This document shows positions 1 through 64,000 of a stretch of DNA of 64,000 nucleotides, in pieces. Numbering within the stretch: position 1 is the stretch's first letter; every line of letters starts with the position of its first letter. A model generated the notes under the pieces. It searched no databases. It had not been told where the DNA came from and was given only the letters and a program-made list of their open reading frames with translations. The translations under genes and the position numbers were made by a program. This DNA is from an uncultured Candidatus Melainabacteria bacterium (GTDB lineage: Bacteria > Cyanobacteriota > Vampirovibrionia > Gastranaerophilales > Gastranaerophilaceae), in the NCBI GenBank assembly GCA_947570135.1, contig CANOTP010000002.1, positions 62,001 through 126,000 on the forward strand. The letters run 5' to 3'.

Positions 1-1167
1 ATAATTGCGGTATTTGTTTCGATCCTTTATAAGGATGCGAAAAAAAACACTCACGAATCAACCGAAAACCTGCCGTATTATCACGAAATAAGTATGTCTA
101 TGGGTTATATTAACCGTTGTATTTTAGAAGACGGCAGATTTCAGTACAGAAAAAATATTAATTCGGATATTACTTACGACAATACTGTATACAATTCACT
201 GCGCCATGCGGGAACCCTTTATTCTATGTATATGTATGAAAAATACGGGTTGGTTAAAAAATATTATGAAGACCGTGTAAAATCTTCAAAGTATTTTGTA
301 GAAAGATATCTTAAAAAACTCGGTCAAAACAAATATGTTGTAATTTCTATCCCCGAAGAAGAAAATATAAGGTTTCCTATCGCAAAATCAGGAAGTGCAG
401 GGGTTGCGTTATGCGCATTATCAAACCTTTATAAAGACGGCGAGATTGAGTTAGAAGTTTTGCAGGGTTTAGGTGAATTTATTTTATATTTACAAAACGA
501 TGAAGGTAATATTTACGCATATTTAGATTTAAAAACAAAGGAAATTGATAAAGAAGCGGAAGCAATATTTTATCCGGGTGAAGCTGCTGCAGGTTTAGTT
601 TATCTTTATGAAGTTGACCCTCAGCAAAAATGGCTTGACGGTGCGAAAAAGACTCTGTCATATATTGCAAAAACCCGAAAAAAACTTGATTTTGAGATTC
701 CGTTTGATCATTGGTCAGTATTAGCAATGGAAGAGCTTATCAAAAATAACCTTGTAACAGCGGAAGAAAAATCATTATACGAAAGTTACGCAGAGCAAAT
801 GGCAATTCCGCTTTTAAGTAAACAGATTACTAATGCAAATAACAGTTATTGCGGGGCTTTTCAGGATAATATCATGCCATGCAGTCTGGGAACTTATATG
901 GAAGGTTTAGCGTCAATTTATTTTTGCACAAGTAGTGATGCATTGAAAAAGATTATCCATAAATCACTGACAATAGGCTGTATGTTTTTAAGTAAAGTTC
1001 AGGTAAAAACAGGTGAGCAGGCAGGCGGACTGCCAAATTCCGCTAACTGGGTTAAAGCTGGAGTTACTCCAAACGCAAGCGTTATAAGAATTGATAATGT
1101 TCAACATGTTGTAACGGGCTGGTTAAAGTTTCAGCAAATTCTTGCGCTTGACGTTAAAGAATGGTAA
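1..1167 (+). CDS. Six-hairpin (alpha/alpha-toroid) glycosidase-like protein, 5' end cut by window
   Basis: The frame is open from base 1, so the true start lies outside the window; the ATG at 94 is internal. At least 388 residues are visible. They begin with a hydrophobic stretch (IIAVFVSILY) that is probably the end of a membrane anchor. The rest alternates helices with aromatic and glycine-rich turns (YNSLRHAGTLYSMYMY, FYPGEAAAGLVYLY, PFDHWSVLAMEEL, RIDNVQHVVTGWL), the look of an (alpha/alpha)n toroid as in six-hairpin glycosidases and epimerases. A carbohydrate-related envelope role is inference; I recognise no specific family. The 3' end overlaps the convergent diguanylate cyclase by 14 bases. 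Confidence 0.55.
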   Translation: MIAVFVSILYKDAKKNTHESTENLPYYHEISMSMGYINRCILEDGRFQYRKNINSDITYDNTVYNSLRHAGTLYSMYMYEKYGLVKKYYEDRVKSSKYFVERYLKKLGQNKYVVISIPEEENIRFPIAKSGSAGVALCALSNLYKDGEIELEVLQGLGEFILYLQNDEGNIYAYLDLKTKEIDKEAEAIFYPGEAAAGLVYLYEVDPQQKWLDGAKKTLSYIAKTRKKLDFEIPFDHWSVLAMEELIKNNLVTAEEKSLYESYAEQMAIPLLSKQITNANNSYCGAFQDNIMPCSLGTYMEGLASIYFCTSSDALKKIIHKSLTIGCMFLSKVQVKTGEQAGGLPNSANWVKAGVTPNASVIRIDNVQHVVTGWLKFQQILALDVKEW

Positions 1168-1813
1168 ATTCACACCTGTTTCGTCCGTTATTTTTTGCCT
1201 GATATAAAGCTTTATCTGCGTATTCCATAAACTCATTTTTGTTTGTAAAATTTTCATAATACCGGCATGCACCAAGGCTTACTGTTACATTTATTTTTTG
1301 ATTTTGATAAGTTAAATCAAGAGTTTCAACTGTTTTGCGAAATCTTTCCAGCGGGATTTTTGCCTGATTAATATCGGTTTCTGTTAAAATTACCGCAAAT
1401 TCTTCACCGCCGATTCTAAATACCGTATCTGTTTTTCTAAATGTTTGCAGTGCTGCGTTAGAAACCTCTTTTAATATATAATCACCGCATTGATGTCCGT
1501 ATGTATCGTTAACTTTTTTAAAATAATCAATATCAAAGATTACTAATGTAAGATTATTGTTATATCTTTGTGCTCTTAAAAATTCTTTTTCAAAAGTACT
1601 GTCAAAACTTCTTCTGTTAAACAGTCCCGTAAGTTCATCGGTTGAAGACAGATATTTTGACCTTGTGTACATAAAATTAATTTGTTTGATTACTTCCAAT
1701 TTGTTTTCTTCGGGAACATCAAAATTACTTATAATATCCTGAATATTTTGCTGAATCTCATCCAAAACGTTATCAGGTAAGATAAACGACATTTCTTCCA
1801 AATCTTCAACCAT
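1154..1813 (-). CDS. Diguanylate cyclase (GGDEF domain)
   Basis: This protein should condense two GTP into cyclic di-GMP. About 55 N-terminal residues without a recognised sensor precede a full GGDEF domain: DELTGLFNRRSFD, the metal-binding FDIDYFKKVND, and the active-site signature RIGGEEF (GGEEF variant, catalytically competent in the family). The frame could begin at a GTG at 1834. I prefer the ATG at 1813 because a TATAAT lies at 1838-1843 on this strand, which would put the GTG at or before the transcript start, and AGAGAG precedes the ATG. No transmembrane segment is visible, so it is probably cytosolic. It is convergent with the preceding gene. Confidence 0.9.
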   Translation of the reverse strand: MVEDLEEMSFILPDNVLDEIQQNIQDIISNFDVPEENKLEVIKQINFMYTRSKYLSSTDELTGLFNRRSFDSTFEKEFLRAQRYNNNLTLVIFDIDYFKKVNDTYGHQCGDYILKEVSNAALQTFRKTDTVFRIGGEEFAVILTETDINQAKIPLERFRKTVETLDLTYQNQKINVTVSLGACRYYENFTNKNEFMEYADKALYQAKNNGRNRCEFTIL

Positions 1814-1973
1814 AAATACTCTCTTTCTCTTCACTAGATTATATTCGACAATATAGCGCCGAAACTTTAAGATTTAAAGAGTTTATTTACAAAACTAAAT
1901 AAAAGTTAAAAATGTGCAATTATACCAAAAAAAAATTGTTTATATAAATGTAGGTAAATGTAGGTATTTTGGT

Positions 1974-3020
1974 ATGCAAAATAACGTTGACTTCAATAAA
2001 ATTGAAGCACTAAGGGGCAGACGCGCAATGAGAATGCCGATACAGGAAATAAAAGCTCCCGTATCAAAACCTGTCAAGCAGTGTCCTGAAAAAATTTGGT
2101 CATCACTTACCGCATTATCTAATATGAATCGTCCGTTTTTGGGTGCTTATACTGTTAAAATGTCAAATTGTGACGGATTGGTGGGAGATTTTAAACAGGG
2201 AACAACAGGTGATTGCTGGCTTTTATCAGGGTTAAAATCGCTTGCTGTGACTCCAATCGGCGCTGATATTATAAGAAATTCAATTATCAAAAACGAAGAC
2301 GGAACCGTTGTCGTTAATTTTAAAGGTGCAAATAAATCATATACAATTACTGAAGAAGAGTTTAATAAAGCTGCAAAAGAAACAGTTACAAGTCCTGATG
2401 GCGTAACAGAGAAGAAATACTCAAGCGGAGACGCTGATGTTTTGTTATTTGAATTTGCGATGTCAAAGCTAAAAAATGAAATAGCAGAAGGAAAAGTCGG
2501 GTCAGATCTGCCAAATTATGCCAAAATCATTGTAAATAAAGATGCGCCGATTGAAGGCGGAGCAGGTGCACAATTATATTATCTTTTGACAGGAAAAGAA
2601 TCTTGCGGAATTTCAACTACTGGTGCTAAAATTTCAAATACAGAAAAAGTCATTTTTAAAGATAACAAAGAAAAACTTTCAAAATTTCTGGAAAAATATT
2701 CAATCGATAACAAAAAATATGCTGTCGCATTTGGAGTTGATAAAGAAATATCAGTTAAAGACTTAACGGGTAAGGATTATAAATTTATTGCAAACCATGA
2801 ATATGCTGTTGAAGGAACTTTCGGCGGTAATATTATTATCTCAAATCCGCACGATTCTGCGCGTAAAACAATTATCCCACAATCTGAGTTTTTGAACCTT
2901 GGCGTGTCGCTTTTAACCTACCAAAACCTAAAAGATGATAACGATCCGTTTGATAAAGAATTAACCAAATATTTAACTCAAAGGGTTAAAGCAGATAATT
3001 ATATCAATGAGCATTTTTAA
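1974..3020 (+). CDS. Calpain-like cysteine protease (peptidase family C2)
   Basis: A predicted cysteine endopeptidase. The active-site block FKQGTTGDCWLLSGLKSLA (Cys about residue 81 from the ATG) matches the calpain signature QGxxGDCWLLSAL. NHEYAVEG supplies the His (about 275) and IIISNPHD the Asn (about 291), so the Cys-His-Asn triad is intact. There are no EF hands or C2-like domain and no signal peptide. The frame extends to a GTG at 1914, but the ATG at 1974 gives a more normal N terminus; neither has a strong Shine-Dalgarno. Substrate unknown. Its last 4 bases overlap the convergent gene at 3017. Confidence 0.85.
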   Translation: MQNNVDFNKIEALRGRRAMRMPIQEIKAPVSKPVKQCPEKIWSSLTALSNMNRPFLGAYTVKMSNCDGLVGDFKQGTTGDCWLLSGLKSLAVTPIGADIIRNSIIKNEDGTVVVNFKGANKSYTITEEEFNKAAKETVTSPDGVTEKKYSSGDADVLLFEFAMSKLKNEIAEGKVGSDLPNYAKIIVNKDAPIEGGAGAQLYYLLTGKESCGISTTGAKISNTEKVIFKDNKEKLSKFLEKYSIDNKKYAVAFGVDKEISVKDLTGKDYKFIANHEYAVEGTFGGNIIISNPHDSARKTIIPQSEFLNLGVSLLTYQNLKDDNDPFDKELTKYLTQRVKADNYINEHF

Positions 3021-3466
3021 TTTGAAATATAATTATCAAGCGCGAGTTTAATTTTATCTCTAAATGGTGTCTTCGGATTCTCGATTAGTTTTGTTAATTC
3101 TGCAACCAGTGTATCAAATGCTTTACCCTTTACTCTAAATAATATTTTAGAGTATTTTAATGCAATTTTATCCGATAAAAACCTTTTATTTTTTGTGTAT
3201 CCGCCAATATCACCTTTTTTGCCCATAATATCCATATTACACTGAATATCTGTTGGCGGGTTTAAACCAAACATTTTAAGTATGTCAAGAGGAGATGTTG
3301 TTCTAGTCATTTCAGGGTTTATAAATTCTTCACCATGTTTTGCCATATTTTTTACAAATTTTGAATGTCTGTAGTTTTCATCAAGGTAAGAAAAGTTATT
3401 CAGTTTGCGGTTTTCAAAATACATTTCACGCAGAAAAACTGATGTTCTTGCAAAAATTTCCTGCAT
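3017..3466 (-). CDS. Hypothetical protein, 149 aa
   Basis: Unrecognised soluble protein rich in Lys and Asn, with a helical C terminus (AFDTLVAELTKLIE...RDKIKLALDNYIS). There is no signal peptide or membrane segment. The start has no clear Shine-Dalgarno, and the frame closes with a stop at 3491-3493. It overlaps the calpain-like gene tail to tail by 4 bases. It may be a lineage-specific cytosolic protein; no function is assigned. Confidence 0.6.
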   Translation of the reverse strand: MQEIFARTSVFLREMYFENRKLNNFSYLDENYRHSKFVKNMAKHGEEFINPEMTRTTSPLDILKMFGLNPPTDIQCNMDIMGKKGDIGGYTKNKRFLSDKIALKYSKILFRVKGKAFDTLVAELTKLIENPKTPFRDKIKLALDNYISN

Positions 3467-3516
3467 CTGTTTAATTTTTTCACCGCGAACTTAAAATTTT
3501 TTCAACAGGTAATTTT

Positions 3517-3870
3517 TTAAACTCGTCCGTACATATCTTCATAACGAATAATATCGTCTTCTGAAAGATTATCGCCTTTTTGAACTTCCAGAACTTCTAA
3601 ATTTTCTTTGAACGGGTTTTGGAGCGAATGAATAGCTTTTACTCCGATATCAATGCTGTGACCTGGAGAGAGAATGTATTCTTTACCCTCCAACACAACT
3701 TTTGCAGTGCCTGATAATACAACCCAGTGTTCACTTCTGTGGTTATGAGATTGAACAGAGAGCTTCTGACCGACATTTACGTTGATAATTTTTACCTGAA
3801 ATCCCTTACCTTTGGCAAGTACGGTATAAAATCCCCATGGACGATTGATACTCTCGTTGTTTGCAGACAT
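3517..3870 (-). CDS. Cupin, phosphomannose isomerase type II-like domain
   Basis: A single beta-barrel cupin of the kind forming the C-terminal isomerase domain of ManC/AlgA-type proteins, here standing alone at 117 aa. Signatures are RPWGFYTVL at the start, the metal-ligand motif QSHNHRSEHWVVLSGTAKV (two His, Glu, His region), and SIDIGVKAIHSLQNP. In full-length relatives this domain interconverts fructose-6-P and mannose-6-P for GDP-mannose synthesis. Whether the stand-alone form is active cannot be seen here. A Shine-Dalgarno (GAGGAG) precedes the ATG. Confidence 0.85.
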   Translation of the reverse strand: MSANNESINRPWGFYTVLAKGKGFQVKIINVNVGQKLSVQSHNHRSEHWVVLSGTAKVVLEGKEYILSPGHSIDIGVKAIHSLQNPFKENLEVLEVQKGDNLSEDDIIRYEDMYGRV

Positions 3871-3920
3871 TCTCCACTCCTCATTTTCTATCTCTTGAAA
3901 TTATTATACTACAAAAAACA

Positions 3921-3955
3921 AAAAACTCCCAAACTTATGTTTGAGAGTTTTTGTG
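3921..3955 (-). terminator. Rho-independent terminator, minus strand
   Basis: The stem is AAACTC.CAAAC / GTTTG.GAGTTT around TTAT, followed on the minus strand by a T-rich run. It lies just downstream of the decayed gene at 3973-4245, which suggests that locus was once an expressed unit. Confidence 0.6.
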
Positions 3956-3972
3956 TATGTTTTTTATTTAAA

Positions 3973-4245
3973 TTAATCAAGTGAACCTAATAAACCTTTT
4001 GCAAGTGCATCAAGTCCTTGGGTCTTGAGTTCTTACTTGGTCTGTCAATAATTTTTTACCTTCAATAGCATCGAAATGTTTTGCGATTTCTCTTACTTTT
4101 AATCGTTGAAATGTTTTCCAACCTAAAGGATTACAGCAACTTTTCCTCTTTCAACTTCTACACTTCTTGTACCGTCGGTGTTTCTTACAAAAATTCTTCC
4201 ATTATCATATTCGACTTCTGCTTTAACTGATTTTAATGATTTCAT
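3973..4245 (-). pseudogene. Frameshifted small gene (about 90 codons)
   Basis: On the minus strand an ATG at 4245, preceded by AAAGGT, opens MKSLKSVKAEVEYDNGRIF and continues to VERGKVAVI. It then hits a stop. Shifting one frame near 4126 continues as PLGWKTFQRLKVREIAKHF and DAIEGKKLLTDQV. A second shift near 4015 restores QGLDALAKGLLGSLD and a stop at 3973. All three segments read as real protein and the total length is a multiple of three, so this is one gene with two compensating indels. True decay and assembly error both remain possible. Function unknown. Confidence 0.6.
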
Positions 4246-4372
4246 TTTGTAACCTTTTCATAGAAGCTTCTTGAAAAGTTTTGATAAGATGAGCTTCTCA
4301 TTCTTTGTTTGCATAACCGCTTGTAATATCCTTTTTGTTTACTACCTGTGGTGTTCTAAAAACATTTGAAAG
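4246..4372 (-). pseudogene. Decayed coding remnant upstream of the frameshifted small gene
   Basis: In the minus strand, protein-like sequence FRTPQVVNKKDITSGYANKE is followed by an in-frame TGA and then EAHLIKTFQEASMKRLQNEI, running into the start of the next remnant in another frame. I see no good start codon. It looks like the 3' part of a lost gene that preceded the one at 3973-4245. Together the two explain the otherwise gene-free stretch 3871-4430. Confidence 0.35.
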
Positions 4373-4429
4373 TTAAAATTTGTCTTAATATTTATTTACA
4401 AACTCTCAAAACCCTTGTTTGGCATGGGC

Positions 4430-4458
4430 TTGATTTTATCTGTTTTTCTTAGTAAAAT
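4430..4458 (+). promoter_or_regulatory. Sigma-70 type promoter for the yceD-rpmF operon
   Basis: A -35 TTGATT (4430-4435), a 17-base spacer and a -10 TAAAAT (4453-4458) put the transcript start near 4465, just ahead of the AAGGAG Shine-Dalgarno of the gene at 4483. Confidence 0.6.
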
Positions 4459-4482
4459 GGTCTTACTTAAAAAGGAGAAATT

Positions 4483-4749
4483 ATGGCAGGACAATTCAAT
4501 CCGCAAGGTATGAGTACTCAAAATATCAAAAAACGCTATGCGGTTTTGGTATTTATTAAAGGTTCAACAGCACCGTTAGTTCTTTATGTAAAAGATGCTC
4601 AAATTCTTTACGATGAATTGATTGCCAAAATGCAATCTCCAACAGCAGCATTGATTGAAAAAGAAACAGAAGGACCGCTAAAACGTGTTTGTTTCATTTC
4701 TAATCAAATTGCAGCGTTAGCAATTCAAGAAGAACAAATTATTCAATAA
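4483..4749 (+). CDS. Conserved small hypothetical protein, 88 aa
   Basis: A short soluble protein starting MAGQFNPQGMSTQNIKKRYA, with a predicted alternating strand/helix pattern (RYAVLVFIKGSTAPLVLYV, DAQILYDELIAKM). It has a strong AAGGAG Shine-Dalgarno and a promoter just upstream, and lies 9 bases before yceD, so it is the first gene of the yceD-rpmF-plsX-fabH run. The position suggests a link to ribosome or lipid housekeeping, but I do not recognise the family. Confidence 0.75.
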   Translation: MAGQFNPQGMSTQNIKKRYAVLVFIKGSTAPLVLYVKDAQILYDELIAKMQSPTAALIEKETEGPLKRVCFISNQIAALAIQEEQIIQ

Positions 4750-4758
4750 AACAAAATT

Positions 4759-5259
4759 ATGGAAAAAATATTGTTACTGGAAGATTTAGAAAACGCCGAA
4801 AATAAAACACTACATTGTACTTTTGATGAAAAAATCGAAGGTCTTGAATGTGTGACTCCGATTCATGCAGATTTATGTGCAAAGTCATTAGGTGATTTTG
4901 TTCAAATAACGGGGCATATAACGGGAACCGTTGTATTAGAGTGCGATTTGTGTTTAGAAAAATTTAATCACGAGTTGGATTTTGATATTGATGAATTATA
5001 TTCAAAGAATTCACTACTTGGTGAATATGAGGAATCAGGGCAAGAGTTTGAGCTCAAAGACGGACAGTTTGCAACGGATTTGAATGGTGAAAACGAGATA
5101 GATATTTATGACTTATTGTATCAATCTGTAATATTAAACCTTCCAAATAAAAAAGTTTGTGGTATTAATTGTAAAGGAAACAGTTTTTTATCGGAAGATG
5201 AAATGACCGATCCGCGACTGGATATATTCAAAGATATTCAAATTAACCCAAAAAATTAG
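4759..5259 (+). CDS. yceD: YceD/DUF177 family 23S rRNA accumulation protein
   Basis: The core motif VLECDLCLEKFNHELDFDIDELY is the conserved C-x-x-C strand-turn of the YceD family. The C-terminal DIYDLLYQSVILNLPNKKVC and the GNSFLSEDEMTDPRLDIFKDI tail are also typical. In other bacteria and plastids YceD affects 23S rRNA accumulation, and its gene sits immediately before rpmF and plsX, exactly as here. Length (166 aa) is normal. There is no strong Shine-Dalgarno; translation may be coupled to the gene 9 bases upstream. Confidence 0.88.
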   Translation: MEKILLLEDLENAENKTLHCTFDEKIEGLECVTPIHADLCAKSLGDFVQITGHITGTVVLECDLCLEKFNHELDFDIDELYSKNSLLGEYEESGQEFELKDGQFATDLNGENEIDIYDLLYQSVILNLPNKKVCGINCKGNSFLSEDEMTDPRLDIFKDIQINPKN

Positions 5260-5294
5260 TAGTTAGTAAGTACAAAAAATAAAGGAAAGACAAA

Positions 5295-5609
5295 ATGGCA
5301 GTACCTAAGAAAAGAACAGGACATGCGGCTCAAGGAAGCAGAAGAGCTAATTGGAAAGCTACCAAGCCTGAAACAACAAAATGTCCTAACTGTGGCGAAA
5401 CAGTTTTAACACATACAGTATGTACAGCATGCGGCACTTATAAAGGCCAGCCTGTAAAATTAGCAGACAAAGCAGCTGCAGCGGCAGCTTCTGAACCTGC
5501 AAAAAAAGCAACTAAAAAATCTACTAAAAAAGCAGCTCCTAAAGTAGAAGAAGCTAAAGTCGAAGAAAAAGTTGAAGAAGTTAAATCTGAAGAAACTACA
5601 GAAGAATAA
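5295..5609 (+). CDS. rpmF: 50S ribosomal protein L32 with long C-terminal tail
   Basis: Residues 1-57 are a classic bL32: MAVPKKRTGHAAQGSRRANW, then a four-cysteine zinc site CPNCGE...CTACGTYKG. About 45 extra residues follow, an Ala/Lys then Lys/Glu-rich tail (AAAAASEPAKKATKKSTKKA, VEEKVEEVKSEE) that ordinary L32 proteins (about 57-60 aa) lack. The tail is low complexity and probably disordered. AAAGGAAAG precedes the ATG. It sits between yceD and plsX as in many bacteria. Confidence 0.95.
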   Translation: MAVPKKRTGHAAQGSRRANWKATKPETTKCPNCGETVLTHTVCTACGTYKGQPVKLADKAAAAAASEPAKKATKKSTKKAAPKVEEAKVEEKVEEVKSEETTEE

Positions 5610-5621
5610 TTTTAAAGTTTA

Positions 5622-5692
5622 GCGGTGACAATTTTAATTGTCACCCTGAACTTATTTCAAAGTCTTAAGTTAAGGTTTTGAAATAAGTTCAG
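5622..5692. repeat. Intergenic inverted-repeat element (TGTCACCCTGAACTT family)
   Basis: Two adjacent hairpins: GGTGACAAT / ATTGTCACC around TTTA (5624-5645), and 16-base perfect arms CTGAACTTATTTCAAA (5646-5661) / TTTGAAATAAGTTCAG (5677-5692). The core ATTGTCACCCTGAACTT recurs at 25891. It lacks the T-run of a good terminator, so it reads as a dispersed palindromic repeat inside the rpmF-plsX gap. Confidence 0.6.
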
Positions 5693-5721
5693 ATAAACCC
5701 AAACTTTGGAGAGAGAAAGAT

Positions 5722-6786
5722 ATGTCAAGAATAGCAATAGATGCAATGGGCGGGGATTATGCACCGAGAGCAATCGTGGAAGGTTCACTGTGGGCTGCGC
5801 AAGAGTATGGCGTAGGCTTAGAGCTTGTCGGTAGAGAAGATGAAATTAATAAAGAGTTGGATAGAATCAGAAAAATTGGTTATATTCTGTCAGATTGCGG
5901 TACAAAAGGTCATAAAAGAAGAATTAAAATTGACCTTGATAAAATTGATTATACAATTACACATGCTTCTGAGGTTATCGAAATGGGCGAAGCTGTAGGT
6001 CAGTCAATTCGTAAGAAAAAAGACTCATCAATCGTAGCATCAGTCAGAGCAGTAGCGGAAGGCAGATGCGAAGCTGTTGTATCAGCGGGTTCAACAGGTG
6101 CTGCTATGGCTGCAAGTTTGTTCGGTTTAGGCAGAATCCACGGTGTTTCAAGACCTGCGATTGCAGTAACTTTGCCGACAATGAAAGACCCTGTTGTTTT
6201 AATTGACGGCGGCGCAAACAGTGATTGTACACCTGAAATGCTTGCTCAGTTTGCAGAAATGGGTAAAGCTTATGCAGAACATATTGTTGGAATTGAAAAC
6301 CCTAAAGTCGGTATATTAAGTATCGGTGAAGAAGAAGGTAAGGGAAACATTCTTGTTAAAGATACTTATCCGTTGCTAAAAAAAATGGGTGAACAAGGTA
6401 AAATTAACTTTGTCGGTAATGTTGAAGGTAAAGAACTTTTCATAAACAAATGTGATGTTGTTGTTTGTGACGGTTTTGCCGGAAATGTTGCGTTAAAAGT
6501 TACAGAAGGTACTGCCTCAATGCTTTTAAAAATGATTTCAACCGAATTTAAATCAGATTTTGTCGGTTGTTTAATCGGTTTAATGGCAAAACCTTTCTTA
6601 AGAAGAATTTTGAAAAAAATTAATTGGGAAGTTTTTGGCGGTATGCTATTATTAGGAGTAAAGGGTATTTCTGTTATTGCTCACGGACGCAGTTCGTCTT
6701 ATGCTATGAAAAATGCCGTAAGAGCTGCAGTTAGAGTACTTAACAAAGATATTAACTCTAAAATAGCAGAAAATGTAAACAGATAG
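5722..6786 (+). CDS. plsX: Phosphate acyltransferase PlsX
   Basis: It converts acyl-ACP to acyl-phosphate, the acyl donor for PlsY in phospholipid synthesis. The start RIAIDAMGGDYAPRAIVEGS and the motifs VSAGSTGAAMAASLFGLGRI and VVVCDGFAGNVALKVTEG are diagnostic. Length 354 aa is slightly above the usual 330-345; the extra residues lie near 45-60, between the N-terminal strand and DYTITHASEVIEM. A GGAGAGAG Shine-Dalgarno precedes the ATG. fabH follows after 9 bases, the standard pairing. Confidence 0.97.
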   Translation: MSRIAIDAMGGDYAPRAIVEGSLWAAQEYGVGLELVGREDEINKELDRIRKIGYILSDCGTKGHKRRIKIDLDKIDYTITHASEVIEMGEAVGQSIRKKKDSSIVASVRAVAEGRCEAVVSAGSTGAAMAASLFGLGRIHGVSRPAIAVTLPTMKDPVVLIDGGANSDCTPEMLAQFAEMGKAYAEHIVGIENPKVGILSIGEEEGKGNILVKDTYPLLKKMGEQGKINFVGNVEGKELFINKCDVVVCDGFAGNVALKVTEGTASMLLKMISTEFKSDFVGCLIGLMAKPFLRRILKKINWEVFGGMLLLGVKGISVIAHGRSSSYAMKNAVRAAVRVLNKDINSKIAENVNR

Positions 6787-6795
6787 GAATTAATT

Positions 6796-7806
6796 ATGAC
6801 AAAAAATATTAAACCGCTAAGAATAGCAGGTGTAGGATACAGTGTTCCAAACACTGTCTTAACTAATGATGATTTAACAAAATTGTATGAAACATCTGAT
6901 GAATGGATTTATACAAGAACAGGTATAAAAGAACGCAGAGTTGTTTCTGGTAATGAAAGTGCTGTGGACTTAGGTTATGAGGCAGCTAAAAAAGCTATTG
7001 AAAAATCAGGATTTAAAGCTGATGAAATTGATTGTGTAATCGCGGCATCATCCGCTCCGCCTCAATTATATCCTGCATTGGCTTGTAATATTCAGGCAAA
7101 ACTCGGTATTCCGAATTTTGTACCGTCATTTGATTTAACGGCTGCTTGTACAGGGTTAATCTATGCTTTGCAGGTTGCAAGAGGTTTGATTGGTACAGGA
7201 TTATATAAAAACATTTTGCTTGTTGCATCTGATAACAATTCAAGACTTGTAGATTGGGAAGATCGAGGAACATCAATACTTTTTGGTGACGGCGCAGGTG
7301 CAATGGTTGTAACCGAAGCTCAAGACGGGGTTGACGATATTTTATCGCTTGATGTTCGAGCAGACGGTGAGATTGGTCAATATATTTATTTGAATACTCC
7401 GGGTAAAAATTGTCCGCTTGTTGAACCGTGTGATGAACACGATTCAAAAATTCACATGGCAGGACGTGATGTTTACAAGTTCGTTGTAACTACTTTACCG
7501 AAATATGTTGATAAATGTATTGATGAAGCAGGTATGACTGCTGCTGATATTGATTATTTAATTCCTCATCAGGCAAATCAAAGAATTATTGAAGCTTTGC
7601 AGCAAAGACTTGAATATTCTGATGAAAAAGTTATTTCAAATATTAAATACTACGGAAATACATCGGCAGCATCTATTCCGATAGCGTTAGTTGAAGGTGT
7701 TGAGCAAGGTAAAATTAAACTCGGATCAACGGCAATTCTTTGCGGGTTCGGTGCAGGTATGACCTGGGGCGCTGCTGTAGTAAGACTTCGCGAAGGTATT
7801 TGCTAA
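6796..7806 (+). CDS. fabH: 3-oxoacyl-ACP synthase III
   Basis: It starts fatty-acid synthesis by condensing acetyl-CoA with malonyl-ACP. The thiolase-fold catalytic triad is intact: Cys in DLTAACTGLIYALQ, His in LIPHQANQRII, Asn in YYGNTSAASIP. The start IAGVGYSVPNTVLTNDDL, TSDEWIYTRTGIKERR and the end LCGFGAGMTWGAAVVR are textbook. Length 336 aa is normal. Translation starts after TAGGAATTAATT, 9 bases behind plsX. fabD, usually next, is displaced about 1.4 kb by two unrelated genes. Confidence 0.97.
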   Translation: MTKNIKPLRIAGVGYSVPNTVLTNDDLTKLYETSDEWIYTRTGIKERRVVSGNESAVDLGYEAAKKAIEKSGFKADEIDCVIAASSAPPQLYPALACNIQAKLGIPNFVPSFDLTAACTGLIYALQVARGLIGTGLYKNILLVASDNNSRLVDWEDRGTSILFGDGAGAMVVTEAQDGVDDILSLDVRADGEIGQYIYLNTPGKNCPLVEPCDEHDSKIHMAGRDVYKFVVTTLPKYVDKCIDEAGMTAADIDYLIPHQANQRIIEALQQRLEYSDEKVISNIKYYGNTSAASIPIALVEGVEQGKIKLGSTAILCGFGAGMTWGAAVVRLREGIC

Positions 7807-7824
7807 GATTAAGGAGATAAAAGT

Positions 7825-8569
7825 ATGAAAAAGCTTACTATGATTGGAATTTCGGGGGGGTAACTTTTTAGGCTCCTTAGGATTTACCTTGGCTGAGGTA
7901 TTAATCACCCTAGGGATTATCGGGGTGGTTGCGGCTATGACAATACCAAGCTTAATGGCTGCTCATAAAGCTCACAGACTTCGTGCGCAGTTTTTGAAGT
8001 CATATTCAACCGTTCAACAGGTGTTTAAACAAATGGAAGCGGATGATGTATCGTTAAATCCTACAGACTATAGTGATAAAAATTACGGAAGATTTTATAA
8101 AACTTTTAATAAATATCTTAAAGGTTCACTGGATTGCGGGGATTTAACAAGAAGAAATCAAACCCAAATGTGTTATAACTATTCAAAAGATACTACAGAC
8201 AAACCTTATCAAAATCTAAACGGTACTAATAATATTGCTTCAACTCTTTTTGATGACGGACAAATACTTTTGCCTGACGGAACACTTTTATTATTTGAAA
8301 ATCCGTCAAATTCTTCAAGTCCGCATGTATGGGTTCATGTTGATTTGAACGGTTACAAAAACCCTCCAAACCGTTGGGGATATGATTTATTTACGTTTCA
8401 ATTTTTAGACGGTGAACTTAGAACTATGGGTGATATTCAAACCAATTATAAAAACCATGATATTTATTGCAGTATGGCGAGCACAAATTCTTCTAACGGG
8501 ATTTCTTGTGCTAATAAAGCTAAAACAAATACCGATTATTTTAAATGGGTTGTTAAAAATGTCAAATAG
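7825..8569 (+). pseudogene. Type IV pilin-like protein, reading frame broken at a G7 tract
   Basis: A strong Shine-Dalgarno (AAGGAGATAAAAGT) leads to the ATG at 7825, giving MKKLTMIGISGG and then a TAA right after seven G (7854-7860). With one G fewer the frame runs on as NFLGSLG, the prepilin cleavage site G/FTLAEVLITLGIIGVVAAM, and about 200 more residues to 8569. The downstream part alone could only start at a TTG at 7844 without a good Shine-Dalgarno. The C-terminal region resembles other secreted pseudopilins (VWVHVDLNGYKNPPNRWGYD, also seen in the gene at 43909). It is phase-variable, a pseudogene, or carries a homopolymer error. Convergent with the next gene, 2 bases apart. Confidence 0.8.
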
Positions 8570-8571
8570 GC

Positions 8572-9045
8572 TTAAATAATATATTCACAATCTCTAAAGA
8601 CTTTATCTTTACTTAAAGCTGCACGGGTATCAAGACTGTTAATTTCAGCTAAATACGCATAATTATTCACAAATAAATCTTCAGGAGCTGATTTTGATTT
8701 TTCCAGGTGAGTTAAAAACTTAATAATTTTAGTATTTTCTTTATCTTCTTTTGCAAACAGTCTTACAAGTTTTGCAAGTTTTTCTGCCATTTTTTCGGGA
8801 GTCATTTTAATTAGTGTTTCTAAGCATTTATCTGATAATCCCAGTGAATGTTCAAGACCGTTTTGGCTTGCAGAATATATTGATACACCATCGGGATATT
8901 CGTTGACATGAAGAGTATAATTCAGTTTAGGGGTTTTTTGTTCAAGAATTGCGCCTGCCTGCTGCCATAGTTTAAGGTTTGTTTTAACACCTCTCAGGCT
9001 TAGGTTTGCTGTAAACGGGGTTTGATTATTGTTCACTGTTAACAT
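8572..9045 (-). CDS. Hypothetical protein, 157 aa
   Basis: Unrecognised. The N terminus (MLTVNNNQTPFTANLSLRGV) is followed by a helical, Lys-rich body (MTPEKMAEKLAKLVRLFAKED, IIKFLTHLEKSKSAPEDLF). There is no signal peptide or membrane segment. A good Shine-Dalgarno (AAGGAG) precedes the ATG. It faces the opposite way between fabH and fabD, so it was probably inserted with the pseudopilin into the fab cluster. No function is assigned. Confidence 0.7.
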   Translation of the reverse strand: MLTVNNNQTPFTANLSLRGVKTNLKLWQQAGAILEQKTPKLNYTLHVNEYPDGVSIYSASQNGLEHSLGLSDKCLETLIKMTPEKMAEKLAKLVRLFAKEDKENTKIIKFLTHLEKSKSAPEDLFVNNYAYLAEINSLDTRAALSKDKVFRDCEYII

Positions 9046-9108
9046 ATTATTCTCCTTTTTTGTTTTTAAGTGTGGAGAGGTTATTAATTGCTATACGTGT
9101 AATAAATG

Positions 9109-9133
9109 TTTACAAAAGCGCTTTGTTTGTAAA
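9109..9133. promoter_or_regulatory. Dyad-symmetric site upstream of fabD
   Basis: Eight-base arms TTTACAAA / TTTGTAAA flank AGCGCTTTG, 27 bases upstream of a TATAAT (9160-9165) that can serve fabD. The symmetry suggests a regulator site for the fabD-fabG unit; no family is assigned. Confidence 0.35.
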
Positions 9134-9209
9134 AATCTTTACTTTAGCGCTGTTTATATTATAATTATTTCATTAAGAAGAAGGATAGTTGATTTTGAGG
9201 GATATAAAT

Positions 9210-10157
9210 ATGACTAAAAAAATAGCATTCGTTTTCCCGGGGCAGGGTTCTCAATCTGTCGGTATGGGGAAAGATTTGTATGAAAACTTTGAGGCTGCAA
9301 AAAATGTTTTTGATACTGCTGATAAAGTTTTAGGAAAAAGTATTACAACAATTTGTTTTGAAGGACCTGATGAAGATTTGAAACAAACGGTTAACACACA
9401 GCCTTCAATTGTGACAATGTCGATTGCCGCGTTGGAAGCTTTTAAATCACAACTTGATATTACACCTTACGCTACGGCAGGTCATTCTTTAGGTGAATAC
9501 TGCGCGATGTATTGTTCAGGCGTAATGGATTTGGAAACAACCTTAAAAGCTATTCAAAAAAGAGCTGATCTTATGGGAGCAACAAAGGGCGGCGCTATGG
9601 CTGCTGTTTTAAATGCACCTGAAGGAAGTTTAGATAAAGCAATAAAAGAAGCATCAAGCGTTGGTTATGTTGATGTGGCAAATTATAATTCACCTGCTCA
9701 GGTGGTTATTACAGGTGATGAAGCTGCTGTAGCTAAAGCAGGAGAATTACTGTCAGCAGCGGGAGCAAGAAGAGTTGTTCCGCTTGCCGTTTCAGGTGCT
9801 TTTCACTCTAAGTTTATGGAAAATGCAGGAAATGAATTTGCAGGCTTTGTTTCAGAATTAAGCTTAAATGATGCAAAAGTTCCTGTATATACAAATGTTG
9901 ATGCTAATGCAACAATTTCAAGCAGTGATTTTGTTGAAAAAATGCCTAAACAAATTTATTCATCCGTTCACTGGACTCAAACCATTGAAAATATGGCAGG
10001 TGAAGGTGTTGATACAATTATTGAAATCGGTCCGGGTAAGGTTTTATCAGGATTGGTTAAGAAAATCAACTCAGATATTAAAACATACAATATTTATGAT
10101 AAAGAATCATTAGAAAATACGCTTAGCGCTTTAAAAGAACAGTTAACTTCAGTTTAA
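9210..10157 (+). CDS. fabD: Malonyl-CoA:ACP transacylase
   Basis: It loads malonyl groups onto ACP. The GQGSQ loop (FVFPGQGSQSVGMG) and the nucleophile motif TAGHSLGEYCAM (GHSLG) are present. So are SGAFHSKFM with the catalytic His and the C-terminal IEIGPGKVLSGLVKK. I chose the ATG at 9210, which has GAGGGA 9 bases upstream, over an in-frame TTG at 9189. Length 315 aa is normal. fabG follows after 21 bases in the same direction. Confidence 0.97.
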   Translation: MTKKIAFVFPGQGSQSVGMGKDLYENFEAAKNVFDTADKVLGKSITTICFEGPDEDLKQTVNTQPSIVTMSIAALEAFKSQLDITPYATAGHSLGEYCAMYCSGVMDLETTLKAIQKRADLMGATKGGAMAAVLNAPEGSLDKAIKEASSVGYVDVANYNSPAQVVITGDEAAVAKAGELLSAAGARRVVPLAVSGAFHSKFMENAGNEFAGFVSELSLNDAKVPVYTNVDANATISSSDFVEKMPKQIYSSVHWTQTIENMAGEGVDTIIEIGPGKVLSGLVKKINSDIKTYNIYDKESLENTLSALKEQLTSV

Positions 10158-10178
10158 AATTAAATAAGGAGAAAAATT

Positions 10179-10910
10179 ATGACAGAAAGAAAAATTGCAT
10201 TAATTACAGGCGGTTCTCGCGGTATCGGTTTAGCTTGTGCTAAAGAACTTGCTGCTGCAGGATGTGACATTATTATTAACGATATTTGTGATGCTGAAAA
10301 AGCTCAGCCTGCTATAGACGAAATTAAAGCATTGGGTGTAAATGCTTATTTTTACAGCTTTGACGTATCAAACCATGAAGCTGTTAAAGAAAATGTTGAT
10401 AAAATGATAGCTGAACACGGAAAAATTGATATCTTATTAAACAATGCAGGTATCACAAGAGACGGTTTATTCTTAAGAATGGATATGAATCAATGGGAAA
10501 GTGTAATTAAGGTTAACTTAACATCTGCTTTTTGTGTAACTAATGCTGTTATCAAATACATGTCAAAAGCTCGTCAGGGTTCAATCATTAATATGTCAAG
10601 TATTGTTGGACGACACGGTAACGCAGGTCAGGCAAACTACTCAGCTTCAAAAGCAGGTTTAATCGGCTTTACTCAAACTCTTGCTAAAGAATTCGGTTCA
10701 AGAAATATCAGAGTTAATGCTGTATGTCCAGGGTTTATTCAAACAGCTATGACAGCAGAACTTCCTAATATCGATGAATACTTAAAAGCTATTCCGATGA
10801 AAAGACTTGGTACTCCTGAAGATATCGCTAAGGTTGTTAAATTCTTAGCTCTTGATACAGACTACGTAACAGGTCAAGCAATCGAAGTAGCAGGCGGTTT
10901 AATGATATAA
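10179..10910 (+). CDS. fabG: 3-oxoacyl-ACP reductase
   Basis: NADPH-dependent short-chain dehydrogenase that performs the first reduction of the elongation cycle. It has the Rossmann motif TGGSRGIGLA, LLNNAGITRDGLF, the catalytic Ser in INMSSIVGRHG and the YSASKAG Tyr-Lys pair. The TVPMKR-like region is GTPEDIAKVVKFLA, ending VTGQAIEVAGGLMI. At 243 aa it is a standard FabG. A TAAGGAG Shine-Dalgarno sits in the 21-base gap after fabD. Confidence 0.97.
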   Translation: MTERKIALITGGSRGIGLACAKELAAAGCDIIINDICDAEKAQPAIDEIKALGVNAYFYSFDVSNHEAVKENVDKMIAEHGKIDILLNNAGITRDGLFLRMDMNQWESVIKVNLTSAFCVTNAVIKYMSKARQGSIINMSSIVGRHGNAGQANYSASKAGLIGFTQTLAKEFGSRNIRVNAVCPGFIQTAMTAELPNIDEYLKAIPMKRLGTPEDIAKVVKFLALDTDYVTGQAIEVAGGLMI

Positions 10911-10943
10911 TTGTAACAAATAATCGTGGGAAATGTAAATTTC

Positions 10944-10972
10944 TTGCAAAAAAATATTCTGCAAGTTATAAT
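10944..10972 (+). promoter_or_regulatory. Strong sigma-70 promoter for acpP
   Basis: The -35 TTGCAA (10944-10949), a 17-base spacer and the consensus -10 TATAAT (10967-10972) give acpP its own start site near 10979. The spacer region also carries a short CTTGCA...TGCAAG dyad. Confidence 0.65.
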
Positions 10973-11025
10973 ATTGCAAGAAGAGTATTTAGTAGTAATA
11001 CACAAATAATTAAGAGGAAAAAAAA

Positions 11026-11262
11026 ATGAGTACATTAGAAACAGTTAAAAAAGTTGTAGTAGATCAATTGAGCGTTGATGAAAAATTAGTTACACCTGAA
11101 GCTCGTTTTACTGACGATTTGGGCGCTGATTCATTAGACACAGTTGAATTAGTTATGGCTTTAGAAGAAGAATTCAAATGCGAAATCCCTGATGAAGACG
11201 CAGAAAAAATTCAAACAGTTCAAGATGCAGTTTCTTACATCGACAGCAAATTAGGTAAGTAA
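11026..11262 (+). CDS. acpP: Acyl carrier protein
   Basis: A 78-aa acidic four-helix carrier. The phosphopantetheine attachment serine is in [20 protein letters not shown]. It shuttles acyl intermediates among the Fab enzymes and to PlsX. It has its own promoter (10944-10972) and an AGAGG Shine-Dalgarno, consistent with the need for far more ACP than enzyme. A hairpin in the following gap may separate its expression from fabF. Confidence 0.98.
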
Positions 11263-11307
11263 TTATCTCACTGATTGAAATTTGAATTATTCAAAATATT
11301 TTTATAT

Positions 11308-11342
11308 ATGCGAGAGTGGGATTTCATATTTCATTCTCGCAT
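11308..11342 (+). terminator. Hairpin between acpP and fabF (weak terminator or processing site)
   Basis: An 11-base stem ATGCGAGAGTG / CATTCTCGCAT with one wobble pair and a loop of about 13 bases, followed by TATTTAT rather than a clean T-run. It could attenuate read-through into fabF or stabilise the acpP message. Confidence 0.4.
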
Positions 11343-11377
11343 TATTTATAGTTAGAAGGAAAAAAGGGATATCTTAA

Positions 11378-12631
11378 ATGAATAAAAGAAGAGTAGTAAT
11401 TACGGGATTGGGAGCTGTAACCCCTTGCGGTATCGGAACCGATAAGTTTTGGAATGCTATGCTTAACGGCAAATGCGGTGTTTCTTTAATTGAAAGAATT
11501 GATACCGAAAAGCAATCAGTTAAAATAGCTGCTGAAATTAAAGATACAGATTTTAATCCTGAAGATTATATGGATTCAAAAGAAGCAAAAAGAATGGACA
11601 GATTCACTCAATTTGCAATGGTAGCGGCAGATGAAGCAATTGCTGATTCTGGAATTGACGAAGCTGATATTGATCCGTATAGAATCGGTGTAATTGTAAG
11701 TTCTGCGGCGGGCGGTTTCCAAACTTTTGAAAAAAGCCACATGGCTATGATTGAAAAAGGACCTACAAAAGCATCTCCGTTTACCGTACCTATGTTGATT
11801 GTTGATATGGCATCAGGTCGTATTTCAATGAAACACGGTTATAAAGGACTTAACAAAGTTGTAGTTTCAGCTTGTGCAACAGGTACGCATTCAATCGGTG
11901 ACGGATTCAGAAGTATTCAATACGGTGATGCTGACGTTATTGTAGCAGGCGGTTGTGAAGCTACAATTACAACTTTAGGTGTTGGCGCATTCACGGCATG
12001 TCGTGCTTTATCAAAAAGAAACGATGAACCGCAGAAAGCTTCACGTCCATATGATAAAGACAGAGACGGATTTGTTATGGGCGAAGGTGCAGGTGTTCTT
12101 GTTCTTGAAGAATATGAACATGCTAAAGCCCGCGGTGCTAAAATTTATGCTGAAATCGTAGGTTACGGTCAAACTGCGGATGCTCATGATATGGTTGCTC
12201 CTGATCCTGAAGGAAACGGTGCACTTAAGGCTATGCAATTTGCAATGGAAGATGCTGATGTTAAAGCAGAAGATGTTGATTACATCAATCCGCATGGTAC
12301 AAGTACAGGTTTAGGCGATATAGCCGAATCTCAAGCTATTGAAAAAATCTTTGGTGACAAAGAAGCTAATCCTAATTTACTTGTAAGTTCTACAAAAAGT
12401 ATGCACGGTCATATGTTAGGTGCAACAGGTGCTGTTGAAGCTATTGTTTGTGTTAAAGCAATTACCGACGGCAAAGTTCCTCCGACAATCAACCTTGATA
12501 ACCAGGATGAACATGTTGCAAACCTTGATTATGTTCCGCATAAAGCAAGAGATAAAAAAGTTCGCACAGCTCTTTCAAATTCATTCGGATTTGGCGGACA
12601 CAACGCAACTTTAATATTCAAAGAAGTATAG
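11378..12631 (+). CDS. fabF: 3-oxoacyl-ACP synthase II
   Basis: Elongating condensing enzyme. The Cys-His-His set is present: VVSACATGTHSIGDG (nucleophile), YINPHGTSTGLGD and STKSMHGHMLGATGAVEA. The start RRVVITGLGAVTPCGIGTD and the end RTALSNSFGFGGHNATLIF are standard. Length 417 aa is normal. Usually coupled to acpP, as here. It is closed by a palindromic terminator at 12654. Confidence 0.97.
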   Translation: MNKRRVVITGLGAVTPCGIGTDKFWNAMLNGKCGVSLIERIDTEKQSVKIAAEIKDTDFNPEDYMDSKEAKRMDRFTQFAMVAADEAIADSGIDEADIDPYRIGVIVSSAAGGFQTFEKSHMAMIEKGPTKASPFTVPMLIVDMASGRISMKHGYKGLNKVVVSACATGTHSIGDGFRSIQYGDADVIVAGGCEATITTLGVGAFTACRALSKRNDEPQKASRPYDKDRDGFVMGEGAGVLVLEEYEHAKARGAKIYAEIVGYGQTADAHDMVAPDPEGNGALKAMQFAMEDADVKAEDVDYINPHGTSTGLGDIAESQAIEKIFGDKEANPNLLVSSTKSMHGHMLGATGAVEAIVCVKAITDGKVPPTINLDNQDEHVANLDYVPHKARDKKVRTALSNSFGFGGHNATLIFKEV

Positions 12632-12653
12632 TAACACTTAGTATAGTTTATGA

Positions 12654-12690
12654 GGGCGATTGTTCAAATTTGAACAATTGCCCTTTGATT
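12654..12690 (+). terminator. Terminator after fabF
   Basis: A nearly perfect 30-base palindrome, GGGCGATTGTTCAAA / TTTGAACAATTGCCC, followed by TTTGATTTT, ends the fab cluster. Confidence 0.75.
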
Positions 12691-12730
12691 TTCGTTAAAA
12701 TAATAGTAAAATAATTATGTGAGGTGTGGA

Positions 12731-14032
12731 ATGAAAAAGATTTTATTAACTTTAGCGATTATGATTTTTGGTACGGGGTTAAATGCGTATAGTGTTGAAG
12801 GTTATGTGTTTTCGGCAAATGACGTGAAACCTGCGTATTCACAGAGTCTGCAAATTTCTAACGCACCTTACGGCGAATATTTTAAGTATTACAATCTGAA
12901 TAATGCAAAAATTGATGCTGAATTTATAAATTTATCAAAATCGGAAGAAGAAAAGTTTTTAAAAACCCTGACAAAAGAAGAAAAAGAGAATTATAAATAC
13001 GTGAAAAAAGTTCAAAAACTTATCGAAAAAAACGATTGGAATAAAGTTTTTGAAAAATACCCGAATTTCTTGCCTGCATACTTACAATATTATGACTTGA
13101 ATTATGAAAAAAATAATTACGGTGAAGCAATACGGATTTTAACCAAAATAAGAAAATTAGATGCTCGCGGTCAAGTTGTCCCAAAAAGTCTGGTTGATTA
13201 TTCGTTCGGGATTTTGTATTTCGCATCAGGTCAATATAATATGGCATTAAATTATTTTATGATGTATGAAAAAACGGGTGATGATTTTGTTTTAGCAAAT
13301 ATTGCGAACTGTTATTATATGCTTGGAAATAATACCGCGGTAATAGAGTATTGTAAAAAGTTGCAACACCCGCAATACCAGGATAAAGAGCTTTTGTATA
13401 ACGCATATTACAACCTGAAAAATTACACACAAGCAAATAAATATGCTCAAGAACTTTTAAAAGAAAATTACTGTTTTGATAACCTGATGCGATTTGAATC
13501 AACAACGTTAAACGATAACGAAAAATTATCTTATGCATATAAAGCTCGAGCTGTTGCACAAAACGATAATCAAATTAAAGAGGCAAACAGGGTAATAGCG
13601 GGTTTTGAACAAGCAAAGTTAAATAAAGCCGTGTCAAAACTTACTCAGTTTGTGAAGGTTCCAACTTGGTCAGAGTTTGAAAAACAAATACTTTTTGTAC
13701 CTGCGACAGAATTAGCCCGAAAACAAGACGAGTTTTTTAGAAATGCCAATAATTATTTAACAAAATATAGTGCCCAACAGTTAACTAATGCGTTTAATTC
13801 TTTAAATCAGGATTATACAAATTACGTTCAGGATAAGAAGAACGAATATTATCAGCAGCAACAACTAGAGGCCCAAAAAGCACTTGTATTGGAACAGCAG
13901 CGAAACAATATGCTTCAACAGGAGATGATTCGCGAGCAACAAATCAGAAACCACTTGGAACGTCAGCAATTTTACTATATGTCGAGACCTTATTACTATT
14001 ATCATTATCGCCCGAGGTTCTATGTTTGGTAG
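12731..14032 (+). CDS. Exported TPR-like protein with Gln-rich C terminus
   Basis: A signal peptide (KKILLTLAIMIFGTGLNAYS) is followed by helical repeats of the tetratricopeptide type (YNMALNYFMMYEKTGDDFVL, ANIANCYYMLGNNTAVIEYC, KELLYNAYYNLKNYTQANKY). The C terminus is Gln-rich and coiled-coil-prone (QQQQLEAQKALVLEQQRNN), ending in a Tyr/Arg-rich tail. I chose the ATG at 12731, which has GAGGTG just upstream; a GTG at 12719 is in frame. Probably a periplasmic or surface scaffold protein; the partner is unknown. Confidence 0.75.
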   Translation: MKKILLTLAIMIFGTGLNAYSVEGYVFSANDVKPAYSQSLQISNAPYGEYFKYYNLNNAKIDAEFINLSKSEEEKFLKTLTKEEKENYKYVKKVQKLIEKNDWNKVFEKYPNFLPAYLQYYDLNYEKNNYGEAIRILTKIRKLDARGQVVPKSLVDYSFGILYFASGQYNMALNYFMMYEKTGDDFVLANIANCYYMLGNNTAVIEYCKKLQHPQYQDKELLYNAYYNLKNYTQANKYAQELLKENYCFDNLMRFESTTLNDNEKLSYAYKARAVAQNDNQIKEANRVIAGFEQAKLNKAVSKLTQFVKVPTWSEFEKQILFVPATELARKQDEFFRNANNYLTKYSAQQLTNAFNSLNQDYTNYVQDKKNEYYQQQQLEAQKALVLEQQRNNMLQQEMIREQQIRNHLERQQFYYMSRPYYYYHYRPRFYVW

Positions 14033-14064
14033 CAAAAAAAGAATTTTTTTGATTTAATAAAGAT

Positions 14065-14388
14065 ATGAACCTGATTGATTCAACCGTATTTAAACAAAAT
14101 GTGTCGATATTATCAAATTGGGTTGATTCTACCCCTGTTAATCAAATAATTGATTCTGTTACTTATGATTTGTATGAATCAAACAATCCGTTTCGAAAAA
14201 AATTTGATAAGATCGATATAAGTAATAAAGGTTTGCGTGTTGCTGCAAACACAACAACCGCTATTGGTGCGGAGGTTTTTTCTGCTTTTGCCAATCCGTA
14301 TTACCTGACGCATAAGGTTACACAGATTCCCGTGTGGTACGGAAGTGTCGTGGATGCGTATAAGAAAGTTACGGGAGCTGGGAAATAA
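14065..14388 (+). CDS. Hypothetical protein, 107 aa
   Basis: Unrecognised small protein (MNLIDSTVFKQNVSILSNWV, then ...GLRVAANTTTAIGAEVFSAF). One moderately hydrophobic segment may touch a membrane. No Shine-Dalgarno is visible. A -10-like TGATTTAAT ends exactly 6 bases before the ATG, so the gene may be read from a leaderless transcript, although it also lies only 32 bases behind the TPR gene. Tail to tail with the XRE gene (1 base apart). Confidence 0.55.
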   Translation: MNLIDSTVFKQNVSILSNWVDSTPVNQIIDSVTYDLYESNNPFRKKFDKIDISNKGLRVAANTTTAIGAEVFSAFANPYYLTHKVTQIPVWYGSVVDAYKKVTGAGK

Positions 14389-14389
14389 G

Positions 14390-14620
14390 TTATTTTAATT
14401 TATCAAACGGCAAAAGGGTATCTAAAGATACATCGAGGGCTTTTGCAATATTTGCGATGACAAGAATTGTCGGGCAAACTTTTTCGTTTTCAATTCGGTA
14501 TAGGTGTTGCGGTGTAATATCGGATTTTTCAGCAAGATACTCTTGAGAAAAGTTTTTTCTTGCTCTTTCAACTCTAATATTTTCTGCTAATAATTTTAGA
14601 AGTTCTTTTCTATTCACCAT
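14390..14620 (-). CDS. XRE-family (Cro/C1-type HTH) transcriptional regulator, 76 aa
   Basis: Almost the whole protein is one helix-turn-helix domain: LLAENIRVERARKNFSQEYL, then AEKSDITPQHLYRIENEKVC and the third helix ILVIANIAKALDVSLDTLLP. There is no sensor domain. It has no Shine-Dalgarno; TACAAT lies exactly 6 bases before the ATG, suggesting a leaderless message. A perfect 15-base inverted repeat in the divergent gap (14665-14700) is a plausible operator for this protein, controlling itself and the exported protein at 14729. Confidence 0.9.
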   Translation of the reverse strand: MVNRKELLKLLAENIRVERARKNFSQEYLAEKSDITPQHLYRIENEKVCPTILVIANIAKALDVSLDTLLPFDKLK

Positions 14621-14664
14621 TACTTCATTGTATTATTATTGACTTGAAATTATTACTACATATA

Positions 14665-14700
14665 ATTTCAATTATAAACATATAAGTTTATAATTGAAAT
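14665..14700. promoter_or_regulatory. Palindromic operator candidate between XRE gene and exported protein
   Basis: Perfect 15-base arms ATTTCAATTATAAAC (14665-14679) and GTTTATAATTGAAAT (14686-14700) around ATATAA, centred between divergent genes and abutting the leader of the gene at 14729. TATAAT occurs inside the right arm, so a bound protein would cover the promoter. Confidence 0.55.
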
Positions 14701-14728
14701 ATTCATGTTGGTAGTTAAGGAGATTAGT

Positions 14729-15199
14729 ATGAAAAAGTTTTTATCAGTAGTTTTTACAGTTTTACTGTTGCAAGTGCAGGCTTTGGCGGTTGTTATTCCC
14801 GATTCAACACCTGTTATTGTTCAGCCGATGCAGTTAGTTGATGCAGATGATTACAAGCTCGGCGACCAGGTTAAATTTACAGTTTTACAGCCTGTCAAAA
14901 TTAACGGTGATGTCGTGATAAAATCAGGTACCGAAGTTCTGGCTCAAACTACCAAAAAACGAAATAATTTCATCCTGGGAATCCCAGGAGAAATTGAAGT
15001 CGGGAATTTTCATATAGTAACTCCGAGTAATGAAATAATCAGGTTAAGGGGTTCGATTGGAGATAAAGGCGACGGAAGATATTGGGCGCATATCGGTTGG
15101 TTCTTTTTATTTCCGATATTATTTGTTAAAGGTAATGACGGTAAAATCCCTGCCAACACTACGTTGATACTTTATACGGTAGAAGAAGTTAATTTATAA
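14729..15199 (+). CDS. Exported hypothetical protein, 156 aa
   Basis: A signal peptide (MKKFLSVVFTVLLLQVQALA) precedes a beta-rich domain (DDYKLGDQVKFTVLQPVKIN, DVVIKSGTEVLAQTTKKRNN) and a hydrophobic stretch near the C terminus (AHIGWFFLFPILFV). The start at 14729 has a good AAGGAG; the in-frame ATG at 14705 does not. Probably periplasmic or outer-membrane associated. Divergent from the XRE regulator and probably controlled by it. Function unknown. Confidence 0.7.
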   Translation: MKKFLSVVFTVLLLQVQALAVVIPDSTPVIVQPMQLVDADDYKLGDQVKFTVLQPVKINGDVVIKSGTEVLAQTTKKRNNFILGIPGEIEVGNFHIVTPSNEIIRLRGSIGDKGDGRYWAHIGWFFLFPILFVKGNDGKIPANTTLILYTVEEVNL

Positions 15200-15204
15200 A
15201 AAAT

Positions 15205-15236
15205 AACCCCGCCGAGTTTAGGCGGGGTTTGTTTAT
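15205..15236. terminator. Bidirectional terminator
   Basis: A GC-rich stem CCCCGCC / GGCGGGG around GAGTTTA, with A-rich flank on the left and T-rich on the right, between the exported protein (+) and speE (-), serving both. Confidence 0.85.
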
Positions 15237-15238
15237 TA

Positions 15239-16090
15239 TTATAAAATTTCTTTTAAATAATTCGGTAGAGCAAATCGTGCGTTGTGATATTCTTTATTGT
15301 AAATCTTACAGGTTGGAATAATTTCTGCTGCACGTTCTTCATTAAAGTATTCCAAAGGTTTAACATCAACCGAACAAAATGCCCAAGCCCAATATCCGCC
15401 GGGGTATGTCGGAATATTTGATGTGTATGTTGAAACAATCGGGAATACTTTTTTCAATTGAGTGTACATCTTTTTAATTTCTTCTTTATTTGCAAACGGA
15501 GATTCTGATTGAGCAACCATTATACCGCCTTTTTTAAGTGAATTTTTTACGTTAGTGTAAAACTCATCGGTGAATAAGCCTTCCCCCGGCCCCATAGGGT
15601 CGGTTGAATCGATTAAAATTATATCAAATTCGTCTTTTTTATCTTTAATATATTCAATAGCATCTTGAACAAGTATTTCAACTTTCGGGTTATCAAGTTC
15701 GCAAGAGATTGTCGGAAGATATTTTTTACAAGCTTCAATAACCATTCCGTCGATTTCACAAAGAACTGCACGTTCAACGGTTTTGTGTTTCATAACTTCT
15801 CTGATTGTTCCGCCGTCGCCGCCGCCTATTACAAGCACTGATTTCGGACATTTATGCTGCATCATCGGAATATGTGCTATCATTTCGTGGTAATGGTATT
15901 CATCCCCTTCTGTTGTCATCATTAAATCATCAAGGGTTAGGATTTTTCCTAATGTAGATTCTGTTTCAAATACTTCAACTTTTTGGAACGGAGAATTATC
16001 AGAAAATAAAACTTTTCCTGCCTTAATTGCAATTCCGAATCCGTTTGGAGTAATTTCGTGATAATAACCGTTTTCTATACCGTTTTTCAT
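15239..16090 (-). CDS. speE: Spermidine synthase
   Basis: An aminopropyltransferase using decarboxylated SAM and putrescine. Motifs: SVLVIGGGDGGTIREVMKH (SAM-binding GGGDGG), LCEIDGMVIEACKKYLP, the catalytic-acid loop IILIDSTDPMGPGEGLFTDE, and QSESPFANKEEIKKM. Length 283 aa is typical. AAAGGGAAAAATAAG precedes the ATG. With the decarboxylase at 42006 it forms part of polyamine synthesis; no speD is seen in this window. Confidence 0.95.
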   Translation of the reverse strand: MKNGIENGYYHEITPNGFGIAIKAGKVLFSDNSPFQKVEVFETESTLGKILTLDDLMMTTEGDEYHYHEMIAHIPMMQHKCPKSVLVIGGGDGGTIREVMKHKTVERAVLCEIDGMVIEACKKYLPTISCELDNPKVEILVQDAIEYIKDKKDEFDIILIDSTDPMGPGEGLFTDEFYTNVKNSLKKGGIMVAQSESPFANKEEIKKMYTQLKKVFPIVSTYTSNIPTYPGGYWAWAFCSVDVKPLEYFNEERAAEIIPTCKIYNKEYHNARFALPNYLKEIL

Positions 16091-16154
16091 TCTTATTTTT
16101 CCCTTTCAGTTTTTGTTATTACGAGCAAATGTAATGAGCATGGTAATCTCATTA

Positions 16155-16190
16155 AAAATGTAGAGTTACGCAAATTTTCGCGTAACTCTA
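16155..16190 (-). terminator. Hairpin terminator downstream of the broken EF-hand gene
   Basis: Perfect 10-base stem AGAGTTACGC (16162-16171) / GCGTAACTCT (16180-16189); on the minus strand it is followed by ACATTTTTAAT. Confidence 0.6.
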
Positions 16191-16219
16191 TGCTATCATA
16201 TAAATATTTGATTTCAAAT

Positions 16220-17043
16220 TTAATCGGTTTTTATTTCTTTATCATAATCAGGAAATGTTGCATTTGGTAATCGAGGTTCATAATATTTATCACCGATTTT
16301 TATTGCTCTTTGTCCATTTGGTAAAGTTGCTTTTTCTGCATGAATTATTACTCCGTTATTTTCAAAAGAATATTCGCCGTCTTGCCAATTGTTCATCGCG
16401 TTAGTATAATTTGTTAAAGCATTTTGTTGTTTTTTATATTCAATAAGTGTTTTTTGATATTGAATATATCCACGAATTTTTATTCTTTGTTGGGGTGATA
16501 AATTTTGGTCTCTGATGATATTATTATTTTGTTCAAACTCAGATAATTCCTGTTCCAGTGGAGCGAGTTGTTCATTGTATGCTATAACATTTGGATCGTT
16601 ATTTAAAACATATTGCTGTGGTTGTTGTGTTGCCGTTTTCTTCTTTATAAATTTGATTATCGCCTGAGGCTTTTTGTTGGTCTGCAAGAGCGTTTAATGC
16701 ATCAAATGCTAATTGGTTTGTTGTCTTATCTGTATGGAAATCTTTTGCTGAAGCTTTATGATCACGTCCGCCGAGCTTGTTTAAGAATTGTTGAAGTTTT
16801 CCTACTTCATTACCGTTGATAATACCGTCACCGTTGGTATCAAAAGTATCATTTTCATCAATTTTGCCGTCACCATTAATATCTACATTTAAGGTTTTTT
16901 CGCTAAAAATCGATTTATTTTTATCTGTGACCCGCATTCCTTCAAGTTTGTTCAAATCAACACTTTTGTCGATGCCTTTCCGTTTTAACGGTTTAAAATT
17001 ATTTACGCCTTGTACGCCGTCAAACCTGGTCGTAATATTCCAT
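16220..17043 (-). pseudogene. Frameshifted gene with EF-hand-like calcium motifs
   Basis: Two overlapping minus-strand frames (16599-16955 and 16220-16687) join into one protein if a single base is corrected near 16630: ...QIYKEENGNTTTTA then QYVLNNDPNVIAYNEQL. The frame also extends upstream of the TTG at 16955 as RFDGVQGVNNFKPLKRKGID, and an ATG at 17043 (MEYYDQV) would join after another small indel near 17023. The centre holds two DxNGDGxID loops (DINGDGKIDENDTFD, DTNGDGIINGNE), the EF-hand/dockerin pattern. The rest is Gln/Asn-rich. A pseudogene, or two errors in the assembly. Confidence 0.6.
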
Positions 17044-17111
17044 ATTTAGTAATTATTTTATTTTGTATAACGACGCAATTGAAATAAAACTTTAGCAGAT
17101 GTTACGCATTC

Positions 17112-17921
17112 TTAATAAACCACCATAAATGATTTTAACATACGACCTGCTCCGTCACCTTTAAGTGATACGACTTCGATATTGTTTTTATAGTTCATGG
17201 AAGTTGAGCTTCCGCCGTCGAATGCCATAGCGCGGTCAAGTTTTAAGTCTTTGCACAATTTTTGTACTTCGTATAAGTCCATAGGATTATCATCTGTAAT
17301 AATCAGGATATGGCATTCATCTGTGCCTTTTATTCCGATAATTGTTCTTGATGTTTTGTGTAGAACGGATGCTGATTCTCTTATAACTTCACCTTCTGCG
17401 TTTTTTACGATAAACCCTTCTTCTTCCATACGAAGTTCAGGCAGAATCAACGGACCGCCTTGTGCGGAGGTAATTAAAGCACAGCCAAACGGTACTTCTG
17501 ACTTATGTGAAACTATTTCATATTGGAATTTATTTCCACATTGCATAATTCTAAATTCTGAACGGTTTAAAACAGTAGTCATATTTCTTCTGAAAAAAGG
17601 GTTGGCAAGAAGTGCGCTGTTAAACATCGGATCCGCCGCTGTCATTCTGTCAGTTACTATATATGATATTGTTTTACCGTTTTTAGGATCAAAGAATCCT
17701 GCATTAACCGTCAGTGTTGCTCCTGCCTTAATATGTGCTTCACGGTTTGTGATAAGGTCTTCTGAAGCTATAAATTTAATTTTTTTCTTTATTTTTTCAC
17801 CTTTCAAGATGATATGATAAACCCCGTTATCTTTATCTATACAGATATCACCGACTGCAAAAGCAGGTGATATACAGAAAATTAAAAGTGCAAAAGTTAA
17901 AAATAGTTTCAGTTTTTTCAT
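17112..17921 (-). CDS. Exported phosphodiester glycosidase-family (NAGPA domain) protein
   Basis: A signal peptide (KLFLTFALLIFCISPAFA) precedes a domain with NAGFFDPKNGK, CALITSAQGGPLIL and AMAFDGGSSTSMNY. These are the hallmark segments of the phosphodiester glycosidase/NAGPA (DUF2233) family, which cleaves sugar-phosphodiester bonds or related envelope substrates. Length 269 aa. It is the third gene of lptB-lptF/G-NAGPA, 1 base after the permease, with AAAGGA before the ATG. The operon suggests a role in the periplasm on envelope glycans or lipopolysaccharide; the substrate is not known. Confidence 0.85.
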   Translation of the reverse strand: MKKLKLFLTFALLIFCISPAFAVGDICIDKDNGVYHIILKGEKIKKKIKFIASEDLITNREAHIKAGATLTVNAGFFDPKNGKTISYIVTDRMTAADPMFNSALLANPFFRRNMTTVLNRSEFRIMQCGNKFQYEIVSHKSEVPFGCALITSAQGGPLILPELRMEEEGFIVKNAEGEVIRESASVLHKTSRTIIGIKGTDECHILIITDDNPMDLYEVQKLCKDLKLDRAMAFDGGSSTSMNYKNNIEVVSLKGDGAGRMLKSFMVVY

Positions 17922-17922
17922 A

Positions 17923-19041
17923 TTATAAATCCTTTGATTTGTAAAATGCGCAAATTGCCGCAGTGAAAGCTATTGTCGGGAATGTTGCGGTAATATAAGG
18001 TGACAAAATTTCTTTTTCTGCCAGAAGGTCGAAAAACGGCAAAGTTATGTAATAAATAAAAATACAACCGATTGCAATTGTAAACCCGACCAAACGTTGT
18101 TCGCGAGGTTTACTGAATCCTAGAATACAACCTAAAATAGCTAACAGAATACATACAAGCGGGTGGAAAAATCTTTGTAGATATTTGTTTAGTGTTCCGT
18201 TATATTCTTCCGATAATTTTTCTTGTTTAAGAAGTTTTACGTATTTTGCAAGGTCTTTGTTATTTATATCACGTTCTTTAACGTTAGAATAACTCATAAG
18301 AGTATATGCATTTGTTGCGGCATCACCGTTTAAGATATTCATCTTATCAATATGTCTTATGTCAAAATAAATTCCGTCGTTTGAAATTCTGTAGTTTGTA
18401 ATATCTTCAAGAACCCATTTATCATCATAAGCGGTTCCTTTTTTTGCAGAATAAATATTAGATAATTGGTGGACATCCTGATAAACTTCGTTAGAAAAAT
18501 CAAGCACCATAATATTTTGTAAATCCCGTTCAACAGATTTTGAAACAATAACCGCAACCAGCGGATGTCCTGTATCATCTTTTTGGGTATAAATATATTG
18601 AGAAGTTTTTAAAGCACCTTTTATAGCTCTCATTTTCTCGGCAGCCATAGGAGTTCCTTTATCTTCTGTCAGAAAACAAAGAAAAGTAAAAATTATACTC
18701 AAAGCAATAACTGGAGCAACAATTCTTGGAAAAGACATTCCGACAGCTCTGAAAATAGTTAACTCCGAATCCTTACTCATTTTATCAAAGGTAAACAGAG
18801 TTCCCAACAGCAAACCGACAGGAAAAGCTTTATCTAAGATTTTTGGCATTTCGTAAAATAGCAGTAAAATCGCGGTTTTTAACCCATATTCACCTGCCAA
18901 AGCCCCTCTGATTGTGCTTAATAAGGTTTCGGGAGCAATCCAAACAATTGTAAACAGTAAAATTGCAACCAAAGATGCAAGTGTAACCTGTTTAAACATA
19001 TATTTGTCATAGATTGTTATTTTAGGAAATTTAAAATTCAT
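17923..19041 (-). CDS. LptF/LptG (YjgP/YjgQ) family LPS export permease
   Basis: Six predicted membrane helices in the family's 3+3 arrangement (SLVAILLFTIVWIAPETLLS, GLLLGTLFTFDKMSKDSELT, VIALSIIFTFLCFLTEDKGT; then FFHPLVCILLAILGCILGFS, LVGFTIAIGCIFIYYITLPF, ITATFPTIAFTAAICAFYKS). They flank a periplasmic jellyroll of about 150 residues. Only one such permease is seen here, next to lptB, so it may work as a homodimer. Its ATG overlaps the lptB stop by one base (ATGA), indicating coupling. Confidence 0.92.
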   Translation of the reverse strand: MNFKFPKITIYDKYMFKQVTLASLVAILLFTIVWIAPETLLSTIRGALAGEYGLKTAILLLFYEMPKILDKAFPVGLLLGTLFTFDKMSKDSELTIFRAVGMSFPRIVAPVIALSIIFTFLCFLTEDKGTPMAAEKMRAIKGALKTSQYIYTQKDDTGHPLVAVIVSKSVERDLQNIMVLDFSNEVYQDVHQLSNIYSAKKGTAYDDKWVLEDITNYRISNDGIYFDIRHIDKMNILNGDAATNAYTLMSYSNVKERDINNKDLAKYVKLLKQEKLSEEYNGTLNKYLQRFFHPLVCILLAILGCILGFSKPREQRLVGFTIAIGCIFIYYITLPFFDLLAEKEILSPYITATFPTIAFTAAICAFYKSKDL

Positions 19042-19766
19042 TACAGAGTGAAATCCTTTCCTAAATAAAACTCTTTAGCAACAGGGTCAACAGCAACTTC
19101 TTCACTTTTACCCTGAATTTTAATTTTACCGTCAAAGATTACGTAAGCTCTATCGGTGATAGAAAGCGTTGCTTTCGGGTTGTGGTCTGTGATAAGTACC
19201 CCTAAACCTTTATCTTCGGATAATTTTCTGATGTTATCTTTAATCTCTCCGATTGCAATAGGGTCAATCCCTGTGAACGGTTCATCAAGCAGGATAAAAT
19301 CAGGACTTGCGGCCAGCGCTCTTGCAAGTTCTACACGACGGCGTTCTCCGCCTGATAGTGAAATAGCCGATGCGCCACGCAGTCTTAAAACACCAAATTC
19401 AGATAATAATTCTTCGAGTTTTTTCTTCTTTTCGCATTCGGTTAATTTATCATTCATTTGCAAAACTAATTTAATATTATCTTCTACAGACAAGCTTCTG
19501 AAGCTTGACGCTTCTTGAGGAAGATATCCGATACCTGCTTTTGCTCTTACATGCATTGGCCAGGAGGAAATTTCTTCACCGTCAATAGTGATACTGCCTT
19601 TATTTGGTTTAACAAGTCCGACAATCATATAAAATGTGGTTGTTTTACCTGCGCCGTTCGGACCCAAAAGACATACAACTTCACCTTTATTAATGCTGAA
19701 TGATACATCATTAACAACGCTTCTGTCGCCGTAGATTTTTACTAAATTTTTTGCCTCTATTCTCAT
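19041..19766 (-). CDS. lptB: LPS export ABC transporter ATPase LptB
   Basis: Cytosolic ATPase driving lipopolysaccharide extraction from the inner membrane. Walker A GPNGAGKTTTFYMIVGL, Q-loop GYLPQEASSFRSLSVEDN, signature SLSGGERRRVELARAL, Walker B FILLDEPFTGIDP and the switch His in LITDHN are all intact. 241 aa is exactly the family length. A strong AAGGGGAT precedes the ATG. First gene of the lptB-permease-NAGPA operon. Confidence 0.96.
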   Translation of the reverse strand: MRIEAKNLVKIYGDRSVVNDVSFSINKGEVVCLLGPNGAGKTTTFYMIVGLVKPNKGSITIDGEEISSWPMHVRAKAGIGYLPQEASSFRSLSVEDNIKLVLQMNDKLTECEKKKKLEELLSEFGVLRLRGASAISLSGGERRRVELARALAASPDFILLDEPFTGIDPIAIGEIKDNIRKLSEDKGLGVLITDHNPKATLSITDRAYVIFDGKIKIQGKSEEVAVDPVAKEFYLGKDFTL

Positions 19767-20044
19767 CTTATCCCCTTACATTCTTAATCTTATTGTACTT
19801 TAAAAACCCCATAATGCAAATATTTCAAACATAAGTTGTGTATTATTATAAAAACATTAAGAATTGTAAAAGATTTCCGGTTAAATGTAATGTGGGCGCG
19901 AAATTTGGGTACATATATCATGTACACAAACTTTTTTTCTTTTTCTTTATTTTCTCCTACATAATAACCTTTTAAAAAGCCGTCCCCACAACGGCTATTT
20001 ATTTTGGAAATTGCTCTGGAAAAGACTTAAAAGATTTAATATAA
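19767..20044. other. Gene-free gap between recJ and lptB
   Basis: It contains the recJ terminator (19973-19996) and presumably the lptB promoter. A small dyad GTACAT-ATATC-ATGTAC lies at 19909-19925. I see no coding remnant. Confidence 0.5.
19973..19996 (-). terminator. Terminator after recJ
   Basis: Minus-strand stem AGCCGT / ACGGCT around TGTGGGG followed by TTTTTAAAA. Confidence 0.7.
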
Positions 20045-22399
20045 TTACACCAAAATCTGTGCTAAATCATCTTCCAGCAAACTTTTTTGAAATTCTTCGC
20101 ACTCGATTATCAGTTCAAAAATTTGTGCGTATTTTTCACTGTGTAGAACTTTTGTGATATCATCTACCCCTAAAAATTCTATTATATAAAACGAAGAGTT
20201 ACTGTCTAATATCTTTATAAATCCGACTTCTTCATATAACGCCAAAAGCATTTCAAATACCTTGACGGACTTTCCTAAAAAGCTTGAACAGCGTACAAGT
20301 TCGATTTTTCCGCCGTTATTGTGTGATGCAAACTTTAACATCCCGTTAAATGTTTTCAAAAACTCAACTTCATCAAGGATTTTTGGCTCATAATTCATAA
20401 AATGAACCCCTTTTGGCTGAGCTTTTTCTAAGATTAAATCCAAAGTGTTTCTATCTGACGGGTAATCAAAAAACATTACAACATCACACTGCGGAATATC
20501 CTGACGAGTAAAGGTTTTTGAGCTGATTTGAGGGTAGGTTTTTATAGTATCTAAAATATACTTACTTTCTGCAAAAACTCTTATGTTTAATTTTGATGAC
20601 TTTATATAGTCGTTTACGTTAGGCAAAATCCCTGTTTTTGCACGATTATCATAGATTTTGTAAGTACTTTGCAATGCCGGCTCTTCATCAGGTATCGCAT
20701 CGGAATGGACATCGTCAATAATTAATTGAACAGAAGTGTTTCCGTTAAATTCATTGATTTGCGGGTGGAATGCTATGTCAAGCATGTCACCGTTAGATAA
20801 CGGTGCATGGCTCATTTTCCACCAGATTGCGGTATGTTCTTGTGCTCCGTTTGAAACAGTCAGGCGAAGATGTGATTTATCCGAACCCATAATTCGTTTT
20901 TCCGAGATTTTCATATTATTCATCGCAAAAGTCGGGCTTGGGTTTGATGCTCCGAAAGGTTCCAGTTGAGCAATTTCTTCAACCAGTTCAACGGTAACAT
21001 CTTGAGGTTCGACCATTAAGTCTATTTTTACAAACGGTTTTAACTCTTTTTGCGTGGTATATTCTTTAACTGTTTCGTTTAATGCTTTTTTTACAACCTC
21101 AAACGGAGTGACAGAACCTGTGAAACTTAAGCCTGCTGCGAGCTTGTGCCCGCCATAACCGTCTAAAAGTGATGCGTTTGCGTCAATAACGTCATACAAC
21201 GGCACTCCTTCAATGCTTCGGGCTGAACATCTAAACTGGTCTTTTTCTTTAACGTAAGACATCAAGAATACAGGTTTATAGTATTTTTCAACAAGTTTTG
21301 AAGCTACAATCCCGATAATTCCGATATGCCATGCGTCACTATATAAAACGATTGCAGGGTTTTTGTTACCTTCTTTTTGAACCATTCTGTCTGCCTGTTC
21401 AAATACCTCTGCGCAAAGTGTCTGTCGAACTTTGTTAAGTTCGTTTAATGTGGTAACCGCCATTTCTACTTCCTGCGGATTATCGGAAATCAAAACTTTC
21501 AGTGCCGCATCAACAGTATCAAGTCTTCCTGATGCGTTGATTCTCGGAGCAATTCCGAATGCTATATTCTCAGAGGTTATTCCGTTTGCAATGTTATACC
21601 CTGCACTCTCCAGAAGTCTTGTTAGTCCGTGGTGTTTTCCACGTGAGATAAGTTCAAGTCCTTTTGTTACAAAATACCTGTTTTCGCCCAACAACGGTAC
21701 AACGTCAGCCACTGTACCGACTGCCACAAACGGTAAAATCTCATAAACAAACTCTGTTTTTTCATATTTTGTAAGTAATGCCTGAGCAACCTTGAATGCA
21801 ACCCCGCAACCTGCAAGATATGTCAAGTGTTCAATCTGTTTGGTACTTAATTTATCATCCAAGGCGTTTGGTGCTTTCGGGTTAATTATCGCGTAAGCTT
21901 CCGGTAAAACCTCAGGGGCTTCGTGGTGGTCGGTAATTATTACATCAATAATCTTAAAACTATTAATAAACTTTACCGCATCAACGTCTGAAATCCCGCA
22001 ATCAACAGAGATTATAACCTTGGGCTTGATTGTAGTCATAAGTTTTATCAAAGCTTTTTTGTCAAACCCGTGACCTTCATTTTCTCTATCGGGAATGAAA
22101 TAATGAACATTTGCGCCTAAAAATTTTAAAGTTTTATACAAAACAGATGTTGAAGTTACTCCGTCTGCGTCAAAGTCTCCGTATATAATAATAACTTCGT
22201 TATTTTCAATTGCATGTGACAGTCTTTCAACTGTTTTTTCCATATCAGTAAATGCATACGGCGAAGTTAAATTCATTTCAAGCGGGTTAAGAAATTCATG
22301 AATTTCTTGTTCCGTTTTTATCCCGCGTGATATTAAAAGTCTTTTTATAAGCGATTTTTCGCTTGTTGCGTTACTATCTAAAACCCATTCTTTTTTCAT
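20045..22399 (-). CDS. recJ: Single-stranded-DNA-specific exonuclease RecJ
   Basis: A 5'-3' ssDNA exonuclease for recombination and mismatch/base-excision repair. The DHH phosphoesterase motifs are present: VIIIYGDFDADGVTSTSVLY, VIISVDCGISD, DVIITDHHEAPEVLP. The DHHA1 region has IVASKLVEKYYKP, then FRCSARSIEGVPLYDVI and LDGYGGHKLAAGLSF. An OB-fold follows and about 200 further C-terminal residues, making 784 aa against about 570 in E. coli; long forms are usual in Firmicutes and cyanobacteria. It starts with GGGAAG before the ATG. Confidence 0.95.
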   Translation of the reverse strand: MKKEWVLDSNATSEKSLIKRLLISRGIKTEQEIHEFLNPLEMNLTSPYAFTDMEKTVERLSHAIENNEVIIIYGDFDADGVTSTSVLYKTLKFLGANVHYFIPDRENEGHGFDKKALIKLMTTIKPKVIISVDCGISDVDAVKFINSFKIIDVIITDHHEAPEVLPEAYAIINPKAPNALDDKLSTKQIEHLTYLAGCGVAFKVAQALLTKYEKTEFVYEILPFVAVGTVADVVPLLGENRYFVTKGLELISRGKHHGLTRLLESAGYNIANGITSENIAFGIAPRINASGRLDTVDAALKVLISDNPQEVEMAVTTLNELNKVRQTLCAEVFEQADRMVQKEGNKNPAIVLYSDAWHIGIIGIVASKLVEKYYKPVFLMSYVKEKDQFRCSARSIEGVPLYDVIDANASLLDGYGGHKLAAGLSFTGSVTPFEVVKKALNETVKEYTTQKELKPFVKIDLMVEPQDVTVELVEEIAQLEPFGASNPSPTFAMNNMKISEKRIMGSDKSHLRLTVSNGAQEHTAIWWKMSHAPLSNGDMLDIAFHPQINEFNGNTSVQLIIDDVHSDAIPDEEPALQSTYKIYDNRAKTGILPNVNDYIKSSKLNIRVFAESKYILDTIKTYPQISSKTFTRQDIPQCDVVMFFDYPSDRNTLDLILEKAQPKGVHFMNYEPKILDEVEFLKTFNGMLKFASHNNGGKIELVRCSSFLGKSVKVFEMLLALYEEVGFIKILDSNSSFYIIEFLGVDDITKVLHSEKYAQIFELIIECEEFQKSLLEDDLAQILV

Positions 22400-22528
22400 C
22401 TTCCCAAGTCCTTTAATAAAAATAATAGCATAGAAATACGTAAATTTATGTAAACTTCTTTTGCTTTCTAAAAAAATAATTTAAAATGTTCAATGAAGTC
22501 AGCAACTATACTTTATGTGGAGGAAATT

Positions 22529-22954
22529 ATGAAAAAGATATCAAAAATTTTAGCAGGAATGCTTTGTGTAATGGCGGTTTCAATGGGTGCTGTTATGGCA
22601 GAACCTACATTTACACCGTTAAATTTTGATGATAGTGCCGCAGTAAAACCTGCAACGACAACTACAACTTCTGCAACTCCAAAAGGAACAGATTTACTTG
22701 CTCCAAATCAGGTAGTTGCGGGTACAAAAATGCAGGATTCAATATTAAAAATTGATAACGCACAAACAGAATTGAGAAATAAATTATTGAATTACAAAAC
22801 TCAATACGCAGAAGTCGACAGCCGTTATCAGGCAACAAAAACCGAAAGAAAAGCTGCCAAAAAACAAGTTAAATACGCGGAAAAGAAGATTAAAAATCTT
22901 GATAATGCCAAGAAAAAAATCAGAAAAAATTTCCAAAGAAATATGAATATTTAA
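22529..22954 (+). CDS. Small exported coiled-coil protein
   Basis: A signal peptide (MLCVMAVSMGAVMAEP region) is followed by a Thr/Ala-rich linker and a long Lys-rich coiled coil (DAQTELRNKLLNYKTQY-like, TKTERKAAKKQVKYAEKKIK). The ATG at 22529 has GGAGGAAATT; the longer in-frame start at 22493 does not. 141 aa. A periplasmic structural role is guesswork. Closed by a terminator at 22984. Confidence 0.65.
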   Translation: MKKISKILAGMLCVMAVSMGAVMAEPTFTPLNFDDSAAVKPATTTTTSATPKGTDLLAPNQVVAGTKMQDSILKIDNAQTELRNKLLNYKTQYAEVDSRYQATKTERKAAKKQVKYAEKKIKNLDNAKKKIRKNFQRNMNI

Positions 22955-22983
22955 TAAAATTTTTTATTTAAAGGAAGGTAAAG

Positions 22984-23013
22984 CTGTCTGTTTTTTTAAG
23001 CAGGCAGTTTTTT
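22984..23013 (+). terminator. Terminator after the exported coiled-coil gene
   Basis: Stem CTGTCTG / CAGGCAG followed by six T. Confidence 0.75.
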
Positions 23014-23093
23014 AATAAAAAAGACTTGATTTTAAAAAATGTTTATAGTACATTTGTTCATGCGGAAAGTTAAATCCGCGCCCAAAAGTGTAA

Positions 23094-23167
<74 letters not shown>

Positions 23168-23177
23168 TATTAAAGAA

Positions 23178-23200
23178 GGTTCCCCTCGGGAGCCTTTTTT
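23178..23200 (+). terminator. Terminator after tRNA-Ile
   Basis: Stem GGTTCCC / GGGAGCC with loop CTC, followed by six T. Confidence 0.8.
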
Positions 23201-23235
23201 AATATCAATAGTTTGAAAGTAAAAAGGGGTTTATT

Positions 23236-23847
23236 ATGATTGATTTTCTTAAAAAGTATGTAGATTTTAATTTCAAATCAACATCTTTATTTATTGTGCT
23301 TACTTTAGCAGCGATTTTTGGGTTAAAACTTTGCGGAGTGAATGAAATTCCTGAAAACAGTTTACTTGAAAATACCCAACTGATTGTGTTAGCGGGGGGG
23401 GGACTTTATTGCTTGATATCTAAGAGTGACAAAGAATATAAACCGATTAATATATTCTTTGCATTGGTAATCTTCTTGCTTGCAATGAGAGAAATCAGTT
23501 ATGGAAGAGTATTTTTTGCACAAATCCCGGGGACAAATGATTTTTATCACTGGTCACATTATAAATACGGATATTTGGCACATGTTATTATCGGAATTTA
23601 TATTGCCGGAGCTTTTGTTTATGCGCTTTGTAAAAAAGTTTTTGTAAAGATTTGGGAAGTCTTACAGAAAACACAATTCCCGTTTTGGAATGTGTTGTTG
23701 TTATTAACAGTGATTCCAGTACAAATTCTTGCAGAAAAACGTTTTCATTCGACATTAGTAGAAGAAACAGTTGAATTGTTGATGTATTGCTTAATTGTAT
23801 ATATGGTAGTAATATATAATCAACATTTGAAAAAGAGTGAGGGGTAA
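23236..23847 (+). CDS. Integral membrane protein, 203 aa, with an internal G9 tract
   Basis: Five to six hydrophobic helices (SLFIVLTLAAIFGLKLCG, IFFALVIFLLAMREISYG, YLAHVIIGIYIAGAFVYALC, FWNVLLLLTVIPVQILAEKR, VEETVELLMYCLIVYMVVIY). Conserved-looking polar residues sit inside or next to helices (E and R in LAMREISYGR; H in DFYHWSHYKYG; EE in HSTLVEETVE). I do not recognise the family. The second helix contains nine consecutive G (23394-23402, coding AGGG), unusual in this AT-rich DNA. AAAGGGG precedes the ATG. Confidence 0.65.
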   Translation: MIDFLKKYVDFNFKSTSLFIVLTLAAIFGLKLCGVNEIPENSLLENTQLIVLAGGGLYCLISKSDKEYKPINIFFALVIFLLAMREISYGRVFFAQIPGTNDFYHWSHYKYGYLAHVIIGIYIAGAFVYALCKKVFVKIWEVLQKTQFPFWNVLLLLTVIPVQILAEKRFHSTLVEETVELLMYCLIVYMVVIYNQHLKKSEG

Positions 23848-23887
23848 GTTCAGCACTTGGGCGTATGTCTGTGAGGTACTGCTCCGA

Positions 23888-24021
23888 GGGAAACGACAGT
23901 TTCCTACTCATGGCAAATGTGGGGCGTTAGCACTCTGCCGACGAAAAACGATTGAGTATCGTTTTTTTGGAGAGGGGTAGCGCACTGTAGAAAACGATAG
24001 TTTTCTACTCACGGCAAATGT
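23888..24021 (+). repeat. Duplicated tRNA-Ala leader with truncated tRNA copy
   Basis: Two near-identical segments, about 23888-23933 and 23987-24034. Each consists of a hairpin (GGAAAC-GACA-GTTTCC; GTAGAAAAC-GATA-GTTTTCTAC) followed by CTACTCAYGGCAAATGTGG and GGCGTTAGC. The second continues into the intact tRNA-Ala. The first stops after about 12 bases of tRNA and runs into a terminator (23943-23968). Confidence 0.65.
23943..23968 (+). terminator. Terminator between the two tRNA-Ala leader copies
   Basis: Stem AAAAACGAT / ATCGTTTTT with loop TGAGT and a T-run of seven. Confidence 0.75.
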
Positions 24022-24094
24022 GGGGCGTTAGCGCAGTTGGTAGCGCACGACACTGGCAGTGTCGGGGTCAGGGGTTCGAATCCCCTACGCTCCA
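24022..24094 (+). tRNA. tRNA-Ala (GGC anticodon)
   Basis: A 73-base cloverleaf: acceptor GGGGCGT / ACGCTCC with the alanine identity G3-U70 wobble pair, D arm GCGCAGTTGGTAGCGC, anticodon loop CTGGCAG (GGC), T arm GGGGTTCGAATCCCC, discriminator A. The 3' CCA is not encoded. Confidence 0.95.
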
Positions 24095-24208
24095 AATTTT
24101 ATTGTACAGATTTTGCAATGAAAACTTTCCTATTATTTTCGTAAATTTTTATTTTTGTTGTAGAATATAGCATGTATACACGGGTAGAAAAGGAAAGGGA
24201 ACTATTAA

Positions 24209-25888
24209 ATGACAAAACTTTCACCATTACAAATTGAAAGATTAAAGTATCAGCCAAAACTTCCTTCAAGTTTACAAAACGGTGTAAACTCTTTGGAATT
24301 GGTTGAAGGCTCTGCAACTCAGTCAGTAAGAGATCAAGAGCAGATTCAAAATTTATTTGCCAATACTTACGGAAAACCGACCGTAACTTTTAAATCTACA
24401 TCTTCATTATCATCATCTGATGTTAAAAATGTCGGTGTAATTTTATCAGGCGGACAAGCTCCGGGAGGACACAATGTTATCGCAGGTTTGTATGACGCTT
24501 TAAAATCAGCAAATTCATCTAACAAATTGTACGGATTTTTAGGCGGACCTTCAGGTATTATTGAAGGTAAATATATTGAATTTACTGATGAATACATTGA
24601 TTCATACAGAAATACAGGCGGGTTTGATATTATCGGTTCAGGAAGAACTAAACTTGAAACAGAAGAACAATTCAAATCATCATTGGAAGTTTGCAGAAAA
24701 CTTAACATTTCAGCAGTTGTAATCATTGGCGGCGACGATTCAAACACTAACGCAGCGTTGCTTGCTGAATGGTTTGTTAAAAATAATACTGGAATCCAGG
24801 TTATCGGATGTCCTAAAACTATCGACGGCGATTTGAAAAACGAACAGATTGAAATTTCTTTCGGTTTTGATACGGCAACAAAAACTTATGCTGAACTTAT
24901 CGGGAACATCGAAAGAGATGCTAATTCAGCTAAAAAATACTGGCACTTTGTAAAAATTATGGGAAGAAGTGCTTCTCACGTAGCTTTAGAAGCTGCATTA
25001 CAAACCCAACCGAATATCACATTGATTTCAGAAGAAGTTGAAGCTAAGAAAATGTCACTTTCTTCAATCATTGATTATATGTCAGATATTATCGTAAGAC
25101 GTTCTGAAAACGGTAAAAACTTCGGTATTGCGGTTATTCCTGAAGGCTTGATTGAATTTATTCCTGAAATGGGTTCAATGATTTCTAATCTGAATGATAT
25201 TATGGCATCATTAGAATCTGATTCAAGTTTTGTAAACGCATCATCTTCTGAAAAATTCTCAATTGTTGAAAGCAAATTGGAATCAGAAAATGCTAAAGTT
25301 TACTCTTCACTTCCTGCATTGATTAAAGAACAATTACTTGCAGATCGTGACCCTCACGGTAATGTTCAGGTTTCTAAGATTGAAACTGAAAAATTGTTGA
25401 TTGAAATGATTTCAGCAAAACTTTCAGAAATGAAAAAAGCAGGCAAATTCAGTGGTAAATTCTCATCACAATCGCATTTCTTTGGATACGAAGGACGTTG
25501 TGCATTCCCTTCAAACTTTGATGCTGATTACTGCTATTCACTTGGTTATAACGCTTTTGCATTGATTAACTTCGGTTTAACTGGTTACTTATCATCAGTA
25601 AGAAACCTTACTGCTCCGGCTTCTGATTGGATTGCTGGAGGTGTACCTCTTACAATGATGATGAATATGGAAAAACGTCACGGTGAAATGAAACCTGTTA
25701 TTCAAAAAGCATTGGTAAAACTTGACGGACCTGTATTCAAACAATTACAAGATAACCGTGAAGACTGGGCAATGAATGACAGATACTTGTTCTCAGGTGC
25801 TATTCAGTACTTCGGACCAAGCTCTGTTGCTGATATTACAACAGTTACGTTGCAATTAGAAAGAAGTAAACAATTAGCTTCAGTTTAA
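24209..25888 (+). CDS. pfp: Pyrophosphate--fructose 6-phosphate 1-phosphotransferase
   Basis: Reversible PPi-linked phosphorylation of fructose-6-P in glycolysis. It belongs to the long PPi-PFK group (559 aa): VGVILSGGQAPGGHNVIAGL, the PPi-type GGDDSNTNAALLAEWF (GGDD, where ATP enzymes have GGDG), CPKTIDGDLKN, IMGRSASHVALEAA and FFGYEGRCAFPSNFDADYCY. The TIDGD catalytic Asp is intact. AAAGGAAAGGGAAC precedes the ATG. Monocistronic. PPi use saves ATP in fermenters. Confidence 0.95.
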   Translation: MTKLSPLQIERLKYQPKLPSSLQNGVNSLELVEGSATQSVRDQEQIQNLFANTYGKPTVTFKSTSSLSSSDVKNVGVILSGGQAPGGHNVIAGLYDALKSANSSNKLYGFLGGPSGIIEGKYIEFTDEYIDSYRNTGGFDIIGSGRTKLETEEQFKSSLEVCRKLNISAVVIIGGDDSNTNAALLAEWFVKNNTGIQVIGCPKTIDGDLKNEQIEISFGFDTATKTYAELIGNIERDANSAKKYWHFVKIMGRSASHVALEAALQTQPNITLISEEVEAKKMSLSSIIDYMSDIIVRRSENGKNFGIAVIPEGLIEFIPEMGSMISNLNDIMASLESDSSFVNASSSEKFSIVESKLESENAKVYSSLPALIKEQLLADRDPHGNVQVSKIETEKLLIEMISAKLSEMKKAGKFSGKFSSQSHFFGYEGRCAFPSNFDADYCYSLGYNAFALINFGLTGYLSSVRNLTAPASDWIAGGVPLTMMMNMEKRHGEMKPVIQKALVKLDGPVFKQLQDNREDWAMNDRYLFSGAIQYFGPSSVADITTVTLQLERSKQLASV

Positions 25889-25890
25889 GA

Positions 25891-25925
25891 ATTGTCACCC
25901 TGAACTTGATTCAGGGTCTGTCAAT
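25891..25925. repeat. Intergenic repeat (TGTCACCCTGAACTT family)
   Basis: It contains ATTGTCACCCTGAACTTGAT and TCAGGGTCTGTCAATT, with the hairpin ACCCTGAA / TTCAGGGT. It shares its first 17 bases with the element at 5637 in the rpmF-plsX gap. Confidence 0.55.
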
Positions 25926-25942
25926 TTTAATTTTAAATCTAA

Positions 25943-25976
25943 AAAGCGGCAGCATTTATATTGCTGTCGCTTTACT
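25943..25976 (+). terminator. Terminator after PPi-PFK
   Basis: Stem AAAGCGGCAGCA / TGCTGTCGCTTT (one wobble) around a TTTATAT loop, just ahead of the mfd start region. Confidence 0.65.
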
Positions 25977-25987
25977 AATTTTTCGGT

Positions 25988-25993
25988 TATAAT
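25988..25993 (+). promoter_or_regulatory. Consensus -10 box exactly 6 bases before the mfd ATG
   Basis: TATAAT ends at 25993 and the ATG begins at 26000, so initiation at the usual distance would begin at the A of the start codon. No Shine-Dalgarno is present and the -35 region is poor. Confidence 0.45.
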
Positions 25994-25999
25994 CTTATT

Positions 26000-28900
26000 A
26001 TGTTTAATATAAACACGGATGATATTTCACAAAGTTACGAAGAGTTTCGTGAGCGGGTAAAAAGGGGGGCATCTTTTGCGGTTACGGGTTTGACATCTGT
26101 ATTACGGTTGTTTTTGCTTACGAAAATTAAGTTTTATTCAAAGAAGAAGGTTTTGTTTGTCACATCAACCGAGCAAAACGCCTTGAAGTATCAAAGCGAC
26201 TTATTATCGGCTTTTAATGTTAAATCTGAGGTTTTGCCATTTCAAAATATTTCAATGTATGAGGGAGTTTCGCCAAATCTTTATGATTACGCCCAGCAGA
26301 TAAAGATTTTAAACTCACATCCTGATGTTGTAATTTGTCCTGTTAAATCACTGCTTGAAAAGTTTCCCGATAAAGACTTTTTCAAGAAAAACGGATTAAA
26401 GATTAAAATCGGCGATAGTATTGATTTAAAGGATTTGGCAAGAAAGCTTATAAATCTTGGCTATAAAAAATCTACAATGGTTAATGATGTATCTGAGTTC
26501 AGTATACGAGGGGATATCGCAGATGTGTTCTCACTTGATGATAACCCTGTCAGAATCGAGCTTTGGGGTGATGAAGTTGTTGATATAAGATATTTTGATA
26601 ACGAAACCCAGAAATCTGTTGAAAAGATTAAGGAAGTAACGATTTTTCCTGTTTATAAGTTTATAACTGTCGGGCAGGAGGAATTGGTTAAAAGTCTTCA
26701 ACAAAATGATGAAGATGAGATTCCCGAGGAGAATTATTTTAGCGGGATTGAAGTTTACCAAAACTATTTTAATAAAAATTTAGTTAGTGTTTTGGATTAT
26801 TTTGAAGATTATGTTCTTGTTTTTGATGAAACGAGTGAAATTTATTCAAAATACGAGTTTGTGAATGATAATTTGGATAAACAACTTGAAGAAGGGGTAA
26901 GATTAGGGTTACTGAAACAACTTGATGGTAATAATCATCTTACTTATGAAGAGTTTTTGAGAAAGACATCTTATTTTATAAAAGTCGGGTTTAATAACTT
27001 TATTGACGGAGCAATGGGTGATTTAGTCGAGTTTAATTCTCAGCCGTTGAGAAATTTTGAGGCTGATATAGATTTAATCACGGATTTCATTTTGGAGCAT
27101 AAAGCTTACAAACTTATCATCGCAACCGATTATCCCGAGCGGGTAAAAGAAATTCTTTCCGAGAAAAATATTTTTACTCCCGAGTACACAGACAGTACCG
27201 TACTTGGCGGATGTATTCTGGAAGACTTTAAAACTGTCATAATGACCGATAGGGAACTGTTTAATAAGCGTTCAAAAGAGGTTACGGCATCTAAAAAGTC
27301 TTATTTTAAGGAAAAACCCGAGTATATCGAAAACATTAACGATATAAAACCGGGGGAATTTGTTGTTCATACGATTCATGGCTTAGGGATTTATAAAGGT
27401 TTGTCAAAACAGGAAATTGACGGGCAGTTAAAGGATTATTTGACGATTGAATACGCAAATAAAGACAGACTTCATATTCCTGCCGAGCAGATAAATTTAC
27501 TTTGCAGATACCGAGGTTCGGGTACGATAAAGCCTAAACTGTCCAAAATGGGCGGACGCGATTGGGAAAACACCAAAGCTAAGGTTAAAAAAGAAGTTGA
27601 AGTTGTTGCCTATGACCTGTTAAGGCTTTATGCAAGGCGTAAGATGCAGCAGGGGATACGGTTTTTGCCAGATACAAATTGGCAAGTTGAAATGGAAGAG
27701 GCTTTTGAGTTTGTGGAAACACCCGATCAATTGAAGGCAATTTCGCAGGTTAAATATGATATGGAATCCGAACAGCCTATGGACAGATTAATTTGCGGTG
27801 ATGTCGGGTTTGGTAAGACAGAAGTTGCGATGAGGGCAATTTTTAAGGCGGTAACCTCAGGAAAACAGGTTGCCGTAGTTGTTCCTACAACAATCCTTGC
27901 ATTGCAGCATTACCAAACTATTGCTGAGCGTTTTAAACCGTTTGGAATCGGGGTTGAGATTTTATCAAGGTTCAGGACGAAAAAAGAGCAAAAAGAAACG
28001 GTCAAAAACCTTGTAACAGGCGCGTGTGACGTTGTAGTCGGCACTCACAGGCTTTTGCAGGAAGGTATTGTGTTTAAGGATTTAGGGTTGCTTGTAATTG
28101 ATGAAGAACACAGATTCGGGGTTCGTCATAAGGAGAAATTAAAGCAGCTTCGCGAGAATATTGATATACTGTCAATGTCCGCAACACCTATCCCGAGAAC
28201 CCTTTATATGTCACTATCAGGGATTAAGGATATGTCTGTAATCAACACTCCGCCGAAAAACAGGCTGCCGATTAAGACTTATGTCGGCGAGTGGAACGAA
28301 AATATGGTGAAAAACGCTATTATTCACGAACTTGATAGAGAAGGTCAGGTATTTTATCTTTATAACAGGGTTGAAACGATTTTGGAGATGAAAAATCTTC
28401 TTCAAAGGATTGTTCCAAATGCCAGAATTGCTGTCGGGCATGGTCAAATGGATGAAAAAGAACTTGAAGAAGTTATCGTTGATTTTGCTAACCAAGAATA
28501 CGATATCCTGCTTGCGACAACGATTATCGAAAACGGGATTGATATTCCGAATGCCAATACAATGATAATCCATGATGCCGACAGATTCGGACTTGCGCAG
28601 TTGTACCAGTTAAGGGGTCGTGTCGGACGTTCTCAAAGACAGGCTTATTGCTATTGTTTTTACAAAAAGTCTAAAGAGATTACAAAAGACGCTGTGAACC
28701 GACTTAAGGCAATAAAAGAGTTTACAACACTCGGTTCGGGGTATCAAATCGCGCTTCGTGACGTTGAAATCCGCGGGGTTGGCAACATTTTGGGTACAAA
28801 ACAGCACGGGCATATGATAAATGTCGGGTTTGATACGTATTGCGAGCTTTTGGAAGAAACAGTTCAGGAACTTCAAGGTGAGAAAGTTGACAGGACACCA

Positions 28901-29374
28901 CCGACAATTGTTGATATTAATGTTACGGCTTACATTCCTGATGAGTGGGTAGGTTCAACTGATCAAAAAATGATTGAGTATAAGCGTTTGGCGGATGTAA
29001 AATCATCTGTTGAACTTGATTATATAGTAGAAGAGTGGGTGGACAGGTTTGCAAAACCGCCTGAAAGTGTTGAGAATCTGATAAAACTTATCCGATTAAG
29101 ATTATCCGCAACAGAAATTAAAATCTCGGCGATTCGCGAGGTACAGGATTGTATAAGAATTTACACGCCTTACTCTCGCCCTGAGTGGAATATTATCCAA
29201 AAAGTTTTGCCGCATAATATAACTAAAAAAATAAAATTCACCGAAGCTCCGAAAACTTGCTCGGAAGGAGTTTCAATCTTGATTTTAGACACTTCTTATG
29301 TAAATTTTAATGAAGTATTTAACATTTTAACAGATTTGTTTTATTATATCTATAAAGTCAGTCACGAATATTAA
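26000..29374 (+). CDS. mfd: Transcription-repair coupling factor Mfd
   Basis: A DNA translocase that releases RNA polymerase stalled at lesions and recruits UvrA. Domain order over 1124 aa: UvrB-like module (about 1-330), RNAP-interaction domain with PGEFVVHTIHGLGIYKGL (about 450-530), RecG-like helicase with Walker A CGDVGFGKTEVAMRA, DEEHRFG, SATPIPRTLYMSLSG, LYQLRGRVGRSQRQAYCY, and the C-terminal TRCF domain (VTAYIPDEWV, YKRLADV). No Shine-Dalgarno; a TATAAT lies 6 bases before the ATG, suggesting a leaderless transcript. Confidence 0.97.
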   Translation: MFNINTDDISQSYEEFRERVKRGASFAVTGLTSVLRLFLLTKIKFYSKKKVLFVTSTEQNALKYQSDLLSAFNVKSEVLPFQNISMYEGVSPNLYDYAQQIKILNSHPDVVICPVKSLLEKFPDKDFFKKNGLKIKIGDSIDLKDLARKLINLGYKKSTMVNDVSEFSIRGDIADVFSLDDNPVRIELWGDEVVDIRYFDNETQKSVEKIKEVTIFPVYKFITVGQEELVKSLQQNDEDEIPEENYFSGIEVYQNYFNKNLVSVLDYFEDYVLVFDETSEIYSKYEFVNDNLDKQLEEGVRLGLLKQLDGNNHLTYEEFLRKTSYFIKVGFNNFIDGAMGDLVEFNSQPLRNFEADIDLITDFILEHKAYKLIIATDYPERVKEILSEKNIFTPEYTDSTVLGGCILEDFKTVIMTDRELFNKRSKEVTASKKSYFKEKPEYIENINDIKPGEFVVHTIHGLGIYKGLSKQEIDGQLKDYLTIEYANKDRLHIPAEQINLLCRYRGSGTIKPKLSKMGGRDWENTKAKVKKEVEVVAYDLLRLYARRKMQQGIRFLPDTNWQVEMEEAFEFVETPDQLKAISQVKYDMESEQPMDRLICGDVGFGKTEVAMRAIFKAVTSGKQVAVVVPTTILALQHYQTIAERFKPFGIGVEILSRFRTKKEQKETVKNLVTGACDVVVGTHRLLQEGIVFKDLGLLVIDEEHRFGVRHKEKLKQLRENIDILSMSATPIPRTLYMSLSGIKDMSVINTPPKNRLPIKTYVGEWNENMVKNAIIHELDREGQVFYLYNRVETILEMKNLLQRIVPNARIAVGHGQMDEKELEEVIVDFANQEYDILLATTIIENGIDIPNANTMIIHDADRFGLAQLYQLRGRVGRSQRQAYCYCFYKKSKEITKDAVNRLKAIKEFTTLGSGYQIALRDVEIRGVGNILGTKQHGHMINVGFDTYCELLEETVQELQGEKVDRTPPTIVDINVTAYIPDEWVGSTDQKMIEYKRLADVKSSVELDYIVEEWVDRFAKPPESVENLIKLIRLRLSATEIKISAIREVQDCIRIYTPYSRPEWNIIQKVLPHNITKKIKFTEAPKTCSEGVSILILDTSYVNFNEVFNILTDLFYYIYKVSHEY

Positions 29375-29392
29375 AAAGAAAGAGAGAGTTTA

Positions 29393-30526
29393 ATGAAAGT
29401 TTCTAAGTTAGTAGCAACCTTGGCGTTATCTGCGTTACTGTTTACTGGTTGCGGAGTAAAGGACAATGCGATTATTACAATTAACGATAAACCTGTTACT
29501 CAAGGCGAATACGATAAATTAATCGATCAGGCTATCGGACAATCACCATTTGGTAAAATGGGCGATTTGAAAGGTAACAAAGACGGTTTCTTATATCTTA
29601 TGACAGAACAAAGAGTAGTTAATCAGCTTATTATCCAGGAACTTTTAAATCAGGAAGCTGACGCTCGCGGAATTAAAGTTACAAACAAAGACGTTGAAGC
29701 TGCTTTGAAAAAAATCATGGAAGAAATGGGTGGCAGAGATAAACTTGCAGAAGTGCTTAAACAAAACGGCGTAAGCCCTTCTCAATTCAAAAAAGATGTA
29801 AGAAACCAGGTAAGAATGCAAAAACTTGCTGATTCGGCAGGAAATATCAAAATTACTGATAAAGATTGCGAAGATTTTTATAAGAAAAATCCTAACAAGT
29901 TCAAAAACCCTGAACAAGTAAGAGCTTCACACATTCTTATCGCTGCAAACCCTTACCAAATCGGTGAAGAATTAAAAGAAAAAGCTAAAAAAGATATTCC
30001 GACCGAAGAATTAACAAAAAAAGTTGAAGCGGTTGTAGCAGAGAAAAAAGCGTTAGCAGAAAAACTTGCAAAAGAATTACAAGCTGACAGCTCAAAATTT
30101 GCTCAATATGCTAAAAAATACTCAGAAGACCCGGGTTCAGCTAAACAAGGCGGAGATTTAGGATTCTTTGCAAAAGAACAAATGGTTCCTGAGTTTTCAA
30201 AAGCAGCTTTCTCAGCTAAACCAAACACTGTTTCAGATGTTGTAAAAACACAATTCGGATACCACATCATTATGGTTAACGACAGACGCGAAGCAGGTGT
30301 TACACCTTACGAAAAAGCTAAAGACGGTATTAAAGATTACTTAAGAACAGAAAAACAAATTAAAGCACTTGATGAATTGACAGAAGCAGCTAAGAAAAAA
30401 GCAGACATCAAGTTCATGGATGAAAGATACAATCCTGAAGTTATTCAAAAGAAATTAACAAGACAAGTTGATGATGCTACAGGCGGAGCTGCAACAAGAG
30501 AAAAAGAAAAAGCTAAAAAGAAATAA
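29393..30526 (+). CDS. Parvulin-type peptidyl-prolyl isomerase lipoprotein (SurA/PrsA-like)
   Basis: An envelope foldase. The lipoprotein signal peptide ends in the lipobox LLFTGC. It is followed by a SurA-N-like helical chaperone region (MTEQRVVNQLIIQELLNQEA, GISPSQFKKDVRNQ-like) and a parvulin domain from VRASHILIAANPYQIGEELK to YSEDPGSAKQGGDLGFFAKE and VVKTQFGYHIIMVNDRRE, with a charged insertion of about 30 residues after the first strand. The C terminus is Lys-rich. 19 bases behind mfd with AAAGAGAGAG, so probably co-transcribed. Confidence 0.92.
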   Translation: MKVSKLVATLALSALLFTGCGVKDNAIITINDKPVTQGEYDKLIDQAIGQSPFGKMGDLKGNKDGFLYLMTEQRVVNQLIIQELLNQEADARGIKVTNKDVEAALKKIMEEMGGRDKLAEVLKQNGVSPSQFKKDVRNQVRMQKLADSAGNIKITDKDCEDFYKKNPNKFKNPEQVRASHILIAANPYQIGEELKEKAKKDIPTEELTKKVEAVVAEKKALAEKLAKELQADSSKFAQYAKKYSEDPGSAKQGGDLGFFAKEQMVPEFSKAAFSAKPNTVSDVVKTQFGYHIIMVNDRREAGVTPYEKAKDGIKDYLRTEKQIKALDELTEAAKKKADIKFMDERYNPEVIQKKLTRQVDDATGGAATREKEKAKKK

Positions 30527-30537
30527 GAAACAATATA

Positions 30538-30575
30538 AAAAGCGACCTCTTGATTTTCAAGAGGTCGCTTTTTTA
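30538..30575 (+). terminator. Terminator (copy 1 of a twin sequence)
   Basis: Perfect stem AAGCGACCTCTTGA / TCAAGAGGTCGCTT around TTT, followed by T6. The same 14-base arms recur at 33913-33943. Confidence 0.9.
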
Positions 30576-30578
30576 TAA

Positions 30579-30749
30579 TTATTTTTCTTTCAATTCAAGT
30601 TCAACGTTAAGAATATCCAAAATTTCGAGGAACTCAATTAAAGAAAATTTTTGTTAAAGCTTTTGTTGTTCCTCTTTTGAAATTACTAAAAATACATTAA
30701 ACAGAGGATTGAATCGAGCGCTTAATCTTTTAAAATTATATTGGGTGTT
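30579..30749 (-). pseudogene. Remnant of a small gene with an internal stop
   Basis: The minus strand reads NTQYNFKRLSARFNPLFNVF, then LVISKEEQQKL, an in-frame TAA, then QKFSLIEFLEILDILNVELE and LKEK with a stop at 30579. The sequence looks like protein on both sides of the TAA. No start codon or Shine-Dalgarno is visible. Best read as a dead 3' fragment; the original function is unknown. Confidence 0.4.
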
Positions 30750-30773
30750 TTATAAAGAATTTTGGGAGGCATT

Positions 30774-31007
30774 ATGAATAGTATTATAAGCGAGAATGTG
30801 GAATTTTATATGCCTGCTAATGAAGACATGTCCGAATCTATTACGCAAAACTGGACAGAGCAAGCTTTAGAGTGTTATTCCATAAATTGCGATTGTAAAC
30901 GCTGTTCGTTATCCAAAGGTCATTATTCTTTTATTTGCCAAATGCCTAAAGTAATCGACGCTTTAATTCAGACAGTCGGAGTACCCGAGATTCGCAGAAC
31001 TGCCTGA
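30774..31007 (+). CDS. Small four-cysteine protein, 77 aa
   Basis: The centre carries YSINCDCKRCSLSKGHYSF followed by ICQMPKVIDALIQTVG, i.e. Cys-x-Cys-x-x-Cys plus a fourth Cys about 13 residues on, a plausible small metal site. The ATG at 30774 has GGGAGG 6 bases upstream; an in-frame TTG at 30762 is inferior. I do not recognise the family. Own terminator at 31042. Confidence 0.65.
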   Translation: MNSIISENVEFYMPANEDMSESITQNWTEQALECYSINCDCKRCSLSKGHYSFICQMPKVIDALIQTVGVPEIRRTA

Positions 31008-31041
31008 AAAAATCTTTTTTAGAACCTCGAATAGTAAAAAA

Positions 31042-31076
31042 ACAGCCATAAACTTATGTTTTATGGCTTTTTATTT
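31042..31076. terminator. Bidirectional terminator
   Basis: Stem AGCCATAAA / TTTATGGCT with T-rich flank on the right and A-rich flank on the left, between the small Cys protein (+) and the gene ending at 31100 (-). Confidence 0.75.
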
Positions 31077-31099
31077 ATTATGTATGTGTCTGGTAGTCG

Positions 31100-31330
31100 T
31101 TACTTTTTAACAAAACTGTTTTCATGAAAATGAATAAGTTTTGCTAAGTGCCATTGTTTTGCTTGAATTTCTTGTATACGATCTTTTATGTCATCTAATT
31201 CCTTCAAAAGTGTCGGCAAATCTTTGTTTTGTCTTGTATAGACTACAGAAATCGGCGACTCTTCTGTTGTGACATCTTCTGCCCAGGAAGGCAAAAAACA
31301 TCCTGATTCAAATATTTGTTTTTCGTTCAT
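31100..31330 (-). CDS. Small hypothetical protein, 76 aa
   Basis: The start is MNEKQIFESGCFLPSWAEDV. The second half is a predicted coiled coil (LPTLLKELDDIKDRIQEIQA). I chose the ATG at 31330, 9 bases after GGAG; the frame extends to a TTG at 31351. It lies 28 bases behind the 69-aa gene, probably in one transcript. Function unknown. Confidence 0.6.
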   Translation of the reverse strand: MNEKQIFESGCFLPSWAEDVTTEESPISVVYTRQNKDLPTLLKELDDIKDRIQEIQAKQWHLAKLIHFHENSFVKK

Positions 31331-31358
31331 ATCACATATCTCCAAAATCAAACAGCTA

Positions 31359-31568
31359 TTAGCCTCTGTCTGTCAGCAATGAATGGAAAAAATCCACCAG
31401 CTTGAAGTTTCCGTATTTAAACGCATAGGGTTTTCTTAAGTATTCGCTGTTAGTAATTTTATTTAAGGTATTCATTTCTTCATCGTTTAAAGAGCCGAAA
31501 TCGAAACTTGTCATCTCAGCGTAATCTACCATTAAATCTTCTACATCCATAATCTTTTTGTCTGACAT
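31359..31568 (-). CDS. Small acidic hypothetical protein, 69 aa
   Basis: Starts MSDKKIMDVEDLMVDYAEMT and is acidic through SLNDEEMNTLNKITNSEY; soluble. AAGGAG with 8-base spacing favours the ATG at 31568 over a GTG at 31577. First gene of a two-gene unit. Function unknown. Confidence 0.6.
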   Translation of the reverse strand: MSDKKIMDVEDLMVDYAEMTSFDFGSLNDEEMNTLNKITNSEYLRKPYAFKYGNFKLVDFFHSLLTDRG

Positions 31569-31895
31569 TTTATACACTCCTTAGTATTTTCTAATCACAA
31601 ATTCTATATCGGTTTGCTTTCTAAAAAACTTTAGAATTTGAATAAACATTGTTACATATATTAACATTCTGATTCCATGGGGTTTAAAAACTAATCCACA
31701 TGATTTATACTATGAGTGTAGTAGGTTCACGGATGAAAATAGTCAGTTAGTGTGATTAATCCATGCCGTCTGTTTGCAGGATTGATTTTAATGCTATATG
31801 AGGTAGAATTGTTTAGTAATGTAAAACATTGTGGTAATGTTAGCAAAAAATTTTTATCACATGAATTATAAACAGAAATTGCAGGTAGCGTAGAT
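31569..31895. other. Divergent intergenic region, about 330 bases
   Basis: Carries the start regions of the small-gene pair (-) and of the GGDEF/HD-GYP gene (+). I see no coding remnant, tRNA or clear inverted repeat in it. Confidence 0.5.
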
Positions 31896-33905
31896 TTGGA
31901 AAACGTAGATAATAAAGAACTAAAGAAAAACACAAAAGGAAAGAGTAAGACCTTAAATTCTAATCCTATCAGCAAGGCTAAAGTGCCTATTGAAGGGATT
32001 AAGATGATTTCGGTTCCAAAAAATTCTGTGCCAAATGAGAATGCGGCTCAGGTAGAAGAACTGAAATTAAAGAAAACCCGCAAAAGCCTTAATAACTTGA
32101 TTAAGCCTATTTCTGTTGCGGAAGAAGCAAGTCTTGGCAGTATTGTTGAAACTATTAATAATTTCAATATTACAAGAACCAAACCGCGTTCTTATACAAA
32201 TACTTATACGCAAAGCACTAATCCTATAAGCTCAAATATCAATTATTTTGAGATATTTAGAAGTTTTTCCGAGGCTTTTCAAAATAATAAAAACCTTGTA
32301 GATTTATTTGCCAAGTTGAATGATATTTTTGTGAACAAGTTAAAATGTAATTTTATTGCATTTGGTTTGTTGCATGAAAAATCAAAATGTATTAATTTGA
32401 AATTATTTAGCAAAACGGGTAACACATACTCTTCAAAAGTTTTCCTTTCTGATGAAAATAACCCGATTATAAAAAGTTTCCAAAATAAAATTATAATTGA
32501 TAAAGACAACATCAATTATTTAAACATTCCGTATTTGATGAAAACGAGTTCTGTTATCGTTCCGATGATGTCTGTTAACAAATGTATCGGTGTAATGTTG
32601 ATTGGACAAGATGTGGCAAATATAAAAGTCAGTCTTGCGACATTTTTTGCTAATTATATGGCTATGTTTATTCACAATTATCAACTTCTTGAACAAACAA
32701 GTAAATTTGCAAATACTGATACTTTAACATCATTATACAATCACAGAGGTTTTCAGGAAGTTCTTGCTAATGAACTTAACAGAGCAAAAGAAACTAATAA
32801 TCCGCTTTCAGTGGTGATGTTTGATGTTAATAATATCTCAAAAATTAATAGGGAACTCGGTCACGCTAAAGGTGATGAAGTTATTAAAACAATTGCGGAA
32901 AAAATTAAGCAAAACATTCGTGCAAAAGATTCTGCAGGTCGTTACGGCGGTGACGAAATTGCTGTAATATTACCAAATACTGATACAAAAGATGCAAAAT
33001 ATCTTGCAGAATATATTACATATTGTCTGTCTTGCTGTTTTGTGGATGATGTCGGACCAATTAAGGTATCTGTCGGGATTTCAACATATCCCGAGTGCAC
33101 AGTTGATCAGGAAAAACTGCTTATTTTGGCGGAACAAGCTATGTTTATTTCGCAAGCCAGAGGTTACAAAGAAGGTATGTCTGCAATTGTAAGTTCATCT
33201 GACTTTAACTTCTGGGATGATATGGCGCTAAATTCTTTTGCGGAAGTTCTTGCAAAACGCCACTCTCAAATCGGTATAAACTTTGAAGAAGAACTTGTTC
33301 ATAAGTTTAACCAAGAAGAAATAATGAACCATTCTCACTTAATGGAAATGGTTACATCACTGGCAGGCGCAATTGATGCCAAAGACCCTTATACAAAAGG
33401 TCACTCAACATCGGTTTCAAGATACTCCGAAGCTTTAGCCCGTGCAGTTCGTTTGCCTGAGCAGGAAGTTGAACGGATTAAAATTGGAGCGTTACTGCAC
33501 GATGTCGGAAAAATAGGTATTCCTGAGTCAGTTTTGAAAAAGCCCGGTAAATTAACCGATCAGGAATGGGAAATTATGAAACAACACCCGACAATCGGCG
33601 CGGAAAAAGTACTGGAACCAAATGATGCGCTTAGAGACTTAATTCCTATTGTCAAGTATCACCACGAAAGACTTGACGGTAAAGGTTATCCTGAACAGTT
33701 GAAAGGTAATGAAATCCCGCTTGCTGCAAGGATTGTGTCGGTAGCTGATGCTTATCACGCGCTTGTCAGTGACAGACCTTACAGAAAAGGCATGCCGATT
33801 GAAAAAGCCTGCGCAATCCTTAAAGAAGGTGCGGGAACCCAATGGGACAGCGATTTGGTTCGTCAGTTTATATCAATCGCACCGTCACTCACAACAAATG
33901 TTTAA
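31896..33905 (+). CDS. GAF-like/GGDEF/HD-GYP cyclic-di-GMP protein
   Basis: Domains in 669 aa: a disordered Lys/Asn-rich N terminus (1-105), a GAF-like sensor (about 120-265), a GGDEF domain (TDTLTSLYNHRGFQ; RYGGDEIAVILPNTD, so GGDEI) and a complete HD-GYP phosphodiesterase (KGHSTSVSRYSEALA, ALLHDVGKIGIPE, YHHERLDGKGYPEQL). It should hydrolyse c-di-GMP; the GGDEF part may be catalytic or a GTP sensor. The TTG start at 31896 is forced by a stop at 31869 and lack of a nearby ATG. Cytosolic. Confidence 0.92.
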   Translation: MENVDNKELKKNTKGKSKTLNSNPISKAKVPIEGIKMISVPKNSVPNENAAQVEELKLKKTRKSLNNLIKPISVAEEASLGSIVETINNFNITRTKPRSYTNTYTQSTNPISSNINYFEIFRSFSEAFQNNKNLVDLFAKLNDIFVNKLKCNFIAFGLLHEKSKCINLKLFSKTGNTYSSKVFLSDENNPIIKSFQNKIIIDKDNINYLNIPYLMKTSSVIVPMMSVNKCIGVMLIGQDVANIKVSLATFFANYMAMFIHNYQLLEQTSKFANTDTLTSLYNHRGFQEVLANELNRAKETNNPLSVVMFDVNNISKINRELGHAKGDEVIKTIAEKIKQNIRAKDSAGRYGGDEIAVILPNTDTKDAKYLAEYITYCLSCCFVDDVGPIKVSVGISTYPECTVDQEKLLILAEQAMFISQARGYKEGMSAIVSSSDFNFWDDMALNSFAEVLAKRHSQIGINFEEELVHKFNQEEIMNHSHLMEMVTSLAGAIDAKDPYTKGHSTSVSRYSEALARAVRLPEQEVERIKIGALLHDVGKIGIPESVLKKPGKLTDQEWEIMKQHPTIGAEKVLEPNDALRDLIPIVKYHHERLDGKGYPEQLKGNEIPLAARIVSVADAYHALVSDRPYRKGMPIEKACAILKEGAGTQWDSDLVRQFISIAPSLTTNV

Positions 33906-33910
33906 CAAAA

Positions 33911-33952
33911 AGAAGCGACCTCTTGAATCTCAAGAGGTCGCTTCTTGTTCTG
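33911..33952. terminator. Terminator (copy 2 of a twin sequence)
   Basis: Perfect 16-base stem AGAAGCGACCTCTTGA / TCAAGAGGTCGCTTCT around ATC. It shares the 14-base arms of the terminator at 30540. It lies between two convergent genes. Confidence 0.85.
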
Positions 33953-33956
33953 TTTA

Positions 33957-34565
33957 TTAGCATAATACATATTGACTTTTATCTAAATGGTCCCTATCAG
34001 GATAATACGGTAAAATATCAGGTTTTTCAGGCTTAAAATTACCAATAGTAATTTTGCTTACATCCGCCAGCCAATTATCCTTTTCATTCGGATATTTTGT
34101 ATGACGACCTGCTTCCATTGCTAAATCAGGGTTAGCGTTTTCTATTTCAATACAAGCTGCCATTGCCTGAAAATATCTTGATTTGTCAGGTTCTTCAAGT
34201 TTTGTCGGGTCGAACTTTTGCATTGCAAGCATCATTAAAATAGGATTGTTGTTTTGCTTATGTTTTGCTTCAATTTCTTCCATTGTTTTTCTTGCTTCTG
34301 CGTAAGTTATGCCCATTGAAGATTTTTTCTGGTCTAATTTTTCTAATGCAGCATCTTGTTTGGCTTTTAGTTCTTGAAGTTTTTTGATAAGTTCATCTAA
34401 GTTTTCATTACCGCCAAGAAGGCTTACAGGTACTTGTGTTTGGTCTTTAAAAAATTCATTTAATTTTTTCTTTTTCTCAACTTCTTCAGGTGTAAGCTGT
34501 ATACAGCATCCTGTTGTTGCTGTAGAATCGTTTTGTGCAATCGGACGTAGTGATAAGTCTGCCAT
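33957..34565 (-). CDS. Hypothetical coiled-coil protein, 202 aa
   Basis: An N-terminal stretch (MADLSLRPIAQNDSTATTGC) precedes a long Lys/Glu-rich coiled coil (ELIKKLQELKAKQDAALEKL, AEARKTMEEIEAKHKQ) and a Pro-rich end (KPDILPYYPDRDHLDKSQY). There is no signal peptide. AAGGGG precedes the ATG. Unrecognised. Confidence 0.65.
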   Translation of the reverse strand: MADLSLRPIAQNDSTATTGCCIQLTPEEVEKKKKLNEFFKDQTQVPVSLLGGNENLDELIKKLQELKAKQDAALEKLDQKKSSMGITYAEARKTMEEIEAKHKQNNNPILMMLAMQKFDPTKLEEPDKSRYFQAMAACIEIENANPDLAMEAGRHTKYPNEKDNWLADVSKITIGNFKPEKPDILPYYPDRDHLDKSQYVLC

Positions 34566-34682
34566 AGTAAATTTTCCCCTTATTTTTTATGTTACTCTAA
34601 ATAAATATTTATTAGTATATTTATATAAACAAAATTTCTTTGAAAAAATTGCCTGAAGTTGAAAAATTTTGTAACAAAAAAG

Positions 34683-34711
34683 AAAGAATCCCGTTTTGGG
34701 ATTCTTTTTTA
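34683..34711. terminator. Terminator downstream of the murA operon
   Basis: Stem AAAGAATCCC / GGGATTCTTT around GTTTT, with T-runs in both directions; on the minus strand it closes murA and the 112-aa gene. Confidence 0.8.
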
Positions 34712-34753
34712 CCTTCCACATTTTCTACCTACTACACTAATCACAGCCGCTCT

Positions 34754-35092
34754 CTATAGCTGTACGTTTTTGCTTTCGTATTCAATACCCATTTCTTTAA
34801 GGGTTTTAATAAAATTTTGAGCACAAATTCTTTGTGCTTCAGGCGGTACGATTCTCAGGATTTCGACTGTTCTTGAAATCACAGGGTCTTTATCGTACCA
34901 ACGGTTATTCGCATTTACGGGTTTAACCATTGCGTAAAATTTATCAATTGTTTCTTTAGAAACTTTTTCTTCAATTTTTTGCAGGAAAATCTCTGCTTGA
35001 GCTCTTAATTCTGTCTGATAGTTTCTTAAAAGCTCAATAACTTCTAATAATAACGGGTCATGATCATACCAACGTTTATAAGTAGGACTCAT
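34754..35092 (-). CDS. Internally duplicated RWYDxDP protein, 112 aa
   Basis: Two tandem copies of about 50 residues: KRWYDHDPLLLEVIELLRNY ... AEIFLQKIEE and NRWYDKDPVISRTVEILRIV ... AQNFIKTLKEMG. Each is an RWYDxDP loop followed by two amphipathic helices. Soluble. Its start overlaps the murA 3' end by 17 bases, so the two are translationally coupled. I do not recognise the family. The link to murA suggests, but does not show, a cell-wall role. Confidence 0.75.
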   Translation of the reverse strand: MSPTYKRWYDHDPLLLEVIELLRNYQTELRAQAEIFLQKIEEKVSKETIDKFYAMVKPVNANNRWYDKDPVISRTVEILRIVPPEAQRICAQNFIKTLKEMGIEYESKNVQL

Positions 35093-36395
35093 TATGTGTA
35101 CCCTCCGTTAGGTTCATCTGGGAATCTTCGTTTCTACGTTCGATTTTCCCTCCTAACAATCTTATCTTACTTTCGAAGTTTTCGTATCCTCTATCTATAT
35201 GATGTAGTTTTTCTACAACGGAATTGCCGTCAGCCATAAGTGCTGCGACAACTAAAGATGCTCCTGCACGCAAATCGCTTGCGGTTAAAGTTGCTCCTGA
35301 AAGCTTTTTAACACCTTTAATGATTGCGTGGTTTCTGTCCTGGTGAATATCAGCACCCATTCTGTTAAGGTCAGGAACTTGCATAAACCTGTTTTCATAA
35401 AGGCTTTCGGTAATAATTCCGACGCCGTTTGCTGTTGTCAAAAGTGTCATTGCCATAGACTGTAAGTCTGTCGGGAATCCGGGGTATGGCTGTGTGACAA
35501 AATTTATTGAATTTAAGCGGTTTTTGCAGCTTACTTCCATTGAAGTCGGGTCTAAAAGCTTGATATTCGCGCCCATTTTTAACAATTTATCCGTAAAGAA
35601 TGTTAAATGAGCAGGGTAGATATTTTTGATAATACCTTTACCTTTTGTTGCGATAATCGCTGTCATATAGGTTCCTGCTTCGATTCTGTCAGGAATTGTT
35701 GTGTATTCAATCGGATGAAGGTCTGTCTGTTTAACACCGTTAATGATGATTTCAGAAGTTCCCGCACCGATAATGTCTGCTCCCATTGTGTTTAAGAAGT
35801 TAGCAAGGTCTACGATTTCAGGTTCTTGTGCTGCGTTTTGAATCTTTGTTGAACCTTCAGCAAGAACAGATGCTAACATTATGTTTTCTGTAGCTCCCAC
35901 TGACGGGATGTCTAAGTAAACATCAGAACCGACAAGTTTGTTGGTTTTAGCATGAACATAGCCGTTTTCGATTTTAATTTTAGCGCCCAGTGCTTCAAGT
36001 CCTCTGATGTGGAAATCAACACGTCTTTCGCCTATCGCACAACCTCCCGGGAGTGCCACACGGGCTTCTTTACAACGAGAAACCAATGCGCCCAAAACAA
36101 TAAATGATGCTCTCATTTTGCTTACCAATTCGTAACTTGCGGTTACATTAGTAATGTCTGTCGCATCAATTGTCAGGGATTTTTCTTCTCTGTTATAACT
36201 TGTTTTACAGCCTAATTGTGCAATTACGCTGAGCATAATTTCGACGTCCGTTAAATCAGGCACATTATAAATCTTTGATTCGCCTTTTGCAAGAATCGCA
36301 GCTGCCATAAGTTTTAGCACCGAGTTTTTTGCGCCGCCTATTGAAACTTCACCTTTTAGAGGGGTTCCGCCTTTTATATAAAATCTTTCTACCAA
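35076..36395 (-). CDS. murA: UDP-N-acetylglucosamine 1-carboxyvinyltransferase
   Basis: First committed step of peptidoglycan synthesis, adding enolpyruvate to UDP-GlcNAc. The active-site loop LPGGCAIGERRVDFHI keeps the Cys (residue 119) that fosfomycin attacks. GGAKNSVLKLMAAAIL, PSVGATENIMLASVLAEG, TTIPDRIEAGTYM, PGFPTDLQSMAM and DLRAGASLVVAALMA are the family blocks. The start is TTG with GGAGG 5 bases upstream. 439 aa; the last 18 residues are an extra polar tail overlapping the next gene. Confidence 0.97.
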   Translation of the reverse strand: MVERFYIKGGTPLKGEVSIGGAKNSVLKLMAAAILAKGESKIYNVPDLTDVEIMLSVIAQLGCKTSYNREEKSLTIDATDITNVTASYELVSKMRASFIVLGALVSRCKEARVALPGGCAIGERRVDFHIRGLEALGAKIKIENGYVHAKTNKLVGSDVYLDIPSVGATENIMLASVLAEGSTKIQNAAQEPEIVDLANFLNTMGADIIGAGTSEIIINGVKQTDLHPIEYTTIPDRIEAGTYMTAIIATKGKGIIKNIYPAHLTFFTDKLLKMGANIKLLDPTSMEVSCKNRLNSINFVTQPYPGFPTDLQSMAMTLLTTANGVGIITESLYENRFMQVPDLNRMGADIHQDRNHAIIKGVKKLSGATLTASDLRAGASLVVAALMADGNSVVEKLHHIDRGYENFESKIRLLGGKIERRNEDSQMNLTEGTHNESYL

Positions 36396-36541
36396 CTTAG
36401 CCTCCGAAAGAAATCTTCATCATATCTTACTATATATAATAATACAATCCAAACGCTTTGATGTAAATAAATTAAATTATGTAAAGATAATTAGTCTATA
36501 TATATGACAAATTTCGGTGATTTATTTCATATAATAAAAAA

Positions 36542-37231
36542 ATGGACGAAAAGGTTTTAGACCAAAAATACGTAGATTTTATACAGGATTTGATAGATCA
36601 AGTTGCGCCATTATTGCCTGAAGATGTAAATGAGCTGCAAAAAAGCTACCTGGTTGCGAATATGAAAAAATCAGCAACACTTTTGGCTGAATCCATGCAG
36701 GATACCGAGGAATTTAGGATTCTGTCGTTTGAAAGTCAGTGTTTTTATATACAGGTGATGGCTGAATGGTCGTTTCACAAGGAAATTGACCTGTTTCGTT
36801 CAGGGATTCCCGCAAAGTATTGGAAAGTTGTTATGCAAAAGATTTGGTACGCGATGTGGGAAGTTATGTATGCGTGCGTGAAAAACGAGGCGCCCGAAAC
36901 GGTTGTATTATCGCTTGTTGAGCGGTTTGTGAACAGAACTTATAATGATGCGGTTGAAGAGTTAAAAGAATCGGAAGTTATTGACGATACGGTCGAAGAA
37001 CAAGCCAAAGAACAGTCAAATATTGATAAAATGGCAAAAGAGATTAAGGCAAATAACGAGGTTAATGAACTAAAAGAACGGATAAAAACGATTACCTCGC
37101 GAATAGTTCTGGCGATTGTAATAAGTATGATTGTAACCGTTGTGATTTTGAAGTTTAAAATTATCGGTTTAGCAACTATCATGTCGCTTTTGGTTGTGTA
37201 TAATTTGGTTCCGTTTAGGGGTAAAGGGTAG
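36542..37231 (+). CDS. Membrane-anchored hypothetical protein, 229 aa
   Basis: About 175 soluble, acidic, helical residues (VDFIQDLIDQVAPLLPEDVN, AEWSFHKEIDLFRSGIPAKY) are followed by two C-terminal membrane helices (VLAIVISMIVTVVILKF; IIGLATIMSLLVVYNLVPF). That is a tail-anchored layout with most of the protein cytosolic. No Shine-Dalgarno; TATAAT ends 6 bases before the ATG with six A between. Unrecognised. Confidence 0.7.
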   Translation: MDEKVLDQKYVDFIQDLIDQVAPLLPEDVNELQKSYLVANMKKSATLLAESMQDTEEFRILSFESQCFYIQVMAEWSFHKEIDLFRSGIPAKYWKVVMQKIWYAMWEVMYACVKNEAPETVVLSLVERFVNRTYNDAVEELKESEVIDDTVEEQAKEQSNIDKMAKEIKANNEVNELKERIKTITSRIVLAIVISMIVTVVILKFKIIGLATIMSLLVVYNLVPFRGKG

Positions 37232-37344
37232 GATTGTCAATTTAATATCTGGCTATTGTCACTCCGTGCTATATGCCTGTGGAGTTAATTAACATTGTAT
37301 TTTATAATAAAAATATTCATTAAATAGCACGGAAAGGAGAAAAA

Positions 37345-37590
37345 ATGGAGAAAAGGGAAGAAATAAGAATGGGTATGAGTCGTTTGTCTTTTGACGTGTG
37401 GGAAGTTTATGCGTTTATTAGGATTCTGGTTGTTGCTTTAAAACATAACGAAGATTTCTTGCGTGAAGGGGATGAGATATTGTATGTATTAACCCTTGCA
37501 GAAATTTTTGAAGAACAAATGGAAGCTATTCCTAAAAAATTTGATATATTATCATTAGAGTTTGCTGATATAAAATTAGAAACGACCTGA
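37345..37590 (+). CDS. Small hypothetical protein, 81 aa
   Basis: Starts MEKREEIRMGMSRLSFDVWE; a helical, acidic soluble protein. GGAAAGGAG precedes the ATG. Just before it a 10-base inverted repeat (TCCGTGCTAT at 37263, ATAGCACGGA at 37324) ends at the Shine-Dalgarno. The terminator stem at 37579 overlaps the last codons and stop. Unrecognised. Confidence 0.65.
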   Translation: MEKREEIRMGMSRLSFDVWEVYAFIRILVVALKHNEDFLREGDEILYVLTLAEIFEEQMEAIPKKFDILSLEFADIKLETT

Positions 37591-37605
37591 AATTAGGTCG
37601 TTTCT
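37579..37605. terminator. Terminator overlapping a stop codon, between convergent genes
   Basis: Stem GAAACGACCT / AGGTCGTTTC around GAAATT. It includes the stop codon of the 81-aa gene and lies 9 bases from the rpoD 3' end, so it can serve both strands. Confidence 0.75.
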
Positions 37606-37613
37606 TAAATTTA

Positions 37614-38705
37614 TTATTCAACGTATTCTTCTAAGCGTTTTTTGCGGTTCGGGTGACGCAATTTTCTTAGTGCTTTTGCTTCGATTTGTCTGATACGTTC
37701 ACGGGTTACGCCGAAAAGCTGTCCGACTTCTTCCAATGTTCTTTGGCGTCCGTCATCCATTCCGAAACGTAATCTCAATACGTCGCGTTCGCGAGGTGAC
37801 AATGTGCAAAGAACTTCGGCAAGGTCTTCTTTCAAAAGTTCGGAAGCTACCATTTTTACAGGAGCGTCAGCTTCTTTGTCTTCGATAAAATCGCCCAAAC
37901 GAGAATCTTCTTCTTTACCGATTGGAGTTTCCAATGATAGCGGTTCCTGAGCTATTTTAATGATTTCACGAAGTTTCGGGATAGAAACATTCATCTCTGC
38001 TGCTAATTCGTCTTCTGTTGGTTTTCTTGACAAGTCTTGAGCAAGTTTTCTTGTAACCTTTTTCAACTTGTTGATAGTTTCAACCATGTGAACAGGGATT
38101 CTGATTGTTCTTGCCTGATCAGCAATCGCACGTGTAATTGCTTGTCTAATCCACCATGTTGCATAAGTTGAGAATTTGAAACCTCTTTCGTGGTCAAATT
38201 TTTCAGCCGCACGGATTAAACCCAAATTACCTTCTTGAATAAGGTCTAAGAACAACATTCCGCGTCCTACGTACTTTTTAGCGATACTTACAACCAAACG
38301 AAGGTTAGCTTGAACAAGTTTTCTTTTTGCGATAGCACCCGGGGTGCCGCCTTCTAAGATTTTTCTTGCAAGTTCGATTTCTTCGTTTGCTGATAAAAGT
38401 TTAATTCTTCCGATTTCTCGTAAATAAAGTCTAACGGGATCATCTATTGCAATGTTTTTAGGGATTTCCATATCGGAAGGGTCAACTTCTTCTGTGTTAT
38501 GAAGCATAAAAATATCTTCTGAGTTAACTTTATCTCCCATTTTTGAAGTTACGATATCTTCGATATTATCTGTTGAAATATCAACATTCATGTAATTAAT
38601 ATCATGGTCGGATTCTATAACTGAATCTTCGCTAATATCTTGTAAATCAAGTGTTTCATCTTCCATTACACTGACTATTGAAGAGCTTTGTCTTTTCTTT
38701 GTCAT
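37614..38705 (-). CDS. rpoD: RNA polymerase primary sigma factor
   Basis: Sigma-70 group 1 factor, 363 aa: region 1.2 [20 protein letters not shown], region 2 [20 protein letters not shown] ... [20 protein letters not shown], region 3 [20 protein letters not shown], and region 4 [20 protein letters not shown] with [20 protein letters not shown]. The N terminus (about 85 acidic residues) lacks a recognisable region 1.1. Its ATG follows directly on the dnaG stop, no gap, with GGAG inside the dnaG end, so translation is coupled. Confidence 0.97.
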
Positions 38706-40592
38706 CTAAATTTTCTCCGATTTTTGTCTAATTTTCTTTATTTTATCTCTTAGTTGTATTTGAATTTTAAGGGCTTGAGGGTCATCATCGCTGATTCCTC
38801 TGTATAGTTGCTTTGTTTTCCTGGTTTCTTCAACCCGTTTGCAATGATTAATTTTTGCAATTGCTTCATTGATTACGTTTTTGAAATCTTCATCGCTCAG
38901 ACCTTTATACACTTCCGATAATCCTATCAACTCCTGTAAAACTGCCTGAGCCTCAGGGGTTTCAACGAATTCGGTATATAAATGTTCTATTAATTCTTTC
39001 ACATTATTTACGGTATATATTAATTTGTCAATTGTAGATTTTACATTTATTAATATTTCGTCGTCAAATTCTGTGTCACCGATTAATTCATTTATTTGAG
39101 TAAATGTATAAGGGCTGTCGTTTACCAAAAAAACGCTCAATAAATTTTTTTGCGCTTTTTTTAAAACGGAATCTTTTTTTGTTACATTCTTAATAATTCT
39201 TTCTGTCTGAGGAAGGTTAGCACGTTCAAAAACCTTCATCTCGGAACGGATTGCGCCTGCTTCAATTCCTAAAGTCTGCGCTACCATATCAATGTATTCA
39301 GAACGGATTATTCGGTTTTTGATTTCTGATAAGACAGGAATTATTTGTTTTATAAACTGAGCTTTTTCTTGCGGAGTTTTATAGTTGTCTTTGGTTTTCA
39401 AAATGTTATTCAGTTGAAAATCAATGAATAACGGAGCGCTTTCCATATACATTTTATAAGCGTCAGCGCCGACAGAGCGTACAAATTCATCAGGGTCTTT
39501 ACCTTCAGGTGGTGCAATTACTCTTATTTCGCAGGCGTATTTGTCTTTGTCTGATGCTACATAGCTTTCGTCAAACTGTTTTATGTCACCTAATCCCGCG
39601 AATACATCTTTAATAATCTCTGCTCCGCGTGCGGTTGCCTTTTGACCTGCCGAATCCGTGTCAAAAGACAGATAAATTCTTCTTGATTTTGTGTATCTTG
39701 ACAGTAATTTTACGTGATCTGCGGTTAGTGAGGTTCCGCAAGATGCTACGCAGTTTTCTATCCCGTGTGCTTGGGAAGATATTACGTCAAAATATCCTTC
39801 CATTAAAATAACAGAATCGTTTTCTCGGATTGAATCTTTTGCGGTATAAAGCCCGTAAAGTAATCTGCCTTTGTTATATATTAATGAGTCTGATGAGTTT
39901 AAGTATTTTGGTGTTTGGTCTTTTTCCAAAGCTCGAGCACCAAACGCTACAAACTCGCCGTTTTCGTTCTGTATCGGAATAATTACACGATTGCGGAATC
40001 TGTCTATATATCCGGCTTTTTCACTTTTTACTATCAAGCCCGCTTTTTCCAAAACTTCGTTTGAAAAGTCTTTCCTTAGCTCATCATAAAGTACTGTATA
40101 GGCTTTTGGGGCAATTCCGATATGGAATTTTTTTATAATATCAGCTCCGATTCCGCGCTTTGTAAGATATTTTAAGGCGATTTCAGCATTTGGATCTTTT
40201 TGGCGTATTAATAAATCATGATAATACTCGGCTGCAACCATTGTTGCTGCGAGCATTTGTTCTTTTAACTCTTTTGAACCCGAATTCCCGCGGTGAGATT
40301 TTGGAACTTCAAGTCCGAACTTCTCTGCCAAATCTCCGATGACATCTTTAAATTCAAGGTTGCGGATTTTCATGATGAATTTTAAAGCGTCACCCGCTTC
40401 TCCACAGCTGAAACACTTATAAATCCCTAAATGCGGGGTTATGCAAAATGACGGGTTCTTGTCCTTGTGAAACGGACATAATCCCCAGTAGTTGTTACCT
40501 TTTTTCTTTAAAACAACATACTCGGATACGACGTCTACGATATCTAAACGTTCTTTTATTTGTTGTATTACTTCATCCCACGTTTCAGCCAT
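38706..40592 (-). CDS. dnaG: DNA primase
   Basis: Synthesises replication primers. CHC2 zinc domain CPFHKDKNPSFCITPHLGIY KCFSCGEAGD (about 40-72), then a TOPRIM domain with LMEGYFDVISSQAHGIENCV and the DTDSAG metal site (YLSFDTDSAGQKATARG), then a C-terminal helicase-binding region. 628 aa, normal. No Shine-Dalgarno; the extended -10 TGTTACAAT ends 6 bases before the ATG, so a leaderless dnaG-rpoD message is likely. Confidence 0.97.
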   Translation of the reverse strand: MAETWDEVIQQIKERLDIVDVVSEYVVLKKKGNNYWGLCPFHKDKNPSFCITPHLGIYKCFSCGEAGDALKFIMKIRNLEFKDVIGDLAEKFGLEVPKSHRGNSGSKELKEQMLAATMVAAEYYHDLLIRQKDPNAEIALKYLTKRGIGADIIKKFHIGIAPKAYTVLYDELRKDFSNEVLEKAGLIVKSEKAGYIDRFRNRVIIPIQNENGEFVAFGARALEKDQTPKYLNSSDSLIYNKGRLLYGLYTAKDSIRENDSVILMEGYFDVISSQAHGIENCVASCGTSLTADHVKLLSRYTKSRRIYLSFDTDSAGQKATARGAEIIKDVFAGLGDIKQFDESYVASDKDKYACEIRVIAPPEGKDPDEFVRSVGADAYKMYMESAPLFIDFQLNNILKTKDNYKTPQEKAQFIKQIIPVLSEIKNRIIRSEYIDMVAQTLGIEAGAIRSEMKVFERANLPQTERIIKNVTKKDSVLKKAQKNLLSVFLVNDSPYTFTQINELIGDTEFDDEILINVKSTIDKLIYTVNNVKELIEHLYTEFVETPEAQAVLQELIGLSEVYKGLSDEDFKNVINEAIAKINHCKRVEETRKTKQLYRGISDDDPQALKIQIQLRDKIKKIRQKSEKI

Positions 40593-40654
40593 AATAAAAT
40601 TGTAACATCAACATAATTTTTAGAACAATTTTTTCATCTTTTCGGATGATAAAT

Positions 40655-41935
40655 CTACAATAAAATTTGTGTTGCCATAATTATTTTATGTCCATCAGGG
40701 AGGTTTTCGTTGTCGCAGAAAACATAGTTCAACATAAGTTTTAATGCCTGACCTTTTATAAACCAGTTTAAGCCGACTGTATATTCTCGTTTCATATCGT
40801 TAGAAACATTTGTATTCGGGTCAAATTGGTCAACACGTCCCAAAAGTTGTAGATGTGGAGTGAATTTCCACCCGACAGTTGCTGCGTATCCGCTTGCTTC
40901 ATTTGGGCTTATTCCGTTAAATCCGCTGTATCCGTTTGCCATTGCAGCTTCAAAATTTGTCCAAAGTTTCTTATGATGATAAGCCGCATAAATACTTGCA
41001 ACATTATAATCAATTCTGTTGTGTCCGCCGTTAAAACCTCCGCCGATTGTAACTTTACCGTATTTTTTTGATTTGTTGCCAAGTGGTTTAAAGTTTACCC
41101 AGCCGTTAAATTCTGTTCCCGGCATTCCGCTTGTGATAAATCTTCCCGAGCTTCCGACAGATATATTATAATCAATATATTGATAGTTCCCGATAAGTTT
41201 TGCCGCTATTGATTTTGCTCCGCCAAAGTTTCTTGCAATTTGAGAGCGTGCGACAAACGGTAAAACATAAGTTGATGCTCCACCTTCTACACCTGTTTGA
41301 ACCCTTGAATACCCTACAACAATTTGATGGTTTGGGATACTTGTGTTTACAAAATAAGCGTCTGAAAATAACCTGTCAATGTAATTTGTTCCGTTGCTTA
41401 TTATCGGGTTTAGGGCAAGTTTGAACTTATAATCCGGGTTTTTGAATGAACCGTAAACACCGATTTGTGTTACAAGGTTATCGTATTCCGTTGAATATTC
41501 TGGTGACCACAAAGCATTTATTGAACCTCTGTATGCTCCATATACGTGGGTTCTGCTTAAAGGTCCTTTTTCATAATTATGAGTTAATTCGTTTTGGTAT
41601 AAAAAAGACGGAATATCTGTTCTTGTAATTTTACTGTGATAAATTTTTCCTAATAACGTGTCTTCATCAATTTTACCGTCACCGTCTTCATCAAGAATTC
41701 TGAAAAGTTCAAAGTCTAATTCTGTGTTATCTTTGTACCCGCTATCATCATTATTGTCATCGTTTATAAAATCAAAGTTGAATCGTTTTTCTTTTGGGGT
41801 ATCCGAATTTAAAACAACTTCGTTTTCCTGAACTTCTTCACGAAGTTCCTCGGTTATATCGTCTTTTGCATACGCGCAAGTCGATAAAACCGTTAAACAT
41901 AAGCCTATTAACAGTATTAGGGATAACTTTACCAT
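40655..41935 (-). CDS. Outer-membrane porin (OprO/OprP-like barrel) with an acidic calcium-type motif
   Basis: A signal peptide (LILLIGLCLTVLSTCAYA) is followed by an acidic N-terminal segment containing DEDGDGKIDEDTLLGKI, an EF-hand-like loop. A beta-barrel of about 300 residues follows, with alternating strands and aromatic girdles (NHQIVVGYSRVQTGVEGG, LWTNFEAAMANGYSGFNG, HLQLLGRVDQFDPNTNVSND, KREYTVGLNWFIKGQALKLM). The last strands resemble phosphate-selective porin O/P. The extended -10 TGTTATAAT lies 11 bases before the ATG. Substrate unknown. Confidence 0.75.
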   Translation of the reverse strand: MVKLSLILLIGLCLTVLSTCAYAKDDITEELREEVQENEVVLNSDTPKEKRFNFDFINDDNNDDSGYKDNTELDFELFRILDEDGDGKIDEDTLLGKIYHSKITRTDIPSFLYQNELTHNYEKGPLSRTHVYGAYRGSINALWSPEYSTEYDNLVTQIGVYGSFKNPDYKFKLALNPIISNGTNYIDRLFSDAYFVNTSIPNHQIVVGYSRVQTGVEGGASTYVLPFVARSQIARNFGGAKSIAAKLIGNYQYIDYNISVGSSGRFITSGMPGTEFNGWVNFKPLGNKSKKYGKVTIGGGFNGGHNRIDYNVASIYAAYHHKKLWTNFEAAMANGYSGFNGISPNEASGYAATVGWKFTPHLQLLGRVDQFDPNTNVSNDMKREYTVGLNWFIKGQALKLMLNYVFCDNENLPDGHKIIMATQILL

Positions 41936-42005
41936 AACTGTAAACGATTATAACATAATTTTTTAGAAATTACTTTATTTTTGATTTTTGTAGTATATTC
42001 ATGGT

Positions 42006-43430
42006 ATGCCGAATAAAATTAAAAAAGAAAAATATACAAAAATTAAAGCCCCGATTGTAGAAGCACTAAAAACAGCTTACAACAATCCGACATATCAGTT
42101 TCATATCCCGGGACATACAAAGGGATTAGGAACTCTGCCCGATTTTAGAAAATTAGTCGGTAAAAAAGCTCTGATGGTTGATACAACAGATGAATTTGAT
42201 AATTTGGGAACACTTACTCCTGCGACGGGTCCGATAAAAGAAGCGGAAGAACTTGCAGCTCAAGCATTCGGCGCAAAAAGAACATTTTTCTTACTTAACG
42301 GTTCAACTGTTGGTAATCTTGCAATTGCAATGGGTTTAACCAAAAAAGGTCAAAAAGTTATCGTTAACAGAAATTGTCATCGTTCAATTTTAACAGGTTT
42401 GATTATCTCAGGTGCCGAACCACTTTGGATTATCCCCGAAAAACTTAATAACTGGGGATTATGGGGAAATATTGACGCAAAAGAAGTCGAAAGACTTCTA
42501 AGTGAAAACGATGATGTTTCTATGGTTTGGATTACGAACCCGACTTATGAAGGCGTTGTATCTGATATTGAATCTATCGCAAAAATCTGTAAACAGCATA
42601 ATGTACCGTTGATAGTTGATGAAGCTCACGGCTGTTTGTGGAATTTTAACGAAAAACTTCCGACAACATCTCTAAAGCTTGGTGCTGATATTGTTGTTCA
42701 TTCACTTCACAAAACAGGCGGAAGTATGAGCCAGTCTTCTATGCTTCATATCAGTGAGGATTCTTGTATTTGTGAGGCTGATGTGGAAAGAGCTTTGATG
42801 CTTTTACATACAACAAGTCCTTCTTTAATGCTTTTAGGCAGTCTTGATGCGGCTCGGGCTAATCTTCAAAGTGCCCGCGGGCAAAAACAGCTATCCCGCG
42901 CGATTGCCAATGCTAAATATTTACGCTCGGAAATTGATAAGATGAAAAATATTCACCAGTTAAAATCAGGTTTCGGGTATAAAACAGATGTAACAAAAGT
43001 CTTCATTAAAGCTGACGGGCTTTCAGGAAAACGATTGGAATCAATTTTAGAAATAGATTTTGGAATAGAGGTTGAAAGTGCGTCTGATGAAGGTATCTTG
43101 ATTTTGTGCAACATCGGTAACAAACGTTCTGATTTTGAATACCTTGTCAGTTGTTTAAATAAAATTGATAATCACAATTACAAAGATATTTACTATCTTG
43201 AAAATAAAAAACACATGCCTATGCTAACTCCGATTATCAAAAAAAGTCTTAGAGAAGCTTATTTCTCCGAAAAAGAGATTATTCCGAAAAATCAAGCTGT
43301 CGGAAGACTTTCAGGTGAAGTCGTTGCAGAATGTCCTCCGGGTATTTCAATTTTGCTTCCGGGTGAACTTATAACAGAAGCTCATCTTCCTTACTTGGCA
43401 GATTATGATGTTATAGAGGTTTTGAAGTAA
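42006..43430 (+). CDS. Orn/Lys/Arg decarboxylase family protein (SpeA/YaaO-like)
   Basis: PLP fold type I decarboxylase of the compact Bacillus SpeA type (474 aa, no wing domain). Substrate/PLP motifs: FHIPGHTKGLG, FLLNGSTVGNLAIAMG, IVDEAHG (PLP Asp-Ala-His) and SLHKTGGSMSQSSML with the Schiff-base Lys 236; the end is CPPGISILLPGELI. Arginine to agmatine is most likely given speE at 15239, but lysine or ornithine cannot be excluded. No Shine-Dalgarno; TATATT ends 6 bases before the ATG. Confidence 0.9.
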   Translation: MPNKIKKEKYTKIKAPIVEALKTAYNNPTYQFHIPGHTKGLGTLPDFRKLVGKKALMVDTTDEFDNLGTLTPATGPIKEAEELAAQAFGAKRTFFLLNGSTVGNLAIAMGLTKKGQKVIVNRNCHRSILTGLIISGAEPLWIIPEKLNNWGLWGNIDAKEVERLLSENDDVSMVWITNPTYEGVVSDIESIAKICKQHNVPLIVDEAHGCLWNFNEKLPTTSLKLGADIVVHSLHKTGGSMSQSSMLHISEDSCICEADVERALMLLHTTSPSLMLLGSLDAARANLQSARGQKQLSRAIANAKYLRSEIDKMKNIHQLKSGFGYKTDVTKVFIKADGLSGKRLESILEIDFGIEVESASDEGILILCNIGNKRSDFEYLVSCLNKIDNHNYKDIYYLENKKHMPMLTPIIKKSLREAYFSEKEIIPKNQAVGRLSGEVVAECPPGISILLPGELITEAHLPYLADYDVIEVLK

Positions 43431-43535
43431 TTTCACAACTCCTTTGCAAACAGGATTCAGGAGCTATTAATTAAAGTTTTCTAAATTTTTGCCGTAAACA
43501 TGCTTGGTTACTTTTTTAAAGAAAAGAGGTTGCCC

Positions 43536-43901
43536 ATGTTTAATTCGGTAAATAATCCTTTTGGTCAAAGAATTGAGTCTGCCCTGTCAACGGGTCAGGA
43601 AAAACGTCAGCAGCAGCAAGAACAGCAAAACGACGAGAAAAAATACCTTGAAAATGATGATAAAGACGAGGTTCAAATCGGAGAACTTCCGCCACTTACT
43701 GAAGATGAAGTTCTTTCTATGACGTATAATTATATTTTTCGCTTAAAATCCGAACACGAAAACGAACAGAAAGTCATTGAAAAATTAGACAAATTCCTGA
43801 AAAAATTTGATGTAATAAAGTTTATGAAACAGCATAAAGGCATGACAAGCGCGGATTTTCACATGATTATGTTTAATGAAACAGCAAATATTATAATGTA
43901 A
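43536..43901 (+). CDS. Hypothetical protein, 121 aa
   Basis: Starts MFNSVNNPFGQRIESALSTG, then a Gln/Glu/Asp-rich linker (EKRQQQQEQQNDEKK) and a compact helical C-terminal half (ENEQKVIEKLDKFLKKFDVI). The ATG at 43536 has AGAGG 7 bases upstream; the in-frame ATG at 43500 lacks one. Soluble. Unrecognised. Confidence 0.6.
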   Translation: MFNSVNNPFGQRIESALSTGQEKRQQQQEQQNDEKKYLENDDKDEVQIGELPPLTEDEVLSMTYNYIFRLKSEHENEQKVIEKLDKFLKKFDVIKFMKQHKGMTSADFHMIMFNETANIIM

Positions 43902-43908
43902 TTAGAGT

Positions 43909-44643
43909 TTATCTAAACCCTGCAGATTCTTTCATCATTTCTTTTGTTGTTTTACCTGTTCCATTAATAAAACATTTTCTGTAAAAGTCATCAGTAAGGT
44001 TTGGTTGTGTAAAATAAACTTCTTTGACATAAGTTTTATTGTTAACAATTGCTGTTTCATGTACGGATAGTGAAAGCGGGAAAATATCTTGTCCCCATTT
44101 GTTAGGACCTTTACGTCCGTTAATATCTATCGCCATTCGTCCCGGGAAATCGCTTTGGTTTGGTGTATGATAAGTCATAAATATCATACTGTTATCAAAT
44201 ACATAAGCTCGTTTTGCTTTCTTAAAATCATAAGAAGAACAGCCTGAAGCAGGGTAGTTGTTTGGAATACAACCTTCAGTTATAGGATTGTTTTCACAAG
44301 AATGAGTTGCACCCATTGCTCTTGTAAAATCATGAATAAACTTATTACATTCAACAGTTGCATCAGAGACGGATTTTTTTTTCATTCTTAACCCTTGTTC
44401 ATCAATATCATCAAAAGGGACTGTTCCATAATAACAAGCATAGACACTTCCTCTGTCAAACTGAATACTTTTTAGGGTAGCCTCCATTTTGGCATAAGCT
44501 GAACGAAATTCGGCAAGCCTTGCGCGTTGCTGAACTGAAGCTCCTATTGTTGACAGGGTTAATGTTGCCAAAGCCCCGATTAAAGTAAGCGTAATCATTA
44601 CTTCAGAAAGCGTAAATCCTGATTTTTTTAATTTAAAATTCAT
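43909..44643 (-). CDS. Type IV pilin-like (pseudopilin) protein, 244 aa
   Basis: The class III signal peptide MNFKLKKSG/FTLSEVMITL has Gly-1, Phe+1 and Glu+5 for prepilin peptidase, followed by a hydrophobic helix (TLIGALATLTLSTIG). The large C-terminal domain has six cysteines in ACYYG, VECNKF, HSCENN, EGCIPN, SGCSSY and RKCFIN. It shares RMAIDINGRKGPNKWGQDIF with the VHVDLNGYKNPPNRWGYDLF block of the pseudopilin at 7825, so the two are paralogues. Probably a minor pilin or type II secretion-like fibre component. Confidence 0.85.
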   Translation of the reverse strand: MNFKLKKSGFTLSEVMITLTLIGALATLTLSTIGASVQQRARLAEFRSAYAKMEATLKSIQFDRGSVYACYYGTVPFDDIDEQGLRMKKKSVSDATVECNKFIHDFTRAMGATHSCENNPITEGCIPNNYPASGCSSYDFKKAKRAYVFDNSMIFMTYHTPNQSDFPGRMAIDINGRKGPNKWGQDIFPLSLSVHETAIVNNKTYVKEVYFTQPNLTDDFYRKCFINGTGKTTKEMMKESAGFR

Positions 44644-44734
44644 AACCGATTATCCAACCATTAAAAACTATATTATTATTTTAACATATATCACGTGCCC
44701 AGTCAATTGATTGGCTTTTTATAATATCCATGGC

Positions 44735-44763
44735 TTGACAAAAAGTTTATTATCGTAAATAAT
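44735..44763 (+). promoter_or_regulatory. Promoter of the antisense RNA
   Basis: Consensus -35 TTGACA (44735-44740), a 17-base spacer and -10 AATAAT (44758-44763); predicted start near 44770. No plus-strand ORF follows; the next element is the structured RNA ending at a terminator at 44880. Confidence 0.6.
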
Positions 44764-44769
44764 ATTTAT

Positions 44770-44880
44770 ATAGGGGGAAGCCCTAAAGAAATGCTACTTC
44801 CTTAGGACTTCACTTTGTACCCTATAAACAAAGTAAAATAATTTGTAAAAACGCTATCATCACCTTGATGGCGATTTTTA
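44770..44880 (+). ncRNA. Candidate antisense RNA (type I antitoxin-like), about 110 nt
   Basis: Starts just after a consensus promoter. The 5' half folds as TATAGGG / CCCTATA enclosing GAAGCCCTAA / TTAGGACTTC. The 3' end is a terminator hairpin CGCTATCA / TGATGGCG followed by ATTTTTA. It lies opposite the 24-codon hydrophobic ORF (44822-44896) and covers nearly all of it. No protein is encoded. Expression is not shown by sequence alone. Confidence 0.5.
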
Positions 44881-44896
44881 TTATTACTGTGTTCAT
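44822..44896 (-). CDS. 24-aa hydrophobic peptide, candidate type I toxin
   Basis: A minus-strand ORF with the best Shine-Dalgarno of the window: AGGAGGTGAGAAA directly before the ATG. The peptide begins MNTVIIKIAIKVMIAF and ends LQIILLCL: a single membrane-spanning helix with two lysines near its start, like Ibs-type toxins (about 19 aa). The stop TAG sits at the base of a hairpin that can end the message. It lies 98 bases behind the xer gene on the same strand and is overlapped by an oppositely directed promoter-terminator unit. Toxicity is inference. Confidence 0.5.
   Translation of the reverse strand: MNTVIIKIAIKVMIAFLQIILLCL
44852..44880 (+). terminator. Terminator of the antisense RNA
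   Basis: Stem CGCTATCA (44852-44859) / TGATGGCG (44866-44873) with one wobble, followed by ATTTTTATTATT. It lies inside the toxin ORF on the other strand. Confidence 0.6.
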
Positions 44897-44994
44897 TTTC
44901 TCACCTCCTCTCTGACCGATTTCTTTGTATAATCGTGTGTGTCAGCGGAAGTAACAGGTACTTACCCTTATTATTATTTTACCTTAAAAAATCC

Positions 44995-45909
44995 TTAAGC
45001 TCTCGGGTGGGTTTGGTCATAGACCTCTTTCATGTGCTGCATTGAGATGTGGGTGTAAATTTGGGTGTTAGAGATGCTGGCATGTCCCAAAAGTTCCTGT
45101 ACAACCCTTAAGTCTGCTCCGTTTTCGATTAAGTGGGTTGCAAAACTGTGTCGGAACATGTGTGGTGTAACCTTTTTAGGTAGTTCAATTTTTTCGACAA
45201 TGTTGTTTATGACGTTTCTAATCATTTTTGTTTGAAGTCTGTAGCCTGTTTTGTTTATAAATACAGGTGTTTCGTCATTTATCGGGTCAAGTGTGAATCC
45301 TTTTGCTATAAGCGGTCTTGCAAAGTCAATATAGCCTTGAATATAGGATTTCGCCCTGTCTGTGACAAGAATTATTCGTTCTTTTGCGCCTTTACCGAAA
45401 ACCGTTATTTCGTTGTTTTCAAGGTTAAGGTTGCCGAAATTAAGCCCGCTTAATTCTGATACACGCATTCCGCTTGCCCAGAGAAGTTCTAATATCGCAC
45501 GGTTTCTGTAACCTGCGGGAGTATCTATATTTATATTGCTTAAAATCTGTTCTATCTCATCTGTTGTGAGGAATTTTGGCAACGACTTCGGTCGTTTGGG
45601 GGATATTAAGTTCTGAGCGGGATTGTTTTCCGTCTTTTTCTCTCTATTCAAGTATTTATAGAAGGTTCGCAGGGATGCAATCTTTCTTGCCGTCGTTGTT
45701 TTTTTGTAATTAAAAATTTGAATATAATGCAAATATTCACGAACTTTTGAAAAATTTACCTGCTCGCAATCCTCATTATCAAGCCAAATTAAATAGCTTA
45801 AAATGTCCGCATAATAAGCTTTTGCGGTGTGCTGCGAAAAATTCTTTTCGACAATAATATACGATTTAAAATCATCTAAATTTTGTTTTGCTTTTGAACT
45901 CAATGCCAT
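44995..45909 (-). CDS. Tyrosine recombinase, XerC/XerD type
   Basis: Site-specific recombinase that resolves chromosome dimers at dif. N-terminal SAM-like core-binding domain (SQHTAKAYYADILSYLIWL), then the catalytic domain with all six residues: R149 (LLWASGMRVSEL), K173 (GKGAKER), H250 and R253 (HMFRHSFATHLI), H276 (LLGHASISNTQIYTH) and Y285. 304 aa, the usual chromosomal Xer length. No second Xer, integrase-like insertion or att repeats lie nearby. AAGGTT precedes the ATG. Confidence 0.93.
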   Translation of the reverse strand: MALSSKAKQNLDDFKSYIIVEKNFSQHTAKAYYADILSYLIWLDNEDCEQVNFSKVREYLHYIQIFNYKKTTTARKIASLRTFYKYLNREKKTENNPAQNLISPKRPKSLPKFLTTDEIEQILSNINIDTPAGYRNRAILELLWASGMRVSELSGLNFGNLNLENNEITVFGKGAKERIILVTDRAKSYIQGYIDFARPLIAKGFTLDPINDETPVFINKTGYRLQTKMIRNVINNIVEKIELPKKVTPHMFRHSFATHLIENGADLRVVQELLGHASISNTQIYTHISMQHMKEVYDQTHPRA

Positions 45910-45998
45910 ATGTTAACCTTGTTGCTTTTTTATAACAACTATTATACAATAATTTTAGAATATTTAGAATAGTAGTAAAATAAAAAGTAGGTGAAAAC

Positions 45999-47804
45999 AT
46001 GAATTGTAAAAAATTATTAGTTACGTCAATGTTATTGACAGCTTCTATTTTATATGCAAATCCATCGTTTGTTTCTGCTGAACCTATAAAAGCTCAGGTT
46101 TCAAAAAGTTATGTCGATATTGATAAAATGATTGAATATAACAACTATGAAACAGCTGATCAGAAGTTAAAAGAAATTCTGTCAAAAAATCCTAATGACT
46201 TGGATGCTAAAGCCCTGCAATTGATTTCTCAGGCTAAACAGTATAAGTTGGCTCCTGCTCAGTCAGAATTAGACAAACTTTTAAAGAAATATCCTAACAA
46301 ACCCGAATTCCACTATGCTCAAGGTTTGGTTTACCTGATGAGAGAAACTTCATCAGACGTTGAATATATTAAAAATATCAAAAACCTGTCTGAAGCCGCA
46401 ATTCAAGAGTTTGTAACTGCTGTCGGTTTAGACAGTACATATTATCAAGCATTTAACGCAATGGGTGTTGCAACTTTAAAATTAGGCAACAAAAAAGATG
46501 CTCAGGAATTATTTCAAACAGCATTGAAAAATAACCCAAATTTTGCACCTGCTTATGATAACTTGGGTAATATCGCAATGCTTGACGGTGATTTGGATCA
46601 AGCTGAAAAATATTACTTACAATCACTAAAATGCAACTCTCACAACCCGACTTCCATGTATCACATGGGACAGGTTGAAGCAAGACGCGGTGATTATACA
46701 AAAGCTTTAACATGGTTAAACCACTCACTGCATATCAACCCTAACTCATCTCCTGGGTGGAATTTGCAAGGTGAATTATACTTGAAACAAGGTAACCAGC
46801 CTGCTGCAATTAATTCATTCAAAAAAGCTATTCATGTAAAACCTGAAAACTCTAAACCGTATATTAATTTGGCAGGGGTTTATGAAAGACGTTCAGACCA
46901 TGAATTTGCTATGGAAGAGTTAAAAACAGCTATTATCTTGAACCCTAACTACAAAGAAGGTATCTATAGAGTTGCCAATATGTCATTGGTTACTAAAAAA
47001 TATCCGCAAGCACTTGAATATTATTCAAGATTGTTAGGTGATGCCACTTATAATAACAACGCTATTATTGGACTTGCAAACACATATTACGAAATGTCTA
47101 AAGATACGGCAGATTCAAGAGATTTCACAACAAACAAAGACGTATATTTAGCTTACGATTATGTAAACGAAGCTATTCAAAGAACTCCTAATGATTTGAA
47201 ACTTCACTTGGCTAAGATTAAGTTGGGTAAATTAACTCACCAAATGGAACTTACTCAGGATAACTTAAATTACATTGTTCAATCAGCAAGCAACAGCTTA
47301 ATGGATACAGTAATTAAAGGTGAAGCTTATCTTTCATTGGGACGTGAAAAAGACGCTGTTTATACATTCGAAAACGCAATTAACTTTGCAAACAGTGTTG
47401 ATGATGAATTATACTTAGCAGAAATTCTTGTTCAGCATAAACAGTTCAGAACAGCAAGAAAAGCTTTGCAAAAAGTCTTAATGGCTGAACCTGATAACAG
47501 AATTGCAGCTAACGGACTTCATTATATTGATTTATGCGAAATGAAATCAAATGAATTCTTTGAAATTGCACTTCGTCAGTATAAAGAAGGAAATTACGCA
47601 TCAACAATCGAATACTGTAACAGATCAATCGACTTCTATCACAATGCGCCTTCAATTGCTAAGTTAAAAGCTCAGGCTTACGAAGCAGAAGGAAACTATC
47701 AGGGTGCTGTTAAGTATTATACTCAATACTTGGCATTATCTCCTAACGCAACTGATAAGAATGCGGTAATCCAAAGAATCCAGGTGTTCCAACAAAAAAT
47801 CTAA
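45999..47804 (+). CDS. Exported TPR protein, 601 aa
   Basis: A signal peptide (LLVTSMLLTASILYANPSFV) is followed by about a dozen tetratricopeptide repeats (FNAMGVATLKLGNKKDAQEL, APAYDNLGNIAMLDGDLDQA, TSMYHMGQVEARRGDYTKAL, GWNLQGELYLKQGNQPAAIN, KLKAQAYEAEGNYQGAVKYY). A periplasmic protein-protein scaffold is likely; no enzyme domain is visible. GTAGGTGAAAAC precedes the ATG. Transcribed toward engB. Confidence 0.85.
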   Translation: MNCKKLLVTSMLLTASILYANPSFVSAEPIKAQVSKSYVDIDKMIEYNNYETADQKLKEILSKNPNDLDAKALQLISQAKQYKLAPAQSELDKLLKKYPNKPEFHYAQGLVYLMRETSSDVEYIKNIKNLSEAAIQEFVTAVGLDSTYYQAFNAMGVATLKLGNKKDAQELFQTALKNNPNFAPAYDNLGNIAMLDGDLDQAEKYYLQSLKCNSHNPTSMYHMGQVEARRGDYTKALTWLNHSLHINPNSSPGWNLQGELYLKQGNQPAAINSFKKAIHVKPENSKPYINLAGVYERRSDHEFAMEELKTAIILNPNYKEGIYRVANMSLVTKKYPQALEYYSRLLGDATYNNNAIIGLANTYYEMSKDTADSRDFTTNKDVYLAYDYVNEAIQRTPNDLKLHLAKIKLGKLTHQMELTQDNLNYIVQSASNSLMDTVIKGEAYLSLGREKDAVYTFENAINFANSVDDELYLAEILVQHKQFRTARKALQKVLMAEPDNRIAANGLHYIDLCEMKSNEFFEIALRQYKEGNYASTIEYCNRSIDFYHNAPSIAKLKAQAYEAEGNYQGAVKYYTQYLALSPNATDKNAVIQRIQVFQQKI

Positions 47805-47838
47805 CACCAAGACAGCGAATTTTCTTGTAAGGTAGAAA

Positions 47839-48093
47839 ATGGCAAAATTTGATATCAGAAAAACATTTGAAACATTTTTGAAAGAGCCTCTTAGTATTTT
47901 AACTGAGGGGCTGTTTCAAATCGTTAATATTCAGTCAAATATTTTTAATCAGGAAAGTTCGTTCAGTATTGATTTTGTAAAAAATAAAACACAGTTAACC
48001 GTTGTTAATAACGAAAAAATGTGTAATTTGTTCCAAACAGTACTTTATAAAAAAAAGGTTCAGGAAGTGAAAGAAAAAACAGAGGTCAAATAG
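47839..48093 (+). CDS. Small hypothetical protein, 84 aa
   Basis: MAKFDIRKTFETFLKEPLSI, then a strand-rich middle (FSIDFVKNKTQLTVVNN) and a Lys-rich end. Soluble. TAAGGT precedes the ATG. 34 bases behind the TPR gene and 13 before engB, so probably in their transcript. Unrecognised. Confidence 0.6.
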   Translation: MAKFDIRKTFETFLKEPLSILTEGLFQIVNIQSNIFNQESSFSIDFVKNKTQLTVVNNEKMCNLFQTVLYKKKVQEVKEKTEVK

Positions 48094-48106
48094 GGGTAAA
48101 TAAAAT

Positions 48107-48685
48107 ATGAAGCCGTTTATGAATGCAAAATTTTTAATAAGTGCCGAAAAACTAAGCCAGTGTCCAGATTACACTCTGCCTGAATTCCCGTTGCTGGGAC
48201 GTTCAAATGTCGGGAAATCATCGTTTATAAACGGGCTTGCCAATAACAAAAAACTTGCCAAAACATCTAATGTTCCCGGGAAAACAAGACTTATTAACTT
48301 CTTCAATTTTTCCGATGAATTTATGATAGCGGATTTACCGGGGTATGGTTATGCGAAAGTGTCTATTGAAGCTCGTAATAAGTGGCAAAAGTACTTGGAA
48401 GAATATTTGCTTAAACGTGAACAGATAAGTTCACTTGTTCAGCTTGTAGATGCCCGTCATGAAATTCAGAAAAACGATTTCCAAATGAGAGAATGGGTTC
48501 TTGCTTATAACCTTCCTATAATAACTGTAGTTACAAAGGTTGATTGTATTTCAAAAAACAAAATTCAAAGTACATTGGCGCATGTCAGAAAAGAATTCGG
48601 CGGAGAAATTTTCCCGTTCAGTGCGGTTGATAATCGTTATAATGAAAAGATTTTGGAGTTTTTAACAAGCAATAAAAATGCCTGA
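48107..48685 (+). CDS. engB: Ribosome biogenesis GTPase EngB/YsxC
   Basis: An essential small GTPase for 50S assembly. G1 LLGRSNVGKSSFINGL, G2/switch TSNVPGKTRLINFF, G3 MIADLPGYGYAKVS, G4 VVTKVDCIS and G5 FPFSAVDNRY are in place. 192 aa is the standard length. AGGGG lies upstream of the ATG. Confidence 0.96.
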   Translation: MKPFMNAKFLISAEKLSQCPDYTLPEFPLLGRSNVGKSSFINGLANNKKLAKTSNVPGKTRLINFFNFSDEFMIADLPGYGYAKVSIEARNKWQKYLEEYLLKREQISSLVQLVDARHEIQKNDFQMREWVLAYNLPIITVVTKVDCISKNKIQSTLAHVRKEFGGEIFPFSAVDNRYNEKILEFLTSNKNA

Positions 48686-48841
48686 GTCTTTTACATACTG
48701 CCAGGCAAAATTAAATAATAATTTTCTTTTTCATACATAATTGCATTTTATGCATAAACTTTTATATAAATATTTTATATTTTAATCCCTATTTGTTTTA
48801 TCCATGTGTATATAGAGTATTAGATATAATTATTTTTTTCT

Positions 48842-48864
48842 ATTGCCCAAGTGGGTAATATAAT
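48842..48864 (+). promoter_or_regulatory. Promoter with near-perfect palindromic operator before flavodiiron-ferritin
   Basis: ATTGCCCA-AG-TGGGTAAT (48842-48859) is an 18-base near-palindrome that runs straight into a consensus TATAAT (48859-48864). It therefore occupies the space between -35 and -10, where a bound repressor would block RNA polymerase. Confidence 0.5.
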
Positions 48865-48922
48865 TTTTATTATAAGTAAAAGTATTTTTTGTGATATTAT
48901 TATTTTAAAAAAGGAGAGGAAA

Positions 48923-50134
48923 ATGTATAATATAAAAACTATTACTGAGGATTTATACTGGGTTGGGGCAAACGACAGACGCATTGCGCTTTTTGAAAGT
49001 GTTTATCCTGTTCCTACGGGAGTTTCGTATAATTCCTATATACTTATGGATGAAAAGACTGTTTTATTAGACACTGTTGATAAGTCTGTTTGTCATCAAT
49101 TTATAGAAAATGTTGAGCACGTTTTGGGCGACAGAACTCTGGATTATATGATTATAAATCACATGGAGCCTGATCATTGTGCGGAAATCGAAACAATTGT
49201 AAGATTATACCCTGAAGTAAAAATTGTATGTAATGCTAAAACACAAGCTATGATTAAACAGTTTTTTGATTTCGAGTTTTCTGATGAGCAGTATTTATTG
49301 GTTAAAGAAGGCGATACATTAAATACAGGCCGTCATAATTTGACATTCTTGTTTGCGCCTATGGTTCATTGGCCTGAAGTTATGGTAACTTATGATACTG
49401 TAGATAAGATTTTATTCAGTGCAGACGCATTTGGTACTTTTGGAACTGTAGACGGCAGTATTTTTGCTGATGAAGTTGATTTTGACCACAGATATATGGA
49501 CGAAGCAAGAAGGTATTACACAAATATTGTCGGAAAATACGGCATGCAGGTACAGGCTTTATTGAAAAAAGCCTCAGGTGTAGAAATTAACATGATTTGT
49601 CCGCTTCACGGTTATGTTTGGAGAAAAGATTTAGGCAAATTTATTGACAAATACCAAAAATGGTCAACTTATACTCCTGAAATAGAATCTGTTTTGATAG
49701 CTTATGCTTCGGTTTACGGCGGAACGCAGAATGCTGCCGAAATTTTAGCAGGTAAACTTGCAGATGAAGGTGTTAAGGATATTAAGCTTTATGACGTATC
49801 AGTGACACATCCTTCTTATATTGTGTCAGATGCGTTTAAATATTCTCATATTGTATTTGCATCAACTACGTATAATAACGGAATTTTTGTAAATATGGAA
49901 AACTTGTTACATGATATAGTTGCACATAACCTTCAAAACCGCAATGTCGGTATTATTGAAAATGGTTCTTGGGCGCCTGTTTCGGGTAAATTGATATCTG
50001 ATCTTGTTTCGAGAATGAAAAATACTGAGATTGTTGGTAACACCGTAAGTTTAAAGTCTGCCGTAAAAGCTGATAAACATCAAGAGTTGGAAAATTTTGC
50101 AAAAGCAATAGTTGAAACAATGAAAGGAGAATAA
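48923..50134 (+). CDS. Flavodiiron protein (A-type flavoprotein, O2/NO reductase)
   Basis: Reduces O2 to water or NO to N2O at a diiron centre. The metallo-beta-lactamase part (about 1-250) has NHMEPDH (H80, E82, D84, H85), APMVHWPEVMVTYD, FSADAFGTFG and CPLHGYVW as iron ligands. The flavodoxin part (about 255-400) has IAYASVYGGTQNAAEIL for FMN phosphate. 403 aa from the ATG at 48923, which has AAGGAGAGG; the frame extends upstream without support. Lies directly before ferritin (1-base gap). Confidence 0.95.
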   Translation: MYNIKTITEDLYWVGANDRRIALFESVYPVPTGVSYNSYILMDEKTVLLDTVDKSVCHQFIENVEHVLGDRTLDYMIINHMEPDHCAEIETIVRLYPEVKIVCNAKTQAMIKQFFDFEFSDEQYLLVKEGDTLNTGRHNLTFLFAPMVHWPEVMVTYDTVDKILFSADAFGTFGTVDGSIFADEVDFDHRYMDEARRYYTNIVGKYGMQVQALLKKASGVEINMICPLHGYVWRKDLGKFIDKYQKWSTYTPEIESVLIAYASVYGGTQNAAEILAGKLADEGVKDIKLYDVSVTHPSYIVSDAFKYSHIVFASTTYNNGIFVNMENLLHDIVAHNLQNRNVGIIENGSWAPVSGKLISDLVSRMKNTEIVGNTVSLKSAVKADKHQELENFAKAIVETMKGE

Positions 50135-50135
50135 T

Positions 50136-50645
50136 ATGTTAGATAAAAGATTAGAAGATGCATTTAATGATCAAATTAACAAAGAATTGTATTCAGAATA
50201 CTTATATTTAGGTATGAAAGCTATTTTTGCCGACTTGAATTTACCGGGTTTTGTAAACTGGTTTGATGTACAGGTTCAGGAAGAAAGAGCACATGCTATG
50301 GGTATGTTTGATTATGTGTTTGAACGTAACGGTAAAGTTGTATTAGAAGCAATTGACAGACCTGATATTAAAGGTTCTACACCGTTAGAAGTTTTTGAAC
50401 AGGTTTTGGAACACGAAGAATATGTAACTTCACGTATCAATGCTTTAATGGATGTAGCAGAAGAAGTTAAAGACCGCGCAGCATTGTCATTTTTAGACTG
50501 GTACTTGAAAGAACAAGTTGAAGAAGAATCAAGTGTCGGCGGGGTTTTAGCTAACTTAAAACTTATCGGAGATGATAAGAAAGCATTGTTTATGCTTGAT
50601 AAAGAGCTTGCTGCAAGAGTTTTCAATCCTCCTGTTATCGGTTAA
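50136..50645 (+). CDS. Non-haem ferritin
   Basis: Iron-storage four-helix protein, 169 aa. The ferroxidase-site residues E17, E50 and H53 are all present (NKELYSEYLY; QVQEERAHAMGMFDYV), with EHEEYVTSRINAL and FLDWYLKEQVEEESSVGGVL on later helices. AAAGGAGAATAAT precedes the ATG. Co-transcribed with the flavodiiron gene, pairing oxygen removal with iron sequestration. Terminator at 50667. Confidence 0.96.
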   Translation: MLDKRLEDAFNDQINKELYSEYLYLGMKAIFADLNLPGFVNWFDVQVQEERAHAMGMFDYVFERNGKVVLEAIDRPDIKGSTPLEVFEQVLEHEEYVTSRINALMDVAEEVKDRAALSFLDWYLKEQVEEESSVGGVLANLKLIGDDKKALFMLDKELAARVFNPPVIG

Positions 50646-50666
50646 TTTAAGAATAATATAAGTATG

Positions 50667-50698
50667 AAAGCTTCGGACAAAAAGTCCGAAGCTTTTTA
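50667..50698 (+). terminator. Terminator after ferritin
   Basis: Perfect 12-base stem AAAGCTTCGGAC / GTCCGAAGCTTT around AAAAA, followed by TTAG. Confidence 0.85.
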
Positions 50699-50947
50699 GT
50701 TTTGTAAACAAATGTAACTGTCTGTTGTAAAATCCTAAAGTTTTGAGTCCGACACGCCGACATGGATGGTATGTAAAGGTATAGTGCTTAATAAAACTTA
50801 ACGTATTGAAAGCCACTAAGTATAAGCTTTTTCAATATGGAGCATATAAAAAGTAAATAAAAAAAGTAAATTTTTGATTAAAAAAAACGTTAATAGAAAT
50901 AAAGTGAAGAATAAATTTAGCAATTAATATGAAAGGATGATTGAAAG

Positions 50948-53221
50948 ATGACAGAAGTGAACAGTGTTGCTATTGAGAAGTTGCAAGCGCGTATTGCAGA
51001 ACTACGTAAGCCTGAGAACGGTGGCGTAGAAAAAAACCGTGCAGAAATTGAAAAATTACGAAATCTAATACCTGCTGCATTAGCAGGTGAGAGGATTGAA
51101 TCATCAATGGTCGGTCTTAAAATAGAATCAACAGAGAATGGTAATATTTCTGTTGTAGATTCAGATTCTCATATTGCGGCTAAAGAAGAAATTGATGCTC
51201 AGAAATATTATACTGGAGATAATGTACCTTGGAAGCAGCCGATGTCAGAAATTGATAAAGCTCAAAGACGTGTTGTTGCTGAAATGAATATTAAAAATGA
51301 GTTTTGTCAACCTACAATGACAGAAGCAGAATTTAAAGAATTTAAAAAGAAAGTTGATAAATTAAACGATGAATTAAAGGCTTTGAAAAAAGAATTTAAT
51401 AAAATGAAACTTTCAAAAGGAGCATCATCAGCAGAATACACAGCTAAGTTAAAAGAACTTCAGGCAAAAGAAAAAGAATATCTTGCCGCTAAAAAAGAAT
51501 ATGAAACAGAAGAAATCTTACAAAAAGGTGCTAAAGGCAAAGGTGTTGATGGTATTAGAAAAGCTGCCGAAAATAATGTGAAAAATATGTCAAGAGTCTT
51601 GGAACTAAAACAGGTATTTTTACCGGGTAAAGCCGGTAAAGAGGCAAAAGAAAGGTACCTTGCCGCTCATCCTGAAGATAAAGATAAAGTAAAACAATTA
51701 AATGATAATGACCTTGAAGCATTAATGAGAATGCAGGCTATTGCAGAAATGATAATTGAAGAAGCAACTGCTGCAAATGCAAATGGTGATTTAAATGATG
51801 AACAATTAGCTCAAATTAAAGAGCAGTATAAACATTGTTTAAATATGTTTACTCACGATGAAAAAGGAAATCTTAAACCTGATTCAATAAATACTAAAGA
51901 GGTTCAAGATGCATTAATTGATTACTCAGGATTTGACCATAGATTTAATTTTGATGAAAGTGAACAATTAGCAAAAGAAATAAATCTCAGCAAAGGTAAA
52001 ATAAACCACATGGTTAAGAATTTTGGCTTTGGTGTTGAAAACGGTATCGGAAAAAAACTTGCAGCAGCCGGCCTCGTTGCAGGAACAGCCCTTGTTGGTA
52101 ACTTGATTAATGGCTTAATAAACAAAAAGTCTGATCATGATTATGCAAGAAAAGATATTCCTGAATATAAATTTGAAGTATACGATGGAACAAACCATTT
52201 AGTAGAAACATTCCCTGATGAATTTGGTAATTTGGTAACAAAAGAAACCTGGGAGGCAATGCATCATACTGTAACAGGTGGTGGCGGTACAGTTGAAGCC
52301 GTAGCTGATGCTGCAGTAGATCTGTTGGGTAATATGAAAGGTATTTTAGGTACATTTGCAGGTCCGGTACTTGCAGGTTTGACAGCATTTTTACTATGCA
52401 AACCTGACACAGAAAATGCATTCAATAGTATGCCTGTAGCTACAGCGTTGCTACCTCAAAATCTGCAAAATGTAAAAGGCGATGATAATAAACTTATAAT
52501 GAAACAAATTCAGGATTTTGAGTTAACAGGAAATAAAGCAGTTGATTTAAGAATTAAAACTGCAATAATTCAAGCTGCTATTGGTGAATTTACAACAAAT
52601 GCAAATACAGAAGAATTGTTGGCAGGTTATGAAGCACTTAAGAAATTCAAAGAAACAATTGGTAAAATTAAAGTGCCTGTGAAACCGACGGTTCCTCCGA
52701 CACCATCAGGACCTGAAAAACCTGAACTTGATATTATCAATGAACCTACAAAAGAAGAAGTTCGTACAGTGTTCCCGAGAATGAAATACAGAGAAGGAAC
52801 CTGGTACACATCTCATGGATATGTGAATGAAGACGGATCTAATCTGACAGAAGCCGAACGTAAAATGGTTCAACGAGCACTAAAGCAAGATGACAATCGT
52901 ATTTCAGGTGTTGATACAAATGGTGACGGTAAGTTTGATTATCGCGATAAGAAAGTATCTTTACCAACAGAAATCGTACTTCCAAACGGTAAAAAAGTAA
53001 AAATTGCGCCTGATGCGTATGACAGAATCATGAAATTACCAGCAAAAGGCGGCGGCGGTTCAGGAAAATACGGTAATGCGGTTGTTGTAAGAATCAATAA
53101 TAATTACTATGTTATTGATAAGAAAAATAATAATAAAAAGCTTGCAGGACCGTTCAGAACGGAAGCTGAAGCCGAACGTAAAAAAGCTGAACTTGAAGCA
53201 GCGGCAGCAGAAGAAAAATAG
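50948..53221 (+). CDS. Large hypothetical protein with coiled coils, membrane-like segments and an EF-hand-like loop
   Basis: 757 aa, no signal peptide. Residues 1-250 form Lys/Glu-rich coiled coils (KKKVDKLNDELKALKKEFNK). Near 370-395 and 470-490 are small-residue hydrophobic stretches (LAAAGLVAGTALVGNLING; LGTFAGPVLAGLTAFLL). A Pro-rich linker (KPTVPPTPSGPEKPEL) leads to a C-terminal part with DTNGDGKFDYRDKK and a final small domain (AVVVRINNNYYVIDKKNN, FRTEAEAERKKAELEA). AAAGGATGATTGAAAG precedes the ATG. Unrecognised; possibly surface-exposed. Confidence 0.65.
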   Translation: MTEVNSVAIEKLQARIAELRKPENGGVEKNRAEIEKLRNLIPAALAGERIESSMVGLKIESTENGNISVVDSDSHIAAKEEIDAQKYYTGDNVPWKQPMSEIDKAQRRVVAEMNIKNEFCQPTMTEAEFKEFKKKVDKLNDELKALKKEFNKMKLSKGASSAEYTAKLKELQAKEKEYLAAKKEYETEEILQKGAKGKGVDGIRKAAENNVKNMSRVLELKQVFLPGKAGKEAKERYLAAHPEDKDKVKQLNDNDLEALMRMQAIAEMIIEEATAANANGDLNDEQLAQIKEQYKHCLNMFTHDEKGNLKPDSINTKEVQDALIDYSGFDHRFNFDESEQLAKEINLSKGKINHMVKNFGFGVENGIGKKLAAAGLVAGTALVGNLINGLINKKSDHDYARKDIPEYKFEVYDGTNHLVETFPDEFGNLVTKETWEAMHHTVTGGGGTVEAVADAAVDLLGNMKGILGTFAGPVLAGLTAFLLCKPDTENAFNSMPVATALLPQNLQNVKGDDNKLIMKQIQDFELTGNKAVDLRIKTAIIQAAIGEFTTNANTEELLAGYEALKKFKETIGKIKVPVKPTVPPTPSGPEKPELDIINEPTKEEVRTVFPRMKYREGTWYTSHGYVNEDGSNLTEAERKMVQRALKQDDNRISGVDTNGDGKFDYRDKKVSLPTEIVLPNGKKVKIAPDAYDRIMKLPAKGGGGSGKYGNAVVVRINNNYYVIDKKNNNKKLAGPFRTEAEAERKKAELEAAAAEEK

Positions 53222-53243
53222 TAACACTTCTAAAATTCAAAGG

Positions 53244-53270
53244 GCTCTCGATTTTCGGGAGCTTTTTGTT
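53244..53270 (+). terminator. Terminator after the 757-aa gene
   Basis: Stem GCTCTCG / CGGGAGC (one wobble) around ATTTT, followed by TTTTTGTTTTTT. Confidence 0.8.
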
Positions 53271-53436
53271 TTTTGTACAAAAAGAAAGTCTCATCAAATG
53301 ATAAGACTTATAAATATACATTTACCCCACTTGTATGTTAACATATAAAAATTTCTTTGTCAAGTCTTGTAGTTTTATAACAAATTATGCCAAATAAATG
53401 ATTGATGAAATTTGAAAAATGATGTAAAATAGTTTT

Positions 53437-54339
53437 ATGAAGAAGGTGAGCATACTTATAATATGTTTAGTCTTAACCCTTTTACCCTGCACGGCTAAAC
53501 CGTCATCAGGCAAAAATACGGAAAAAACAGAGAGTCCTAAAGTTTTTGTATACCATATACCTGATGAGGAAGAAAAGGGCGAGTTTTCTGATGTTGAAAA
53601 CCAAAAAGAAAGTAAAGATATTGTCAGTGATGATATAACAGAAGATACATCCCCAAAAGCTGCCGTTGTTGAAACTGTTGATAATGATGAAAATTACGCA
53701 ATAGATGATATGTACAGTGATGTCTTGTACGGATATGCAACTTATGAAGAGGAAGAAGAGGATGCAATTTCCTTAGAAGATGATATAAAGGATTTTTGTG
53801 AGTTGAATCTGAAAACTCCTTCAAGAGTAGAAGCCATAAAATTTAACGGATTTCCTAAAGCTTTAACATTAAATAATAATAATTATTCAAAGTTCAGTAA
53901 TTTGGAATACAGTATTCGAGAACTTGATTATGATGTTTCCGAAAAAATAGGTGCATTTTCAACAGGAACCCAATATGAACAAAAAATTACCTATGGAGAG
54001 GTAAGGCAATCTACAAGTTTGTATTCACGTTATGATATGAAATACGGAGCATTTAATACAGAGTTTTCAAAAACCGTAAACAGTACAAACGGTGATTTTA
54101 ACGATTATTTCTCTTTTGCTCCCGAACTTAAACTGGGTCAGTATTTATCGTTAAAAGAAACGGTTTCGGCTAACTTTGCCAAAAATATTAAAATAGCGGA
54201 ATTTGTGTTATCGATTAATCCTTTCGGAAAACGAGATATTGATAGAATTAAAATCGATTTGGGGACAAGTTCCATATTTGATGAAAATAATTCGATTGTA
54301 AAAACCAGATTTAAGATTGACACCAAATTCAAATTGTAA
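53437..54339 (+). CDS. Exported hypothetical protein with acidic linker and beta-rich C terminus
   Basis: A signal peptide (VSILIICLVLTLLPCTAKPS) precedes about 110 strongly acidic residues (YATYEEEEEDAISLEDDIKD) and then about 170 residues of alternating strands (YSIRELDYDVSEKIGAFSTG, SRYDMKYGAFNTEFSKTVNS), ending with VKTRFKIDTKFKL, which looks like a membrane beta-strand terminus. An outer-membrane or periplasmic protein is likely. No Shine-Dalgarno; TAAAAT ends 6 bases before the ATG. Confidence 0.65.
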   Translation: MKKVSILIICLVLTLLPCTAKPSSGKNTEKTESPKVFVYHIPDEEEKGEFSDVENQKESKDIVSDDITEDTSPKAAVVETVDNDENYAIDDMYSDVLYGYATYEEEEEDAISLEDDIKDFCELNLKTPSRVEAIKFNGFPKALTLNNNNYSKFSNLEYSIRELDYDVSEKIGAFSTGTQYEQKITYGEVRQSTSLYSRYDMKYGAFNTEFSKTVNSTNGDFNDYFSFAPELKLGQYLSLKETVSANFAKNIKIAEFVLSINPFGKRDIDRIKIDLGTSSIFDENNSIVKTRFKIDTKFKL

Positions 54340-54405
54340 ATTTATAAACATATTTTTGTAAGTTGGCATGGTTTTGTTTATAATTTATTATAAGAGGGTT
54401 TAATA

Positions 54406-54867
54406 TTGGCACAAAGTGATACTGAATTAAAACCGAATAATCAAAAACAAAAAAGGAAAAAACTTTACTCAAAAACAGGTTTTTATTATTCTTTTTTGAC
54501 AATAATTTTGATTTTTTGTTTAATTCAAATCGGTTACGGGGCGATATTAAATGTAACAAAGATTATAGCTTATCAAGGTAAGGTTGTGACGCTTCAAAAT
54601 CTTCTTAAAAAAGCACAGGCAAGGAATGAAGATTTAAAAGCAGAAAAAAAAGTCGTAACATCTGATAACAGCCTTGAAGGAATTGCAAGAAACAACCTTA
54701 AAATGGCAGGTGAAGACGAGGTTTTGATTATCATAAATAAAAAAGTCGAAGAACCTAAGAAAAAGAAGAAAAAGTGGGAATTTAAAGGATTTTCGTTTAA
54801 AAAAGAGAAAAAACAAGCTGAACCCGTAGGAAATATTTATATTCCTCAAGAAGTTGTTGAAGAGTAG
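54406..54867 (+). CDS. FtsB/DivIC-like septum formation protein
   Basis: A basic cytosolic N terminus (about 30 aa), one membrane helix (FLTIILIFCLIQIGYGAIL), a coiled coil (VVTLQNLLKKAQARNEDLKA) and the family end motif SLEGIARNNLKMAGEDEVLI. This matches FtsB/DivIC, which bridges FtsL and FtsQ at the division site. The Lys-rich C-terminal extension is unusual. Starts at TTG 54406 with GAGGG upstream. 14 bases before the TPR gene. Confidence 0.8.
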   Translation: MAQSDTELKPNNQKQKRKKLYSKTGFYYSFLTIILIFCLIQIGYGAILNVTKIIAYQGKVVTLQNLLKKAQARNEDLKAEKKVVTSDNSLEGIARNNLKMAGEDEVLIIINKKVEEPKKKKKKWEFKGFSFKKEKKQAEPVGNIYIPQEVVEE

Positions 54868-54881
54868 AAACGGATAAAATT

Positions 54882-56456
54882 ATGGAAAATATTCAAAGTA
54901 TAGATTATATTAAACAGGCATTTGAGCTGAAATCTTCAGGAATGTACAAGCAAGCGATTGAGATGCTGTATAAGGCGCTTGAAACCGAAACCGATAATAT
55001 AGAAATTCTTTCTCAAATCGGAGAATTATATTTTCTTTTGAATAATTATACCCGTGCAAATCAGTATTTTGAGAAGGTTTTGCAAATAGACGAAAACCAC
55101 GAAAATACCCTTAAACTTACAAAAATAATTAAGGAGCGCGAAGGTGACTTTGATACGGTTTTATCTGTTTCACAAAGACTTTTTGATAACAAACCGAATA
55201 GTGAAAACTTAAAAGAATTGGTAAAAATTTTAATAAATTTAAAATTATTTTGTGAAATTGATAAATATAAGGATTCGCAATATTTTACGTCTGATGTAAA
55301 AATCGAGTGTGCCAAAGCTTTTTATGAAAACGGTGAAATCGAACGGGCAAAAGAACTTCTCTCAACTTGCGACGCGGATGATGAAAACGTACTTTTACTT
55401 GAAGGTAAAATAAAGTTTGATGAAAACGATTTTGAAACTGCGCAGGAAATTTTTTCAAAAATCGGTAGAAATTCCCAAAACCCTGAAATTCTAAACTTTT
55501 TGGGTTTGTTTGATTTAGAGAATATGAGTTTTATTGAGGCAATAAAGAATTTTTCAAAAGCCGCAAACCTTGATAAATCGAATGCAAAATATTATTATAA
55601 CCTTGCAAATGCGTATTTTTACAACGGTTGGGGCGATGAAGCCCAAAAAGCGTATTCAAAAGCGCTTTATATAGAGCCTGACAACCTTGATTACAGATAT
55701 TCTCTGGCTTATTTGTATTACGATAAAAAAGATTATACAAAAGCCAAAAAAGAAGTTTATGCAATCCTTGATATTAACTCCGAACATCCTCAATCACGAG
55801 TCTTAAAAGCTTTGTTGTTAGCAGATAACAAAGATTTTATCGGTGCGCAAAATATCTTGGAAGAAAACCTTAAAAAAGGTTCAACTGATGATTTTACTAA
55901 AATTTCGCTTAGTAAAATTTACACGGAACTCAATATGTTTTCAAAAGCGGAAGAACTTGTAAATGATGTTATAACACGTAATCCCGAAAACTTGAATTAT
56001 CTAAGTGATTTAGCTGAAATTCACATAAAAGAAAAAAATTATGATAAAGCACTTGAGTTAGCTCAAAAAATTCTAAAAATTAATCCTAATTACATTTTGG
56101 GTTATATTCTTGGAGCTAAAACCGCGTTATTAAAAGGTGATACTGATTTAGCAAAAGATTTTGCTCAAGACGCGATTTCACTTGATATAAATTGCGCGCA
56201 AGGATATTATTACCTGGCGCTTGTGAGAGAAAAGGAAGACGATTTAGAAGAGGCAATCGAATGCTTAAAACGAGCGATTTTGTATGATTTAAACAATGCG
56301 CTTTATTATAAGACAATGAGTGATTTTTATAAGAAAAAAGAAGATTACAAAACGGCGCTTGATTATATATCGGAAGCCCAAAACCTTGATGAATCAAGTG
56401 AATACAAGTTTTTATATTCAGAGCTTGTTAAATTAAACAGAAAAGTAAAGAAATAA
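54882..56456 (+). CDS. Cytosolic TPR protein, 524 aa
   Basis: No signal peptide. At least ten tetratricopeptide repeats (AFELKSSGMYKQAIEMLYKA, LSQIGELYFLLNNYTRANQY, AKYYYNLANAYFYNGWGDEA, LDYRYSLAYLYYDKKDYTKA, LYYKTMSDFYKKKEDYKTAL). Probably an adaptor; the operon position after the FtsB-like gene hints at division or envelope assembly. Partner unknown. Confidence 0.85.
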   Translation: MENIQSIDYIKQAFELKSSGMYKQAIEMLYKALETETDNIEILSQIGELYFLLNNYTRANQYFEKVLQIDENHENTLKLTKIIKEREGDFDTVLSVSQRLFDNKPNSENLKELVKILINLKLFCEIDKYKDSQYFTSDVKIECAKAFYENGEIERAKELLSTCDADDENVLLLEGKIKFDENDFETAQEIFSKIGRNSQNPEILNFLGLFDLENMSFIEAIKNFSKAANLDKSNAKYYYNLANAYFYNGWGDEAQKAYSKALYIEPDNLDYRYSLAYLYYDKKDYTKAKKEVYAILDINSEHPQSRVLKALLLADNKDFIGAQNILEENLKKGSTDDFTKISLSKIYTELNMFSKAEELVNDVITRNPENLNYLSDLAEIHIKEKNYDKALELAQKILKINPNYILGYILGAKTALLKGDTDLAKDFAQDAISLDINCAQGYYYLALVREKEDDLEEAIECLKRAILYDLNNALYYKTMSDFYKKKEDYKTALDYISEAQNLDESSEYKFLYSELVKLNRKVKK

Positions 56457-56543
56457 TAAGTTGAACCTTAAATCCTTTGATTTTCTAAAAAACGTGGATA
56501 TACTACATGATATACAAGGGGTTTAAGTAAAGGAAGAGAGATT

Positions 56544-57230
56544 ATGGAAGTTATAAAGACGATAAAACAAACATTCACAACCGTAGCGCTTTTGTGTGCG
56601 TTGCAAACAGGAGTATTTGCGGCAACAATGCCTGAAACAACGGTGCCTCATCAATATCCTGCAAAATATACTCCTGAATATATTAAACAAATTACACCTG
56701 CATACAAGGATGTAAGTAAAGAGGAAGTATTCTATGTGGCGCTTGATATGCTAAAAGACACTGAGGGTATGTTTTCCCGAAACGCAATATTAGGAAACAA
56801 CCTTTCACAAAAACCGATGAAAATAGAGTTTAGGGATTTGGGGTTAATTAACCAAAATTATGCTAATTTTGACGCGTTAGGCTGGAAAAAAGGTAAAAAT
56901 CTGTTCATTTATATCAATAAAAAACATAAAAATGCACCTGCTGGTGCTCTAGCAGCACTTTTAGCGCACGAAGCTTTGCACCAGGATGAGTTTAATTCGC
57001 TTGCTGAAGAGACTTACGCATGGACTATGGAAGCCTTTGTTTGGGATGAAATCCTAAAGATTTATCCTGAAAGCAACCAGGAATCAAGTGCTTTGGTTAA
57101 ACGCGAAAACACTTTGAAAAAACTTTTGGAAAAAGGAAATTATACTAACAAATATATTAAAAAAGCCGTTGTACAAAATGACGGATACAAAAATCTACCG
57201 TCATATTCTCCGGGGTTTGATAATTTATAA
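56544..57230 (+). CDS. Exported HExxH putative metalloprotease, 228 aa
   Basis: A signal peptide (FTTVALLCALQTGVFAA) is followed by a compact domain with the zinc motif HEALH (142-146) in LAALLAHEALHQDEFNSLAE, and acidic residues E155/E156 at the gluzincin-like distance. No known family is recognised from the rest (YIKQITPAYKDVSKEEVFYV). GGAAGAGAG precedes the ATG. It lies just before the CtpA-type protease, so both may act in periplasmic protein processing. Confidence 0.65.
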   Translation: MEVIKTIKQTFTTVALLCALQTGVFAATMPETTVPHQYPAKYTPEYIKQITPAYKDVSKEEVFYVALDMLKDTEGMFSRNAILGNNLSQKPMKIEFRDLGLINQNYANFDALGWKKGKNLFIYINKKHKNAPAGALAALLAHEALHQDEFNSLAEETYAWTMEAFVWDEILKIYPESNQESSALVKRENTLKKLLEKGNYTNKYIKKAVVQNDGYKNLPSYSPGFDNL

Positions 57231-57305
57231 AGATTTTTGAATAAATACTCAAGTTAATAAAAAAGTATATTGATTCTAAAAAATCCTTGATGTTAAATAG
57301 GTACT

Positions 57306-58538
57306 ATGAGAAGAAGGATTAAAGCAGTAATTTTGTTAGCGGGTACGGTTGTTACATTATTTGCCGTAAACGCGTTTTTTTTGAATAATCACAATCCTTT
57401 TTTGAATGTTGAACAAAAAAGTGTTAATACCACCCAAGTTTCACCTCAAAAGCTTTTTGATTATACCTGGCAGCTTGTCAAAAACGAATATTATGACCCG
57501 AATTACAACAAACAGTACTGGGTAAGGTGGAAGAACCATTATCGCGGTAAAATTAAAACCGAAGATGATGCTAAAGTTGCGATAGAAACAATGCTTGCAA
57601 GCCTTGATGATCCGTATTCAAGGTTTATGACAAAAGATGAGTTTGCGGAACAAAACAATTCCATTACCTCAAAAATTTCTGGTATCGGGGTTAATATCGT
57701 AAACAATTCGGGCAGAATTAAAATAATTAATGTAATGGAAAATACTCCTGCACAGTTTGCCGATTTAAAAGTTGACGATACAATTATCTCAATTGACGGC
57801 AAAAAAGTCAGCGGGCTGTCGCTTGCGGAGGTTGCTAACCTTGTTAAAGGACCTGTAAATACCTTTGTAAGTATAGATGTTTTACGCGATAACGAACTTT
57901 TAAAGAAAAAAATTATAAGAAAAGAAATTACGATAAAAACCGTAAAAAGTTCCACCGATAAAGAAATTGGTTATATCCAAATTTCAAGTTTTATCAGTAA
58001 CTCAACACCTAATGAATTTTTGGAAGCTTTAGAAAATACCGCAGAATCACACGGATTGATAATAGATTTGCGCGGAAACACGGGCGGACTTTTGCCAAAT
58101 GCGATATTTATTTCAAATATTTTTATTCATAAAGGTAAAATTGTAAGTATCGTCGGTCGTAACGGTTATCATTTTGATGTTATGGCAGAAGATAAAAATG
58201 TTAATATTGATAAGCCCGTAATTCTGCTTGTTGACGGAGCCAGTGCAAGTGCAAGCGAAATATTTTCAGGTGCGATGAAGGATTATCATAAGGCAAAGCT
58301 TATCGGTACAAAAACTTACGGCAAAGGCATGGTTCAAAAGATTATCCCGATGCCTAATGAAACAGGTATAAATCTGACGATTGCAAAATACTTAACCCCA
58401 AAAGGAAACGATATTAATAAGCTCGGTATAACACCTGACGTTGAAGTTCCTTTAAAACGGGCGGATATTTTGGATCGTCGTGATGTACAGCTTGAAAAGG
58501 CAAAAGATATGATGAATGAAATGATTAGTCAAAGGTAA
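57306..58538 (+). CDS. ctpA: C-terminal processing peptidase (S41, CtpA/Prc-like)
   Basis: A membrane-anchored or exported serine protease. N-terminal helix (AVILLAGTVVTLFAVNAFFL), S41 N-terminal region (SLDDPYSRFMTKDEFAEQNN), PDZ domain (ISGIGVNIVNNSGRIKIINV ... SGLSLAEVANLVKGP), then the catalytic core with IDLRGNTGGLLPNAIFISN, the Ser in DGASASASEIFSGAMKDY and the Lys in IGTKTYGKGMVQ. 410 aa, usual size. Confidence 0.94.
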   Translation: MRRRIKAVILLAGTVVTLFAVNAFFLNNHNPFLNVEQKSVNTTQVSPQKLFDYTWQLVKNEYYDPNYNKQYWVRWKNHYRGKIKTEDDAKVAIETMLASLDDPYSRFMTKDEFAEQNNSITSKISGIGVNIVNNSGRIKIINVMENTPAQFADLKVDDTIISIDGKKVSGLSLAEVANLVKGPVNTFVSIDVLRDNELLKKKIIRKEITIKTVKSSTDKEIGYIQISSFISNSTPNEFLEALENTAESHGLIIDLRGNTGGLLPNAIFISNIFIHKGKIVSIVGRNGYHFDVMAEDKNVNIDKPVILLVDGASASASEIFSGAMKDYHKAKLIGTKTYGKGMVQKIIPMPNETGINLTIAKYLTPKGNDINKLGITPDVEVPLKRADILDRRDVQLEKAKDMMNEMISQR

Positions 58539-58611
58539 TTTACTGTATTGAACAGAGCTGTCGAAGTCTGTTAGTTCCGATTGGCAGCAGAATACCCCGT
58601 TCGGCGAGGAC

Positions 58612-58640
58612 TTGACATGACGTTGTGTCTTTCGTATATT
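58612..58640 (+). promoter_or_regulatory. Strong sigma-70 promoter for tRNA-Cys
   Basis: Consensus -35 TTGACA (58612-58617), a 17-base spacer and -10 TATATT (58635-58640), 17 bases before the tRNA. Confidence 0.75.
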
Positions 58641-58657
58641 ATATATACAGATAAAAT

Positions 58658-58729
58658 GGCGACATGGCCAAGTGGTAAGGCAGAAGCCTGCAAAGCTTTT
58701 ATCCCCCAGTTCGAATCTGGGTGTCGCCT
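58658..58729 (+). tRNA. tRNA-Cys (GCA anticodon)
   Basis: A 72-base cloverleaf: acceptor GGCGACA / TGTCGCC, short D arm TGGCCAAGTGGTAAGGCA, anticodon loop CTGCAAA (GCA), T arm CCCAGTTCGAATCTGGG, and discriminator T (U73, a cysteine identity base). The 3' CCA is not encoded. Confidence 0.95.
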
Positions 58730-58742
58730 TTTTTAATTAAAT

Positions 58743-58773
58743 AAAAAGTTCTCAATTAAGAGAACTTTTTTTA
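58743..58773 (+). terminator. Terminator after tRNA-Cys
   Basis: Perfect 10-base stem AAAAGTTCTC / GAGAACTTTT around AATTAA, followed by TTT. Confidence 0.85.
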
Positions 58774-58986
58774 TGCACCAAAATGTTTAAAATGTTGTAT
58801 AACTTCTACAACCATGATTCTACAATAAATATTATTTCAAATAAATCAAAATTTTTATAATTATTACATTTATTAAGAATAAATAGCCTGCTTAGCTAAT
58901 AACTATATGTTCATTTAACGACTATTATAAAAATACACTACATTTTAAACAAAGTGTTGTGTTTGAAATTAAGTTGGCAGAGTGTT
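58774..58986. other. AT-rich gap before the polysaccharide cluster
   Basis: I see no gene or clear inverted repeat here; it presumably holds the promoter of the glycosyltransferase run. Confidence 0.4.
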
Positions 58987-59889
58987 ATGAATACCAATAG
59001 AAACAGAAAATTAAGGCTATTAGAAAATATTTTTTCTATAACAAATACTTCAGATAAAAAACATAAACAGCTCGTAATAGCAGGAATAAAAATAAAATTT
59101 AAAAAGTCGAAAAAATATTTTCCAAGGACTGCAAAAACAGTAATTTTTGAAAATGAAACAGCTAAAAATATTGCTGTCAAACATCGTCGGGCTGTTTGTT
59201 TTGCAAGTTTTAACCAAAACGGTGAAATTGATGATAATGTAATATTATATTTAAACGAATTAAAAAAATACGCTGACTACATCATTTTTGTAACAGATAA
59301 TCCGATAATCCCGAATGAACTTGAAAAAATAAAACATCTTATAACTTATGCACAATGCGAGCAGCATAAAGAATACGATTTCGGTTCATATAAAAGAGCT
59401 TATATGTATCTTTGTCATTCGAACTTAATAGAAAATACGGATTATATAATTTTTGCAAATGATAGTTGCCGATATAACGGACAATCTTTGAATGAAATTA
59501 TCTCAGAGTCTGTTAAGCATGATGCTTACGGGCTTACCATACATTCTTTCGGCTACGCAAAACGTGCTGAAAAAGATTATTATAAACTTTATAAGCCGCA
59601 TATTCAATCGTATTTTGTTCAGGTTTCATCAACTATTGCAAAAAGTTATTGGTTTTATGGTTTTATGAAATCCGTTAAAAAAGAAAAAGACAAGCACGAC
59701 GTAATTATTAATTATGAAATGGGGCTTAGCGAACTTTTAAAAAGCTGGGGGTATAAACTGAACTCTTTTTATCCGCAATCGGAAGAAAATATTAACCCTT
59801 GCGAAATTTATTTAAATCCGAACAAAGAAACTCAACCGTATAGGGTTTTTGAGAAAAAATACATAATAAATCATCGTAAAGGAATATAG
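58987..59889 (+). CDS. RgpF-like (rhamnan synthesis F family) glycan protein
   Basis: After an N-terminal module (LLENIFSITNTSDKKHKQLV ... GIKIKFKK) comes the family core: FASFNQNGEIDDNVILYLNE, EYDFGSYKRAYMYL, YIIFANDSCRYNG, FVQVSSTIAKSYWFYGFM and NYEMGLSELLKSWGYKLNSF, as in RgpF-type proteins of polysaccharide assembly. I chose the ATG at 58987; the frame extends to a TTG at 58954 without support. 300 aa. Followed after 2 bases by the next gene. Confidence 0.8.
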   Translation: MNTNRNRKLRLLENIFSITNTSDKKHKQLVIAGIKIKFKKSKKYFPRTAKTVIFENETAKNIAVKHRRAVCFASFNQNGEIDDNVILYLNELKKYADYIIFVTDNPIIPNELEKIKHLITYAQCEQHKEYDFGSYKRAYMYLCHSNLIENTDYIIFANDSCRYNGQSLNEIISESVKHDAYGLTIHSFGYAKRAEKDYYKLYKPHIQSYFVQVSSTIAKSYWFYGFMKSVKKEKDKHDVIINYEMGLSELLKSWGYKLNSFYPQSEENINPCEIYLNPNKETQPYRVFEKKYIINHRKGI

Positions 59890-59891
59890 TT

Positions 59892-61208
59892 ATGAATAAA
59901 GTTTTCAGTATAAAAAAAGAGCAAACTCACAGGGTTATTAATATATTAGGTATTAAATTTAAAATCAGACGAAAACAGTCTAAAAATGACGAGATTATCA
60001 CATATAAAAACTTAAAATTAAAAACCCAAAGAAAAAGTAATACCGATAAATTGAATATTACATTTACAAATCAGAGTTCGCAAACAACTTTAAATTTTGT
60101 CACTGATTCGATTTTGCCAAAATATTTGTTAGGGGGAGTTGGAACAGCGTTAATTTTAGCTTCACAATTTTGTATAAAAAATAACATGCGTTTGCGAATA
60201 ATTACCAGAAACAATGAACCTTCTCGGCAGTATTATGAAGATTTTATGAATCTTATGCACGAAAATTGTGTACAAGATGTTCAATATTATACGGATTGCC
60301 GCAGGGATTATTTAGGCAGAATAAAAGATAAACTTGAATTATCAAACAATGAGTTATTTTTTGCGACAAGCTGGTGGTCTGCTCAGGCTTTGAAAAATTC
60401 AGGAGTTAATAAATTTTATTATATCATTCAGGAAGTAGAACCGTTTTTCTATAACTATTGTGACAGACACCTGATGTGTTCTCAGATTCTTTCTGATGAA
60501 AACATTTGTTTTATTGTTAATCATAAGAACTTGTGGAATTATTTTCAGCATAATTATCCCAATATTACAAATCACGGAATATATTTTAACCCGTGTTTTC
60601 CAAAGCATCTTTACGGGAACAGTGTTGACAATATTTCAAAAGAAAAAGATAAATATAAATTGTTTTTCTATGCAAGAGAAGCTAATTCCCGTAACTTGTA
60701 TTATACGGGGTTAGAAATCTTAAATACTGCTATAGAAAAACAAATTCTTGATATAAATAAATGGGAAATTTACTTTGCGGGAGCAGAGCTTAAAAAATTG
60801 GAACTGGCAAAAGGTTACAGACCTAAGTTTTTGGGGCAATTATCATGGGGTGATTATGCAAAATTTTTAAAAGAAATTGATTGTTCATTTTCTTTAATGT
60901 ATACTCCGCACCCTTCTTATCCGCCGCTTGATGTTGTGGCAAGTGGGGCTGTTGCTGTCACAAATTCTTTTGATTATAAAACTGACTGCGAATGGTCTGA
61001 GAATATGTTGTTTGGAGATTTAATCACAGAAAAAATGTTAGAAAAACTCAATGAAGGGTTAAAACTTTCGCGCAATTTAGAAAAAAGAATAGAAAACTAC
61101 CAATCACAAACAATACCTTCTGATTGGGGTAAAGAACTGAGTAATGTTATTACATTTATGGAACAACAAGTCCCGCAATTTTTAGTGGAAAAAGGATTAA
61201 TATTATGA
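59892..61208 (+). CDS. Glycosyltransferase, WsaF-like (GT4 type)
   Basis: An N-terminal module (VFSIKKEQTHRVINILGIKF) then a two-lobed glycosyltransferase: FVTDSILPKYLLGGVGTALI, FATSWWSAQALKNSGVNKFY with YIIQEVEPFFYNYCDRH (the WsaF-type IQD/E-E-F-Y motif), a second lobe with KYKLFFYAREANSRNLY, and the donor-site ADVGVSLMYTPHPSYPPLDV-like stretch, here CSFSLMYTPHPSYPPLDVVA. Probably adds rhamnose or a related sugar to a surface glycan. Its stop overlaps the next ATG (ATGA). Confidence 0.85.
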   Translation: MNKVFSIKKEQTHRVINILGIKFKIRRKQSKNDEIITYKNLKLKTQRKSNTDKLNITFTNQSSQTTLNFVTDSILPKYLLGGVGTALILASQFCIKNNMRLRIITRNNEPSRQYYEDFMNLMHENCVQDVQYYTDCRRDYLGRIKDKLELSNNELFFATSWWSAQALKNSGVNKFYYIIQEVEPFFYNYCDRHLMCSQILSDENICFIVNHKNLWNYFQHNYPNITNHGIYFNPCFPKHLYGNSVDNISKEKDKYKLFFYAREANSRNLYYTGLEILNTAIEKQILDINKWEIYFAGAELKKLELAKGYRPKFLGQLSWGDYAKFLKEIDCSFSLMYTPHPSYPPLDVVASGAVAVTNSFDYKTDCEWSENMLFGDLITEKMLEKLNEGLKLSRNLEKRIENYQSQTIPSDWGKELSNVITFMEQQVPQFLVEKGLIL

Positions 61209-62452
61209 AGATGAAAAATATATTTTCTATAGCTTATTCTTCTGACAGAAGACATAAAATAATAAATATTTTGGGTATAAAATTTAAAATTAAGCGAAAA
61301 AAAGAAGCAGATGATTTTGGGAAGTTTATGGATTACTATTCTAAGATTAATGTTAAAAATAATAATTCAATATTGTTTGTTACCCATGATTTTTCAATGA
61401 CGGGAGCGCCTTTAGCCGTTTATAATACCGCAAAATATTATAAACAACAGGGGTATAATGTTATTTTAATGGGTATAGGTGTGGGTGCCCAGCATTTGGA
61501 ATATCGCGAGTTATGTCAAAATGCGGATATCCCATGTTTTTACAGTAAGAAATTTAATGAAAAAAATATATCAAAGATTTTAAATTCATTTGATTTTGTA
61601 TTTGTTAACTGTGCTTTAAGTTACAATATTATTCATCAGTTAAATAATCCGCAAAAATATTTGTGGCGAATATCAGAAGCCGAGATTATAAAAAACGAAC
61701 TAAAAAATCAAGATGTATTTTTTGATGCAATACGTAAAACAAAGAATTTGTTTGCGGTAAGTGAACTGACAAAGGCTATTTTAGAAAAATATAATCCGAA
61801 TGTAAAAGTTTTATATTACGGAGTTGAAGACCGGAAGGTTATATTTAAAGAGCCGAAAAGGAAGAAATTAAAATTTTTCATCGTCGGGAATTTCTGTTAT
61901 AGAAAAGCTCAGGCTCTAACAATATATGCGCTCGGGTGTTTACCAAAAGAGATAAAAAATAAGATTGAAATAGTTTTAATCGGGGATTCTAAAGGTGTCG
62001 GGTATTTTAATGCACCTGAAGTCAGGGGTAATTTAACCGTTAAAGGATTACTGGTTGATGAAGCGAAATATAAAGCAATAGAAGAGTGTGATATTTGTAT
62101 TTGTCCGTCGGTAGATGATCCTAACCCTCAGGTTGTTATGGAAGCAATGATGATGAAAAAACCGTGTATTGTTACAAATATGGTTGGTCAATCTAATTAT
62201 ATTACAAATTACAAAGACGGAATAGTTGTGAAGGCTTATGATACAAACGAATTGGCAAAGGTTATGGAATTTTTTGTAAAAAACAGAGATTTAATTAAGC
62301 CAATGTCAGAAGGTTCTTATGAGCTTTATTTAAAATATTTCAGGTTCGAAAACTATATTGAAAACGTTAATAGCATAATTTTAAAGGAGTTAAAAAATGA
62401 CAATATTGATTACGGGCGGAGCGGGGTTCATCGGCTCAACTCTTGCAGATAA
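61205..62452 (+). CDS. Glycosyltransferase, GT4 family
   Basis: The same N-terminal module (NIFSIAYSSDRRHKIINILG, IKFKIKRKK) precedes a GT4 enzyme: FVTHDFSMTGAPLAVYNTAK (acceptor lobe), KNLFAVSELTKAILEKYNPN, then LKFFIVGNFCYRKAQALTIY and the E-x7-E donor region CICPSVDDPNPQVVMEAMMM. The 3' end overlaps the epimerase gene by 56 bases and contains its AAGGAG. The acceptor and donor sugar cannot be told. Confidence 0.88.
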   Translation: MKMKNIFSIAYSSDRRHKIINILGIKFKIKRKKEADDFGKFMDYYSKINVKNNNSILFVTHDFSMTGAPLAVYNTAKYYKQQGYNVILMGIGVGAQHLEYRELCQNADIPCFYSKKFNEKNISKILNSFDFVFVNCALSYNIIHQLNNPQKYLWRISEAEIIKNELKNQDVFFDAIRKTKNLFAVSELTKAILEKYNPNVKVLYYGVEDRKVIFKEPKRKKLKFFIVGNFCYRKAQALTIYALGCLPKEIKNKIEIVLIGDSKGVGYFNAPEVRGNLTVKGLLVDEAKYKAIEECDICICPSVDDPNPQVVMEAMMMKKPCIVTNMVGQSNYITNYKDGIVVKAYDTNELAKVMEFFVKNRDLIKPMSEGSYELYLKYFRFENYIENVNSIILKELKNDNIDYGRSGVHRLNSCR

Positions 62453-63380
62453 ACTATTATCTATGGGTAAAAAAGTAGCAGTTGTAGATAATTTTAACGA
62501 TTATTATGACTCTGAAATAAAAGAAAATAATGTTAAATCAAATCTTAATAACCTGCAATATAAGTTATACCGCGGAGATATTTGCAATAGAGAATTAATG
62601 AGACAAATATTTTCGGAAAATAAAATATCAACAGTTGTTCATATTGCAGCAAGAGCAGGTGTAAGACCTTCATTAGAAGATCCGTTGGAATATGTGCGAT
62701 CTAATATTGAAGGCAGCGTAAATATTTTAGAAAATATGAAAAACTTTGGTGTAAAAAAACTTGTATTTGCGTCTTCAAGTTCGGTTTACGGTAATTGCAG
62801 CGCAGAAAAATTTAGTGAAAATTTAAAAGTAACCGAACCGATTTCACCTTATGCAGCTACAAAATCCGCTTGTGAACAATTTATATATACATATTCAAAA
62901 CTATATGGCATAAATGCCGTATGCTTGAGATTTTTCACAGTTTACGGTCCAAAGCAGCGTCCTGACCTTGCTATTCGAAAATTTATCGAACTTATAAATA
63001 ACGATGAAGCAATACCTGTTTATGGGGACGGAACAACAATGCGTGATTATACGTATATTGATGATATAGTTGACGGAATTATTAAATCAATAAATTACAA
63101 CAAAACGCAGTATGAAATTATCAATCTTGGTGGAGGGAACCCTGTTACATTAAACGAAATGATTGAAACTATTGAACAAGTGTTGAATAAAAAAGCTAAA
63201 ATTAACAGATTACCGATGCAGGCAGGAGATGTTAATAAAACGGTCAGTGATATCTCAAAAGCAAAAAATTTACTTGGTTACAACCCGAAAATAAGCTTTA
63301 TGGAAGGGGTTCAAAAATTTGTCGATTGGAAAACTTGTGAGGATATGAAAATTGAAAATCAAATTTATAACAATGTTTAA
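62397..63380 (+). CDS. NAD-dependent sugar-nucleotide epimerase (UDP-glucuronate/UDP-glucose 4-epimerase type)
   Basis: An extended SDR enzyme: Rossmann TILITGGAGFIGSTLADKLL, NAD Asp in VAVVDNFNDYYDSEIKENN (the wording typical of UDP-glucuronate 4-epimerases), catalytic Ser in FASSSSVYGNC and the YAATK Tyr-Lys pair, then RFFTVYGPKQRPDLAIRKF and GDGTTMRDYTYIDDIV. 327 aa. It supplies a UDP-sugar, probably UDP-galacturonate, to this cluster. Confidence 0.9.
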   Translation: MTILITGGAGFIGSTLADKLLSMGKKVAVVDNFNDYYDSEIKENNVKSNLNNLQYKLYRGDICNRELMRQIFSENKISTVVHIAARAGVRPSLEDPLEYVRSNIEGSVNILENMKNFGVKKLVFASSSSVYGNCSAEKFSENLKVTEPISPYAATKSACEQFIYTYSKLYGINAVCLRFFTVYGPKQRPDLAIRKFIELINNDEAIPVYGDGTTMRDYTYIDDIVDGIIKSINYNKTQYEIINLGGGNPVTLNEMIETIEQVLNKKAKINRLPMQAGDVNKTVSDISKAKNLLGYNPKISFMEGVQKFVDWKTCEDMKIENQIYNNV

Positions 63381-64000
63381 TAAAAATGTCGGTTCCGCAA
63401 GGATAAGAGTTTTTAATCTGGTTCCGATGTTAGAGAATTATTTTGAAAGTGTTGAGGTTATCCCTAATGAAGATGCGGTTATAGCTGATGATACCGATAT
63501 CGTTATTTTTCAAAAAACAGTTGATTATGAGCTTTTGTATGAATGCAGGAAAAAAGGGATTTATACCTGTTTTGATATTGATGATTTATTTCCTCAGTAT
63601 AAGAAAATGATTAAATACGTGGATTTAGTTATCGTTAGTACCGAGCATTTAAGAAAAAAATTATTAAAATATAACAAAAATATTATAGTAATTCCGAATA
63701 CTTTAGATGTTGAAGATATAAATATTAGAATCAAATCTCAAAAAGAAAATCCTGACAAAGAAGTGTCATTTGGCTGGTATGGTTGGGCAAGAAACAGCAA
63801 AGTACTCCAAAAAATCGGTATCAGGCAAGATGTTCGTGTCATAAGTGAATACGGTGATATTTTTTATGATTCCGAGACAATCGATGAGGATTTATTAAGG
63901 TTTGATTATATCGTAATTCCTCAAAATAAGACCGAGCATAATCTGTGTAAAACTCATTGCAGATTTCTTAAAGCCGTTTATTTAGGAATCCCGTGTATAG
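63373..64000 (+). CDS. Glycosyltransferase-like protein, cut by window end
   Basis: An ATG at 63373, overlapping the epimerase stop by 8 bases, opens a frame that is still open at the last base (209 codons). It reads MFNKNVGSARIRVFNLVPML, YTCFDIDDLFPQYKKMIKYV, IVSTEHLRKKLLKYNKNIIV and IPNTLDVEDI, then FGWYGWARNSKVLQK: the layout of GT4-like enzymes in polysaccharide clusters (SxxxR...P...N near the start, donor lobe after an IPN hinge). The C-terminal part is missing. Confidence 0.75.
   Translation, partial: MFNKNVGSARIRVFNLVPMLENYFESVEVIPNEDAVIADDTDIVIFQKTVDYELLYECRKKGIYTCFDIDDLFPQYKKMIKYVDLVIVSTEHLRKKLLKYNKNIIVIPNTLDVEDINIRIKSQKENPDKEVSFGWYGWARNSKVLQKIGIRQDVRVISEYGDIFYDSETIDEDLLRFDYIVIPQNKTEHNLCKTHCRFLKAVYLGIPCI

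Follow-up and report, generated by a model that had tools for sequence, protein, structure and literature searches.

A poly-G leader as a probable default-OFF switch of a type IV pilin-like gene in a Gastranaerophilales bacterium

In the 64,000-nucleotide stretch of DNA analyzed here (the window), an intact type IV pilin-like gene stands one reading frame away from its own start codon, from which it is separated by a run of seven G residues. The gene is probably the OFF copy of a default-OFF, slipped-strand ON/OFF (phase-variable) pilin-like gene. Nor is it a lone case of damage: dozens of prepilins of the same genome stand behind one portable, mostly out-of-frame start segment, and the gene belongs to this large and probably switchable set. 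Under the slipped-strand reading, translation would begin at ATG 7825 and, with some tract lengths, the ribosome would be carried through a short linker into the prepilin, whereas with other lengths it would stop within a few codons. Occasional slippage of DNA polymerase along the tract in living cells would reversibly alter tract length and so switch the gene, and the pilin would be made by ON cells. The portable leader, i.e., Shine-Dalgarno sequence, ATG, about nine codons and G tract, would have been joined to many different pilin bodies, and therefore one kind of switch would gate about one third of the host prepilins. The consensus state would be OFF, with a given pilin expressed by a minority of cells.

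The gene lies on the forward strand downstream of fabH (beta-ketoacyl-ACP synthase III, 6796-7806, + strand). The Shine-Dalgarno AAGGAG (7811-7816, +), 4 nt past the fabH stop, forms the 5′ end of the portable leader module. The leader ORF (7825-7863, +) consists of the ATG at 7825-7827 and 11 codons (MKKLTMIGISGG) followed by TAA at 7861-7863, and corresponds to the charged start of a prepilin leader. The putative switch, a G7 tract (7854-7860, +), lies 29 nt past the ATG, the spacing seen in the 31 canonical leaders of the host genome. It is followed by a linker to the cleavage site (7861-7879, +), which includes the conserved 3′ end of the leader module and is open in the pilin frame, and by the prepilin body (7880-8569, +), which has a G/FTLAEV cleavage motif and a hydrophobic helix. 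The prepilin motif GFTLAEVLITLG begins at 7880, in a frame one off the leader ORF. A preceding reading of the letters and reading frames (the sequence-only reading) had described the Shine-Dalgarno, the ATG at 7825, twelve codons, seven G and a TAA, all of which are confirmed to the base. Its claim of an intact prepilin one frame away also holds, since the pilin frame is open up to a stop ending at 8569 and the locus needs the loss of one nucleotide (-1); the domain of some 200 residues that it announced is intact and measures 229 aa.

The window prepilin scores above the cut-off of the NCBI prepilin model TIGR02532 (18.0 bits against 16.3) and matches N_methyl in the genome search (22.0 bits, cut-off 21.2); hmmscan at 1e-3 returned no Pfam match. 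A class III signal is present, with a charged leader, the G/F cleavage site, E5 and a hydrophobic helix. The structure model of the body (mean pLDDT 84.4) predicts a helix at residues 4-54 followed by an alpha/beta head, with confidence below 50 for residues 6-18, and a fold search with this model found no PDB chain at E ≤ 0.001, leaving a pilin head without support. Fifteen relatives of the body occur in named records, 11 from Candidatus Melainabacteria or Gastranaerophilales, two from one Muribaculaceae-labelled MAG and two from entries named “Bacterium isolate.” Runs of G6 are unremarkable in the window (7 overlapping matches against 5.1 expected). By the standard used for contingency genes, with a threshold of at least seven G/C for contingency tracts (PMC6321876), the window gene carries a run of at least seven G near its start and inside a reading frame, and the length of this tract sets whether a short peptide or an intact full protein is encoded. 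Two further loci of the window may be recorded here: a second prepilin, without a tract, at 44557-44628 on the - strand (N_methyl match C2:106557-106628), and an in-frame G9 run at 23394-23402 inside a 203-aa ORF (23236-23847) with no NCBIfam match, which could be another switchable gene, in the ON state.

Downstream of the prepilin lies fabD (ACP S-malonyltransferase, 9210-10157, +), and the site between fabH and fabD differs among relatives. The genomes G034 and G043 have a prepilin between the two genes, with a leader that lacks the tract; in G044 and G011, according to BLAST coordinates, fabD comes directly after fabH and the pilin is absent, so that the two genes are nearly adjacent without a pilin in at least two relatives. 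Orthology at this site was considered as a strain comparison and rejected, as the window body is no closer to the syntenic body of G034 (65%) than to other paralogs (69%). Between prepilin and fabD the window also has a 157-aa ORF without NCBIfam match, antisense to the operon (8572-9045, - strand), and G034 and G043 have a different - strand ORF (149 or 108 aa), there between fabH and the prepilin.

The host genome (1.9 Mb in 16 contigs) contains 93 N_methyl matches and about 108 prepilin ORFs, the latter counted in stretches around the N_methyl matches and around all tracts of at least seven G. A run of at least six G lies within 260 nt upstream of 35 of these 108 ORFs, and a run of at least seven upstream of 32. 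Over both strands, 45 runs of at least seven G were found where a first-order model of the window composition predicts about 22, and 41 runs of at least eight where it predicts 4.3; 37 of the 45 sit in such leaders when counted by eye, and 40 by an automatic rule. One G8 run elsewhere lies inside a reading frame at C4:192694 (CPLRCKYCHNPDSW), which by eye we take to resemble a radical-SAM activating enzyme. The tract-bearing host prepilins are distributed 34 to 1 between the + and - strands, against 26 to 47 for plain prepilins (Fisher p 1.9e-10). The + strand looks like the leading strand by 4-fold GC skew in contigs C1-C5, C10 and C15, with values near zero in C8 and C9 and no measurable skew in C6 and C12; the relative G243 gave no comparable leading-strand signal in its GC skew, and its tract loci are strand-consistent within most contigs. 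As proof of a replication effect, the strand bias was set aside.

Thirty-one host leaders constitute one conserved module of about 65 nt, with the start codon exactly 29 nt ahead of the tract. Their conservation profile starts at the Shine-Dalgarno AAGGAG (7811-7816 in the window): pairwise identity is at background upstream of it (0.28-0.31 at -100 to -61), reaches 0.67-0.87 over the Shine-Dalgarno and start and 0.59-0.75 in the rest of the leader, and peaks at 0.96 in the first five bases 3′ of the tract. It falls to 0.35-0.45 in the linker, returns to 0.72-0.80 in the N-terminal helix and drops to 0.30 further down the bodies. In a tree of 85 bodies trimmed of their N-terminal 28 residues, genes with a tract are scattered among plain ones with 22 state changes, at least nine of which are forced by well-supported branches; shuffling gave a mean of 27.1, and 18 of 500 shuffles were as low. 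Because identity is at background beyond the Shine-Dalgarno and again further down the bodies, and tract-bearing genes are mixed among plain ones on the tree, the leader is, by its sequence, a module joined to many pilin lineages and unrelated bodies. Tract lengths in the 31 canonical leaders are G8 in 25, G9 in four and G7 in two, one of them the window gene, whose G7 is thus an uncommon variant of a G8 norm. Interspersed repeat-like segments occur between tract and cleavage site, for instance at C1:333947, C3:77606 and C4:107506 of the host and at L016, L136 and L140 (translated, e.g., as VMLNLIQHLS..RFRVKHGMT); they are in the pilin frame and stop-free, and produce leaders of up to about 90 residues. 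Two other arrangements were discarded. An anti-Shine-Dalgarno hairpin suggested by eye, pairing AAGGAG with CTCCTT 3′ of the tract, has mean folding z values near 0 in seven genomes, and the Shine-Dalgarno was paired in 8 of 30 host leaders on folding. Initiation behind the tract, with the G run as Shine-Dalgarno, finds on inspection by eye neither a nearby start codon nor a charged leader in the canonical leaders.

Among the 33 host loci with a start and the motif, a count that omits tracts without the motif, 24 need one additional nucleotide (+1) to join leader and body, seven, including the window gene, need -1 (three of the seven with a different leader) and two are in frame. The gene had been described as caught in the OFF state; it is indeed out of frame, yet with two of 33 loci in frame this is the usual state of the whole set and no snapshot. 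The interrupted-tract leaders at C3:225998, C4:129022 and C9:21358 look locked OFF, and their bodies of 119-251 aa are still open.

The arrangement extends well beyond the host. A search pattern of G7, a non-G base, 3-33 bases and codons for F-T-L-[AST]-E matches 65 of 288 genomes of the family and 15 of its 41 genera, with up to 72 loci per genome, and the reversed control pattern has zero matches across the same 288 genomes. At the order level 59 of 241 genomes match, and only 2 of 22 outside the family. For the larger sets, 30 stretches of the 72 loci of G243, 30 of the 48 of G160/G288 and 30 of the 41 of G337 were fetched. In a family set of 109 loci, from which three of 112 were dropped for an unrecognizable start, tracts range from G7 to G14; 17 loci are in frame, 63 need -1 and 29 need +1. 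None of the 109 tract-to-motif linkers contains a stop, and therefore the bodies appear to be read across the tract. Host and family together, limited to loci that have a start plus a motif within 280 nt and come from genomes other than G337, give 213 loci (26 in frame, 72 needing -1 and 115 needing +1), which are not independent because the loci of one genome are related. In G243, the pilin frame lacks any start codon 5′ of the tract in 28 of 32 loci. The frames on both sides of the tract are kept despite linkers and leaders of very different lengths. Since a strong Shine-Dalgarno and start are present, the pilin frame is mostly startless and both frames are kept, the body would be read through the tract at least sometimes, and a slipped-strand change in the DNA is the best-known route for this. 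At L019 (Zag_111), two prepilins lie side by side with tracts of G10 and G12 in a different leader, and their frames are off in the same direction.

Evidence on tract length, which comes from one genome per species, points in two directions. Six of nine locus pairs with 50-nt flanks at least 90% identical differ in tract length; in G160, for instance, one of two copies with identical flanks is in frame with G11 and the other out of frame with G10, and the copies of G086 have G9, G10 or G11, with 6 of 11 in frame. In G243, by contrast, the tract is G10 in 31 of 32 loci (one locus left out), all 31 of which need +1 with leaders of 19-85 nt and linkers of 20-112 nt, and every locus needs -1 in G263 (12/12), G180 (6/6) and G162 (4/4). 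When linkers were permuted among loci, the observed agreement was equalled 0, 5, 13 and 129 times in 5000 for G243, G160, G263 and G163, respectively; in ten other genomes it was reached in at least 818 of 5000 permutations, which is uninformative. Because 31 of 32 loci need +1 in G243 and 12 of 12 need -1 in G263, the frames within a genome, as compared in these assemblies, are not random, and lineages keep to an offset of their own. A comparison of the sister species G243 and G337 yielded 12 syntenic pairs, 11 with both tracts readable, and 10 of the 11 have G10 in both. Seven of these ten have an alignable leader or linker and the other three share flanks only; the eleventh pair (L365/L286) has G9 and G10 with unlike leaders, and an N gap interrupts the twelfth (L364) at its tract. 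G337 itself has 25 loci needing +1, three in frame, two needing -1 and three without a start, where the three in-frame rows and one +1 row cross an N gap and hence are no evidence; N gaps lie at, or within 3 nt of, the tracts of three G337 loci. The phase switch proposed by the sequence-only reading therefore stands in part: the tract, the intact body, the length differences between close copies and the 65 of 288 family genomes fit ON/OFF slippage, while the conservation of tract length between sister species is unpredicted by simple hypermutation. In-frame copies (26 of 213 loci, and 1 of 20 genomes with a single analyzed locus) are too rare for a free switch, and equal lengths in 10 of 11 readable sister-species pairs speak against classic hypermutation. 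The host genome encodes MutS, which is compatible with slippage yet leaves a high rate unexplained.

Fixed lengths and offsets of this kind fit programmed recoding better than a slipped-strand switch. Ribosomal frameshifting or RNA-polymerase slippage at a fixed out-of-frame tract would then yield a little pilin from every gene at a constant level, and low-level frameshifting on seven G residues has been described (PMC5009743). The house offset per lineage despite leaders of many lengths, the loss of frame agreement in G243, G160 and G263 when linkers are permuted, and the equal tract lengths of the G243/G337 ortholog pairs all favor such a mechanism, which we nevertheless consider unlikely, if deserving of serious attention. 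The needed direction differs by lineage (+1 in g1 and g7, -1 in g10 and g41), tracts reach G14, far beyond a slippery heptamer, and no RNA structure was found beside the tract, with mean fold z values of -0.74 to 0.52 in seven genomes. In addition, the close-copy pairs that differ do so by one G, in-frame copies with intact bodies occur, and shared descent of the leaders can account for part of the frame agreement. It is improbable that the tract serves chiefly as a recombination hinge, where short-patch gene conversion exchanges leaders with one of its junctions at the G run, and that the effect on the frame is a by-product. The leaders are modular, and at L360/L305 and L358/L302 the segment from the Shine-Dalgarno or mid-leader up to the tract has been replaced, whereas identity remains at 17-20 of 20 across the tract and the 200 nt that follow; a hinge, however, leaves the retention of frame on both sides and the avoidance of in-frame copies unexplained, and is compatible with a switch rather than an alternative to it.

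Ordinary decay, under which the window gene and its sisters would be frameshifted pseudogenes, is very improbable. Broken copies do exist, with bodies of 68 aa at C2:227986 and 44 aa at C1:328914 and a stop in the leader at C9:32069, but bodies of at least 213 aa are retained in 21 of the 22 host G8 loci needing +1 (the exception, C4:49222, has 164), linkers are stop-free for up to 88 codons, and the pattern is maintained across 15 genera. Least credible, and highly improbable, is an error of assembly or homopolymer calling. Contig ends and N gaps coincide with tracts in the host and in G337: the end of C2 and the start of C15 share the same 55 bases, beginning with G8 where C2 itself reads G9, the end of C15 and the start of C5 share 55 bases ending in G8, and a leader 28-mer occurs only at these two breaks. 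C1 (G8) and C3 (G9) likewise end in a common 55-mer, with no other occurrence by 30-mer search. The C2/C15 and C15/C5 breaks presumably reflect mixed G8 and G9 reads, which would sever an assembly graph at just such points and would fit the slipped-strand switch, and a repeat tangle could contribute to contig breaks at tracts. Against an error, one and the same assembly reads G8 at 25 loci beside G7 and G9 at others, the offsets run in both directions across genomes, and the 55-nt overlaps suggest a short-read assembly. In short-read assemblies homopolymer runs of 7-8 are normally read well.

Campylobacter contingency tracts are spread over many gene families, whereas the tracts described here are concentrated on one family with one leader. 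The two systems share in-frame tracts of at least seven G, an AT-rich genome and frameshift ON/OFF control (PMC6321876), and C. jejuni NCTC11168 is reported to have 29 loci with at least seven G/C (PMC4965091). The sequence-only reading had drawn its parallel with Campylobacter and Helicobacter; as a statement about kinship this falls away, for the host belongs to the Melainabacteria/Gastranaerophilales and is no relative of those genera. In Neisseria, pilC and pilE/pilS likewise provide a pilus-related gene with an in-frame G/C tract and a pilin sequence that is also shuffled by recombination, but PilC is an accessory protein and not a pilin, and the available portion of that source does not mention a portable tract leader (PMC5953494). 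The closest proven case is the G-tract slippage switch of the sortase-dependent pili of Bifidobacterium breve (bbr_0113, bbr_1889; PMC9187656), also a gut commensal with a surface fiber, an intragenic G tract (G10/G11 there), an out-of-frame annotated state, a second ORF without an active start and, there, a productive length in the minority (PMC9187656). At one B. breve pilus locus in culture, the out-of-frame length G10 made up 93.4% and the productive G9 6.5%, and productive lengths were enriched in mice (PMC9187656); by analogy, a consensus can be stably out of frame and still go along with a minority that functions. Unlike the two loci and sortase pili of B. breve, where the tract is part of each gene (PMC9187656), the present system comprises dozens of loci and type IV prepilins, with a portable leader common to unrelated bodies. 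The pilus assembly machinery (PilB, PilC, PilD) has been reported in a relative (PMC5877343).

Phase variation by G runs is itself well known. In the open-licence literature, no description was found of one movable tract leader that many pilins share and that gates a third of the prepilins in a genome of this lineage, nor any report of phase variation of pilins in Gastranaerophilales or Cyanobacteriota; for Melainabacteria, the match on phase variation concerns flagellins, to judge by its title. Beyond the slipped-strand switch proposed for the window gene, a wider and only tentative possibility is that Gastranaerophilales-type gut bacteria possess a portable default-OFF “gate.” Short-patch recombination with a junction at the tract would place copies of the Shine-Dalgarno-ATG-G-tract leader in front of unrelated pilin bodies, and tract length would be kept one base away from the open frame. 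Slippage or recoding would then produce each of the 30-70 pilins only seldom or in traces, and the whole would act as a modular gate of expression instead of a collection of independently phase-variable genes. If such frame gating is real, a common gut lineage for which the literature searched describes no phase variation would have one of the largest frame-gated surface-gene sets, all of one kind, as a genome of 2.2 Mb can contain 72 loci, compared with 29 tracts of every kind in C. jejuni NCTC11168 (PMC4965091). Gene callers would miss such pilins or assign them a wrong start. The conserved OFF-by-one state also poses the question of whether a fixed out-of-frame G run is a mutational switch or a programmed recoding site.
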